Source: Lachnospiraceae bacterium
GTDB lineage: Bacteria; Bacteroidota; Bacteroidia; Bacteroidales; Muribaculaceae
Length of the DNA stretch: 43,526 nucleotides
Assembly (NCBI GenBank): GCA_023663655.1
Contig: JAMPGZ010000021.1
Span: forward strand, 1 to 43,526
Reading direction: 5' to 3'
Shown: piece after piece, positions 1 through 43,526 of the stretch
Layout of the letters: each line of letters starts with the position of its first letter
Numbering within the stretch: position 1 is the first letter of the stretch
The notes under the pieces: generated by a model
The model's input: the letters and a program-made list of their open reading frames with translations, nothing else
Database searches by the model: none
Told to the model about the DNA's origin: nothing
Made by a program: the position numbers and the translations under genes

Positions 1-111
1 CTGACAGTTGCCGGCAGGTGTCAATGCCTTGGAGCGATGGGCGATAATTGGAGCGAAGCCGTGACGGGACTCTCAATCGCAGGTGGATACGGCGGGTTTT
101 CATTCTCGTGA
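1..111 (+). CDS. Possible 3' end of an unidentified gene (low confidence)
   Basis: Frame 1 is open from the window edge for 36 codons and stops at TGA 109-111. The translation is glycine-rich and ends in GGYGGFSFS, which could be an outer-membrane strand or a loop, but no family is recognised. The opposite reading is equally possible: on the minus strand an ATG at 103-101 opens a frame running off the left edge (MKTRRIHLRL...), and a good -7 box, TACCTTTG, lies upstream of it at 134-127 on the minus strand. That product would be very arginine-rich, which argues against it. The coding direction at this edge is therefore not settled. Confidence 0.25.
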   Translation: MTVAGRCQCLGAMGDNWSEAVTGLSIAGGYGGFSFS

Positions 112-149
112 TAATTTGTTTTGTCACAAAGGTAGTGTATGGATTGATG

Positions 150-190
150 GGATTTACCCACTTTTTATCCCACCTGGGTGATTTTTTTGT
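150..190 (+). terminator. Candidate intrinsic terminator
   Basis: A short stem (accca 156-160 with tgggt 175-179) is followed directly by a run of seven T (182-188). The stem is weak, so this is only a plausible end for whatever is transcribed from the left edge. Confidence 0.3.
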
Positions 191-194
191 ACAA

Positions 195-460
195 CGGGCT
201 CGTCGCTCCGCGACTCGTGGGTGTGTGGTCCGCTCCCGCCCCCGACTTCGCTCGCTCAGTCGGGGATATAGACGGACTCGTGCCTGTCGGCACTTTGTGT
301 GTTGGGGTTTAGGCGTTGTAGGACATCTTCGATGCCCGTTTGTTTGTGCCGGCTTTCACCGCGCCTCGGCTTCGCCTCGTGGCGGTGCTACGATTGCAAT
401 GCCGTTTCTCGGCATTTGTGGGCATTTTTCAGGGGCACTCTTTACAGAGTGCATTTTGCG
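195..460. repeat. Cluster of short perfect hairpins in non-coding DNA
   Basis: Six short inverted repeats lie in about 250 bp: gtcgc 202-206 / gcgac 210-214; ccccgact 240-247 / agtcgggg 258-265; gtgcc 280-284 / ggcac 289-293; caccgc 357-362 / gcggtg 382-387; aatgccg 398-404 / cggcatt 410-416; gcactct 435-441 / agagtgc 446-452. Stems are 5-8 bp; loops are 3-5 nt in four of them and longer in two. The stem sequences are all different, so this is not one amplified repeat. The reading frames across it look random, rich in arginine, cysteine and serine. It could be a structured RNA, a recombination or replication site, or decayed sequence. Confidence 0.5.
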
Positions 461-499
461 TGTGCTGCGGTAATCGTAAGTATCGTCTTTCTATTATAT

Positions 500-528
500 T
501 TGCACAATCAAAGAAAAGGTTATCTTTG
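500..528 (+). promoter_or_regulatory. Bacteroidetes-type promoter candidate
   Basis: TATCTTTG at 521-528 fits the -7 box TAnnTTTG, with TTG at 500-502, 18 bp upstream. A second -7-like box, TATATTTG, lies at 495-502. Any transcript would run into the small frame ending at 701. Confidence 0.45.
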
Positions 529-596
529 CTACTTGTGAGGGGTATTACAATGTGGGTGATAAGGTGTCGCATGAGCACGTCTTACAGAACTTCTTT

Positions 597-701
597 ATGT
601 ATTCCAACATGATGTATCCCAACATGGCGGAAGCGACACAACCGCAATGTTGTGGCGAACCGCACGAGCAGTGCGAGTGTGAAGGTTTCTCTCAACGGTG
701 A
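597..701 (+). CDS. Possible small Cys-rich ORF or gene remnant, 34 aa
   Basis: ATG 597 to TGA 699-701 gives a 34-residue product with a Cys- and Glu-rich tail (QCCGEPHEQCECEGFSQR). The same frame is open upstream to a TAA at 474-476, so a longer product using a non-ATG start (for example GTG at 552 or 564) is conceivable, giving a segment with GDKVSHEHVLQNFF. The composition looks more protein-like than the neighbouring frames, and a promoter-like element lies upstream at 500-528. No family is recognised. It may be a real small protein or the 3' remnant of a lost gene. Confidence 0.3.
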   Translation: MYSNMMYPNMAEATQPQCCGEPHEQCECEGFSQR

Positions 702-753
702 ATCTACATAGCTTGTAACTGTATTTGGGGTTCTGCAACACCCTCGTTATATT

Positions 754-1398
754 TCATGATTGATTACTATCAATAATAATTTTTAGTATTGAGAATAGTT
801 TATCAGCGTCTTGATCACTATAACATTCTCGTACTATGTTGGGATTTGAAAGGTTATTCAAAACAATATTGAATTTATAACTAATTGTCTCTTTTTCAGT
901 AGTTGATGACGACGTATTTGCACCAATAAGGGCTCCAATACCACCAAACAATAATCCACCTACAACAGCTCGACCAACAGCACTCGTATTATTAGTCGTT
1001 GTTTTGTATGTGAACATATCATTGATTTTGAAATCAATGATTTCTGAAAATTCAAGTTCTATACCATCAATTATAATTATCTTAGACTGAGGAAAAACCA
1101 ATATCATGTGATTAATATACTTTCCAAGTTTAACAGAACAATATCCGTATTTTTTCTTTAGCTTTAACACGTTTTTGTAAGTTAAATCATCATTAAAAGT
1201 CGTGTTCCTTTCCTTTATTATTAATATTGTGATGACAGCAACAATAAAACTAATTATTAATGTAGGAAAAAGATTCAAGCCTACTCTTGCACATATTATT
1301 GGGATGGCGATAATACATAAGACCCCAATTGCTGTAATTATCTGATTTATATCGGCTAATTTCCCTTCTTCTTTTGAGCTAAAATCTAAATATTTCAT
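754..1398 (-). CDS. Hypothetical membrane protein with a glycine-zipper segment
   Basis: The 214-residue product has two hydrophobic segments near the N-terminus (about residues 18-37 and 44-61), then a soluble region, and a third hydrophobic glycine-rich stretch (about 143-162, AVGRAVVGGLLFGGIGALIG), which resembles the glycine-zipper hairpins of small membrane proteins. The soluble parts alternate short strands (IIIIDGIELEFSEIIDFKIND), which suggests a small beta domain, but I cannot assign a family. The gene is clearly more AT-rich than its neighbours and rich in Ile, Asn and Lys, so it may have arrived by transfer. Its ATG overlaps the TGA of the upstream ORF 1395-1508 (ATGA), which points to translational coupling. 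No neighbour shares its strand, so its role cannot be read from context. Confidence 0.75.
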   Translation of the reverse strand: MKYLDFSSKEEGKLADINQIITAIGVLCIIAIPIICARVGLNLFPTLIISFIVAVITILIIKERNTTFNDDLTYKNVLKLKKKYGYCSVKLGKYINHMILVFPQSKIIIIDGIELEFSEIIDFKINDMFTYKTTTNNTSAVGRAVVGGLLFGGIGALIGANTSSSTTEKETISYKFNIVLNNLSNPNIVRECYSDQDADKLFSILKIIIDSNQS

Positions 1399-1508
1399 TC
1401 CTGGTCTAAAAATTTATTGGTTGTTTGCAATATTGCCGGTGTTATTGCCCTACCAATAAAAAATAGTGGTGGGCTTTTGCATCCTGTACGATTCAGAGGC
1501 ACTGCCAT
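1395..1508 (-). CDS. Upstream ORF / leader peptide, 37 aa
   Basis: A 37-codon frame starts at ATG 1508-1506 (MAVPLNRTGC...) and ends at TGA 1397-1395, overlapping the ATG of the 214-aa gene by the ATGA arrangement. The frame stays open further upstream, to a TAA near 1588, so a longer form from a non-ATG start is possible. The peptide is basic and hydrophobic, with the segment KSPPLFFIGRAI. I have an unverified impression that similar short peptides recur upstream of accessory genes in Bacteroidales. The frame overlaps the inverted repeats of the leader, so sequence conservation could reflect RNA structure and not protein. Confidence 0.45.
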   Translation of the reverse strand: MAVPLNRTGCKSPPLFFIGRAITPAILQTTNKFLDQE

Positions 1509-1592
1509 GCCCACACAACATACAAAGACACTAAGCCCACCAAGCGACCATACCCAATGAGATGGGTACGGCAAACCTGTGGGCGTTTAGTG
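1458..1592 (-). promoter_or_regulatory. Structured leader with mutually exclusive stems
   Basis: Reading the minus strand, segment A (1592-1579) can pair with B (1540-1529) over 12 bp with a 2-nt bulge, enclosing an inner hairpin of taccca 1551-1556 with tgggta 1563-1568. Alternatively, B extended to 1542-1533 pairs perfectly over 10 bp with C (1476-1467). The B:C stem is followed within 3 nt by six U (plus-strand A run 1458-1463), as in an intrinsic terminator. This is the layout of an attenuator, but an independent structured RNA ending at the U run is also possible. No clear Bacteroidetes promoter is visible upstream on the minus strand; TACATCTTTG at 1677-1668 has the wrong spacing. Confidence 0.5.
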
Positions 1593-1750
1593 CATTGTCC
1601 TCGTTGTGTTTGAAAATTGGCAGTTTTCTGAATCGAGTACAATAGCATTAAACGCTATTCGTTTTTACAAAGATGTATTGTGATGCCACTCTTGGCTTTC
1701 ACGCCATAAAGATAGATATATTATTTTGTGTGTGCAAATTTTGATGTTCT
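1593..1750. other. AT-rich intergenic stretch, nothing clear
   Basis: Between the leader and the next promoter I see only a short inverted repeat (aatagc 1641-1646 / gctatt 1654-1659) and AT-rich sequence. There is no coding frame worth reporting. Confidence 0.4.
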
Positions 1751-1753
1751 TAT

Positions 1754-1784
1754 TTGATTTTGCTGTTTTTGTTTGTTATCTTTG
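1754..1784 (+). promoter_or_regulatory. Promoter of the plug-domain gene
   Basis: TTG at 1754-1756, exactly 20 bp, then TATCTTTG at 1777-1784. This matches the Bacteroidetes -33/-7 consensus and lies about 57 bp before the start codon. Confidence 0.75.
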
Positions 1785-1840
1785 TGTAGTATGATGTGTT
1801 AAATCGACTGCTGTTATAAATTCCTTAATCACGATGCTTA

Positions 1841-2542
1841 ATGATGAAACTTGCCACTTTAATTGCCGCCGCTTTCATTGCGGCACCGTTCTCACTCTTT
1901 GGTGATGACACGCCGTTCAATGGTCTTTTGCTGAATGCCGACGGTGAGCCGGTGAAAAATGCCAGGATATATGTCACATCGCCCAAGCGGTATGCACGAT
2001 CGGACAAACATGGGAAATTCGGGCTGACAAATGTTGGTGCCAATGACACTCTAAAAATCGAAATCAAGAAGCGCAAGGAGCCTTACCGGATTCCGGTAGA
2101 CGGGAGCAAGGGACTTAAGATATACCTTGCCGATCAGGGTGACTTCAAGACCGCAAGCGATGAGGAGATGGTGAGCACCGGATATGGCTGGGTGAAACGT
2201 CGCGAGTATACAGGCAGCAGCTCGGGCATAAGCGGCGATGAGTTGCGTCGCACCGGCAAGCATGACGTGCTGTCGGCATTGCAGGGTAAAGTCGCCGGAC
2301 TCAATATATCCGGTTCCGGAAATTCATGGGATCCGAGCCAAGTCACGATCCGTGGACAGAAAAGCCTCTATCTGTCGTCAACTCCCCTCTTCGTGGTCGA
2401 TGGAATAGTAGTGGACTCATTTGACGGAGTGAGCATATATGATGTGGACCATGTGGAAGTGCTTAAGGATGCGCCTATTTATGGTTCGCGAGGAGCCAAC
2501 GGCGCAATCCTTGTCTATACCAAAGGATATGACAAGAAATAA
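1841..2542 (+). CDS. TonB-receptor plug-only protein with carboxypeptidase-like domain
   Basis: The 233-residue product begins with a signal peptide (about residues 1-21). A carboxypeptidase-D-regulatory-like beta-sandwich follows (about 25-92: LLLNADGEPVKNARIYV, SDKHGKFGLTNV). The rest is a SusC/TonB-receptor plug domain (about 125-230) with the family's recognisable elements LQGKVAGLNIS, VTIRGQKS, TPLFVVDGIVV, VEVLKDAPIYGSRGANGAILVYT. The protein stops right after the plug; there is no beta-barrel in frame or in the following sequence, which runs straight into the fabI promoter. It is therefore a short secreted or periplasmic plug protein and not a transporter. No SusD-like partner is adjacent. 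The start could be either of two consecutive ATGs. Confidence 0.9.
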   Translation: MMKLATLIAAAFIAAPFSLFGDDTPFNGLLLNADGEPVKNARIYVTSPKRYARSDKHGKFGLTNVGANDTLKIEIKKRKEPYRIPVDGSKGLKIYLADQGDFKTASDEEMVSTGYGWVKRREYTGSSSGISGDELRRTGKHDVLSALQGKVAGLNISGSGNSWDPSQVTIRGQKSLYLSSTPLFVVDGIVVDSFDGVSIYDVDHVEVLKDAPIYGSRGANGAILVYTKGYDKK

Positions 2543-2560
2543 TCGGCGGCGACGGTTTAT

Positions 2561-2591
2561 TTGGTTATATGCCCGAAAGTGCTTAACTTTG
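2561..2591 (+). promoter_or_regulatory. fabI promoter
   Basis: TTG 2561-2563, 20 bp, TAACTTTG 2584-2591: a perfect -33/-7 pair 20 bp before the fabI start codon. Confidence 0.8.
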
Positions 2592-2611
2592 CAGTGAATT
2601 AATAGAATATT

Positions 2612-3469
2612 ATGAGTTATAACTTATTGAAAGGTAAGCGCGGTATCATCTTTGGCGCGCTTAACGACAAGAGTATCGCTTGGAAAGTGGCTGAAAAAGC
2701 AGTCGAAGAGGGTGCTACAATCACACTTTCCAACACTCCCGTTGCGGTAAGAATGGGCGATGTCAGCAAACTTGGCGAAAAGCTTAATGCTGAAGTGATT
2801 CCCGCCGACGCAACCAATGTGGAAGATCTTGAAATGGTTTTTGCAAAGTCAATGGAAATACTCGGTGGTAAAATCGACTTTGTGCTTCATTCAATCGGTA
2901 TGTCGCCCAATGTTCGTAAAAAACGCCTCTATGACGACATCGACTATGACTTGCTCAACAAGACACTTGACATTTCGGCCATTTCTTTCCATAAAATGAT
3001 TCAGGCAGCTAAAAAGCTTGATGCCATTAATGACTATGGCAGCATCATCGCTTTAAGCTACATCGCAGCACAGCGCACCATGTTCGGATACAACGATATG
3101 GCTGACGCTAAGGCGCTCCTTGAATCAATCGCCCGCAGCTTCGGCTACATCTACGGTCGTGAAAAGAATGTGCGCATCAACACCATCTCTCAGTCTCCCA
3201 CCCCCACCACTGCCGGAAGCGGCGTGAAGGGAATGGACTCGCTGATGGACTTCGCCAACCGTATGTCGCCGCTCGGCAACGCTTCAGCCGATGAATGCGC
3301 CGATTACTGCATCGTGATGTTCAGCGACCTCACCAAGAAGGTGACCATGCAGAATCTCTACCATGACGGCGGTTTCTCAAGCATGGGTATGAGCCTCCGC
3401 GCTATGGACCAATATGAAAAGAGCTTCGATCAGTATCGTAATGCCGACGGAACCATACAGTATGGTTAA
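2612..3469 (+). CDS. fabI: Enoyl-[acyl-carrier-protein] reductase (NADH), FabI
   Basis: This cytosolic short-chain reductase performs the last step of each fatty-acid elongation cycle, reducing the trans-2-enoyl-ACP double bond. The 285-residue product has the FabI nucleotide-binding start (GALNDKSIAW at 15-24, the Gly...Ser-x-Ala-Trp pattern), the substrate strand VLHSIG, and the active-site segment SYIAAQRTMFGYNDMADAK, with Tyr and Lys spaced Y-x6-K as in FabI. The later NTISQSPTPTTAGSGVKGM segment matches the flexible substrate-binding loop. It is somewhat longer than E. coli FabI (262 aa). It is monocistronic, with its own promoter and a strong terminator. FabI is the target of triclosan and related inhibitors. 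Confidence 0.96.
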   Translation: MSYNLLKGKRGIIFGALNDKSIAWKVAEKAVEEGATITLSNTPVAVRMGDVSKLGEKLNAEVIPADATNVEDLEMVFAKSMEILGGKIDFVLHSIGMSPNVRKKRLYDDIDYDLLNKTLDISAISFHKMIQAAKKLDAINDYGSIIALSYIAAQRTMFGYNDMADAKALLESIARSFGYIYGREKNVRINTISQSPTPTTAGSGVKGMDSLMDFANRMSPLGNASADECADYCIVMFSDLTKKVTMQNLYHDGGFSSMGMSLRAMDQYEKSFDQYRNADGTIQYG

Positions 3470-3495
3470 TCACGAATCGGTATAACACAAAATAG

Positions 3496-3540
3496 AAACT
3501 CCTGCCATTGCTCATGATTGAGATGGCAGGAGTTTTTTTT
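3496..3540 (+). terminator. Strong intrinsic terminator after fabI
   Basis: A 13-bp perfect stem (3496-3508 with 3523-3535) with a 14-nt loop and a T run to 3540. It also separates fabI from the convergent TM2 gene. Confidence 0.9.
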
Positions 3541-3560
3541 ACTCTATCCTTTATCGTTTC

Positions 3561-3863
3561 TTAGAAAATAGGGAAACTCTTGGTAGTATAAACATACTTG
3601 TTCTCAAACTCAGGCTGAGTCAATGTGAACATCAGGATTCCCTGAATCAAGAATAATATCTGGAATATTCCACAGGTCACAAAACTCAACACAATTGCAA
3701 GTATTCCGGCAGTGGTTTTACCCAAATAAAAATACTGGATGCCAAGACCGCCTAAAAATATAGCAAGCAGCGCGGCAACGCCACGGCTTTTTCCTGAGGG
3801 ACCGGGAGTGAATACATTGTCGGGCTGAGGAGGACAATTGTTACTTTGATTATATTCGTTCAT
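3561..3863 (-). CDS. TM2-domain membrane protein
   Basis: The 100-residue product has a proline/asparagine-rich cytosolic N-terminus (about 1-25) followed by two transmembrane helices. The TM2 signature is visible: KSRGVAALLAIFLGGLGIQYFYLGKTTAGI, then FVTCGIFQILFLIQGILMFT (about residues 28-80). TM2 proteins are small inner-membrane proteins of unknown biochemical role. It lies downstream of the amidotransferase gene on the same strand, with 81 bp between them, and a -7-like box (TATGTTTG, minus strand 3903-3896) suggests its own promoter. Confidence 0.85.
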   Translation of the reverse strand: MNEYNQSNNCPPQPDNVFTPGPSGKSRGVAALLAIFLGGLGIQYFYLGKTTAGILAIVLSFVTCGIFQILFLIQGILMFTLTQPEFENKYVYTTKSFPIF

Positions 3864-3895
3864 AGCTAAAATTGGTTATATTAAAATTTCATTCA

Positions 3896-3903
3896 CAAAC
3901 ATA
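3896..3903 (-). promoter_or_regulatory. -7 box before the TM2 gene
   Basis: TATGTTTG on the minus strand fits TAnnTTTG, 33 bp before the start codon. No TTG is found at the expected distance. Confidence 0.45.
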
Positions 3904-3944
3904 CATAAAAAAAACTAAATACGCGCTACATACTTGATAAAATT

Positions 3945-5834
3945 TCACCGTTTATCATGATTTCCTTCGTAGAAATTTATGTATGCCCTGTTGACAAGAA
4001 CATTTCCTCCCGGAGTGGGATAATCCCCCGAGAAATACCAGTCGCCGGGACAATCGGGCACGGCACGATGCAATCCCGAAATGGATTGGTAGATTATTTT
4101 CACCTCGGTTTTGCAATCATCAGGTGTGAGCATCACTGCAATCTTGTCGGATATCTCATCGTCACTGAACGGCTCATATATGCGCTTCACGCAATTGACG
4201 CGCTGATCGAGAGGCAATTCTTCCTGACGTAGAGCTTCCTTGTAGACCTCTTCCAGAATATGCTCCTGCCCTCTCTCACGCAGCAATTGCACAGCCGCAC
4301 GAAACGCGCAGAACTCAGCCATGCGCGACATATCGATTCCATAATAGTCAGGGTATCTCACCTGTGGCGACGAACTCACAATAACTATCTTCCGCGGATT
4401 AAGACGGTCAAGCATTTTGATGATCGACTGTTTCAGCGTCGTGCCTCTCACGATTGAATCATCGATCACCACCACGGCATCCTGCCCATCTTTCACAATG
4501 CCGTAGGTGACATCATACACGTGGGCGGCAAGATCATTGCGTGACTCCCCTTCCGCAATAAATGTGCGAAGTTTTATGTCCTTTATCGCCAGCTTCTCTA
4601 TGCGGAGTTTTTGCGCCATGATATTCTGTATTATCTCAGGCGACAATAATCCTTCCGAACTTGCTTGAAATATTTTGTCGGCTTTATAAGCATCGAGGTA
4701 TTTCTCAAGTCCCTCGATCATGCCGATGAACGCGACCTCGGCAGTGTTGGGGATAAACGAAAATACCGAATGCTTCAAGTCATAATCCACACCTTGCAGA
4801 ATCTTATCGGCAAGATTTCTACCCAATGCTTTTCGCTCCTTGTATATGTCGGCATCGCTTCCACGGGAAAAATAGATCCGTTCAAACGAGCATCGCTCAT
4901 TTTTGCCGTGAGGCAGAATCTCCTCCACTTTCACGTCACCATCCTTGCTCACCATTATCGCATTTCCGGGCATAAGCTCATGCACATCCTTGCGAGCCAC
5001 ATTCATGACAGTCTGTATGACGGGGCGTTCCGATGCCACTACCACAATCTCATCATCATGATAATAGAAAGCCGGACGTATGCCGTGGGGATCGCGCAAC
5101 GCCCACATATCGCCCGAACCCACAGTTCCGCATATCACATATCCGCCATCCCATCCGGGAGCTGATGCTTCAAGCACGTTGCGCAAATCAATGTCGTGCT
5201 CTATCGCTTTTGCCCGTGCTATGCCGTCAAGACCCTTTTCAGTGAATTCATGATACAGCCTGCTGTTCTCCTTGTCGAGAGCATATCCAAGCTGCTCCAG
5301 TATTATTACGGTATCGGAATATATGCGCGGATGCTGACCTTTCTCGACCACAGCCTTGAAAATCTCATCAACATTAGTCATATTGAAGTTTCCACACAGC
5401 ATCAATGTGCGTGAGCGCCAATTGTTTCTCCTTAAAAAAGGATGGACGTAGCTTATGCCGCTACGTCCTGTTGTGGAATATCTGAGATGTCCCATGTAGA
5501 TCTCGCCGAGGAAAGGGGCATACGCCTCAATCCATTCCGCGTCCTTGCCATGAATGCGGGCACCGTCAATCTGCATATTGATATTTGAAAAAATCTCCTG
5601 AATGGCATTCGCTCCCAAGGCACGTTCGCGAAACACGTATTCATTTCCGGCAGGGGCATTCATTTTTATGACTCCTGCTCCGGCACCCTCCTGTCCACGG
5701 TTGTGCTGCTTCTCCATCAATAGGTACAGCTTGTTGATGCCATAGAGGTAGGTACCGTATTTTTTCTTATAATACTCAAGTGGTTTAAGCAAGCGTATCA
5801 TCGCTACGCCGCATTCATGTTTCAACTGTTCCAT
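3945..5834 (-). CDS. PurF-like amidophosphoribosyltransferase (long form)
   Basis: The 629-residue protein has an N-terminal class II glutaminase domain and a C-terminal phosphoribosyltransferase domain, the PurF plan: glutamine ammonia is passed to PRPP to give phosphoribosylamine in purine synthesis. Seen: nucleophile Cys8 in HECGV, QHNRGQEGAG (43-52), RYSTTG (118-123), a GN pair at 148-149, VHELMPGNA, and the PRPP-binding motif VIDDSIVRGTT (456-466). It is longer than usual PurF (about 470-510 aa), with an insertion in the glutaminase domain (about 80-105) and a C-terminal extension. The RPDS motif of PurF reads RGSDAD here. Its ATG overlaps the gltD stop (TAATG), so it is coupled to the glutamate synthase operon. 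It could be the main PurF or a specialised paralogue; the window cannot tell. Confidence 0.85.
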   Translation of the reverse strand: MEQLKHECGVAMIRLLKPLEYYKKKYGTYLYGINKLYLLMEKQHNRGQEGAGAGVIKMNAPAGNEYVFRERALGANAIQEIFSNINMQIDGARIHGKDAEWIEAYAPFLGEIYMGHLRYSTTGRSGISYVHPFLRRNNWRSRTLMLCGNFNMTNVDEIFKAVVEKGQHPRIYSDTVIILEQLGYALDKENSRLYHEFTEKGLDGIARAKAIEHDIDLRNVLEASAPGWDGGYVICGTVGSGDMWALRDPHGIRPAFYYHDDEIVVVASERPVIQTVMNVARKDVHELMPGNAIMVSKDGDVKVEEILPHGKNERCSFERIYFSRGSDADIYKERKALGRNLADKILQGVDYDLKHSVFSFIPNTAEVAFIGMIEGLEKYLDAYKADKIFQASSEGLLSPEIIQNIMAQKLRIEKLAIKDIKLRTFIAEGESRNDLAAHVYDVTYGIVKDGQDAVVVIDDSIVRGTTLKQSIIKMLDRLNPRKIVIVSSSPQVRYPDYYGIDMSRMAEFCAFRAAVQLLRERGQEHILEEVYKEALRQEELPLDQRVNCVKRIYEPFSDDEISDKIAVMLTPDDCKTEVKIIYQSISGLHRAVPDCPGDWYFSGDYPTPGGNVLVNRAYINFYEGNHDKR

Positions 5835-7258
5835 TATTTTCTTAAATAATCATCAATTCCTTTTGCCGCTTTCTGTCCTGATGCTATACATCTCACGACT
5901 AAAGAGGCTCCGGTGGATGCGTCGCCGGCGGCAAACACTTTCTCGACGCTTGTCTGCTGTGATTCGCCGACTTTCACATTTCCACGAGCATCTTTTTCCA
6001 CGCCAAGCTGCTCAAGAAGTCCTTCAGCCTTAGGATTGGTAAAGCCCATGGCAAGCAGAACAAGCTGCGCCGGGATAGTCTCCACCTTTCCGGTGTGCTT
6101 TAATGACATCTTTCCGGTGGCAGGGTCTTTTTCCCATTCGACAGCTTCCACCACCACTTCCTCCACGTTGCCATCTTTTCCGATGAACTTGCGTGTGTCG
6201 AGAAGCCAGCGTCGTTCACACCCCTCAAGATGCGAGCTGGAGGTTTTCAATACCACCGGCCAGTAGGGCCAGGGGGTATCAGGATTGTCACCAACCGGCG
6301 GTTGTGGCATGATTTCAATCTGCGTCACCGACAGTGCTCCCTGACGATTGGATGTCCCTACACAGTCACTTCCGGTGTCGCCGCCACCTATCACGAGCAC
6401 GTGCTTGCCTTTTGCCGAGATACGATTTTCCGGCTCGAAGTCAGTTCCAGCATTCACGCGGTTTTGCTGCTGGAGAAGCTCCAACGCGAAATGCACACCG
6501 TTCAACTCTCTGCCTTCAACTTTAAGGTCGCGCGGCACTTCGGCACCTATTGCCACACAGATGGCATCATATTCCGACAGCAGATCTTTTGCCTCGACAT
6601 CAACCCCGACATTCACTCCAGTGCGGAACTCAATGCCTTCAGCCTCCATGATTGCCAAGCGGCGGTCAATCACGCTTTTATTTAGTTTAAAGTCAGGTAT
6701 GCCGAACCGCAGCAAGCCTCCGATAGCTTCATTCTTCTCAAACACGACCACAGAATGCCCCTTTTGATTGAGACGGTTGGCTGCGGCAAGTCCGGCAGGA
6801 CCAGAACCGATGACCGCTACTCTCTTTCCAGTACGCGAAGCAGGGATGCGAGGAGTGACGTAACCCTCGTTAAAGGCACGTTCCACAATCGCAGCTTCAT
6901 TTTCACGGATTGTCACCGGTTCATGCTGCTTGTTGAGCACGCATCCTTTTTCGCAAAGCGCCGGACACACACGTCCCGTGAACTCTGGAAAATCATCAGT
7001 TTGGGTAAGCAATATGTATGCACCCTTTATATCATTTTTATACAATCTGTCCTGCCACTCGGGCTGACGGTTGCCGAGCGGACAACTCCAATGGCAGAAT
7101 GGCACTCCGCACTCCATGCAGCGAGACGCTTGCAAGCGGCGGTCCTCCTGATTCAGAGTCTGCTCAACTTCACCATAATCTTTAATACGGTCATTGACCG
7201 GACGATAGCCGGCCTCTTTACGACCTATAGTCAAAAACGCTTTTGGATTTCCCATCAT
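5834..7258 (-). CDS. gltD: Glutamate synthase small subunit (GltD)
   Basis: The 474-residue iron-sulfur flavoprotein feeds electrons from NAD(P)H to the large subunit of glutamate synthase. The N-terminal cysteine clusters that hold [4Fe-4S] centres are present (CMECGVPFCHWSC and CPALCEKGC, about residues 46-110), followed by the FAD-binding GSGPAGLAAA motif (about 151) and the NAD(P)H-binding VIGGGDTGSDC motif (about 290). The C-terminal FAD contact VFAAGDASTGASLVV is also present. It follows gltB by 30 bp and overlaps the amidotransferase start, so gltB-gltD-purF-like form one operon. Two consecutive ATGs are possible starts. Confidence 0.95.
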   Translation of the reverse strand: MMGNPKAFLTIGRKEAGYRPVNDRIKDYGEVEQTLNQEDRRLQASRCMECGVPFCHWSCPLGNRQPEWQDRLYKNDIKGAYILLTQTDDFPEFTGRVCPALCEKGCVLNKQHEPVTIRENEAAIVERAFNEGYVTPRIPASRTGKRVAVIGSGPAGLAAANRLNQKGHSVVVFEKNEAIGGLLRFGIPDFKLNKSVIDRRLAIMEAEGIEFRTGVNVGVDVEAKDLLSEYDAICVAIGAEVPRDLKVEGRELNGVHFALELLQQQNRVNAGTDFEPENRISAKGKHVLVIGGGDTGSDCVGTSNRQGALSVTQIEIMPQPPVGDNPDTPWPYWPVVLKTSSSHLEGCERRWLLDTRKFIGKDGNVEEVVVEAVEWEKDPATGKMSLKHTGKVETIPAQLVLLAMGFTNPKAEGLLEQLGVEKDARGNVKVGESQQTSVEKVFAAGDASTGASLVVRCIASGQKAAKGIDDYLRK

Positions 7259-7288
7259 ATATAATTTAGCGATTTCACTCTTGTTTTA

Positions 7289-10200
7289 TCAATCTCTCTC
7301 CACACTTGCGATCTTCTGCTGCAACTTAGCCATCTTTTCGTCATGAAGCACCTTCTTATATTCAAAAGGTATGACCTTGATGAACTGCTCAACATACTCC
7401 TGCCAATTGTCGAGCATCTTTCCCGCAAGCGGACTGTGGGTGTGCTTGTAGTGGTTTCCTATCAACCGGTACAACTCACGGTTGTCAGCCATATCCTCTA
7501 TCAATGATAGTTCCACCATCTCCATATTGCAGAAATAGTCAAAGTCGCGATTCGGATTCCACACATAAGCGATACCTCCGCTCATACCAGCGGCAAAGTT
7601 TCGTCCGGTCGTGCCGAGCACCACAGTTCTGCCGCCTGTCATGTATTCGCAGCAATGGTCGCCTACTCCTTCCACCACGGCAATGGCACCGGAGTTACGC
7701 ACGCAGAAGCGTTCTCCCACTCGACCGTTTATGTAAATCTCTCCTGAAGTCGCTCCATAAAGCAGAGTGTTTCCGGCTATGATGTTGTCCTGCGGCTTAT
7801 AGGTTGTGCCTACAGGGGGCACAATCACAATCTTTCCGCCTGAGAGCCCCTTCCCGACGTAATCATTGGCATCTCCGTCAAGTCTGAATGAAATGCCATG
7901 AGCGAGGAAAGCTCCGAAACTTTGACCTGCCGATCCCTTGAATGTGCATAATATAGTGTCATCGGGCAATCCTTCATTACCATATTTTGCAGCCACCACA
8001 CCTGACAGCATGGCACCTACCGAGCGGTCAGTGTTGGAAATCGGGAATTCAAGTTCTACAGGCATCTTGCTCTCAATAGCCGGATAAGCACGGCTTATAA
8101 TACGGCGGTCGAGCACGTTTTCTATGTCATGTTTCTGTGCAGTCACGTTGATTATGGCGTTGGTCTCCGCTTCGGCAGGCATATACAGAATCTTTGAGAA
8201 ATCAAGATGGGAAGTCTTGTGAGTCACATGAGCATCTTTAACCTTGAGCATATCGGCACGTCCTATCACTTCATCGAGGCTCCTCGCTCCTATTTCCGCC
8301 AAAGTCTCGCGGATCTCGCGAGCGAGAAAACGGAAGAAGTTGACCACGTATTCCGAGCGACCCACAAAGCGTTTTCTCAACTCTTCATTCTGCGTAGCCA
8401 CTCCCACTGGACAAGTGTTAAGATGGCATTTGCGCATCATCACGCACCCAAGCACAATCAATGCGCTTGTGGCAAACCCATACTCCTCGGCTCCAAGCAT
8501 AGCCATGATAATCACGTCACGTGCGGTTTTTAGTTGACCGTCGGCTTGCAGTTTCACCTGACCACGCAGATTATTCAGCACAAGAGTCTGCTGAGTCTCA
8601 GCCAGTCCTATCTCCACGGGAAGTCCGGCGTAACGGATTGAGCTTGCCGGTGATGCTCCGGTACCTCCGTCGCTGCCGCTTATTGTTATGAGATCGCTCT
8701 TTGCCTTAGCCACGCCAGCCGCGATGGTTCCCACGCCACTTTCCGACACGAGCTTCACGCTAACTTTAGCATGGGGGTTGACATTCTTCAAGTCAAATAT
8801 CAACTGGGCGAGGTCCTCAATCGAATATATGTCATGATGAGGAGGCGGAGATATAAGAGAGATGCCCGGTATGGAATGACGGGTCTTGGCGATAATCTTG
8901 TCCACTTTAAAACCGGGCAATTGACCGCCCTCTCCGGGTTTCGCGCCTTGTGCCACCTTAATCTGAATCTCATCAGCATTCACAAGATACTCGGCTGTGA
9001 CACCGAAACGTCCTGATGCTACCTGCTTGATAGCGGATCGAGCCGATGAACCGTCAGAACGCGTTTTGAATCGTTCAGGGTCCTCACCACCTTCTCCGGT
9101 ATTGCTTCGTGCTCCTATGGCATTCATCGCAATTCCAAGCGCCTCGTGAGCCTCACGACTTATCGAACCGAATGACATGGCTCCGGTGACAAAGCGCCTC
9201 ATTATCGCTTCCTCAGGCTCCACCTCCTCAACTGGAATCGGCGACTGTTTCTTGAACTCCAGAAAATCACGTATGAAAATAGGTTCCGGTTTATTATCGA
9301 CTATAGATGTGAACTCCTTGAACTTTTTATAGCTTCCCATGCGTGTGGCAAGCTGTAGAGTGGCTATAGCCTCGGGAGTCCAGGCATGAGACTCGCCGTC
9401 TTTACGGAAAGAATACTGTCCGAGATGCCTCAACGGCAATTCTTCATCAAACTCACCCGAATAAGCCTCAGAATGGGATTTCAGTATATCCTTGCTCAAA
9501 TCGTCAATGTCAATGCCGGAAATCTTGCTGATAGTGTGTCCGAAATATTTTTTTATCATATCATCTGACACTCCGATTGCTTCAAACAGTTGGGCACCTT
9601 TATAGCTGGTGATGGTCGAGATACCCATTTTTGACATGACTTTAAGCAAGCCCTTGTCAACCGCCTTGATATAATTCTTTTGAGCGGTGTGGAAATCAAG
9701 CTGAATCTCTTTCTTTTCAACAAGGTCATTGATCACGGCAAATGCCAGATAGGGATTTATGGCACTGGCGCCATATCCCGACAACAAGGCGAAATGCATG
9801 ACTTCACGGGCATCACCGGTTTCAATGATAAGAGCTGTCTGCAAGCGTTTTTTACGGTCAATCAGATGATGATGCACAGCCGATGTCGCTAAAAGAGCAG
9901 GAATAGGAGCATTATCCTTATCGACTCCCCTATCGCTCAGAACTATATAGTTGCATCCTTCATCCACAGCTTTTTCCGCTTCGAGACACAGCCGCTCCAC
10001 CCCTTCTTCAAGTCCTTTCGCACCATCAGCCACGGTGAATGTCATGGCAAGTTTGCGTGTGTTGAATCCTTTATAGCGAAGATTACATAGCAAGTCAAGC
10101 TCCTGGTTGGTGATGATGGGGCGCTTCAACAGCACCATTTTGCACAGTTCAGGATTGGGCTCCATGAGATTCATGTCAATCGCACCGATATAGCTGTCGA

Positions 10201-11800
10201 GACTCATCACCAATTCCTCGCGCAATGGATCGATAGGAGGATTGGTGACCTGAGCGAAATGCTGGCGGAAATAATTGTAAAGCAATTGAGGCTCTTTGGA
10301 CAGCACGGCGAGAGGGGTGTCGCACCCCATCGAGTTGACCGGTTCCTTACCATCGGTGACCATCGGAGTTATGATTTTTTCCACCTCTTCACGATGATAA
10401 TTGAACGCATGAAGCTGTCGGGCGAAATCATCTACTTTCTCGTCAACTTTTCGCCCCGTAGTGATTTTATCGAGGATAATGCGGTTCTTTGACAACCAGT
10501 CCCTATAAGGAAACTCCGAAGCAAGTTTCTCTTTCAATTCGGCATCATGATAGATCTCACCTTTCTCCATATCTACCATGAGCATCTTCCCGGGACGCAG
10601 ACGACCTTTCTCCTTCACTTCCGACGGGTCAAAAGCAAGAACTCCCATCTCAGAAGCGACAACCATCGTGTCATTATTGGTGATAAGCCATCGTGCCGGA
10701 CGCAATCCGTTGCGATCAAGCATACCGCCGGCATATCTTCCGTCGCTGAACAAGAGAGTGGCAGGACCATCCCACGCCTCCATCAATATAGAATGGAACT
10801 CATAGAATGCCTTCAATTCAGGCGAAATGGGATTTTTGTCATTATATGATTCAGGCACGAGCATTGCCAATGCATGAGGAAGGCTCATACCACCCATCAC
10901 AAAAAATTCCAACACATTGTCAAGCGATGCCGAATCACTCATTCCTGGCTGTACAATCGGAGTCACATCGGCACCACCGAGAGCTTCAGGATGCAGCACG
11001 CATTCGCGAGCTTTCATCCACATGCGGTTGCCCTGTATGGTGTTTATCTCGCCATTGTGCCCCAACATTCTGAACGGCTGAGCCAAAGACCAGGTGGGAA
11101 ATGTGTTGGTGCTGAAACGGGAGTGAACCAACACCATACCGGTAGTGAAATGAGGATTCATCAAGTCGGGATAATAGTATCGCAACTGAAGGCTTGACAA
11201 CATTCCCTTGTAGACCAATATTCTTGAAGACAACGAAACTATATAGAAACTGTCCTTTTCCGGAATGGCAGATGCGGCGATTTTTTTCTCTATGCGTCGA
11301 CGCAATATATACAATTTCGGATCAAGGTCGTCGGTAGTGCGTTCGTCAGCAATAAATATCTGTTTTATCTCCGGTTCAGCTTCCCGCGCCACGACACCAA
11401 GCGACTCATTGTTAGTCGGCACATCTCTAACGGCAATCAGCGATAATCCCATTTCGATAGCCTCACGCTCGATAATATCAAGAATGAGCTGCTGATTCTC
11501 TTCATCCTCAGGTAAAAACACAAGACCGGTGCCATAGCGTCCCTTTTCCGGAACGGCAATGCCTTGAAGCAGTATAAATTCATGTGGAATCTGCACCATT
11601 ATTCCGGCTCCGTCACCGGTTTTCGGATCAGCTCCTTCCGCTCCGCGATGCACCATGTGCTCCAGAACCTGAAGCCCTTTTTCCACCAACTGATGTGATT
11701 TTATTCCTCTGATATTGACAAGCAACCCAACACCACAAGCATCATGCTCATGCATAGGATCATATAACCCTTGCGCTTTAGGCATAATAATATTCTTCAT
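7289..11800 (-). CDS. gltB: Glutamate synthase large subunit (GltB)
   Basis: This enzyme makes two glutamates from glutamine and 2-oxoglutarate. The 1503-residue product has an N-terminal class II glutaminase domain with nucleophile Cys22 in HDACGVG, preceded by a short propeptide normally cleaved off. The central and FMN-binding synthase domains follow (SGSDGGTGASP, PGEGGQLPG), then the [3Fe-4S] cysteines in CVMMRKCHLNTCPVG, and the C-terminal glycine-rich beta-helix (GAxxG repeats). I place the start at the ATG 11800, because the frame's earlier ATG at 11827 would lengthen the propeptide and fits the family less well. It lies 131 bp downstream of glnA, with a hairpin between them. Confidence 0.95.
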   Translation of the reverse strand: MKNIIMPKAQGLYDPMHEHDACGVGLLVNIRGIKSHQLVEKGLQVLEHMVHRGAEGADPKTGDGAGIMVQIPHEFILLQGIAVPEKGRYGTGLVFLPEDEENQQLILDIIEREAIEMGLSLIAVRDVPTNNESLGVVAREAEPEIKQIFIADERTTDDLDPKLYILRRRIEKKIAASAIPEKDSFYIVSLSSRILVYKGMLSSLQLRYYYPDLMNPHFTTGMVLVHSRFSTNTFPTWSLAQPFRMLGHNGEINTIQGNRMWMKARECVLHPEALGGADVTPIVQPGMSDSASLDNVLEFFVMGGMSLPHALAMLVPESYNDKNPISPELKAFYEFHSILMEAWDGPATLLFSDGRYAGGMLDRNGLRPARWLITNNDTMVVASEMGVLAFDPSEVKEKGRLRPGKMLMVDMEKGEIYHDAELKEKLASEFPYRDWLSKNRIILDKITTGRKVDEKVDDFARQLHAFNYHREEVEKIITPMVTDGKEPVNSMGCDTPLAVLSKEPQLLYNYFRQHFAQVTNPPIDPLREELVMSLDSYIGAIDMNLMEPNPELCKMVLLKRPIITNQELDLLCNLRYKGFNTRKLAMTFTVADGAKGLEEGVERLCLEAEKAVDEGCNYIVLSDRGVDKDNAPIPALLATSAVHHHLIDRKKRLQTALIIETGDAREVMHFALLSGYGASAINPYLAFAVINDLVEKKEIQLDFHTAQKNYIKAVDKGLLKVMSKMGISTITSYKGAQLFEAIGVSDDMIKKYFGHTISKISGIDIDDLSKDILKSHSEAYSGEFDEELPLRHLGQYSFRKDGESHAWTPEAIATLQLATRMGSYKKFKEFTSIVDNKPEPIFIRDFLEFKKQSPIPVEEVEPEEAIMRRFVTGAMSFGSISREAHEALGIAMNAIGARSNTGEGGEDPERFKTRSDGSSARSAIKQVASGRFGVTAEYLVNADEIQIKVAQGAKPGEGGQLPGFKVDKIIAKTRHSIPGISLISPPPHHDIYSIEDLAQLIFDLKNVNPHAKVSVKLVSESGVGTIAAGVAKAKSDLITISGSDGGTGASPASSIRYAGLPVEIGLAETQQTLVLNNLRGQVKLQADGQLKTARDVIIMAMLGAEEYGFATSALIVLGCVMMRKCHLNTCPVGVATQNEELRKRFVGRSEYVVNFFRFLAREIRETLAEIGARSLDEVIGRADMLKVKDAHVTHKTSHLDFSKILYMPAEAETNAIINVTAQKHDIENVLDRRIISRAYPAIESKMPVELEFPISNTDRSVGAMLSGVVAAKYGNEGLPDDTILCTFKGSAGQSFGAFLAHGISFRLDGDANDYVGKGLSGGKIVIVPPVGTTYKPQDNIIAGNTLLYGATSGEIYINGRVGERFCVRNSGAIAVVEGVGDHCCEYMTGGRTVVLGTTGRNFAAGMSGGIAYVWNPNRDFDYFCNMEMVELSLIEDMADNRELYRLIGNHYKHTHSPLAGKMLDNWQEYVEQFIKVIPFEYKKVLHDEKMAKLQQKIASVERD

Positions 11801-11859
11801 ACGTAAAAAACTTTCCTTAAATTTCAAGAGCCTGTTTTTGACAGATAAGCCCTAAAATA

Positions 11860-11904
11860 ACCCGGCACGTTCCAGGGTCATGCTCAACAAGAAGCGTGCC
11901 GGGT
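11860..11904 (-). terminator. Hairpin between glnA and gltB
   Basis: A 10-bp perfect stem (11860-11869 with 11895-11904) lies just after the glnA stop. The following sequence on the minus strand is only moderately T-rich (TTATTTT), so it may end glnA transcripts partially or act as a processing site between glnA and gltB. Confidence 0.6.
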
Positions 11905-11931
11905 AAAATCGATAATTCAACTATCAGCGTA

Positions 11932-14121
11932 TCAACGGATAAACAACAGCTCTCTGTACTTGGGCAGAGGCCACATTTCATCGTCAATCATGAGTTCGAG
12001 CTTGTCGATATGATAACGAATCACATCCATGCATGGAAGCACGGAATCATGATAAGCAAGCGCCTTGTCGCGCTCATTCTCAATCTGGTTGGCTGCCTTA
12101 CGGGCATTAACCATCTTCTTAACCTCTTCGAGAATCGTAGCCATGTGAGCCGACATTCTTTCGATAGTGTCAAGGTCCATAGCGGCAAGCTTGTCGCCCT
12201 TTTCGTTGGGGAAAAGAGTTTTCAATTTAAATACATTGTCAGTGAGCACCGACTGATAGCGGATAGCCACAGGTATGACATGATTCATGGCAAGATCACC
12301 AAGGACACGAGCCTCGATCTGGATCTTCTTGGTGTACATTTCCCACTTCACCTCATTGCGCGCCTCAAGCTCAAGACGGCTGAAAACCCCCGTTGACTTA
12401 AACATATCAACCGACGACTTGCTCAGATAAGCATCGAAGATTTTAGGCACAGAGGTCTCGCAATCAAGTCCTCGGCGGGCTGCTTCCTCTTTCCACTCAT
12501 CACTATAGCCGTTGCCGTCGAAATGGATAGGCTTGCTGTAACGGATAAGCTCCTTGATTTCGGCGAGAATAGCATGATTCAGATTTTCTCCCTTCTCAAG
12601 ACGGGCATCGACCTTATTTTTAAATTCAACCAACTGTTCAGCTACAGCAGCATTCAATGCAATCATTGCTGACGCACAGTTTGCCGATGAACCTACTGCA
12701 CGGAATTCAAAACGGTTTCCGGTGAAGGCAAATGGAGATGTTCTGTTACGGTCAGTGTTATCAACCAATATCTCCGGAATCTGGTCAACTCCGAGTTTAA
12801 GACCTTTTTTTGCCGACAGATTTATCAATTCATCGCTGTCACTGTTTTCAAGCTGCTCCAAGATCTCGGAAAGCTGGCTTCCGGCAAAAATAGATATGAT
12901 TGCAGGGGGGGCTTCATTAGCTCCAAGACGGTGGGCATTGGTAGCCGACATTATAGAAGCTTTCAACAGTGCGTTGTGACGATATACCGCCGCCATTGTG
13001 TTCACTACGAAAGTGATGAACTGGAGATTGCCCAGCGGAGTTTTTCCGGGAGCAAACAGCAGCACGCCCTTATCAGTGCCGAGACTCCAGTTGTTATGCT
13101 TTCCTGATCCGTTGATGCCGGAGAACGGTTTCTCATGCAGAAGCACTCGGAAATTGTGACGACGCGCCACCTCGGCGATCAATGACATCAACAGCAGATT
13201 GTGGTCATTAGCGAGATTGGTCTCCTCGAAAATAGGAGCAAGCTCAAACTGGTTGGGAGCTACCTCATTGTGGCGTGTCTTAGCCGGGATTCCAAGCTTG
13301 TGGCATTCGATTTCCAAGTCGAGCATGAATGCTTCCACACGCGATGGAATGGCACCGAAATAGTGGTCTTCAAGCTGCTGGTTCTTGGCACTTTCATGTC
13401 CCATGAGAGTGCGTCCGGTCATCACAAGGTCGGGGCGTGCCGAGTACAAAGCCTCGTCCACCAAGAAATATTCCTGTTCCCATCCGAGATAGGAATTCAC
13501 GTGCTTAACCTCAGGATCAAAATATCGAGCCACTGCAGTAGCAGCCTTATCCACACAGTTCAGTGATCTCAACAGTGGAGTCTTATAGTCAAGTGATTCA
13601 CCGGTATAAGAGATGAAAATTGTGGGGATACACAAAGTCTTGTCCATAATGAACGCCGGAGATGAAATATCCCACGCTGAATAACCGCGAGCTTCAAAAG
13701 TGTTGCGGATACCACCATTAGGGAAACTTGACGCATCAGGTTCCTGCTGAACAAGAAGTTTTCCTTCAAACTCCTCGACAACACCACCCTTACCGTCATG
13801 CTCGATGAAAGCGTCGTGCTTTTCGGCTGTACCATCGGTGAGAGGATGGAACCAGTGAGTGTAATGACGCGCGCCATTATCAACAGCCCATTGCTTCATT
13901 CCTGAGGCAACGCTATCGGCGATTTCACGGGAAAGTGGTTTCTTGTTGTCGATTGCATCAACCAAGGCATCATAAGTTTTCTTGGGAAGATATTCAAACA
14001 TCTTCTGACGGTTGAACACATATTTCCCATAATACTCAGTGGGGCGTTCTGCCGGAATTTCAACCGGAATCGCCTTTCGGTCAAAAGCCTCTTCGACCAC
14101 TTTAAATCTCAACTTTGACAT
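11932..14121 (-). CDS. glnA: Glutamine synthetase type III (GSIII)
   Basis: The enzyme condenses glutamate and ammonia to glutamine using ATP. At 729 residues it is the large GSIII type usual in Bacteroidetes, not the about 470-aa GSI. Seen: the GSIII N-terminal region (RPTEYYGKYVFN), HWFHPLTDGTAEKHDAF, the catalytic EVAPNQFELAPIFEETN segment with metal-binding glutamates, FSGINGSGKHNNWSLGT (ATP/glutamate site), and RFEFRAVGSSANCA. The C-terminal helical region (about 560-700) is also typical of GSIII. Together with gltB and gltD downstream it forms the GS-GOGAT ammonia-assimilation route. Two adjacent palindromes lie immediately upstream. Confidence 0.97.
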   Translation of the reverse strand: MSKLRFKVVEEAFDRKAIPVEIPAERPTEYYGKYVFNRQKMFEYLPKKTYDALVDAIDNKKPLSREIADSVASGMKQWAVDNGARHYTHWFHPLTDGTAEKHDAFIEHDGKGGVVEEFEGKLLVQQEPDASSFPNGGIRNTFEARGYSAWDISSPAFIMDKTLCIPTIFISYTGESLDYKTPLLRSLNCVDKAATAVARYFDPEVKHVNSYLGWEQEYFLVDEALYSARPDLVMTGRTLMGHESAKNQQLEDHYFGAIPSRVEAFMLDLEIECHKLGIPAKTRHNEVAPNQFELAPIFEETNLANDHNLLLMSLIAEVARRHNFRVLLHEKPFSGINGSGKHNNWSLGTDKGVLLFAPGKTPLGNLQFITFVVNTMAAVYRHNALLKASIMSATNAHRLGANEAPPAIISIFAGSQLSEILEQLENSDSDELINLSAKKGLKLGVDQIPEILVDNTDRNRTSPFAFTGNRFEFRAVGSSANCASAMIALNAAVAEQLVEFKNKVDARLEKGENLNHAILAEIKELIRYSKPIHFDGNGYSDEWKEEAARRGLDCETSVPKIFDAYLSKSSVDMFKSTGVFSRLELEARNEVKWEMYTKKIQIEARVLGDLAMNHVIPVAIRYQSVLTDNVFKLKTLFPNEKGDKLAAMDLDTIERMSAHMATILEEVKKMVNARKAANQIENERDKALAYHDSVLPCMDVIRYHIDKLELMIDDEMWPLPKYRELLFIR

Positions 14122-14146
14122 AAATATATATTATATATTGGTTATA

Positions 14147-14172
14147 TTATCAGTGATAAACGGGGTACCCCG
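14147..14172. promoter_or_regulatory. Two adjacent palindromes upstream of glnA
   Basis: ttatca-g-tgataa (14147-14159) is followed one base later by the perfect 12-bp palindrome cggggtaccccg (14161-14172). They fill the 56-bp gap between dapL and glnA, about 25-50 bp before the glnA start. They could be protein-binding operators or, as RNA, a processing or terminator hairpin. The function is inferred from position only. Confidence 0.45.
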
Positions 14173-14177
14173 AAATA

Positions 14178-15407
14178 TTATAATTTCAAATTTTTAAATC
14201 TTGCCACAGCTTCAACCGTAGACTCACGGCGTCCAAACGCGGTCAAGCGGAAATATCCCTCTCCCGACGGACCAAAACCTGAACCGGGAGTTCCCGCAAC
14301 GTGACATTCCGACAACAATTTGTCAAAAAAGTTCCACGATGATATGCCGGAAGGAGTCTTTATCCAGATATAAGGAGAATTTTCACCTCCATACACTTTC
14401 AATCCACAATCCTCGAGCCCATAACGGAGGATGCTCGCATTCTCCATATAATAATCTATAATATCTTTCACTTGCTTTCTGCCGGCTTCGCTATATAAAG
14501 CCTCGGCAGCACGTTGCGACACATAGCTTGCACCGTTGAATTTGGTGCATTGTCTTCTGTTCCAAAGCGCATTGAGCGAAACGTGATTTCCAGAAGCATC
14601 TACGCCTTTCAGTTCTTTAGGAATCACTGTATATCCACAGCGTATTCCTGTAAATCCGGCAGTTTTCGAGTAACTGCGGAATTCTATCGCCACCTCCTTT
14701 GCTCCGGGGATTTCATATATGCTGCGTGGAATTCCAGAATCCCTGACGTATGCTTCATAAGCGGAGTCAAACATGATCAAGGCTCCGGTACGGCGAGCAT
14801 ATTCCACCCATTCAGCCAAGCGGCTTCTGGTCAATACGGTTCCGGTGGGATTGTTCGGGTAACAGAGATATATCACATCGGGATTGCCTGTAGGGAATGA
14901 CGGATTAAAATCATTTTCCGCAGTGCATGGGAGATATTCTATATCCGACCATTTTCCATCTTTCAATTCTCCGGCTCTGCCAGCCATGACATTGGTATCG
15001 ACATATACGGGATAGACCGGATCGGTAACTGCTATTTTGCAATCCATCGCCAAAATATCACCGATATTTCCGGTATCGCTTTTAGCACCGTCACTTATAA
15101 ATATTTCAGAAGGATCAATATCAATGCCACGTTTTTTATAATCGTATTCCGCGATTTTATCACGCAGGAAAGAATATCCTTGCTCCGGTCCATATCCATG
15201 AAATGAGCTTATTGCCGCCTCGTCGTCGACAGCTTTATGCATAGCTTCCACCGCAGCGTCACATAACGGAGAGGTGACATCGCCGATTCCCATCCGGATT
15301 ATCTCAACTCTGGGGTTAGCCTTTTTGAAAGCCTCAATCCGCTTTGCCACTTCCGAGAACAGATAGCTTGCCGGAAGCTTACAGAAATTATCATTAACCT
15401 TTATCAT
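14178..15407 (-). CDS. dapL: LL-diaminopimelate aminotransferase (DapL)
   Basis: DapL converts tetrahydrodipicolinate directly to LL-diaminopimelate using glutamate, bypassing the acylated route. The 409-residue fold-type I PLP enzyme shows the family start ([21 protein letters not shown]), [29 protein letters not shown] and the PLP lysine in [16 protein letters not shown]. The C-terminal [21 protein letters not shown] is also characteristic. I take the ATG at 15407; an ATG two codons upstream is possible. It follows dapF by 35 bp, so the two consecutive steps of diaminopimelate synthesis are co-transcribed and feed both lysine and peptidoglycan. It uses glutamate, which links it to the downstream glutamine/glutamate genes. 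Confidence 0.96.
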
Positions 15408-15442
15408 AACCAACCTTTCTTTTTTACCTTTTCACATCGCAA

Positions 15443-16291
15443 CTAATGTTTACGCATATAGACTCCTTCAAAAACAGTTTCTGCCGCACCTGTCATGTAG
15501 ACGTGCCCGTCATCAGGATCCCACAATATGTCGAGATCGCCTCCTCTCAGATGGATTGTGACATGACGGGAAGTGCGTCCTGTCACCGCCCCTGCCACTG
15601 CCGTGGCACAAGCTCCGGTGCCGCACGCCATAGTTTCGCCGCTGCCTCTCTCCCACACTCTCATTTTTATTTCGGCAGGAGATATCACTTCGGCAAATTC
15701 AATATTGGCACGATCGGTCCATATCGGATGGCACTCAAGCAACGGACCGTCGCCATGAACATCGGCACAGTCAAGCGAATCTACAAATATCACTCCATGA
15801 GGATTGCCCATTGACACTGCCGTCACCGCAAACCTCTTGTCACCGGCTGCCACCTCCTGTTCGACCATCTTGTCTCCGTCAAAAATCACCGGAATTGACG
15901 CCGGGGTGAACAGAGGCACACCCATATCGACAGTAACCATGTCGACATGACCTTCAGTTTCATGAATATGGAGATATTTAATTCCCGAGAGGGTTTCCAA
16001 TGAGATCTCTTTCTTGTCGGTCAATCCTTTCTCAAAGACATATTTTGCCACACATCGGCTCGCATTGCCACACATTTTTGCCTCAGAACCGTCAGCATTA
16101 AAAATAAGCATCTTGAAATCGGCAACCGAAGAACTGCATATAAGGATTATTCCATCCCCTCCGACACCGGTGTGCCGGTCACTCATTTCTATCGCGAGGT
16201 CAGCCAATCGCTCGGGAGTATTGTTAATACAATCCAAGTAAATATAATCATTACCGATGCCATGCATCTTAGTGAACCTGATCTCGCCCAT
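15443..16291 (-). CDS. dapF: Diaminopimelate epimerase (DapF)
   Basis: DapF inverts LL-diaminopimelate to the meso form used in peptidoglycan and lysine synthesis. The 282-residue product has the two-cysteine active site: Cys74 in KMCGNASRC and Cys223 in MACGTGACA. The first motif reads GNASRC, where GNGARC is more usual, a mild change. The N-terminal KMHGIGNDYIYLD and DRHTGVGGDG segments are typical. It leads an operon with dapL, so the two genes work in sequence (DapL product is DapF substrate). Confidence 0.95.
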   Translation of the reverse strand: MGEIRFTKMHGIGNDYIYLDCINNTPERLADLAIEMSDRHTGVGGDGIILICSSSVADFKMLIFNADGSEAKMCGNASRCVAKYVFEKGLTDKKEISLETLSGIKYLHIHETEGHVDMVTVDMGVPLFTPASIPVIFDGDKMVEQEVAAGDKRFAVTAVSMGNPHGVIFVDSLDCADVHGDGPLLECHPIWTDRANIEFAEVISPAEIKMRVWERGSGETMACGTGACATAVAGAVTGRTSRHVTIHLRGGDLDILWDPDDGHVYMTGAAETVFEGVYMRKH

Positions 16292-16325
16292 AATAAGAAT
16301 GGTTGCTTAGTTATGTTTTACAGCA

Positions 16326-16355
16326 CAAAGTTAAACATTATAAATCAATTCGCAA
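16326..16355 (-). promoter_or_regulatory. dapF-dapL promoter
   Basis: On the minus strand, TTG (16355-16353), 19 bp, then TAACTTTG (16333-16326), about 35 bp before the dapF start. Confidence 0.7.
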
Positions 16356-16438
16356 TAAAAATATAATATTTTTCTTCAAAAAACTTAATTAATCATACAG
16401 ATTGCCGCATTAATACAAAAATACGCTTCAATATGAAA

Positions 16439-16468
16439 ACAAAAAGACCGCAAAAGCGGTCTTTTTGT
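16439..16468 (-). terminator. Intrinsic terminator after clpC
   Basis: A 13-bp perfect stem (16439-16451 with 16456-16468) with a 4-nt loop, flanked by A and T runs, so it can work in both directions. It closes the clpC transcript before dapF. Confidence 0.9.
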
Positions 16469-16493
16469 CAAATAATCGTTCAATTATATGGGG

Positions 16494-19001
16494 TCATGAT
16501 ACATTTGTGACAATCTTATCAGCATCTTTATCATATTCGACACTGATTGTCGAGCCGGGATTTATCGCCGAATTGATAATCATCTCGGCAAGCGGATCCT
16601 CAAGATATTTCTGTACCGCTCTCTTTAGAGGACGGGCTCCATACTGGGCATCGTAACCCTTGTTGGCGATATAGGTTTTAGCTCCTTCCGTAATTTCAAG
16701 TTTATATCCAAGAGCATCGACTCTCTTATAGAATCCGGCAAGCTCAATGTCGATAATGCGGAAGATCGCCTCCTTATCAAGCGACTCAAACATTATTATA
16801 TCGTCCACTCGATTCAAAAATTCAGGAGAAAACGCCTTGTTGAGCGCCTTTTGAATCACGCCATGAGAATATTCCTTATCGGCAGGCTTGGTGACAAAGC
16901 CCACTCCCGATCCGAAATCCTTAAGCTGACGCGAACCGATGTTGGATGTCATTATTATTATGGTATTCTTGAAATCGACTTTTCTGCCAAGCGAATCGGT
17001 GAGTCGTCCTTCATCAAGCACCTGAAGCAGAAGATTGAACACATCGGGATGAGCCTTTTCGATTTCATCAAGAAGCACAACGGAATAAGGATGGGTGCGT
17101 ACTCGCTCGGTAAGCTGTCCGCCCTCTTCGTAGCCTACATATCCCGGAGGCGCTCCAACGAGACGGCTCACGGTGAACTTCTCCATATACTCGCTCATGT
17201 CGACCCTTATCAAAGTGTCGGCAGAGTCAAACAGATACTCGGCAAGTTTCTTCGCAAGATGCGTTTTTCCCACGCCGGTCGGACCAAGAAACATGAATGT
17301 ACCGATAGGTTTGTTGGGGTCTTTAAGTCCCACCCTGTTACGCTGAATCGCTTTCACGATTTTTTCAATAGCGTTATCCTGACCAATTATAGCCGATTTA
17401 AGCTTGGGTCCCATCTCACGCAATCTCATGCCCTCGGCTTGAGCGATGCGCTGCACCGGAACTCCGGTCATCATCGCAACAACCTCAGCCACCTTGTCTT
17501 CGTCAACAGTTTCGGGATTTTCATTCAATGAGGCTTCCCACTTGCGTTTCGCCTCCTCAAGTTCAATTTTCAAGCGGTGCTCCTTGTCACGGAACGATGC
17601 AGCACTCTCGAAATTCTGAGATTGCGCAGCCTTCAATTTTGCAGCATTAGCTTCAGCTATCAACTCCTCCATGTGCTCAATCTCCTTCGGCACCACTATA
17701 TTAGTGACGTGCACACGCGACCCTGCTTCATCAAGGGCATCGATTGCCTTGTCGGGGAAATTGCGATCCGACACATAGCGGTCGGTCAATTTTACGCAAG
17801 CCTCAAGAGCCTCGGGCGTATAATTGACATTATGATGCTCCTCATACTTATCCTTTATATTATTAAGGATGGTAAGCGTTTCCTCGGGCGATGTAGGTTC
17901 TACCATCACCTTTTGGAATCGACGTTCAAGCGCTCCGTCCTTCTCGATGTTTTTGCGATATTCATCGATTGTTGTAGCACCGATGCACTGGATCTCACCA
18001 CGTGCAAGAGCCGGCTTAAGAAGATTGGCGGCATCCATTGACCCGGCGGCATTTCCCGCGCCTACGATGGTGTGAAGCTCATCGATAAAAAGTATTATGT
18101 TCTTATTGCGCGAAAGCTCATTAAGAATAGCCTTGATGCGCTCCTCAAATTGTCCACGATATTTTGTACCCGCAACAATGGAAGCCATGTCCAGAGAGAT
18201 GACACGCTTGTCAAACAATATGCGGGAAACTTTACGTTGCACGATACGGAGAGCGAGCCCCTCCACAATAGCCGATTTTCCTACACCCGGCTCTCCGATG
18301 AGCACCGGATTGTTCTTTTTACGGCGGCTGAGAATCTGAGCAAGGCGCTCAATTTCCACCTCTCGCCCAACAACGGGATCAAGCCTGCCCTCTTCAGCGG
18401 CAAGAGTCATGTCATTGCCATATTTATCGAGAGCCGGAGTGTCGTTGCCACGCTTGGAAGATGCCGAATGAGGAGTTTCAGTTCTGCCTCTCGGCGCCTC
18501 GTCCTCTTCATCCTCCTCATCCTCTCCGAATGAGGCGCCCATCTTGGGAGAATCAGCCACATTGGCAAGCAGTCGATAAAGAGCCTCATAGGTCACCCCG
18601 GCTTCCTTGAACTCTTCCATCATCTCAAGACCCTGCACTTCATTGTTATGGAACAATGCGAGCAGCAGATGCTTGGAATCGACAACATTGCTTTTAAGCA
18701 TACGCGCTTCAAGCACGCTGAGTTTAATGATGCGGTTGGCAAGATCACTGACTATGGTGACCTGCATCTGCCTGTCACCTTCAGGCAACACGTGCAGACG
18801 CTTGTCAAGGCTGTCTCTTATCTGATACATGGTGTCGGGATCAACAAGCCTTTGCAATGTCGCATAGGCAGCATTGTCGGGGCTCGACATTATCGCGAGC
18901 AATATATGCTCGACCCTCACCACCCTGTCGTTATGGCGCACAGCCTCACGGTGGCTTTGGTCGAGAAGTGTTTTTAGTTCTATTGAAAAATTAGTATCCA
19001 T
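16494..19001 (-). CDS. clpC: ClpC-type AAA+ protease regulatory ATPase
   Basis: The 835-residue unfoldase feeds substrates to the ClpP peptidase. In order: Clp_N repeats (about 1-145), an acidic linker (about 155-170, [10 protein letters not shown]), AAA domain 1 with Walker [10 protein letters not shown] and Walker [11 protein letters not shown], a UVR-type middle segment ([21 protein letters not shown]), AAA domain 2 with [11 protein letters not shown] and [11 protein letters not shown], and the Clp C-terminal D2-small domain. The short UVR-like middle region in place of the long coiled-coil of ClpB identifies ClpC. The start at 19001 (MDTNFSIEL) is chosen because the Clp_N domain begins there and the promoter lies 77 bp upstream. 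It has its own promoter and terminator. Confidence 0.93.
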
Positions 19002-19077
19002 ATTCAAATAGCGCTTTCCTAAATTTAATTCATACTCCGAAACATAATGCAATTATAACAATAATTGTGCCAAAAAA

Positions 19078-19108
19078 CAAAGTTAGGAACACAATTAAAT
19101 TATCTCAA
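19078..19108 (-). promoter_or_regulatory. clpC promoter
   Basis: On the minus strand, TTG (19108-19106), exactly 20 bp, then TAACTTTG (19085-19078). It lies back to back with the gyrA promoter. Confidence 0.8.
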
Positions 19109-19161
19109 CATTATTTAAACAATCCGCACATCAAAATTCCGCATATTTTGTAAAAATTTCT

Positions 19162-19169
19162 TATCTTTG
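19162..19169 (+). promoter_or_regulatory. gyrA -7 box
   Basis: TATCTTTG fits TAnnTTTG, about 55 bp before the gyrA start. The -33 TTG is not at the usual distance. Confidence 0.6.
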
Positions 19170-19223
19170 TGTGATTTTTCGCTCACTTGCGAAAGCTCAA
19201 TACCAACATTTATAAAAACATTT

Positions 19224-21812
19224 ATGATTGAAGAAGATAGAATTCTGAAAATTGACATCGAGAACGAGATGCGGACAGCCTACATTGACTATTCAATGTC
19301 TGTCATTGTGTCACGTGCCCTGCCTGACGTGCGCGACGGATTGAAACCGGTGCAGCGACGTGTGTTGTTCGGAATGAATGAAATGGGTAACACTTCAGAC
19401 CACCCACACAAGAAATCCGCCAACTGTGTCGGCGAGGTAATGGGTAAATACCACCCCCACGGCGACTCGTCAATTTACGGAACCGTAGTGCGCATGGCAC
19501 AGAACTGGGCTATGCGATACACTCTTGTCGACGGACACGGAAACTTCGGTTCTGTGGACGGTGACGGACCTGCCGCTATGCGTTACACCGAGGTTCGTCT
19601 TGAAAAAATCGGAGAGGAGATGCTTGCCGACATTGATTCGGAAACCGTCGACTTCACCATGAATTATGACAATTCCCGTCCTGAACCGACAGTATTGCCA
19701 ACCCGCATCCCCAACCTATTGGTGAACGGAACTTCAGGTATTGCAGTCGGCATGGCAACAAATATGCCCCCTCATAACCTTACCGAATCAATCAACGCGG
19801 CGGTAGCTCTCATCGATAACCCTGAGATGACCATCCCCGAGTTGATGAAGCATATTACCGCGCCCGACTTCCCCACCGGAGGTACAATATACGGCTACAA
19901 CGGCGTGAGGGAAGCTTTTGAAACCGGACGCGGACGAATCGTGATAAGAGCCAAAGCCGAAATCGAATCCCACGCCAATCATGAGGATATCATTGTAACC
20001 GAAATTCCATACAATGTAAATAAGGCGGAATTGATCAAGGATATCGCTAATCTTGTGAACGAAAAACGTCTTGACGGCATCGCCGACTTGAATGACGAGA
20101 GCGACTACAAGGGTATGCGAATCGTGATACGCCTCAAGAGCGACGCCAACGCCAATGTGGTGCTCAACAAGCTCTACAAGATGACCCAGATGCAGGCTTC
20201 GTTCAGCGTGAACAATGTGGCAATCGTCAACGGCAGACCTAAGACTCTCAATCTAAAAGAGATACTTCAGGCATTCATCGACCATCGCCACGATGTAGTT
20301 GTGCGCCGCACACGATTTGAATTGAGAAAAGCCGAGGAAAGAGCCCACATATTGCTGGGATTGATAATCGCATCGGAAAATATCGACGAGGTAATCAAGA
20401 TAATACGTGGAGCCGACTCAGCCGACGATGCAAGAGCAAAACTTTCGGAGCGTTTCCAGCTTTCCGACGCTCAGACTCTCGCAATCGTAGAAATGCGCCT
20501 TCGCAACCTTGCCAAACTGGAGCAGGACAAGCTGCATCTGCAATATGACGATCTTCAGAAACTCATCGAGCATCTCAACCTTATCCTTTCTGATGAGCAC
20601 GAATGCCGCGAACTTATAAAGTCAGAGCTTATCGAAGTGCGTGACAAATATGGTGACGGACGCAAAACCGACATTAATTATTCCGCAGGCAACTTCAATG
20701 ACGAGGATATGTATGCCGATGATGACATGATCATCACCATCTCCCACATGGGCTACATCAAGCGCACTCCGCTGAGCGAATTCCGTGCCCAAAACCGTGG
20801 TGGCGTGGGATCACGCGGAAGCGACACTCGCGACGAGGACTTCATCGAACACATATATACTGCATCAATGCACAACTATATGTTGTTCTTCACCAATCGC
20901 GGACGTTGCTACTGGCTGAAAGTTTACGAGCTTCCTGAAATGGCAAAGAACAGCAAGGGACGCGCCATCCAGAACTTGCTCAACATCGAAGCCGGTGATG
21001 AGGTCAACGCAGTAATATGCACCAAGAAACTTGACGACAAGGAATTTGTCACCTCACATAATCTTGTGTTTGCAACCCGTCAGGGTGTCATAAAGAAGAC
21101 ATCGCTTGAAGCATATTCACGACCCAGAGCAAATGGTGTCAACGCAATCATCATCCGCGAAGGCGACCAGCTCATAGGAGTTGAAATGACCGACGGCAAG
21201 TCAGACATACTTCTTGCCAACAAAAACGGTCGAGCTATCCGATTCCCGGAAAACAAAGTTCGCGAAATGGGCCGAGTATCGACAGGTGTGCGTGGCATGA
21301 CACTCGACGGACCAGATGACGCTGTGATAGGAATGATATGCATGGAGCCTGAGACCGAGAACAATGTACTCGTAATCTCAGAAAAGGGATATGGCAAGCG
21401 TTCATTGATTGACGACTACCGCATCACCAACCGTGGCGGCAAGGGTGTGAAGACCATCAATGTGACTGAAAAGACCGGAACACTCGTGGCAATCGACAGC
21501 GTTAATGACGACAATGACCTCGTGATCATTAACAAGTCAGGAATCACCCTACGCATAAAGGCTGCCGACATACGCGTTCAAGGACGTGCCACCCAAGGTG
21601 TGCGTCTCATCAACCTTGAGAAGCGCAATGATGAAATCGCGTCAGTGTGCTGCGTGGATTCCGATCCTGAGGAGGAGATTGATTCCGATGTGCTCCTTGA
21701 AGCAAGTGAGCAAACAGAACTTGCTCCCGACACTACAGTGGTTGAAGAGGAAACAGAGATCATCGATGATGAAATTTCCGAAGATCAGCCCGATGAAGAC
21801 GAAACAATTTAA
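19224..21812 (+). CDS. gyrA: DNA gyrase subunit A
   Basis: GyrA cuts and rejoins DNA in the gyrase heterotetramer that introduces negative supercoils. The 862-residue product has the catalytic Tyr121 in [10 protein letters not shown], the quinolone-pocket segment [13 protein letters not shown] (75-87), and beta-pinwheel C-terminal repeats, with the GyrA-box-like segment [11 protein letters not shown]. Ser82 of the quinolone pocket is intact; the residue matching E. coli Asp87 is Gly86. The C-terminus is a strongly acidic tail of about 50 residues ([31 protein letters not shown]). The start at 19224 ([11 protein letters not shown]) fits the family and the promoter; an upstream in-frame ATG at 19167 lies inside the -7 box. 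A TPR protein gene follows after 37 bp. Confidence 0.96.
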
Positions 21813-21849
21813 TAACTTAGAAATTTACTATTAACATTTTCAATATATT

Positions 21850-23100
21850 ATGAAAAAATTAGTCATCTTAGGTCTATGCCTTTTGACGGCAGCCGGCCTT
21901 TCTGCCCAGAAGAGCCTCGTTAAAGAGGTGGAAGGCAAAACTAAAGGCTACAACAACAACCTCACACAAGCACGTAAGGATCTTGCTCCGGCTTTGAAAA
22001 ATCCCGAAAGCAAGGATGATGCACAAACATGGTTTGTTGCCGGTAACATTGAATTTGGCGATTACGACGACATGTTCAAAAAGAAAGCTGTCGGCGAAAA
22101 TCCCGACCCGAAAAAAATGGGTAAAGCTCTTATCGACGGATACAATTATTTCATGATTGCATTCCCGCTCGACACCATCCCCGAAATCGACAAGAAAACA
22201 GGCGAGAAGAAGCTCGACAAAGAAGGAAATCCAAAAGTTAAGACCAAATACTCAAAAGACATGGCTAAGAAACTGGCTGACAACCACAACCAGTATCTCA
22301 CCATCGGTCAGACCCTTTGGGATGTTCAGGACTATAACGGTGCATACGAAGTGTGGAACATCTACACTACCATGCCTTTCAACAAGTCGCTCGGCGAAGT
22401 AGCTCCTCCTGCTCCTGACAACAACACCCTCGGACAAATTTATTACTTCGAAGGTCTTGCCGCTTGGCAGGCTGAAAAGCTTGACACCGCACTCACTTCA
22501 TTTGACAAAGCGGTAGAACTCGGCTACAAAGAACCCGCTCTTTACGACTATGCAATAAGCGTTGCCGCTCAGAAGAATGACACTCCTCGCGTCATCGCCT
22601 ACGCTACTACAGCCAATGATCTTTACGGTGATTCAATCTCAAAGTATCTCACCATTATCATCAACGAGAAGATCAACACCAAAGATTATGATTCAGCACA
22701 GGGTCTTTTGGAAAAAGCTATTCAGCTCAACCCCACCAATGCTGAATACTATGACGTGATGGGTATTCTTTACCAGAGCCAGAACAAGCTCGACGAAGCC
22801 CGCAAGTACATTCAGAAAGCAGTAGAACTCGCTCCTGAATTGCCGAAAGCAAACCTTGACCTCGGTCGTGTGATCTATGCTCAGGCTATTGCCATCGACG
22901 AAGCATCAAGCTCACTGAACCAAGCTGAATACAATAAGGTTCGCGATGAGAAAGTAGATCCTCTGTTGAAAGAGGCTGCACCCTATCTTGAAAAGGCTCT
23001 CAATGACGACACAACCACTGATGACGCTCGTCGTCTTCTCCGTTCATTGTACTACAGCCTCAATGACGATGAGAATCTGAAGCGCATCGAAGCAATGTAA
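21850..23100 (+). CDS. Secreted TPR-repeat protein
   Basis: The 416-residue product has a signal peptide (about 1-19, cleaved after LSA) and no lipobox. From about residue 190 to the end it carries tetratricopeptide repeats (IYYFEGLAAWQAEKLDTALTSFDKAVELG, AEYYDVMGILYQSQNKLDEARKYIQKAVELAP), which mediate protein binding. The N-terminal half (about 25-170) has a charged region with no recognised domain. It lies 37 bp after gyrA and shares its strand and terminator, so it is probably co-transcribed, though it acts in the periplasm. Its partner is unknown. Confidence 0.85.
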   Translation: MKKLVILGLCLLTAAGLSAQKSLVKEVEGKTKGYNNNLTQARKDLAPALKNPESKDDAQTWFVAGNIEFGDYDDMFKKKAVGENPDPKKMGKALIDGYNYFMIAFPLDTIPEIDKKTGEKKLDKEGNPKVKTKYSKDMAKKLADNHNQYLTIGQTLWDVQDYNGAYEVWNIYTTMPFNKSLGEVAPPAPDNNTLGQIYYFEGLAAWQAEKLDTALTSFDKAVELGYKEPALYDYAISVAAQKNDTPRVIAYATTANDLYGDSISKYLTIIINEKINTKDYDSAQGLLEKAIQLNPTNAEYYDVMGILYQSQNKLDEARKYIQKAVELAPELPKANLDLGRVIYAQAIAIDEASSSLNQAEYNKVRDEKVDPLLKEAAPYLEKALNDDTTTDDARRLLRSLYYSLNDDENLKRIEAM

Positions 23101-23120
23101 TTCAGTAAACCATATCGATA

Positions 23121-23153
23121 AAAAGCCGTGAGTCCCCCTCACGGCTTTTTTTA
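23121..23153 (+). terminator. Intrinsic terminator after the TPR gene
   Basis: A 12-bp perfect stem (23121-23132 with 23138-23149) with a 5-nt loop, followed by a T run. Confidence 0.9.
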
Positions 23154-23225
23154 TGACCGATAGTCTGAAGAAGGCGATGAAAAATTTTAAATAATTCAAT
23201 TTTCTGTGTAATTTTACATCCGAAT

Positions 23226-24197
23226 ATGAGTAAGAAAGTCTTTTATCGATACAATCCTGCATCAGGACATTATGACCGCGTGTTCCCTTCTAAAAAAGAA
23301 CGCGTATGGAATATCGCGCAAAAGTCACTTCTTTCAATCATAGGATGCTGTGCGGTGATATGGGTGATATATCTTTTTGTTGATACTCCTCGCGAAAAAC
23401 GGTTGCAGCAAGAGAATAAAGAGCTGCGCACCCATCTCGATCTATTGAATAAAAGGCTTGATGCGTCGCTTGAAGTGATCGGCGACATATCGGAACGAGA
23501 CAATAACTTCTATCGAGTGATAATGGGAGCTGAGCGCGTGTCGGCATCCAAAAGATTTGCCGGACTCGACAATGAGAACCGCTACAATCGCTTAAATTCA
23601 TTGACCGACGCCACCCTCATAAAAAATCTCACACGCAAAATGGATCTCCTCGACAGATCGCTGTACAATCAGATTCTGTCATTTGACGAGCTTCAAAAAC
23701 TTGCCCGCAACAATAAGGATCGTCTCTCCCACATTCCCTCAATCCAACCGATCTCACGCGAAAGCATGAAGCAGATGGCATCAGGCTATGGTTACCGCCG
23801 CGACCCTATCTATGGCACAAGCCGGTTTCATGCCGGACTTGATTTTGCTGCCGACCGAGGCACTAAAGTATATGCCACGGCCGATGGCGTAGTCAAAGCG
23901 GCAGGATGGGAAAGCGGATATGGAAATTGCGTTGACATAGATCATGGCTACGGATACGTGACAAGATATGCCCATCTCAACGCATATCACGTGAAGGCAG
24001 GTCAAGCGATAAAGCGCGGCGATTTTATCGCAGAGGTAGGTTCTACCGGAAAATCTACCGGACCTCACCTCCATTATGAAGTCAGATACAATGGTGAGCC
24101 TCAGAACCCCATAAACTACTATTTCATGGACATTACTCCTGAGGAATATGATGATTTAATCCGTCTGGCTGAAAATGCCGGTCACGTAATGGACTGA
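23226..24197 (+). CDS. Membrane-anchored M23 (LytM-type) peptidase
   Basis: The 323-residue protein likely cuts peptidoglycan cross-bridges in the periplasm or regulates amidases. A cytosolic N-terminus (1-30) is followed by one transmembrane helix (about 33-52), a coiled-coil-like linker (about 55-165, ENKELRTHLDLLNKRLD), and the M23 domain. All zinc-site residues of active M23 enzymes are present: His202 and Asp206 (FHAGLDF), His250, and His281/His283 (GPHLHYEV), so this is a likely active enzyme and not an EnvC-like pseudo-LytM. A MerR-type regulator gene follows after 5 bp in the same operon. Confidence 0.92.
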   Translation: MSKKVFYRYNPASGHYDRVFPSKKERVWNIAQKSLLSIIGCCAVIWVIYLFVDTPREKRLQQENKELRTHLDLLNKRLDASLEVIGDISERDNNFYRVIMGAERVSASKRFAGLDNENRYNRLNSLTDATLIKNLTRKMDLLDRSLYNQILSFDELQKLARNNKDRLSHIPSIQPISRESMKQMASGYGYRRDPIYGTSRFHAGLDFAADRGTKVYATADGVVKAAGWESGYGNCVDIDHGYGYVTRYAHLNAYHVKAGQAIKRGDFIAEVGSTGKSTGPHLHYEVRYNGEPQNPINYYFMDITPEEYDDLIRLAENAGHVMD

Positions 24198-24202
24198 TCT
24201 AT

Positions 24203-24541
24203 ATGGACGACGCCAATCTGAAAAAATATTACCGCATACGTGAAGTAGCTGAAATGCTCGATGTCCCACTATCCACTCTTAGATACTGGGAACAGGAATT
24301 TCCGTCGATACGTCCGAAACGCGGAGCCAAAGGAACACGTCTGTACACGGCAAATGATATCGAGCGAACGCGGATGATACATTTTCTACTCAAAGTAAAA
24401 GGATTGAAAATTGATGCCGCAAAAGCCCAGATAAACAATAATCCCTCGGGGGTGGCTCGACAGGCTGCCGCCGTGGAACGGTTACTGAAAATACGTGATG
24501 AACTGCAAGGAATGCTCACGGCAGCCACTCGCCGCCGATGA
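24203..24541 (+). CDS. MerR-family transcriptional regulator
   Basis: The 112-residue product has a MerR-type winged helix-turn-helix (about 9-80: YYRIREVAEMLDVPLSTLRYWEQEFPSIRPKR, LYTANDIERTRMI). A short dimerisation helix (about 88-108) follows. It has no effector-binding domain and no cysteine, unlike metal-sensing MerR proteins. It is coupled to the M23 peptidase gene (5 bp). The target genes are not evident. Confidence 0.9.
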   Translation: MDDANLKKYYRIREVAEMLDVPLSTLRYWEQEFPSIRPKRGAKGTRLYTANDIERTRMIHFLLKVKGLKIDAAKAQINNNPSGVARQAAAVERLLKIRDELQGMLTAATRRR

Positions 24542-24557
24542 CAAGATACAAAAAAAT

Positions 24558-24597
24558 AATGCGGAGCCGACACCTGAATCGATGTCGGCTCCGCATT
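24558..24597. terminator. Bidirectional terminator between the MerR and META genes
   Basis: A 15-bp perfect stem (24558-24572 with 24583-24597) and a 10-nt loop sit between two convergent genes. An A run lies on the left side (24551-24556), so it suits the minus-strand META gene best. Confidence 0.85.
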
Positions 24598-24624
24598 GCT
24601 TATTTTGTCAGCGGTAGACTATGT

Positions 24625-25476
24625 CTATTTTTCGACTTCCACTTTTTTAATCACCATCACTACTTTGTTGTCCTTATCAAAGAGCTGCACAGTGTCGTGG
24701 CGGCCTTTCTTGGCATATTCAACGCTCTCCAAAGCCACAAGACAAGCTGTTTCGGCTTTCATGCTTTCAGGATCACACATCATGCGGGTTGAAGCAAGAT
24801 TGTTGAACTGAATGGAATTGGACTTGTCAGGATCTATGATCAATGAGCCGTTTACAAGATTACATCCTGTATTTCCATGCAATCTCAATTCCTGCACGTC
24901 AAGCACCATCTGCATATCGGGAAGATTATATTTCTGTCCGTCGATCTCCTCTATGTGCCATGTTCCGTTAAGAAAATCCATATTATGTTTTCTCAACACC
25001 ATCACAGTCTGCTTTGAACCATTCTTTAATTCGAGGTAAAGTTCATGTCCCCTTTTACTGATGGAGTAAGTGCGGGTATTTTCCAACGCGAGGTTTATTG
25101 CTTGCTCATAAGGAGCATCGGCACAAGCCATCATGGTGCTTATCACCTTGTCAAACGACATGTTATTGCCTTTGACTACCAATCCGCCATTGATGATATT
25201 GCAACCGTTGGAACCGTATATTCTGCCATCTTCAAGGCTGAAATTCACGTATGGACGATTCTCTCCGGTCACCTTATGTCCTCCTACCGACGAAATGGTC
25301 CATTCTCCGGCAAGATCATCCATAGAATAAGGAACAATGTCGCTCTTTTCTTCTTGGCTCTCTTCCATATTGTTTTCTACTTTAACAGCGGTCGAATTAG
25401 ATTTCTTCAACGATCCGCATGAAGATAATCCCACTACTATAGCCGACATGGCTGCTATTAATACTGTTTTATTCAT
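24625..25476 (-). CDS. Lipoprotein with two META (HslJ-like) domains
   Basis: The 283-residue product has a lipoprotein signal peptide with lipobox LSSC (Cys20). Two META domains follow: the first at about 54-165 (LAGEWTISSVGGHKV, YGSNGCNIINGGL, STMMACADAPYE), the second at about 168-280 (LNGTWHIEEIDGQKY, HGNTGCNLVNGSL, STRMMCDPESM). Each keeps the family pattern of a Gly-Asn-x-Gly-Cys-Asn segment and a Thr-x-Met-x-Cys segment, so each may hold a disulfide. META proteins are periplasmic or outer-membrane proteins of poorly known function, linked to stress and motility in other bacteria. The gene is monocistronic. Confidence 0.88.
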   Translation of the reverse strand: MNKTVLIAAMSAIVVGLSSCGSLKKSNSTAVKVENNMEESQEEKSDIVPYSMDDLAGEWTISSVGGHKVTGENRPYVNFSLEDGRIYGSNGCNIINGGLVVKGNNMSFDKVISTMMACADAPYEQAINLALENTRTYSISKRGHELYLELKNGSKQTVMVLRKHNMDFLNGTWHIEEIDGQKYNLPDMQMVLDVQELRLHGNTGCNLVNGSLIIDPDKSNSIQFNNLASTRMMCDPESMKAETACLVALESVEYAKKGRHDTVQLFDKDNKVVMVIKKVEVEK

Positions 25477-25545
25477 ATTGCAAAATTTTACTATATACTA
25501 TAGTGACGTTTTAAATCTGATTTTGTTTAATCTTTTCTCAAAAAA

Positions 25546-26310
25546 TCACATAATCTCTATCTCAAGACCATCGTAAGCTATCCTTACATTCTCAGGCAAC
25601 GTAGGCTCAACTTCAGCCTGTAGCCCCATTTTATCAGCCAGATGTGTGAGATAGGCTATGCGGGGATTAATGCGTGAAATCGCACTCAATGCCTCATCCA
25701 ATGTCATGTGGGAAAGATGTTCTTCCCGTCTTAACGCGTTTATAACCAATGTGTCGACACCATCAAGGAGCCTGAATGTCTCATCAGGTATAATCTTTGC
25801 ATCGGTGATGTAGGCTAATCGCCCTATCCTGAATCCCACAATAGGCAGCTTATAGTGAATCACCGGCAACGGCGTGACAACAGTCTCCCCTATCCGGAAT
25901 GATGAATAATCTATCTCATGAATGTCAAATGAAGGCACTCCCGGATAAGGATGCTCCTTAAAACAGTACGGCACCCTGTTACGCAAGTCTTCAGCCACAT
26001 CGTGACGGCAATAGAGAGGAAATCCCCCTACGCGATGACAATAAGGACGAAGATCGTCAATACCGCCCACATGGTCATAGTGGCTATGTGTAAGGAGAGC
26101 GGCGAGAAGATCAGGAGCGCCTGCATCAATAATCTGTTGACGGAAATCAGGTCCACAGTCTATAAGTATATTGTTTCCGTCCACGTTCAAGATTGCCGAC
26201 GCTCTAAGCCGCTTGTCATGAACATCGGTAGAGGTGCAAACCTTACACTTGCATCCTATCTGAGGCACACCTGTAGATGTTCCTGTTCCTAAAAAGCGCA
26301 GTTTCATCAT
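25546..26310 (-). CDS. Metallo-beta-lactamase-fold hydrolase, PhnP-like
   Basis: The product (254 aa from the ATG at 26310) has the metal-site motif THSHYDHVGG, a later ITDAK aspartate and a C-terminal THLADKMG. It also has the N-terminal CKCKVC cluster found in PhnP-type cyclic phosphodiesterases, which may hold an extra zinc. Its ATG shares the A of the murB stop (TGATG), so it is coupled to murB. Relatives hydrolyse cyclic phosphate diesters or act in tRNA processing; the actual substrate is not evident. The last gene of the operon. Confidence 0.85.
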   Translation of the reverse strand: MMKLRFLGTGTSTGVPQIGCKCKVCTSTDVHDKRLRASAILNVDGNNILIDCGPDFRQQIIDAGAPDLLAALLTHSHYDHVGGIDDLRPYCHRVGGFPLYCRHDVAEDLRNRVPYCFKEHPYPGVPSFDIHEIDYSSFRIGETVVTPLPVIHYKLPIVGFRIGRLAYITDAKIIPDETFRLLDGVDTLVINALRREEHLSHMTLDEALSAISRINPRIAYLTHLADKMGLQAEVEPTLPENVRIAYDGLEIEIM

Positions 26311-27320
26311 CACTCCACAATGTTAACTTCGGGCAGTAAATCAATACCGAATTTAGCCCTCACCGTATTCTGTACGAATGATTTTAACGCCAGCACATCT
26401 TCAGCAGAGGCATTCCCCGTATTGACGATTACAAGACATTGCTTGGTATAGACTTCTGCGCCCCCTATCCGATTGCCTTTTAGCCCTGAGGTCTCTATCA
26501 GCCATCCCGCAGGGATCTTCACCGTTCCATCGGGAAGATCGTAATATGGCATACCGGGATAAGATGCTTCAAGCTCCTCATATTTGGATCTGTCCACAAC
26601 CGGATTTTTGAAGAACGAACCGGCGCTACCAAGCTCAGAAGGCTCGGGAAGTTTCGATTGTCGTATTGATATAATGCGTTCCCTAACCATTGCAAGGCTT
26701 AATCCGGGATGGTCAGCCAACTCTTTCAATGGTCCGTATTCCAACGAATACATCGGCACAACACCAAGACGGAACGTAACTCCGGTCACGATATACCTGC
26801 CGGGACAATGTTTAAATACACTGTCACGATACCCATAGCAGCATTCATCCAATGGAAGTTTTTTAGGATGCATATCAACAGTGTCAAGCACTTCAACACT
26901 CTCCACTATATCCTTAGCTTCCGATCCGTAGGCACCCACATTCTGCACGGCGGCGCCACCGACTTCTCCGGGTATATAAGACAAATTTACCGCTCCGTAA
27001 AGATCATTGGCTACAGTGTACTTCACAAAATCATCCCAAACTGTGCCTGATGCCACATGAATCAAGGCATGGCTTGCATTTCGTTCAAGCTGTCTTATCT
27101 CAGAGCAACGGCAGTGCAGTACAGCACCGTCATATCGTGAAGAAAACAGCATATTGCTTCCTCCGCCAAGATGAAGATAACGGCGATTGTCCCTTTTCAA
27201 CTCCTTTACTATATCAATAAGCTCATTGATACTGTCATATTCAATAAACTCATCGGCGATTACCGGGAGATGGAATGTTGTGAATTTTGATATGTTGCAA
27301 TTTGCCTCACGTGTTACCAT
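26310..27320 (-). CDS. murB: UDP-N-acetylenolpyruvoylglucosamine reductase (MurB)
   Basis: MurB is the FAD enzyme that reduces UDP-GlcNAc-enolpyruvate to UDP-MurNAc in peptidoglycan synthesis. The 336-residue product has the FAD-binding HLGGGSNMLFS (50-60) and the IPGEVGGAAVQNVGAYG segment (116-132). The catalytic serine is Ser235 in GSAGSFFKNP, and a likely catalytic glutamate lies near the C-terminus (LLPEVNIVE). The loop around residue 160-170 (CCYGYRDSVFK) is that of E. coli-type (type I) MurB. It lies 6 bp after the lipoprotein gene and overlaps the hydrolase. Confidence 0.95.
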   Translation of the reverse strand: MVTREANCNISKFTTFHLPVIADEFIEYDSINELIDIVKELKRDNRRYLHLGGGSNMLFSSRYDGAVLHCRCSEIRQLERNASHALIHVASGTVWDDFVKYTVANDLYGAVNLSYIPGEVGGAAVQNVGAYGSEAKDIVESVEVLDTVDMHPKKLPLDECCYGYRDSVFKHCPGRYIVTGVTFRLGVVPMYSLEYGPLKELADHPGLSLAMVRERIISIRQSKLPEPSELGSAGSFFKNPVVDRSKYEELEASYPGMPYYDLPDGTVKIPAGWLIETSGLKGNRIGGAEVYTKQCLVIVNTGNASAEDVLALKSFVQNTVRAKFGIDLLPEVNIVE

Positions 27321-27326
27321 AAAAAT

Positions 27327-28253
27327 CTATCTTCTTACACTTCTTAATATACCATCCTCAAAAATGAGGTAATTCCCGTTGGGATAGCTCCACAATTCCT
27401 GAATAGTTGAAATCGCATTGCGGCGACTCACCGAAGCAGGAGCGCCAAGAGCAAGTTTACACTCCTCGCGTGTCATATAAGGAACCACGCGTCCTTGCTG
27501 TATGTGCCGCCAATTCTCATCGGTCACCAACGGATATTTGAGACGCGGGTCATTGAAATAGAACAAGGTGGCGAAATTACGGGTGGATTTACCGGCATCC
27601 CCTACATTCAGAAACAGATAAGCCTCCTCGCCTGACGATTGAGCATCATCGGTCTTGAATTTAACCATCACCTGATACACCACATTTCCCGGCAATACCT
27701 CAGTTATCGTGACAGGCACGAATTTCACTCCATTGTAAGAATTTCCTTTCCGGTCATATCTGACAGGGCTCTTAAGATATAATCTCTTATTCAGCAGCAT
27801 ATCGGAAGCCTTGTCGACAACATCCATATCAATGGTAAAAGGCACATCAACCTTGGTTCGGTTTTCGAGTTCCTCCCGCGAAGCAGAGATCCGGTACACT
27901 ATTTCACCACCATCCTTATTGGAGAATATCAATTCGGTATCCTCTGTGCCGGTAAGCGATGTCACCGGACGATAACTGTCAAAATTTATATACTCTCCGG
28001 CTTTTGGCGGATTTCCGGTCGGTTCCAACGCCAACACTATTTTATCGTCGGTGACATAGAAACGCTTGCCTTTCTTCCATTGTGACAGCCGCTGAGAATT
28101 AATGTCACTGAGGAATTCATCTTCCTCAGTGACACCAACCTGCTGACGTTTTACATCGGTAGATGTTATCTTCGGCGTGCTTTCAATGCCGGTGAAACAT
28201 CCCGAAAATACAAATGCCGGAAGCAGGAGAAGCAATTGTCGCCAACCCATCAT
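27327..28253 (-). CDS. Lipoprotein with a BamE/SmpA-like C-terminus
   Basis: The 308-residue product has a lipoprotein signal with lipobox FSGC (Cys19). The C-terminal part (about 255-308) resembles the BamE/SmpA domain: MTREECKLALGAPASVSR, then a short break, ELWSYPNGNYLIFEDGILRSV. The central region (about 40-240) is beta-rich and not assigned to a family. It starts with an ATGA overlap with the peptidase stop (ATG 28253). BamE helps assemble outer-membrane proteins, but here only the C-terminal segment is similar, so a BamE role is not implied. It probably stays at the outer membrane. Confidence 0.75.
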   Translation of the reverse strand: MMGWRQLLLLLPAFVFSGCFTGIESTPKITSTDVKRQQVGVTEEDEFLSDINSQRLSQWKKGKRFYVTDDKIVLALEPTGNPPKAGEYINFDSYRPVTSLTGTEDTELIFSNKDGGEIVYRISASREELENRTKVDVPFTIDMDVVDKASDMLLNKRLYLKSPVRYDRKGNSYNGVKFVPVTITEVLPGNVVYQVMVKFKTDDAQSSGEEAYLFLNVGDAGKSTRNFATLFYFNDPRLKYPLVTDENWRHIQQGRVVPYMTREECKLALGAPASVSRRNAISTIQELWSYPNGNYLIFEDGILRSVRR

Positions 28254-30361
28254 TCCGCAACAGGATTTATACCCATGTTATAGAAAAGGAATGAATAGAT
28301 GTCGGCGTATTCATCAATCACCTTTGAAACCGGTTTCCCGGCTCCATGTCCTGCCTTTGAATCTATTCTTATGATCTTGGGAGCATCTCCGGTGTTACTG
28401 TTCTGAAGTGTAGCGGCATATTTAAATGAATGCGCCGGCACAACTCGGTCATCATGATCGGCTGTCGTAACAAGAATTGCCGGATACTTAGTCCCGTCAT
28501 TCTTTATATTGTGGATAGGTGAATAGCTCAACAGATATTCAGCCATCTCTTTTGAATCAGCGCTTGTGCCATAGTCTGATGCCCAGTTCCAACCGATTGT
28601 GAAAAGATGGTAACGCATCATATCCATTACACCTACACGTGGAATCGCCACTTTAAATAGATCGGGGCGCAGGTTCACACAGGCGCCAACGAGAAGACCG
28701 CCATTGCTTCCACCCTCGATTGCCATATACTCTGGTGATGACCATCCCTCCTTTATCAAATATTCAGCGGCAGAAATAAAGTCATTGAACACATTCATCT
28801 TCTGCTGTTTTGTACCTGCAAGATGCCACGGTTCTCCATATTCGCCACCTCCGCGAAGATTGGTCTGCGCATATATTCCTCCATTTTCAAGCCAAAGCAA
28901 CCTCTGAGCCGAGAATCCGGGAGTCAATGAAATATTGAAACCTCCATAACCGTACAGATAAACCGGATTCTTGCCGTCACGCTTCAATCCTTTCTTATAG
29001 GTGATGAACATCGGAATCAGGGTATCGTCAGTTGATGGATAGAAGATCTGCTCAGTCACATAATCATCCATATTGAATCCCTTGATCTCGGTCGACTTAT
29101 ATAATTTGGATGTGTTATCGGCAAGATTGTAGCTATAAATAGCCGCCGGATAAGTGAATGAAGTGAAAGAATAGAACACCTCATCATGTTTTTTGCTTGA
29201 AGAGATTCCTACCGATCCGGCTGCAGGGAACTCTATCTCATTGATTCGATTTCCTGTGCGGTCATAAACGTATGATTTGTTCTGAGCATCGATCTCATAG
29301 GTCAAAATAAGTTTATCACCTGCAAATTGCACACCGGTAAGCACTCCTTTGTCTTCAGCGACAAGCTCTTTCCAATTCTCTCTCTGCGGAGCATTGATAG
29401 AGGCTGTCATAAGGCGATATTTGGGAGCGCCATAATTGGTGTAAATGAACATCTGACCATCAATCACATCAAGCACCGAAATCTCATAATCCTGAGAAGG
29501 CTCTATTGTGATCCACTCCTCGCTTCCGGGCTTACGCATAATCAGAGAGCTTCCAAGTCCCTCTCCACCGCCATATACGAACAACGGCTGATTGTCATCA
29601 TGAATCGATGCCGAATGGAAATGTAGCGGATGAGCCTTGTCTTCATATACCAGCTTGTCATCCTGCTGCTTTGTTCCGAGGCGGTGGTAATAGATGCGGT
29701 GATTCTCATTGGCATTGGAGAATTCCTTGCCCTCCACTGGACGGTCATAGGCGCTGTAATAGAATCCGTCGCCATCCCATTCGGCACCGGTAAACTTAGC
29801 CCACTCGATATGGTCAGGTAATAATTTGCCGGTAGCTGTATCCATCACATATATCTCAGTCCAGTCCGATCCGCTGCGAGATATGGTATAGGCTGTGTAT
29901 TTACCGTCATTTGAGAAACTGATACCTGTCAAGGCTACAGTTCCGTCATCGCTCAACTTATTCGGATCCAGAAATACCTTTGCCGGTCCGCCCAAAGTTT
30001 CAGAGCAATAAAGAACCGATTGATTCTGCAATCCGTCATTCTCATAGAAATAATACTTTCCATCCTTTTTAAACGGAATGCCCGATTTCTTATAATTCAT
30101 TAAAGTCTTAATTCTGTCACGAAGATTGTCACGGAAAGGAATCTTTGACAGATAATCCTCAGTGACCTTGCGTTCAGCCTCGACCCATCCGAGAGTGGAT
30201 GCTGATGTATCATTCTCCAACGAACGATAAGGATCGGCAACCTTATTGCCGAAATACACATCTACGGTATTGGACACAGGAGCCTGAGGATACTTAATAT
30301 CATTTGCACTGCCTGAAATAACACTTGCAGTCATAATTGTCGCTGTTACAAGTTTTTTCAT
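28250..30361 (-). CDS. Prolyl oligopeptidase (S9A), secreted
   Basis: The 703-residue serine peptidase cuts short peptides after proline. After a signal peptide (about 1-19) comes the seven-bladed propeller (about 80-430) and the alpha/beta hydrolase domain. The catalytic residues are visible: Ser552 in GGSNGGLL, an aspartate in ADHDDRVVP (635-641) and His672 in AGHGAGKP. It is probably periplasmic or surface-exposed in this organism. It heads the operon with the lipoprotein, murB and PhnP-like genes. A 7-bp hairpin with weak T run lies upstream (30381-30408), so read-through from secA is possible. Confidence 0.93.
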   Translation of the reverse strand: MKKLVTATIMTASVISGSANDIKYPQAPVSNTVDVYFGNKVADPYRSLENDTSASTLGWVEAERKVTEDYLSKIPFRDNLRDRIKTLMNYKKSGIPFKKDGKYYFYENDGLQNQSVLYCSETLGGPAKVFLDPNKLSDDGTVALTGISFSNDGKYTAYTISRSGSDWTEIYVMDTATGKLLPDHIEWAKFTGAEWDGDGFYYSAYDRPVEGKEFSNANENHRIYYHRLGTKQQDDKLVYEDKAHPLHFHSASIHDDNQPLFVYGGGEGLGSSLIMRKPGSEEWITIEPSQDYEISVLDVIDGQMFIYTNYGAPKYRLMTASINAPQRENWKELVAEDKGVLTGVQFAGDKLILTYEIDAQNKSYVYDRTGNRINEIEFPAAGSVGISSSKKHDEVFYSFTSFTYPAAIYSYNLADNTSKLYKSTEIKGFNMDDYVTEQIFYPSTDDTLIPMFITYKKGLKRDGKNPVYLYGYGGFNISLTPGFSAQRLLWLENGGIYAQTNLRGGGEYGEPWHLAGTKQQKMNVFNDFISAAEYLIKEGWSSPEYMAIEGGSNGGLLVGACVNLRPDLFKVAIPRVGVMDMMRYHLFTIGWNWASDYGTSADSKEMAEYLLSYSPIHNIKNDGTKYPAILVTTADHDDRVVPAHSFKYAATLQNSNTGDAPKIIRIDSKAGHGAGKPVSKVIDEYADIYSFLFYNMGINPVAE

Positions 30362-30377
30362 TAGATTTTAATTTAAA

Positions 30378-30410
30378 CAGGACGGAGCATTTGATTGCCC
30401 CGTCCTTATG
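30378..30410 (-). terminator. Weak hairpin between secA and the peptidase gene
   Basis: The stem aggacgg / ccgtcct with an inner wobble-paired extension encloses a short loop. The downstream T run on the minus strand is poor, so it may be only a partial terminator. Confidence 0.45.
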
Positions 30411-30430
30411 TTATTAAATGTTAGTGACGG

Positions 30431-33400
30431 TTAAAGTCCTTTTCCATGACAATTCTTATACTTTTTGCCCGATCCGCATGGACATGGATCATTTCTTCCC
30501 ACCTTCGGTCCGTTGACTATCGGTTGCGTACGCTGATGCTCTCCCTGAGGAGCTGAAGCGGCTTGACGCTGTGCATCGGCGCCGGGATAAGTTTCCTTGC
30601 TTGCTTTATAGCGGCTATAGTCATTGGGGCGTTCCGGAAGAGCTTCTTTCATTTGAGGGCGCGGCGGTTGCTGCGGTTCTTCCTTCCGTTCTGAACTAAG
30701 CTGAGCGTCAGAAGCACGCTGAGGCTGCGGTTGCGGAATATATATCTGTCCTCTCAACAATGCCGAAGCTGCCTTGACATTAAGAGTGTTCATAGCGTTT
30801 TCAAACAAGTGGAAGGACTCTACCTTATAAATCACAAGCGGATCCTTCTGCTCATAGGACGCATTTTGAACCGACTGGCGCAATTGGTCAAGCTCACGAA
30901 GATGCTCTTTCCACACTTCGTCGATGGTCACGAGCATGATAGCCTTATGCCATTCCTTGATTATCGATTTGCATTCAGTGCGATAAGCTTCCTCTATGTC
31001 GGCAGGGATATTGAACACTCTCTTTCCATCAGTGATAGGAACGAGAATCTTACCCTTCGCTTCTTTATTCTCAACAAGATCCTTGATGACAGGCATTGCG
31101 ATTTCAACAATGCGTTCGCTCTTGCGTCGGAATGCCTCGTTGACTTCAGCATGAACACGGTCGAATGCTTCCTGATGTGACATCTTACGGAACTCATCGT
31201 CGGTGAACGGAGTCTCAATAGCAAATACCTTGAGAAGCTCCATTGTCAAATCGGGATATGTGTCAGGGGAATCATAGGTATTCACAATATTTTCTACTGT
31301 GTCATAGAGCATATTGTTGATGTCAATACCTACACGTTCACCCATCAATGCATGAAGTCGTCTGCCATAAATATATTGACGCTGTTTATTCATCACATCG
31401 TCATATTCCAACAAACGCTTACGGATTCCGAAGTTGTTCTCTTCCACACGCTTCTGTGCGTTTTCGATGGCACGGTTCACCATCTTGGATTCGATCATCT
31501 CTCCCTCCTTCACGCCAAGGGTGTCGAGCATCTTGGTAACACGGTCACCGGCAAAAAGACGCATCAACTGATCCTCAAACGACAGGAAGAACACTGATGA
31601 ACCCGGGTCGCCTTGACGGCCTGAACGTCCGCGCAACTGGCGGTCGACACGACGTGACTCATGGCGCTCTGTACCGATGATGGCAAGACCTCCCGCATCC
31701 TTAACCTCGGCAGGGAGCTTGATGTCGGTACCACGACCTGCCATATTGGTTGCGATTGTAACAGTACCTTTCTTACCTGCCTGAGCCACGATGTCAGCCT
31801 CCTTTTGGTGCAACTTCGCATTAAGCACATTGTGAGGGATGTGACGCAAGGTGAGCATTCTTGACAATAATTCGGAAATATCAACCGAAGTAGTACCAAC
31901 CAACACCGGACGACCCTGGCTGACAAGTTCCACAATCTCATCGATGACAGCCGCATATTTCTCCTTCTTGGTGCGATATACGCGGTCGTTCATGTCAATT
32001 CGAGCCACAGGCTTGTTGGTGGGGATAGTCACCACATCAAGTTTGTAGATATCCCAGAATTCACCGGCTTCAGTCTCGGCTGTACCGGTCATTCCCGCAA
32101 GTTTGTGATACATACGGAAATAGTTCTGCAAGGTGATAGTTGCGAAAGTCTGAGTCGCTGCCTCTACTTTCACACCCTCTTTGGCTTCAATAGCCTGATG
32201 GAGTCCGTCGGAGTAGCGGCGACCCTCCATGATACGTCCGGTCTGCTCGTCTACGATCTTGATTTTATTGTCGTCTATCACATATTCAACGTCCTTTTCA
32301 AACAGGGTGTATGCCTTCAGCAACTGGTTTACAGTGTGCACACGCTCCGCCTTAACAGCATAGTTCTGCATGAGGTCGTCCTTACGCTGCTGACGATCGG
32401 CAGGAGAAAGCGAATCATCACCCTCCACTTCCGACAATTGTGAAGCGATATCAGGCAACACAAAGAATTGCGGATCCTGGCTGCTGCCTGTCAGCTCATC
32501 AATACCCTTATCGGTGAGTTCTACCGAACGATTCTTCTCGTCAATCACGAAATAAAGCGGTTCGACAGCTTTAGGCATTTCGCGGCTGTTATCCTGAAGA
32601 TAGTATGCCTCAGTGTCAAGCAACAATGGCTTGATGCCGTCTTGTGAAAGATATTTGATGAGCGGTCCGTTTTTCGGCAAACCTTTGTAAGCACGGAACA
32701 ACTGGAGGGCACCCTCTTTTCTCACTTCCTTATCTGAGCTTGCGATTTTCTCTTTAGCATCAAGAAGCAGTCGTGCCACAAGCTTGCGCTGAGCCTCAAA
32801 TACCTTCTCTACATTATGTTTGTAGTCATTGAACAGCTGATCCTCGCCTTTAGGCACAGGACCTGATATGATAAGCGGTGTACGGGCATCGTCAATAAGC
32901 ACCGAGTCAACCTCGTCGACAATAGCATAATAATGCTTGCGCTGCACGAGATCTTGCGGAGACATAGCCATATTGTCACGCAGATAGTCGAAACCAAATT
33001 CATTGTTGGTACCGAAAGTGATGTCACATGCATAAGCTCTGCGACGTGATTCAGAGTTGGGTTGATGCTTGTCGATACAATCCACAGTCTGTCCGTGGAA
33101 CATATATAGCGGTCCCATCCATTCCGAGTCTCGTTTTGACAAATAGTCGTTGACAGTAACCACATGAACACCTCGACCGGTCAATGAGCGAAGGAATACC
33201 GGAAGAGTCGCAACGAGAGTCTTACCCTCACCTGTCGCCATCTCGGCAATCTTGCCCTGATGTAGCACAATACCGCCGATCAACTGCACGTCATAATGCA
33301 CCATGTCCCAGGTCACCTCGTTTCCTCCGGCAATCCAGTGGTTCTTGTATATAGCCTTATCGCCTTCGATTGTGACAAAATCCTTGCCTGCGGCAGCCAG

Positions 33401-33811
33401 ATCGCGATCCATCTGCGATGCAGTCACTTCCACAGTTTCATTGGCAGCGAATCGTGCAGCAGTCTCACGCATAGCGGCAAATACTGTGGGAAGCACTCGA
33501 TCAAGCTCCTTCTCGTATACTTCGAGTATATTCTTCTCGCGGCTATCGATATCGTCCCACAACGGCTGACGCTCGTCAAACGGAAGTTCCTCAATCTTTT
33601 CCTTCAATTCAGCAATCGCCTTGGTATCGTCGGCTACAGCATCCTGAAGTTCTTTTTTTATGTTGGTAATCACATCACGCAATTCATCATTGGAAAGCTC
33701 CTTCATTTTAGGTCCAAGAGCATTGATCTGATCAACAATCGGCTGGATTTCTTTAAGGTCGCGCTGCGATTTATTGCCGAAAAGTTTATTTAATATAGTA
33801 GTTAATGACAT
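30431..33811 (-). CDS. secA: Preprotein translocase ATPase SecA
   Basis: SecA drives preproteins through SecYEG. The 1126-residue product is longer than E. coli SecA (901 aa), as usual in Bacteroidetes. Seen: Walker [10 protein letters not shown] (about residue 190), the DEAD-type box [19 protein letters not shown], the helicase segment [17 protein letters not shown], and a C-terminal SEC-C zinc motif [14 protein letters not shown]. The region about 1045-1095 is a proline/glutamine-rich linker of low complexity. It lies 45 bp downstream of the alkaline-phosphatase-fold gene on the same strand, and the whole ilvA to secA block may form one transcript. Proteins that pass through SecA include the lipoproteins that Lnb-type enzymes modify. 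Confidence 0.96.
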
Positions 33812-33856
33812 AAATTAGTTCTGATTTTTATTTTGATTTAACGGGGTTTCTCACTC

Positions 33857-35473
33857 TCACTTCTTCTCCAAAGCCAATGGAGGCAGATCGGCTGCATTGG
33901 GCGATCTTATTCGGAGCAGACGCGCCACGGTCGGAGCAATGGAGCGTGCATCAATCTCTTCAATTATTCTCGTAGGCTTCAGCACGGGAGAGAACAAAAA
34001 CACCGGAGCGGTCATAATTCCGCTGCGCACCGTTGTGCGTACTTCCTTGGCGCTGACAGGATCAATCTCAATAATCTCCCATCCCGGAGTGATTGCAAGC
34101 AAGAGGTCTCCGGCGAAATCCACATTAGTGTTGCGTTTCAGGGCTGCCGCGTTGTTTCCGGCACGTCCGGCAATGACATCATCAATAGTCCATACTCCGC
34201 TCACACCACTCATGCGTGTCAAGAAATCGGCAGCTTCCGCTCTCATTGCGGCAAGATCCAATCCACGCTCCTGAATCAACTTCCTGTTCAGGAACAGTTG
34301 ACTGTCATGATAGCCTGCGACCCACTCTTCATTGCCGTATTTGGCAACAAAATACATATTCAACAGCGAAATCGCACGCTTCGGGATAAATTCACCATTG
34401 GGGATACCCCACTTTTCATCGTCACGCTTATTTCCGGGTGCCGATGGGGTTCCGGCGAGCATGACAAATGTATTTTCAAGACCTACTTTATTGTCTATGA
34501 TCTGGAACAACCGCTCAAGATCCTTGTCAAGACGCAAGTAGCTATCCATGGTCTCAATGCGATTATCGGCATCCTTAGCTGCAATAAAAGGAGCAAGCGT
34601 ATAACCGAGATTCAGCATATCCATGGCATCGTGATTGCCAAGCTGCAGACCGTTGATATAATCCCCTGCGATATCTGTTATTTCCGTGTTCACAGGACCT
34701 GAGGTCTTGTAATTTCGGAATCGGTTGATATCGTTGTGCTGGAAAAGATATCTGAAAGGATAATATTTCTTGTAAGCCGGCAGATCGGGATATTTCTCAG
34801 GAGCAAGCAACGGACGCCAAGTCAAGGTGTCGAGACGCACTGACAAGGGCTTGGAATGGTTCCTGCCCTGAACCGGAAGCGGCATCTCCTTATAATAAGT
34901 GGATGTAGACCATTTTCCGGTAACATCATTTATCCACAACGCGCTGTTTCCTGCATGACCAGCCATAACAATGGACTGAGGAGCAGAAGGAGCGATGGAA
35001 TATACATTTCCAAATCCGGCACCGTCGATACGCACTTCGTCAGAGACAGTGCTTACGGTTATCGCCTTGGGTGTGAATGTATCATCAGTGAAATTGCCGA
35101 GTTGGGAGTGGTCAAGCACTACGGGAAAACTCCTTTTGTGATCGGAGTCGTAGACTACAGAAGCAGGAATGCCGTTGACCGCCGGAGAGGTGCCGCTATA
35201 AACCATTGCCGTGGCAGCCGTCGCATCCATGAATGTGCCATAATTCACATTCTCAAGCATCACGCCTTCCTGCATGAGCCTGTTAAACCCGCCTTCTCCA
35301 AAATATCCCTTCAGCAAGTCGAGATAATCTTCGCGCAATCCGTCAATCATTATGCCCACCACCAGCTTAGGTCGTGACACAGGGGGCTGCCCGACAACGG
35401 TCAAAGTGACCATTGACGCCAGCAACACTGACAGCAATCGACGGGTTAAATGCGGTTCGTTAGTTTTAAGCAT
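33857..35473 (-). CDS. Alkaline-phosphatase-fold protein, probable pseudoenzyme
   Basis: The 538-residue protein has a signal peptide (about 1-28, VVGQ) and the alkaline phosphatase/phosphodiesterase fold of the PafA type: VGIMIDGLREDYL with Asp44 kept, GGFNRLMQEGVM, GTSPAVNGI, STSTYYKEMP, DSYLRLDKDL and a C-terminal IAPTVARLLRI. The active-site positions differ from what I recall of PafA. The nucleophile Thr is Ala84 (Thr85 is next), the following Gly-His is Ala87-Thr88, the Asp/His metal pair in TDYxGH is Pro295/Ala299, the ADHG pair is Thr342/Pro343, and the last His is Thr. The Lys/Arg substrate contacts are Ser163/Pro165. If right, it cannot bind two zincs. It overlaps the Lnb-like gene by 28 bp. 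Confidence 0.82.
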   Translation of the reverse strand: MLKTNEPHLTRRLLSVLLASMVTLTVVGQPPVSRPKLVVGIMIDGLREDYLDLLKGYFGEGGFNRLMQEGVMLENVNYGTFMDATAATAMVYSGTSPAVNGIPASVVYDSDHKRSFPVVLDHSQLGNFTDDTFTPKAITVSTVSDEVRIDGAGFGNVYSIAPSAPQSIVMAGHAGNSALWINDVTGKWSTSTYYKEMPLPVQGRNHSKPLSVRLDTLTWRPLLAPEKYPDLPAYKKYYPFRYLFQHNDINRFRNYKTSGPVNTEITDIAGDYINGLQLGNHDAMDMLNLGYTLAPFIAAKDADNRIETMDSYLRLDKDLERLFQIIDNKVGLENTFVMLAGTPSAPGNKRDDEKWGIPNGEFIPKRAISLLNMYFVAKYGNEEWVAGYHDSQLFLNRKLIQERGLDLAAMRAEAADFLTRMSGVSGVWTIDDVIAGRAGNNAAALKRNTNVDFAGDLLLAITPGWEIIEIDPVSAKEVRTTVRSGIMTAPVFLFSPVLKPTRIIEEIDARSIAPTVARLLRIRSPNAADLPPLALEKK

Positions 35474-36642
35474 CGTGTGATATATAAATATCTTATAGTA
35501 AGTATGGCATCGGCAAGTATCAGCGGAATAAATGCGGCATTACCCGACTGTCCTGACCAAAGCCACAACATACTTAACAAAAATAATGCCACAAAGTTAA
35601 CAATTCCATACAATTTTACCAACTTACGACAACTTTTTATATATATGAATGCCGGAACAATCAGGCACAACGGATTGAGCCATAGCAACAACCAGTTAGG
35701 AGAAGTCGCTTCATGCTCGGAAACAAACACCAGAAAAGTTATCAACAATCCCGCTATGCCATAGACTCCGAAAACGACAGCATCAACCCAACGTGTCACT
35801 TTCATCAATTTCAAGTCATGCACGGTGACAAAAATGACCAATAGCAATACTGCAATACTGACAGCTAAAGGTGTCATCCACCATGGCGTAACCTCTGCCA
35901 AATCACCGCGTGACGGCAGAATCACCGAGGTTGATGAAGAGATGCCGTTGTCTTCTATCATTTCCATCAGAATCATCGGGACAAAGGCTTTATCTCTGTC
36001 GCTTATAGGGTAATCTATGCCGCTTCCCAATGCCAAATCAATGCCAAACTGGTACCACGGATAAGCAGAATGATAATGACGCATCGCATCACGGAAGGTC
36101 CATCCGGAGGTATAACTTCTGGCGTTGAGCGCAAGTGTGTCGCCAATCGCACGCTCAATCATCACCAATGGACGCGTCGCGCAATTGTCCTTTACATAAT
36201 TATATCTGTAGGTTCTGTTTTCAGGCTTAAGATTCTCATCCAAAAGTTCAATGAGACGCAACGCCGCATCAGCAGGAATATCAAGCGGCTGTTCATAGAC
36301 AGCCCTTCCGGCACGGGCATATTGCCTCAGGAAATAGTCAAACGGAGCGGCACCTACCATGTAATCGGTTTCACCTTTTACAAAACGGTAAACGAAATTG
36401 GGTGCGTCGAAATCAAACAACCCATAGTTAACCGCCACGTCAGCTCCATTGTAACGCACACGCAGAGCCGTGTGACCCTCAAGCTCATATATATCAGAGC
36501 CGGGGCCACACGTAATAAGACTTATGCGAGGCGTTTCAACGGAAGGAGCATCAATCTGTCGATCAGAACCGATCGCCTTTATTCCTGAAAGCACAAAAAA
36601 CAGTGCCACCAACAGACAACGAAAAGTCAGGTTCACGCTCAT
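35446..36642 (-). CDS. lnb: DUF4105 membrane protein, Lnb-type lipoprotein N-acyltransferase
   Basis: The 398-residue protein has a signal anchor/signal peptide (about 1-25), a periplasmic DUF4105 domain (about 38-250) and at least five transmembrane helices at the C-terminus. Conserved residues of the domain are seen: His57 in ELEGHTALRV, FVKGETDYMVG, and Cys154 in YVKDNCATRP, which look like a papain-type Cys/His pair. This family was reported as Lnb, which adds the third acyl chain to lipoproteins in Bacteroides (from memory). Lipoproteins abound in Bacteroidales and lnt is often absent. It starts on the ATGA overlap with ilvA and overlaps the phosphatase-like gene. The assignment of substrate is inference. 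Confidence 0.78.
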   Translation of the reverse strand: MSVNLTFRCLLVALFFVLSGIKAIGSDRQIDAPSVETPRISLITCGPGSDIYELEGHTALRVRYNGADVAVNYGLFDFDAPNFVYRFVKGETDYMVGAAPFDYFLRQYARAGRAVYEQPLDIPADAALRLIELLDENLKPENRTYRYNYVKDNCATRPLVMIERAIGDTLALNARSYTSGWTFRDAMRHYHSAYPWYQFGIDLALGSGIDYPISDRDKAFVPMILMEMIEDNGISSSTSVILPSRGDLAEVTPWWMTPLAVSIAVLLLVIFVTVHDLKLMKVTRWVDAVVFGVYGIAGLLITFLVFVSEHEATSPNWLLLWLNPLCLIVPAFIYIKSCRKLVKLYGIVNFVALFLLSMLWLWSGQSGNAAFIPLILADAILTIRYLYITRCLKLTNRI

Positions 36643-37847
36643 TTCTCCACGAGATAACCTGCTTCAGTAAGTTCCTTCTTGATTATCTCGATATGTTCAT
36701 GGTTGCGTGTCTCCATCACAATTCTCAATGTGCAGCTTGTGATGGGAGTATCCACGCTTATGCGTTCATGAGTTACAGAAATTATATTTCCGCCGAGTCT
36801 TCCTATCGTTTCACACACATTGGCTAGCACACCCGGTTTATCAGAGAGATCGATTGTGACAACATAGTTACGTCCGCTCTTGAGCAATCCGCGGTTTATG
36901 ACACGGCTCAAAATCGTCACGTCAATATTTCCACCCGAAACAAGACACACAGTCTTCTTTCCCTTGATCGGAACTTTATTGAACATCGCGGCAGCAACAG
37001 CCACGGCACCGGCGCCTTCAGCCACAAGTTTCTGCTGTTCCATCATCGCCAAAATAGCAGCCGATGTTTCATCATCGCTCACGGTAACTATTCCGTCGAC
37101 ATATCTGCGACAAAGGTCAAATGTATTGTCACCCGGCTCTTTTACCGCGATTCCGTCGGCAACGGTAGCAACATTGGGCAGACACTTTATCTCATTGCCG
37201 GCTATCGACTCAACCATGCTCGCGGCTCCGGCGGCTTGAACGCCGTACACCTTCACATCAGGACGTATTGATTTTATAGCGTATGCCACTCCTGAAATCA
37301 AGCCGCCACCGCCTACCGGGACGATAACCACGTCAACATCAGGCATTTCATCAAGAATCTCAAGTCCGATGGTTCCTTGTCCGGCAATCACAAGCGGATC
37401 ATTGAAAGGATGCACGAAAGTATATCCGCACTCATCCCTCATTTCAATAGCTTTCTTATATGCGTCGTCATACACACCCGGCACAAGGCACACTTCCGCT
37501 CCAAGCTTGCGTGTCGCCTCAACCTTAGATATAGGCGCGCCTTCAGGCAGGCATATTATAGCTTTGATTCCATTGGCACGTGCTCCGAGCGCAACACCTT
37601 GGGCATGATTTCCTGCTGAACACGCAATAACTCCGTGAGCCTTTTCCTCGTCGGACAACTGAGATATCTTATAGTAGGCACCTCTTAACTTAAACGAACC
37701 GGTGTGCTGGAGGCATTCCGGCTTCAGATATACGTCACTCTCGGGATTAATTTTCGGAGCGGCTATAAGCTCCGTATGTTTTACAACACCCTTCAGTACA
37801 TGAGCGGCACGATAGACATCGCTCAAAGACAATATTTCTTTCTGCAT
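36639..37847 (-). CDS. ilvA: Threonine ammonia-lyase (threonine deaminase)
   Basis: The PLP enzyme converts threonine to 2-oxobutanoate and ammonia, the first step of isoleucine synthesis. The 402-residue product has the PLP-lysine motif TGSFKLRGAY (Lys53), CSAGNHAQGVA, the glycine loop PVGGGGLISG and a C-terminal ACT domain (about 325-400, IDLSDKPGVLANVCETIGRLGG). With one ACT-like domain and 402 residues it resembles the short form, so feedback may differ from E. coli IlvA. It is first in the minus-strand block and divergent from pyrE. Confidence 0.93.
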   Translation of the reverse strand: MQKEILSLSDVYRAAHVLKGVVKHTELIAAPKINPESDVYLKPECLQHTGSFKLRGAYYKISQLSDEEKAHGVIACSAGNHAQGVALGARANGIKAIICLPEGAPISKVEATRKLGAEVCLVPGVYDDAYKKAIEMRDECGYTFVHPFNDPLVIAGQGTIGLEILDEMPDVDVVIVPVGGGGLISGVAYAIKSIRPDVKVYGVQAAGAASMVESIAGNEIKCLPNVATVADGIAVKEPGDNTFDLCRRYVDGIVTVSDDETSAAILAMMEQQKLVAEGAGAVAVAAAMFNKVPIKGKKTVCLVSGGNIDVTILSRVINRGLLKSGRNYVVTIDLSDKPGVLANVCETIGRLGGNIISVTHERISVDTPITSCTLRIVMETRNHEHIEIIKKELTEAGYLVEK

Positions 37848-37870
37848 AATAAATGATGCTTTTTATGGCA

Positions 37871-37909
37871 CAAATGTAAGAAATTTTATTCGGATTTTTC
37901 GTATCTTTG
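37871..37909. promoter_or_regulatory. Divergent -7 boxes of ilvA and pyrE
   Basis: TACATTTG on the minus strand (37878-37871) faces ilvA, and TATCTTTG on the plus strand (37902-37909) faces pyrE. Both fit TAnnTTTG; neither has a clear TTG at the usual spacing, and the two promoters share the 23 bp between them. Confidence 0.55.
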
Positions 37910-37937
37910 CACCAACAATTACCAATATCACACCAAG

Positions 37938-38585
37938 ATGAAAAAGTTAGAAAGTTTAGTTGCCGAGAAATTACTGAAAATTAGCGCGATAAAATTGCAG
38001 CCGGATATCCCCTTCGTATGGGCTTCAGGTTGGAACTCGCCAATTTACACCGACAACCGCAAGACATTATCTTATCCCGAATTGCGTTCATTCATCAAGG
38101 TTGAGCTTTGCCGTATCATTATGGAGAATTTCGACAAGCCCGATGCCATCGCCGGTGTTGCTACCGGAGCTATCGCACAAGGCGCGCTCGTAGCCGACAA
38201 TCTCGGACTTCCATACGTGTACGTGAGATCTACCCCGAAAGACCACGGATTGGAAAACCTCATTGAAGGAAATCTGAATCCCGGACAGAAAGTGGTAGTA
38301 ATCGAAGACCTCATTTCTACAGGCGGCAGCAGCTTGAAGGCAGTAGAGGCTATCCGCAACGCAGGCTGCGAAGTAATAGGAATGGTCGCTATATTCACCT
38401 ACGGATTCCCGGTCGCAGTAAAACGCTTCTCGGAAGCAGGCGTGAAACTTATCACCCTAAGCAATTACAACTCCATGCTTGAAGCTGCAGTAGAGAGCGA
38501 TTACATCAAGCAAAGCGACCTTGAAACCCTTAAGGAATGGCGTAAGGATCCCGCCAACTGGGCACCCAAAACCAATGCCGACTAA
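37938..38585 (+). CDS. pyrE: Orotate phosphoribosyltransferase
   Basis: PyrE joins orotate to PRPP to give OMP in pyrimidine synthesis. The 215-residue product has the PRPP-binding motif VVVIEDLISTGGSSLKAVEA (about 115-135), the catalytic loop region VRSTPKDHGLENLIEG, and the N-terminal PFVWASGWNSPIYTDNRKTLSYP. It is first in an operon with an SRPBCC-like protein, argH and a Rieske-like lipoprotein. The -7 box lies about 30 bp upstream. Confidence 0.95.
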   Translation: MKKLESLVAEKLLKISAIKLQPDIPFVWASGWNSPIYTDNRKTLSYPELRSFIKVELCRIIMENFDKPDAIAGVATGAIAQGALVADNLGLPYVYVRSTPKDHGLENLIEGNLNPGQKVVVIEDLISTGGSSLKAVEAIRNAGCEVIGMVAIFTYGFPVAVKRFSEAGVKLITLSNYNSMLEAAVESDYIKQSDLETLKEWRKDPANWAPKTNAD

Positions 38586-38632
38586 ACAGACCGGCATAAA
38601 CACTCCTTATTATAATATAAATAACCGTATTA

Positions 38633-39058
38633 ATGACTACATATTCAAGCAAGCCGGTCGAAATTCCGATGTCGGCAGCAGCGGCTTACGCCAAATTGTC
38701 GGATTTGTCGGCATTTCAGGAACGTATGGCATCTCTTCCCGAAGATTTAAAATCTAAAGTCGGTGACATCTCGTTCACTGCCGATACTATCTCTTTCAAC
38801 GGGACACCGATGGGAGCATTGGTGCTGAAGCTATCCGAAACCGTACCCGACAAGAGAGTGGCATTCACCGCTCAAGGCGCTCCTGTGCCCATTGTGATGT
38901 CAATCGAGCTCGAAGACAAGGGTGACGACAAGGCTGAAGCCATCTCATCCATCGACGTTGAAGTTCCGGCTATGCTTAAGCCCATGATCGGTCCGAAGCT
39001 GAAAGAAGCTGCCGAAAAAATGGGAGAAATGATTAAAAACCTTGTTTCGCTGAAATAA
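38633..39058 (+). CDS. SRPBCC/START-like small protein
   Basis: The 141-residue product has the shape of the SRPBCC (polyketide cyclase/START) fold: a beta strand with SSKPVEIPMSAAAAYAKLSDLSAFQERM, several strands (VGDISFTADTISFNGTPMG, KRVAFTAQGAPVPIVMSIELED), and a long C-terminal helix (MLKPMIGPKLKEAAEKMGEMIKNL). The fold binds hydrophobic ligands; no ligand is known for this one. It ends one base before the argH ATG, and follows pyrE by 47 bp. Its tie to pyrimidine or arginine synthesis is by position only. Confidence 0.8.
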   Translation: MTTYSSKPVEIPMSAAAAYAKLSDLSAFQERMASLPEDLKSKVGDISFTADTISFNGTPMGALVLKLSETVPDKRVAFTAQGAPVPIVMSIELEDKGDDKAEAISSIDVEVPAMLKPMIGPKLKEAAEKMGEMIKNLVSLK

Positions 39059-39059
39059 T

Positions 39060-40400
39060 ATGGCGACAAAGCTTTGGGAAAAATCCACCACTGTGGATCA
39101 TGATGTTGAGACCTATACTGTAGGACTTGACCGTGAAATGGATTTATATCTTGCCAAGTATGACGTGTTAGGTTCAATGGCTCACATCCGGATGCTCCAG
39201 TCAATAGGATTGCTTACGGCAGAAGAGCTTGACAAGTTGACTCACGGACTACGTGAAATTTATGCAACAATCGAAGCCGGGGATTTTGTCATTGAAGAAG
39301 GCATCGAGGATGTTCATTCCCAGGTAGAGCTCATGCTCACACGCCGACTTGGCGACATAGGCAAGAAAATCCACTCAGGACGCTCCAGAAATGATCAAGT
39401 GCTGGTCGACCTGAAGCTGTTCATAAGGTCGCGTATCGAAGATGTGACCGAGGCAATGACACGCTTGTTCAACACGCTGATTTATCAAAGCGAACGCTAC
39501 AAAGACGTGATAATCCCCGGCTATACGCATCTGCAGGTCGCAATGCCGTCATCGTTCGGATTATGGTTTGGAGCTTATGCCGAGTCATTGACCGATGATT
39601 TGACCGTATTAAAAGCCGCTTACGAAGTATCCAACCGCAATCCGCTCGGATCAGCTGCCGGATATGGCTCGTCATTTCCCCTTAACAGGACAATGACCAC
39701 ATCCTTGCTTGGGTTTGACAGCATGAACTATAATGTTGTCTATGCCCAGATGGGTCGCGGGAAAACAGAACGCATCGTTGCGCAAGCATTAGGATGCATC
39801 GCAGCCACAATAGGGAAATTGGCGTTTGATGCGTGTATGTTCAACTCTCAGAATTTCGGCTTCATCAAGCTGCCCGATGAATATACCACCGGGTCGTCGA
39901 TCATGCCCCACAAGAAGAACCCCGATGTATTCGAGCTCACACGTGCCAAGTGCAATAAACTGCAAGCCCTCCCCTACGAGATTACTCTCATCACCAATAA
40001 TCTGCCTTCGGGATATTTTCGTGACCTGCAATTAGTCAAAGAGAATTTCCTTCCGGCATTTGATTCCCTGATTTCAATAATCAATATGGTCGATGCGATG
40101 GTTTCACAAATCAAGGTGAATAAGGATGCAGCCCATGATGACCGCTACAAGCTGATGTATTCGGTGGAAGAGGTCAACAAACTTACACTTGAAGGGGTGC
40201 CATTCCGCGATGCATATAAAAAGGTGGGACTTGCCATCGAAGCCGGAGAGTTCACGCCTGACTATAATCTGAGCCACACACATGAAGGCTCGATAGGCAA
40301 TCTGTGCAACGACCGCATTAAGGCTCTTTATGAGAAGACTCTCGCAGAATTTGATTTCGAGACATATCACAACGCATTGTCAGCACTAATCAATTCATGA
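39060..40400 (+). CDS. argH: Argininosuccinate lyase
   Basis: ArgH splits argininosuccinate into arginine and fumarate, the last step of arginine synthesis. The 446-residue product has the fumarase-superfamily signature GSSIMPHKKNPD (about residues 280-291), DVHSQVELMLTRRLG and HSGRSRNDQ near the N-terminus, and PGYTHLQVAMPSS. It starts one base after the SRPBCC gene and overlaps the next ORF by the ATGA arrangement, so it is part of the pyrE operon. Its mixture with pyrE (both use carbamoyl phosphate-linked routes) suggests shared control. Confidence 0.94.
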   Translation: MATKLWEKSTTVDHDVETYTVGLDREMDLYLAKYDVLGSMAHIRMLQSIGLLTAEELDKLTHGLREIYATIEAGDFVIEEGIEDVHSQVELMLTRRLGDIGKKIHSGRSRNDQVLVDLKLFIRSRIEDVTEAMTRLFNTLIYQSERYKDVIIPGYTHLQVAMPSSFGLWFGAYAESLTDDLTVLKAAYEVSNRNPLGSAAGYGSSFPLNRTMTTSLLGFDSMNYNVVYAQMGRGKTERIVAQALGCIAATIGKLAFDACMFNSQNFGFIKLPDEYTTGSSIMPHKKNPDVFELTRAKCNKLQALPYEITLITNNLPSGYFRDLQLVKENFLPAFDSLISIINMVDAMVSQIKVNKDAAHDDRYKLMYSVEEVNKLTLEGVPFRDAYKKVGLAIEAGEFTPDYNLSHTHEGSIGNLCNDRIKALYEKTLAEFDFETYHNALSALINS

Positions 40401-40885
40401 GGACTCGATCAGCGCTTTTATCGGTCATAGTTTCCGGAATCTTAGCAACCGGATGCTCGGAAGTGGATGATGACCGCATTCCGGCAACACCGGTCAACAT
40501 CGATCTTGGCAATCAAGGTTATTGGGATTCATACGGTGTGCATGGATTGAGCCAGTACCGCTATTTCATCCTGCATCAGCAACCGGCAGGGTTTCCATGG
40601 AACGCCAATACCTATACCGGTTTTGGTGGCGTATTGCTTGTGACCGACATAGCCGGCTACCCGCTTGCATACGATCTGTCATGTCCGGTGGAAAGGAAAC
40701 AGACTGTCAGAATCCTTTATGACCCTGAAAATCTGAATGCACATTGCCCCACCTGCGGCTCGGTATATGACGTGAATGAACTTTACGGAAGCCCGATATC
40801 CGGACCCGCACATAGCAAAAAATATGGCTTGCGTCGCTATCATGTAGTTCCTGCCGCACTCGGCGGTTACACTATAGTATATTAA
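40397..40885 (+). CDS. Lipoprotein with a degenerate Rieske-like domain
   Basis: The 162-residue product has a lipoprotein signal with lipobox LATGC (Cys20). A Rieske-like beta domain follows (about 75-160). In place of the C-x-H and C-x2-H ligand pairs it has Cys96-Pro-Val98 and Cys117-Pro-Thr-Cys120, with the typical continuation GSVYDVNELYGSPISGPA. Both ligand histidines are thus missing (Val98, Cys120), leaving three cysteines. It could hold a different metal, form a disulfide, or be a binding-only fold. It overlaps argH (ATGA). Homologues of such short lipoproteins exist in Bacteroidetes to my knowledge, without known function. Confidence 0.7.
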   Translation: MRTRSALLSVIVSGILATGCSEVDDDRIPATPVNIDLGNQGYWDSYGVHGLSQYRYFILHQQPAGFPWNANTYTGFGGVLLVTDIAGYPLAYDLSCPVERKQTVRILYDPENLNAHCPTCGSVYDVNELYGSPISGPAHSKKYGLRRYHVVPAALGGYTIVY

Positions 40886-40930
40886 TAATTAACCATTTAC
40901 GAAATAATAGTTTTTATCGGCTGTCAAAAT

Positions 40931-40961
40931 TTGCAGATTCCGAAATATGTTACTAAATTTG
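40931..40961 (+). promoter_or_regulatory. tRNA-Leu promoter
   Basis: TTG 40931-40933, 20 bp, TAAATTTG 40954-40961, ending 15 bp before the tRNA. Confidence 0.8.
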
Positions 40962-40976
40962 CAGTGCCGAAAAGCT

Positions 40977-41060
40977 GCCTGAATGGTGGAATGGTAGACA
41001 CGAGGGACTTAAAATCCCTTGGCCATTACGGCTGTGAGGGTTCGAGTCCCTCTTCAGGTA
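40977..41060 (+). tRNA. tRNA-Leu (anticodon TAA)
   Basis: The 84-nt gene folds as a class II tRNA: acceptor GCCTGAA (40977-40983) with TTCAGGT (41053-41059, a G-U at the end), anticodon loop CTTAAAA within GGGA/TCCC, giving anticodon TAA for leucine codon UUA. A long variable arm (TTGGCCATTACGGCTG) and T-loop GGTTCGAGTCC are present. No CCA is encoded after the discriminator A. Confidence 0.95.
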
Positions 41061-41062
41061 CG

Positions 41063-41091
41063 AAAGGCTTCCTAATCAGGAAGCCTTTTTT
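41063..41091 (+). terminator. tRNA-Leu terminator
   Basis: An 11-bp perfect stem (41063-41073 with 41078-41088), 4-nt loop, T run to 41091, directly after the tRNA. Confidence 0.9.
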
Positions 41092-41126
41092 GTGCTTTAA
41101 AAGCAATGATACCCGGCAAAAATACT

Positions 41127-41711
41127 TTAATTGACAGAACGTGTCAGCATGCTTACGATTAACTCGCGATACTCCTTATGATTGGGCATACCACCTCCAA
41201 GTCCGCCAAGTCGAGGAAGCATCATTTTAAACTCATCACCATCGCTCATTACTAATTTGCAAACATACGCTCCAATCCAATTTTTCTTTGCTGAAAATTC
41301 CGCAATACTCTCCAATGGAATTACCGGAATTATATAACTTGCCGGAAGGGGCGACTCCAGAGACCGTGCATAGTCAAGATACTCTTTCATCATTTCCGGT
41401 TCAGTGATTCGAAAGCTTTCATAAGCCCATTTTTCTTCATTGCAAGGGACTACAAGAAGCCAATCTTGGGTAATCCCGATATAGGCATCAAAATCACAAA
41501 TTTTTGACTTTCTGATAAATAATATCGAATCTTCTGCTGTCGGCATAATGACATTATCGTCACTCAAGATAGCATTACGATAAATACGCGTGATTACCAC
41601 TTTCTTCATAATGCCATGTATGCCAGCTTGAAACTTCTGATTTAAAGGAAGCTCATTAATCAGCGGGACTAACTCATCCAGCATTCTTGTTTCACTGAAT
41701 ATTGACCCCAT
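41127..41711 (-). CDS. Conserved-looking hypothetical protein
   Basis: A 194-residue soluble protein without signal peptide or transmembrane segments. It has alternating strands and helices (KVVITRIYRNAIL, DSILFIRKSK, WLLVVPCNEEKWAYESF) and ends with the glycine-rich LGGLGGGMPNHKEYRELI. I do not recognise the family. It is the last gene after the tautomerase (13 bp) in the HxlR operon, so it may share its control. It has two cysteines near the middle and one in AYVCKLV. Confidence 0.7.
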   Translation of the reverse strand: MGSIFSETRMLDELVPLINELPLNQKFQAGIHGIMKKVVITRIYRNAILSDDNVIMPTAEDSILFIRKSKICDFDAYIGITQDWLLVVPCNEEKWAYESFRITEPEMMKEYLDYARSLESPLPASYIIPVIPLESIAEFSAKKNWIGAYVCKLVMSDGDEFKMMLPRLGGLGGGMPNHKEYRELIVSMLTRSVN

Positions 41712-41724
41712 CTTTATTATATTG

Positions 41725-41934
41725 CTATTCGTGACATGAATTAAATTCTCGTTTTATCTCATCAATTGATTTGCCACCGATGCCAAAATTTTCATCGGGA
41801 AGTTCCTTGATGGTTGCTGTAAAGAACTGCTCCGGAATGTGGGTTATCTCAGAGGCTGTAGCTGTGAGCCGTTCGATCAACTCTTTCTTTTGCTCTGCGG
41901 TGAGTTTTCCGCTTTCAATGGATATGTAAGGCAT
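41725..41934 (-). CDS. 4-oxalocrotonate tautomerase-family protein
   Basis: The 69-residue product is the size of a single tautomerase subunit. The catalytic N-terminal proline is right after Met (MPYISIESGKLTAEQKKELIERLT), and the FTATIKELPDENFGIGG segment follows the family. Such enzymes interconvert enol and keto forms of small unsaturated acids and act as trimers or hexamers. The gene lies 1 bp after the small membrane protein in the HxlR operon. Confidence 0.88.
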   Translation of the reverse strand: MPYISIESGKLTAEQKKELIERLTATASEITHIPEQFFTATIKELPDENFGIGGKSIDEIKREFNSCHE

Positions 41935-41935
41935 A

Positions 41936-42286
41936 TTATTTTCTTTTAAGATAATTCGTTATCAGCATAGCGACAACTCCGAGACACAGATATACTGCGG
42001 CATAGACGATAAACCACGGCTCATGAATATCAAAGAACAGCCATGTTCCGGCAAGAAACGCAACCGCAGATATGAGTGGCAAATTCCATAATGCTCTTAT
42101 GTTATGTCCTGCAACAACACCAAGAATTATAGAATATATAGGATTGACGACAAGGAACAACATCATGCACAAAGCCATCCCTGCACATTCTGATGCAAGT
42201 TTGGCTACTGCAAAAGGCAGTATTAACATAACGGCAAGGGTTATGCCTATCCATATTATAAGCTGTCTTTTATACGCTTTACTCAT
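41936..42286 (-). CDS. Small multi-pass membrane protein
   Basis: The 116-residue product is nearly all membrane: four hydrophobic helices (about 9-29, 36-58, 67-85, 90-110) with a basic C-terminus NYLKRK. No family is recognised. It overlaps the HxlR gene by 8 bp and is followed after 1 bp by the tautomerase gene, so it is co-translated with both. It could be a transporter-like or stress-related membrane protein; nothing in the sequence decides this. Confidence 0.75.
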   Translation of the reverse strand: MSKAYKRQLIIWIGITLAVMLILPFAVAKLASECAGMALCMMLFLVVNPIYSIILGVVAGHNIRALWNLPLISAVAFLAGTWLFFDIHEPWFIVYAAVYLCLGVVAMLITNYLKRK

Positions 42287-42629
42287 TATTCTTTCTATTT
42301 TTCATTATTTGGTCGAAATTTTCGTGTCCCCAATCAATCAGGATTTGAACGTGCGGGAGCAAAGTATGACCTAAGGCTGTGATTGAATATTCGACACGAG
42401 GCGGCACATCCGGATAAAGCTGACGCTCGATTATGCCGTCCATTGTGAGTTGCTTCAACACCTGTGACAGCACTTTCTCCGACACGGACGGAATATTGCG
42501 GTACAGTTCATTGAAACGCACCGGCTCGTTCTCGGAAATCTTCATGAGAACGACCAGCACCCATTTGTTTCCGAGCCATTCAAGCATCGGAGCCGCCTTG
42601 CAATATTCGTAGTCCAATTTTTTTGCCAT
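42279..42629 (-). CDS. HxlR-family transcriptional regulator
   Basis: The 116-residue product (from the ATG at 42629) has the HxlR winged helix-turn-helix: MLEWLGNKWVLVVLMKI, RFNELYRNIPSVSEKVLSQVLKQLTMDGIIERQ, VEYSITALGHTLLPHV. Cys10 sits just before the first helix (YEYCKAAP), the position of the redox-sensing cysteine in HypR/YodB-type members. A frame extension upstream to 42668 is unlikely, since MAKKLDYEYC is the usual start. It is divergent from the flavin reductase and first in a four-gene operon. Two direct repeats lie in the leader. Confidence 0.9.
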   Translation of the reverse strand: MAKKLDYEYCKAAPMLEWLGNKWVLVVLMKISENEPVRFNELYRNIPSVSEKVLSQVLKQLTMDGIIERQLYPDVPPRVEYSITALGHTLLPHVQILIDWGHENFDQIMKNRKNNE

Positions 42630-42665
42630 ACCGTGTTTGCTGAAACGGATTGATAATGAGTAAAA

Positions 42666-42700
42666 CAAACTTTTCGGTAAGGGGCAAACCTTTTGGTAAG
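42666..42700. promoter_or_regulatory. Two 16-bp direct repeats, candidate HxlR operator
   Basis: Copy 1 at 42666-42681 and copy 2 at 42685-42700 (caaacyttttyggtaag-type units) agree at 14 of 16 positions, with a 19-nt period. Copy 2 also contains a half-palindrome acc-tttt-ggt. They sit just upstream of the -33 box of the reductase promoter and within the leader of the regulator gene. Both positions would suit control by the adjacent HxlR protein. Confidence 0.6.
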
Positions 42701-42703
42701 TTG

Positions 42704-42734
42704 TTGTTTATACTCTGATTCTCACCTAATTTTG
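42704..42734 (+). promoter_or_regulatory. Flavin-reductase promoter
   Basis: TTG 42704-42706, 20 bp, TAATTTTG 42727-42734, about 80 bp before the start codon. Confidence 0.75.
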
Positions 42735-42739
42735 CACTA

Positions 42740-42768
42740 CAAAGTTAATAAAAATCGCCGAGATCCAA
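42740..42768 (-). promoter_or_regulatory. HxlR operon promoter
   Basis: On the minus strand, TTG (42768-42766), 18 bp, TAACTTTG (42747-42740). The predicted transcript starts inside the opposite promoter, so the two promoters overlap. Confidence 0.65.
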
Positions 42769-42814
42769 CTGAAGGATCAAACACAAAAGGTATAACGAAA
42801 CAAATAACGCTGTA

Positions 42815-43492
42815 ATGAAAATAGTAATCATAAATAGTAGCCCACGAAAGAATGGCAACACAGCCAAGCTCTGTGATGCCTTCCGCGAAGGAGTAGTGTC
42901 AACTGCCACAAACTCTGACATAACTACGATTTACTTAAACGGGCTTAATTTCAAAGGTTGTCAGAGTTGTTTTGCTTGCAAACTCAGAGGGAGCAATCAA
43001 TATGGCAAGTGCTCTCTAAATGACGACCTCACTCCTATACTTGAAGCTGTGAGTGCCGCAGATTGTATTGTTGTTGCCTCGCCTATATATCTTATGGACG
43101 TGAACAGCAATGCAAAGGCATTTCTTGAAAGACTCTGTTTCTCGTTAGGTTCATACGAGGCAGGGTATCGTTCTCTCGCAACGAAGGAGGTTGATGTCGT
43201 GACAATATACACAATGAATACAAAGAAGGAGTTTGCGCCTGTTAAAGCGATGGATAATGTGGATATATTCTTAGGTCATATCTTCTCAACACCACAACGA
43301 CTCTGTTCATACGACACATATCAATTCTCGGACTATTCCAAATATGTCATAGAAGTATTTGATGAAACTGAGAAAGCGAAACAGAGAGAAACGGAGTTTT
43401 CTAAAGATTTGCAAAAAGCCTATTCGTTGGGTGCCGATATAACTAAACACTTACTTGAAAAGCAACGATTAAAAATTATTGCTGTCCGATAA
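42815..43492 (+). CDS. NAD(P)H-dependent FMN reductase / flavodoxin-fold oxidoreductase
   Basis: The 225-residue product has the flavodoxin-like FMN phosphate loop SSPRKNGNTAKL (residues 8-19) and the segment ASPIYLMDVNSNAKAFLERL around 90-110. A CxxCxxC-type segment (GCQSCFACKLRGSNQYGKC, about 50-68) recalls iron-sulfur flavoproteins of the NADPH-dependent FMN reductase family, but its cluster binding is uncertain. It transfers electrons from NAD(P)H to quinones or other acceptors in relatives. It is divergent from the HxlR operon, a common pairing in which the regulator controls a reductase that detoxifies quinones or other electrophiles. Confidence 0.88.
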   Translation: MKIVIINSSPRKNGNTAKLCDAFREGVVSTATNSDITTIYLNGLNFKGCQSCFACKLRGSNQYGKCSLNDDLTPILEAVSAADCIVVASPIYLMDVNSNAKAFLERLCFSLGSYEAGYRSLATKEVDVVTIYTMNTKKEFAPVKAMDNVDIFLGHIFSTPQRLCSYDTYQFSDYSKYVIEVFDETEKAKQRETEFSKDLQKAYSLGADITKHLLEKQRLKIIAVR

Positions 43493-43501
43493 AACTCAAT
43501 A

Positions 43502-43526
43502 ATGGCAAAAACTAAAGTCTCGGCTG
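43502..43526 (+). CDS. Start of a further gene (cut by the window edge)
   Basis: ATG 43502 opens MAKTKVSA, 9 bp after the reductase stop codon, and runs off the window. Too short to assign; a co-transcribed partner of the reductase is likely. Confidence 0.4.

Follow-up and report, generated by a model that had tools for sequence, protein, structure and literature searches.

Bacteroides rely heavily on surface lipoproteins. Staphylococcus aureus has a two-component system for lipoprotein N-acylation (PMC7387801), which shows that this modification can depend on the products of two genes. The S. aureus components, LnsA and LnsB, belong to gene families other than those of Lnb and of the phosphatase-like protein described here. 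Lnb, a recently identified enzyme, adds the third acyl chain to Bacteroides lipoproteins (PMC12994826, PMC12345273), and it is a member of the permuted NlpC/P60 group, which has a catalytic His and Cys (PMC12994826). The word "phosphatase" has 0 occurrences in the main text of PMC12994826, and the parts of that paper considered here concern Lnb itself, not a phosphatase-like neighbor. Neither an account of such a neighbor nor a partnership between Lnb and a pseudoenzyme of a known family was found in print, in a search whose scope excluded the Lnb discovery paper (PNAS 2024, e2410909121). In enterobacteria, the periplasmic domain of YejM/PbgA (LapC) works in LPS control apparently without properly placed catalytic residues, according to part of one report (PMC7773988), and this protein is the closest functional parallel to the pseudo-phosphatase described below. 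Dead-enzyme calls nevertheless need an assay, as the title of another paper recalls: "The essential inner membrane protein YejM is a metalloenzyme" (PMC7576196). YejM has five membrane helices of its own, resembles LtaS-type enzymes more closely and has its effect on LpxC control, whereas the protein described here belongs to the PafA branch and is secreted as a chain of its own, encoded beside lnb. A PafA survey retained only PafA sequences with the key residues (PMC8812569), and its gut PafA counts should therefore exclude the lnb-linked dead clade.

The window, which is the whole 43,526-nucleotide stretch of DNA analyzed, contains a run of minus-strand genes in the following order: a PLP-dependent enzyme with a C-terminal ACT domain (36639..37847), which we take to be threonine dehydratase-like; lnb (35446..36642; 398 aa); a PafA-like gene (33857..35473; 538 aa); and secA (30431..33811; 1126 aa). 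The PLP/ACT gene shares 4 nt with the start of lnb, the overlap of lnb with the PafA-like gene is 28 nt, and a gap of 45 nt precedes the secA start, in agreement with the initial annotation, which had described an overlap with the Lnb-like gene and a distance of 45 bp to secA. The PafA-like protein begins with a hydrophobic signal sequence (residues 1–29; 35387..35473, minus strand) without a lipobox, and none of the 82 N-terminal sequences examined from linked homologues matched a lipobox pattern. In the predicted model, one N-terminal helix (residues 7–26) precedes the domain, and the YejM-type five-helix membrane domain is absent. A search of the window's own genome (2.9 Mb, 45 contigs) revealed no second PafA homologue. 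The six nearest loci in the named collection, with 64–91% identity, carry the labels Bacteroides sp., Bacteroidales bacterium, Barnesiella sp. WM24, Muribaculum and Muribaculaceae.

The neighboring Lnb-type lipoprotein N-acyltransferase, which is the proposed partner, contains the Lnb_N and 5TMH_Lnb domains and is of the same family as Lnb of Bacteroides (DUF4105; Pfam Lnb_N, 5TMH_Lnb). Its permuted NlpC/P60 core is intact at His57 and Cys154; in an alignment of 151 Lnb rows, the His is conserved in 150 and the Cys in all 151. Since these residues match the catalytic pair, the gene pair appears to combine a live enzyme with a dead one. The NCBIfam Lnb model NF051878 scored the window Lnb at 327.5 bits, below the equivalog cut-off of 550. 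This model had matches in 152 of 295 Bacteroidales genomes and its cut-off was passed in only three, so many Lnb genes probably go without that name in annotations. The Lnb proteins above the cut-off were those of G088, G179 and G255 (family f53), as was that of the control Bacteroides ihuae, from which we infer that f53 is the family of Bacteroides; in all three genomes (L074–L076), the dead version lies between lnb and secA.

A profile match and a confident predicted model agreed that the PafA fold spans the whole length of the pseudo-phosphatase, in line with the PafA-like fold named in the initial annotation. The window protein is thus predicted to share the fold of PafA alkaline phosphatase (PDB 5tj3), but 9 of 10 catalytic or metal-binding residues are replaced and this type of gene is linked to lnb; its score against the NCBIfam PafA equivalog NF042991 was 240.3 bits, below the cut-off of 650. 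Similarity-based annotation can give genes of this clade the label "alkaline phosphatase" despite the missing catalytic site.

Ten PafA residues were scored: D38, T79, N100, K162, R164, D305, H309, D352, H353 and H486. From the two-zinc ligand set, which we take to be D38, D305, H309, D352, H353 and H486, the window protein retains only D38 (as D44). Nucleophile T79 is replaced by Ala84 (35222..35224), and N100, K162 and R164 by S105, S163 and P165. Pro295 (34589..34591) and Ala299 (34577..34579) occupy the places of D305 and H309, Thr342-Pro343 (34445..34450) that of D352-H353, and Arg479 (34037..34039) that of H486, all on the minus strand; the aligners differ by a residue or two in this last placement, and residues 470–489 contain no His. 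Misalignment hiding shifted ligands was rejected, as MAFFT, HMMER and profile–profile hhalign agreed at D305, H309, D352 and H353, and MAFFT and hhalign agreed at T79. The initial annotation, which had stated that almost all catalytic residues were replaced while the fold and Asp44 were kept, was correct in its substitutions at Ala84, Ser163/Pro165, Pro295/Ala299 and Thr342/Pro343, but its assignment of the last His to Thr was off by one conserved histidine.

This loss is shared across the lnb-linked clade. Among 97 scored loci with a homologue adjoining or fused to lnb, each from a separate genome or record, 15 retained 0/10 site residues, 62 retained 1/10, 19 retained 2/10 and one retained 3/10; no intact site was present at any of them. 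T79, K162, R164, D305 and D352 were never retained, H353 and H486 were each retained once, H309 twice, N100 in 19 and D38 in 80. Before this count, we dropped L002 (the window itself), L009, L013 and L014 (each on a contig already represented by L005, L007 or L006) and L004, an assumed near relative of L003 that scores 1/10. All 38 comparison loci, which were best-scoring or hand-picked rather than randomly drawn (34 outside Bacteroidales and 4 Bacteroidales second copies), retained 10/10; matches in the class-level search came from 171 of 247 genomes, of which a minority were scored. A sequencing or assembly accident was rejected because equal losses occurred in 97/97 loci. G038, G255 and G327 carry the dead copy together with an intact 10/10 copy elsewhere (L113, L279 and L285), and we rejected the idea of a relic in genomes that had lost PafA. 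Judged by its sequence, the window protein is, with strong support, a phosphatase look-alike without catalytic residues.

A careful 69-row tree united the lnb-linked proteins and those of family f37 in one clade (support 100/100), and the window protein lies inside this clade of pseudo-phosphatases, which have 0–3 of 10 site residues beside lnb. A larger clade including Bacteroidales proteins from other loci was also supported at 100/100, and those other proteins were not resolved as one group. Clade members now apart from lnb are f37 and f26 proteins and, in a quick tree, L110.

The predicted fold, the clade-wide residue loss, the strong purifying selection, the moved conservation and the linkage or fusion to Lnb are best explained by recruitment of a dead PafA-type phosphatase as a non-catalytic periplasmic partner of Lnb, with a proposed docking via residues 364–389 or R521/R523. 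We consider this reading likely, and the pseudo-phosphatase is probably a working part of the Lnb lipoprotein machine. On this reading, the protein would bind Lnb physically through such an interface and would have a regulatory or scaffold role.

Linkage to lnb is close. The spacing between lnb and the phosphatase-like gene ranged from −40 to 199 nt (115 two-gene rows, duplicates included), and the two genes overlap, by the chosen start codons, in 60 of 81 linked loci. Matches to the window protein were found in 181 of 295 Bacteroidales genomes. Among the matches listed, 107 genomes have both genes, within 4 kb in 52 and apart in 55; this count takes one listed place per genome, covers 149 of 152 Lnb genomes and 150 of 181 phosphatase genomes, and includes G312 (approximate place) and G247, which were added by hand. 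Among the matches listed, many of the 55 unlinked genomes carry an other-locus or sister-group protein rather than a member of the lnb-linked clade. Contig breaks may conceal further links; G283 was counted as unlinked, yet its contig C8 has part of lnb adjoining the gene (L083).

The pseudo-phosphatase could alternatively be a general periplasmic export or envelope-assembly factor, with the lnb–secA run inherited as a block and no contact with Lnb. Consistent with this, secA lies within the fetched stretch in 78 of 82 lnb-linked loci, and the f26 gene is apart from lnb and adjoins secA in G061. Family f37 speaks on both sides. Among its 101 genomes searched, 95 had a match: both genes were unlinked by listed place in 26 of the 101, which favors a general factor, whereas 22 had two-gene neighbors, 9 had one open frame holding both halves and 4 more had one match running through one stop. 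No SecA was found within 1.5 kb (less at contig ends) in 30 fetched f37 loci, including all 16 that are lnb pairs or fusions, nor in f37 loci L090, L098 and L158, which were fetched wider. Furthermore, the fusions involve Lnb, and the partial correlations of pairwise distances were 0.68 with Lnb and 0.32 with SecA (76 loci), in a test in which a SecA fragment served as the species control and the permutation null ignores ancestry, and in which shared operon position and ancestry alone can raise the correlation. SecA as the main partner is thus weakened, and Lnb is favored mainly because the f37 pairs and fusions have no SecA nearby. We therefore regard a general factor as improbable. The initial annotation had suggested a partner, sensor or scaffold in lipoprotein maturation or export; the first part is strengthened by lnb linkage across many families, secA-free lnb pairs and recurrent Lnb fusions, while the export part is weaker, as the frequent secA neighbor of the linked loci is missing from the fetched f37 loci.

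In the 9 f37 fusions, both halves were recognized by HMMs built from the loci fetched in this analysis. The frames are 899–956 aa long (1042 in one listing for G423), the fusions are known from open frames, and the fusion proteins of G072 and G342 are identical. Six genera are represented among the fusions, which lie on two distinct branches of the quick tree; at least three changes between fused and not fused are required there, meaning either that fusion occurred more than once or that a fused gene split again. Each fusion retains a signal-peptide-like hydrophobic stretch between the halves, as judged by eye. Such a stretch would be expected if Lnb's final helix has its end on the cytoplasmic side, so that the second domain has to return to the periplasm. 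Like YejM, these fusions unite membrane helices and a phosphatase-like domain in one chain. The f37 proteins scored, including those apart from lnb, are dead too; the latter must act, if at all, in trans. In two fusions, L211:1441-4308(+) and L214:1486-4275(-), the Lnb half is joined to the pseudo-phosphatase half by a His-rich linker.

Conservation has moved away from the old active site. From 42 intact PafA rows to 69 pseudo-clade rows, two sets of unlike make-up, the mean top-residue frequency fell from 0.73 to 0.42 at residues 290–309, from 0.72 to 0.49 at 330–349 and from 0.74 to 0.36 at 470–489, and rose from 0.41 to 0.72 at 370–389 and from 0.39 to 0.56 at 410–429. Residues with gained conservation include F58, F362, L370, N372, Y374, A377, W384, V385, R521 and R523. 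Because conservation was gained within residues 364–389 (34307..34384, minus strand) and the model predicts a helix (364–379) and a strand (385–389) there, this stretch is the best candidate binding surface; a second spot is R521-I522-R523 (33905..33913, minus strand), with R521 at 0.88 and R523 at 0.96 in the pseudo clade. The family clearly illustrates how conservation can leave an active site and reappear on a candidate binding surface.

These data also bear on the idea that the protein is a sensor whose emptied pocket binds a periplasmic ligand, such as a phosphate ester, a glycolipid or the head group of a lipid, and that it is only co-expressed with lnb. In favor of this, the D352 place is mostly Thr (72/97), the next position is mostly Gly or Pro (92/97) and D38 is largely retained; however, the active-site stretches lost conservation, unlike a conserved pocket, and fusions to Lnb occur. 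We find this idea improbable. Retained enzyme activity, based on a new metal site or on chemistry without metal, would fit the strong purifying selection, but at most 2 of the 7 nucleophile and metal-ligand positions are retained in any of the 97 loci and the gained-conservation residues contain no metal-ligand set, making it very improbable.

The phosphatase-like gene is more tightly constrained than its live neighbor. Its dN was below that of lnb in 21/21 pairs from the same two loci, which are partly non-independent, as several share a locus. In the 10 pairs computable for both genes, dN/dS was 0.015–0.079 for the phosphatase-like gene and 0.095–0.186 for lnb, and it was ≤0.084 for the former in all 12 computable pairs, where dS above about 1.5 is saturated. 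The view of the initial annotation that selection acts on something other than catalysis is strongly supported by this constraint and the relocated conservation. A decaying gene without function could have lost its catalytic residues, but these selection data, together with open frames across many families and the confident predicted model, make decay a negligible prospect.

If the pseudo-phosphatase is a partner of Lnb, an ancient PafA-type phosphatase would have lost its catalytic site in the ancestor of this Bacteroidales clade and been recruited as a non-catalytic periplasmic subunit or regulator. The signal peptide would export the protein, its full alkaline-phosphatase domain would fold, and it would dock on the periplasmic face of Lnb via the 364–389 helix–strand (or R521/R523). 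Once docked, it may stabilize Lnb, or present or sense substrates, either the phospholipid acyl donor or the diacylated lipoprotein. More tentatively, the final lipoprotein maturation of gut Bacteroidales might be a two-part machine of Lnb and a controlling dead phosphatase, for example one that senses phospholipid donor or lipoprotein load. If so, this would be the second alkaline-phosphatase fold, after YejM, turned envelope regulator, here on the lipoprotein branch. With a pseudoenzyme that evolves more slowly than lnb and has repeatedly become fused to it, the lipoprotein pathway would gain a component not studied so far.

Lnb also occurs without this protein. No homologue was found within 1.5 kb of Lnb in 20 fetched loci outside Bacteroidales, and a profile search found none in 4/4 genomes of family f61; in L155 and L156, the two f61 contexts fetched, lnb directly adjoins secA with no phosphatase-like gene between. 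Among 20 Lnb-bearing Bacteroidales genomes chosen for having no listed match, the profile found none in 19 and a weak match (E 5.9e-5) in the remaining one, G048. A reduced 1.2-Mb Bacteroidales genome, 99% complete (L161; G118), retains Lnb, and the profile search detected no phosphatase-like homologue in it. If it assists Lnb, the pseudo-phosphatase is a clade-specific, losable addition.

Relatives at other loci show partial decay. Another 36 Bacteroidales loci were scored whose fetched stretch lacks lnb: 3 retained 10/10 site residues, one retained 9/10 and 32 retained 0–5, and L088 alone was intact among the 18 other-locus proteins of the 69-row tree. As these relatives are mostly part-decayed, decay in the PafA branch began early or recurred and became complete in the lnb-linked clade. 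The other-locus proteins without an lnb found (L085–L119, L122 and L123; for example L085:4980-6641(-)) mostly score 0–5/10 and often keep T79, D352 and H353 with D38 changed to Glu; on these residues, they could be one-metal enzymes or another pseudoenzyme. Some of their neighbors, named by eye, resemble YchF, M14 carboxypeptidase and GGGP synthase.
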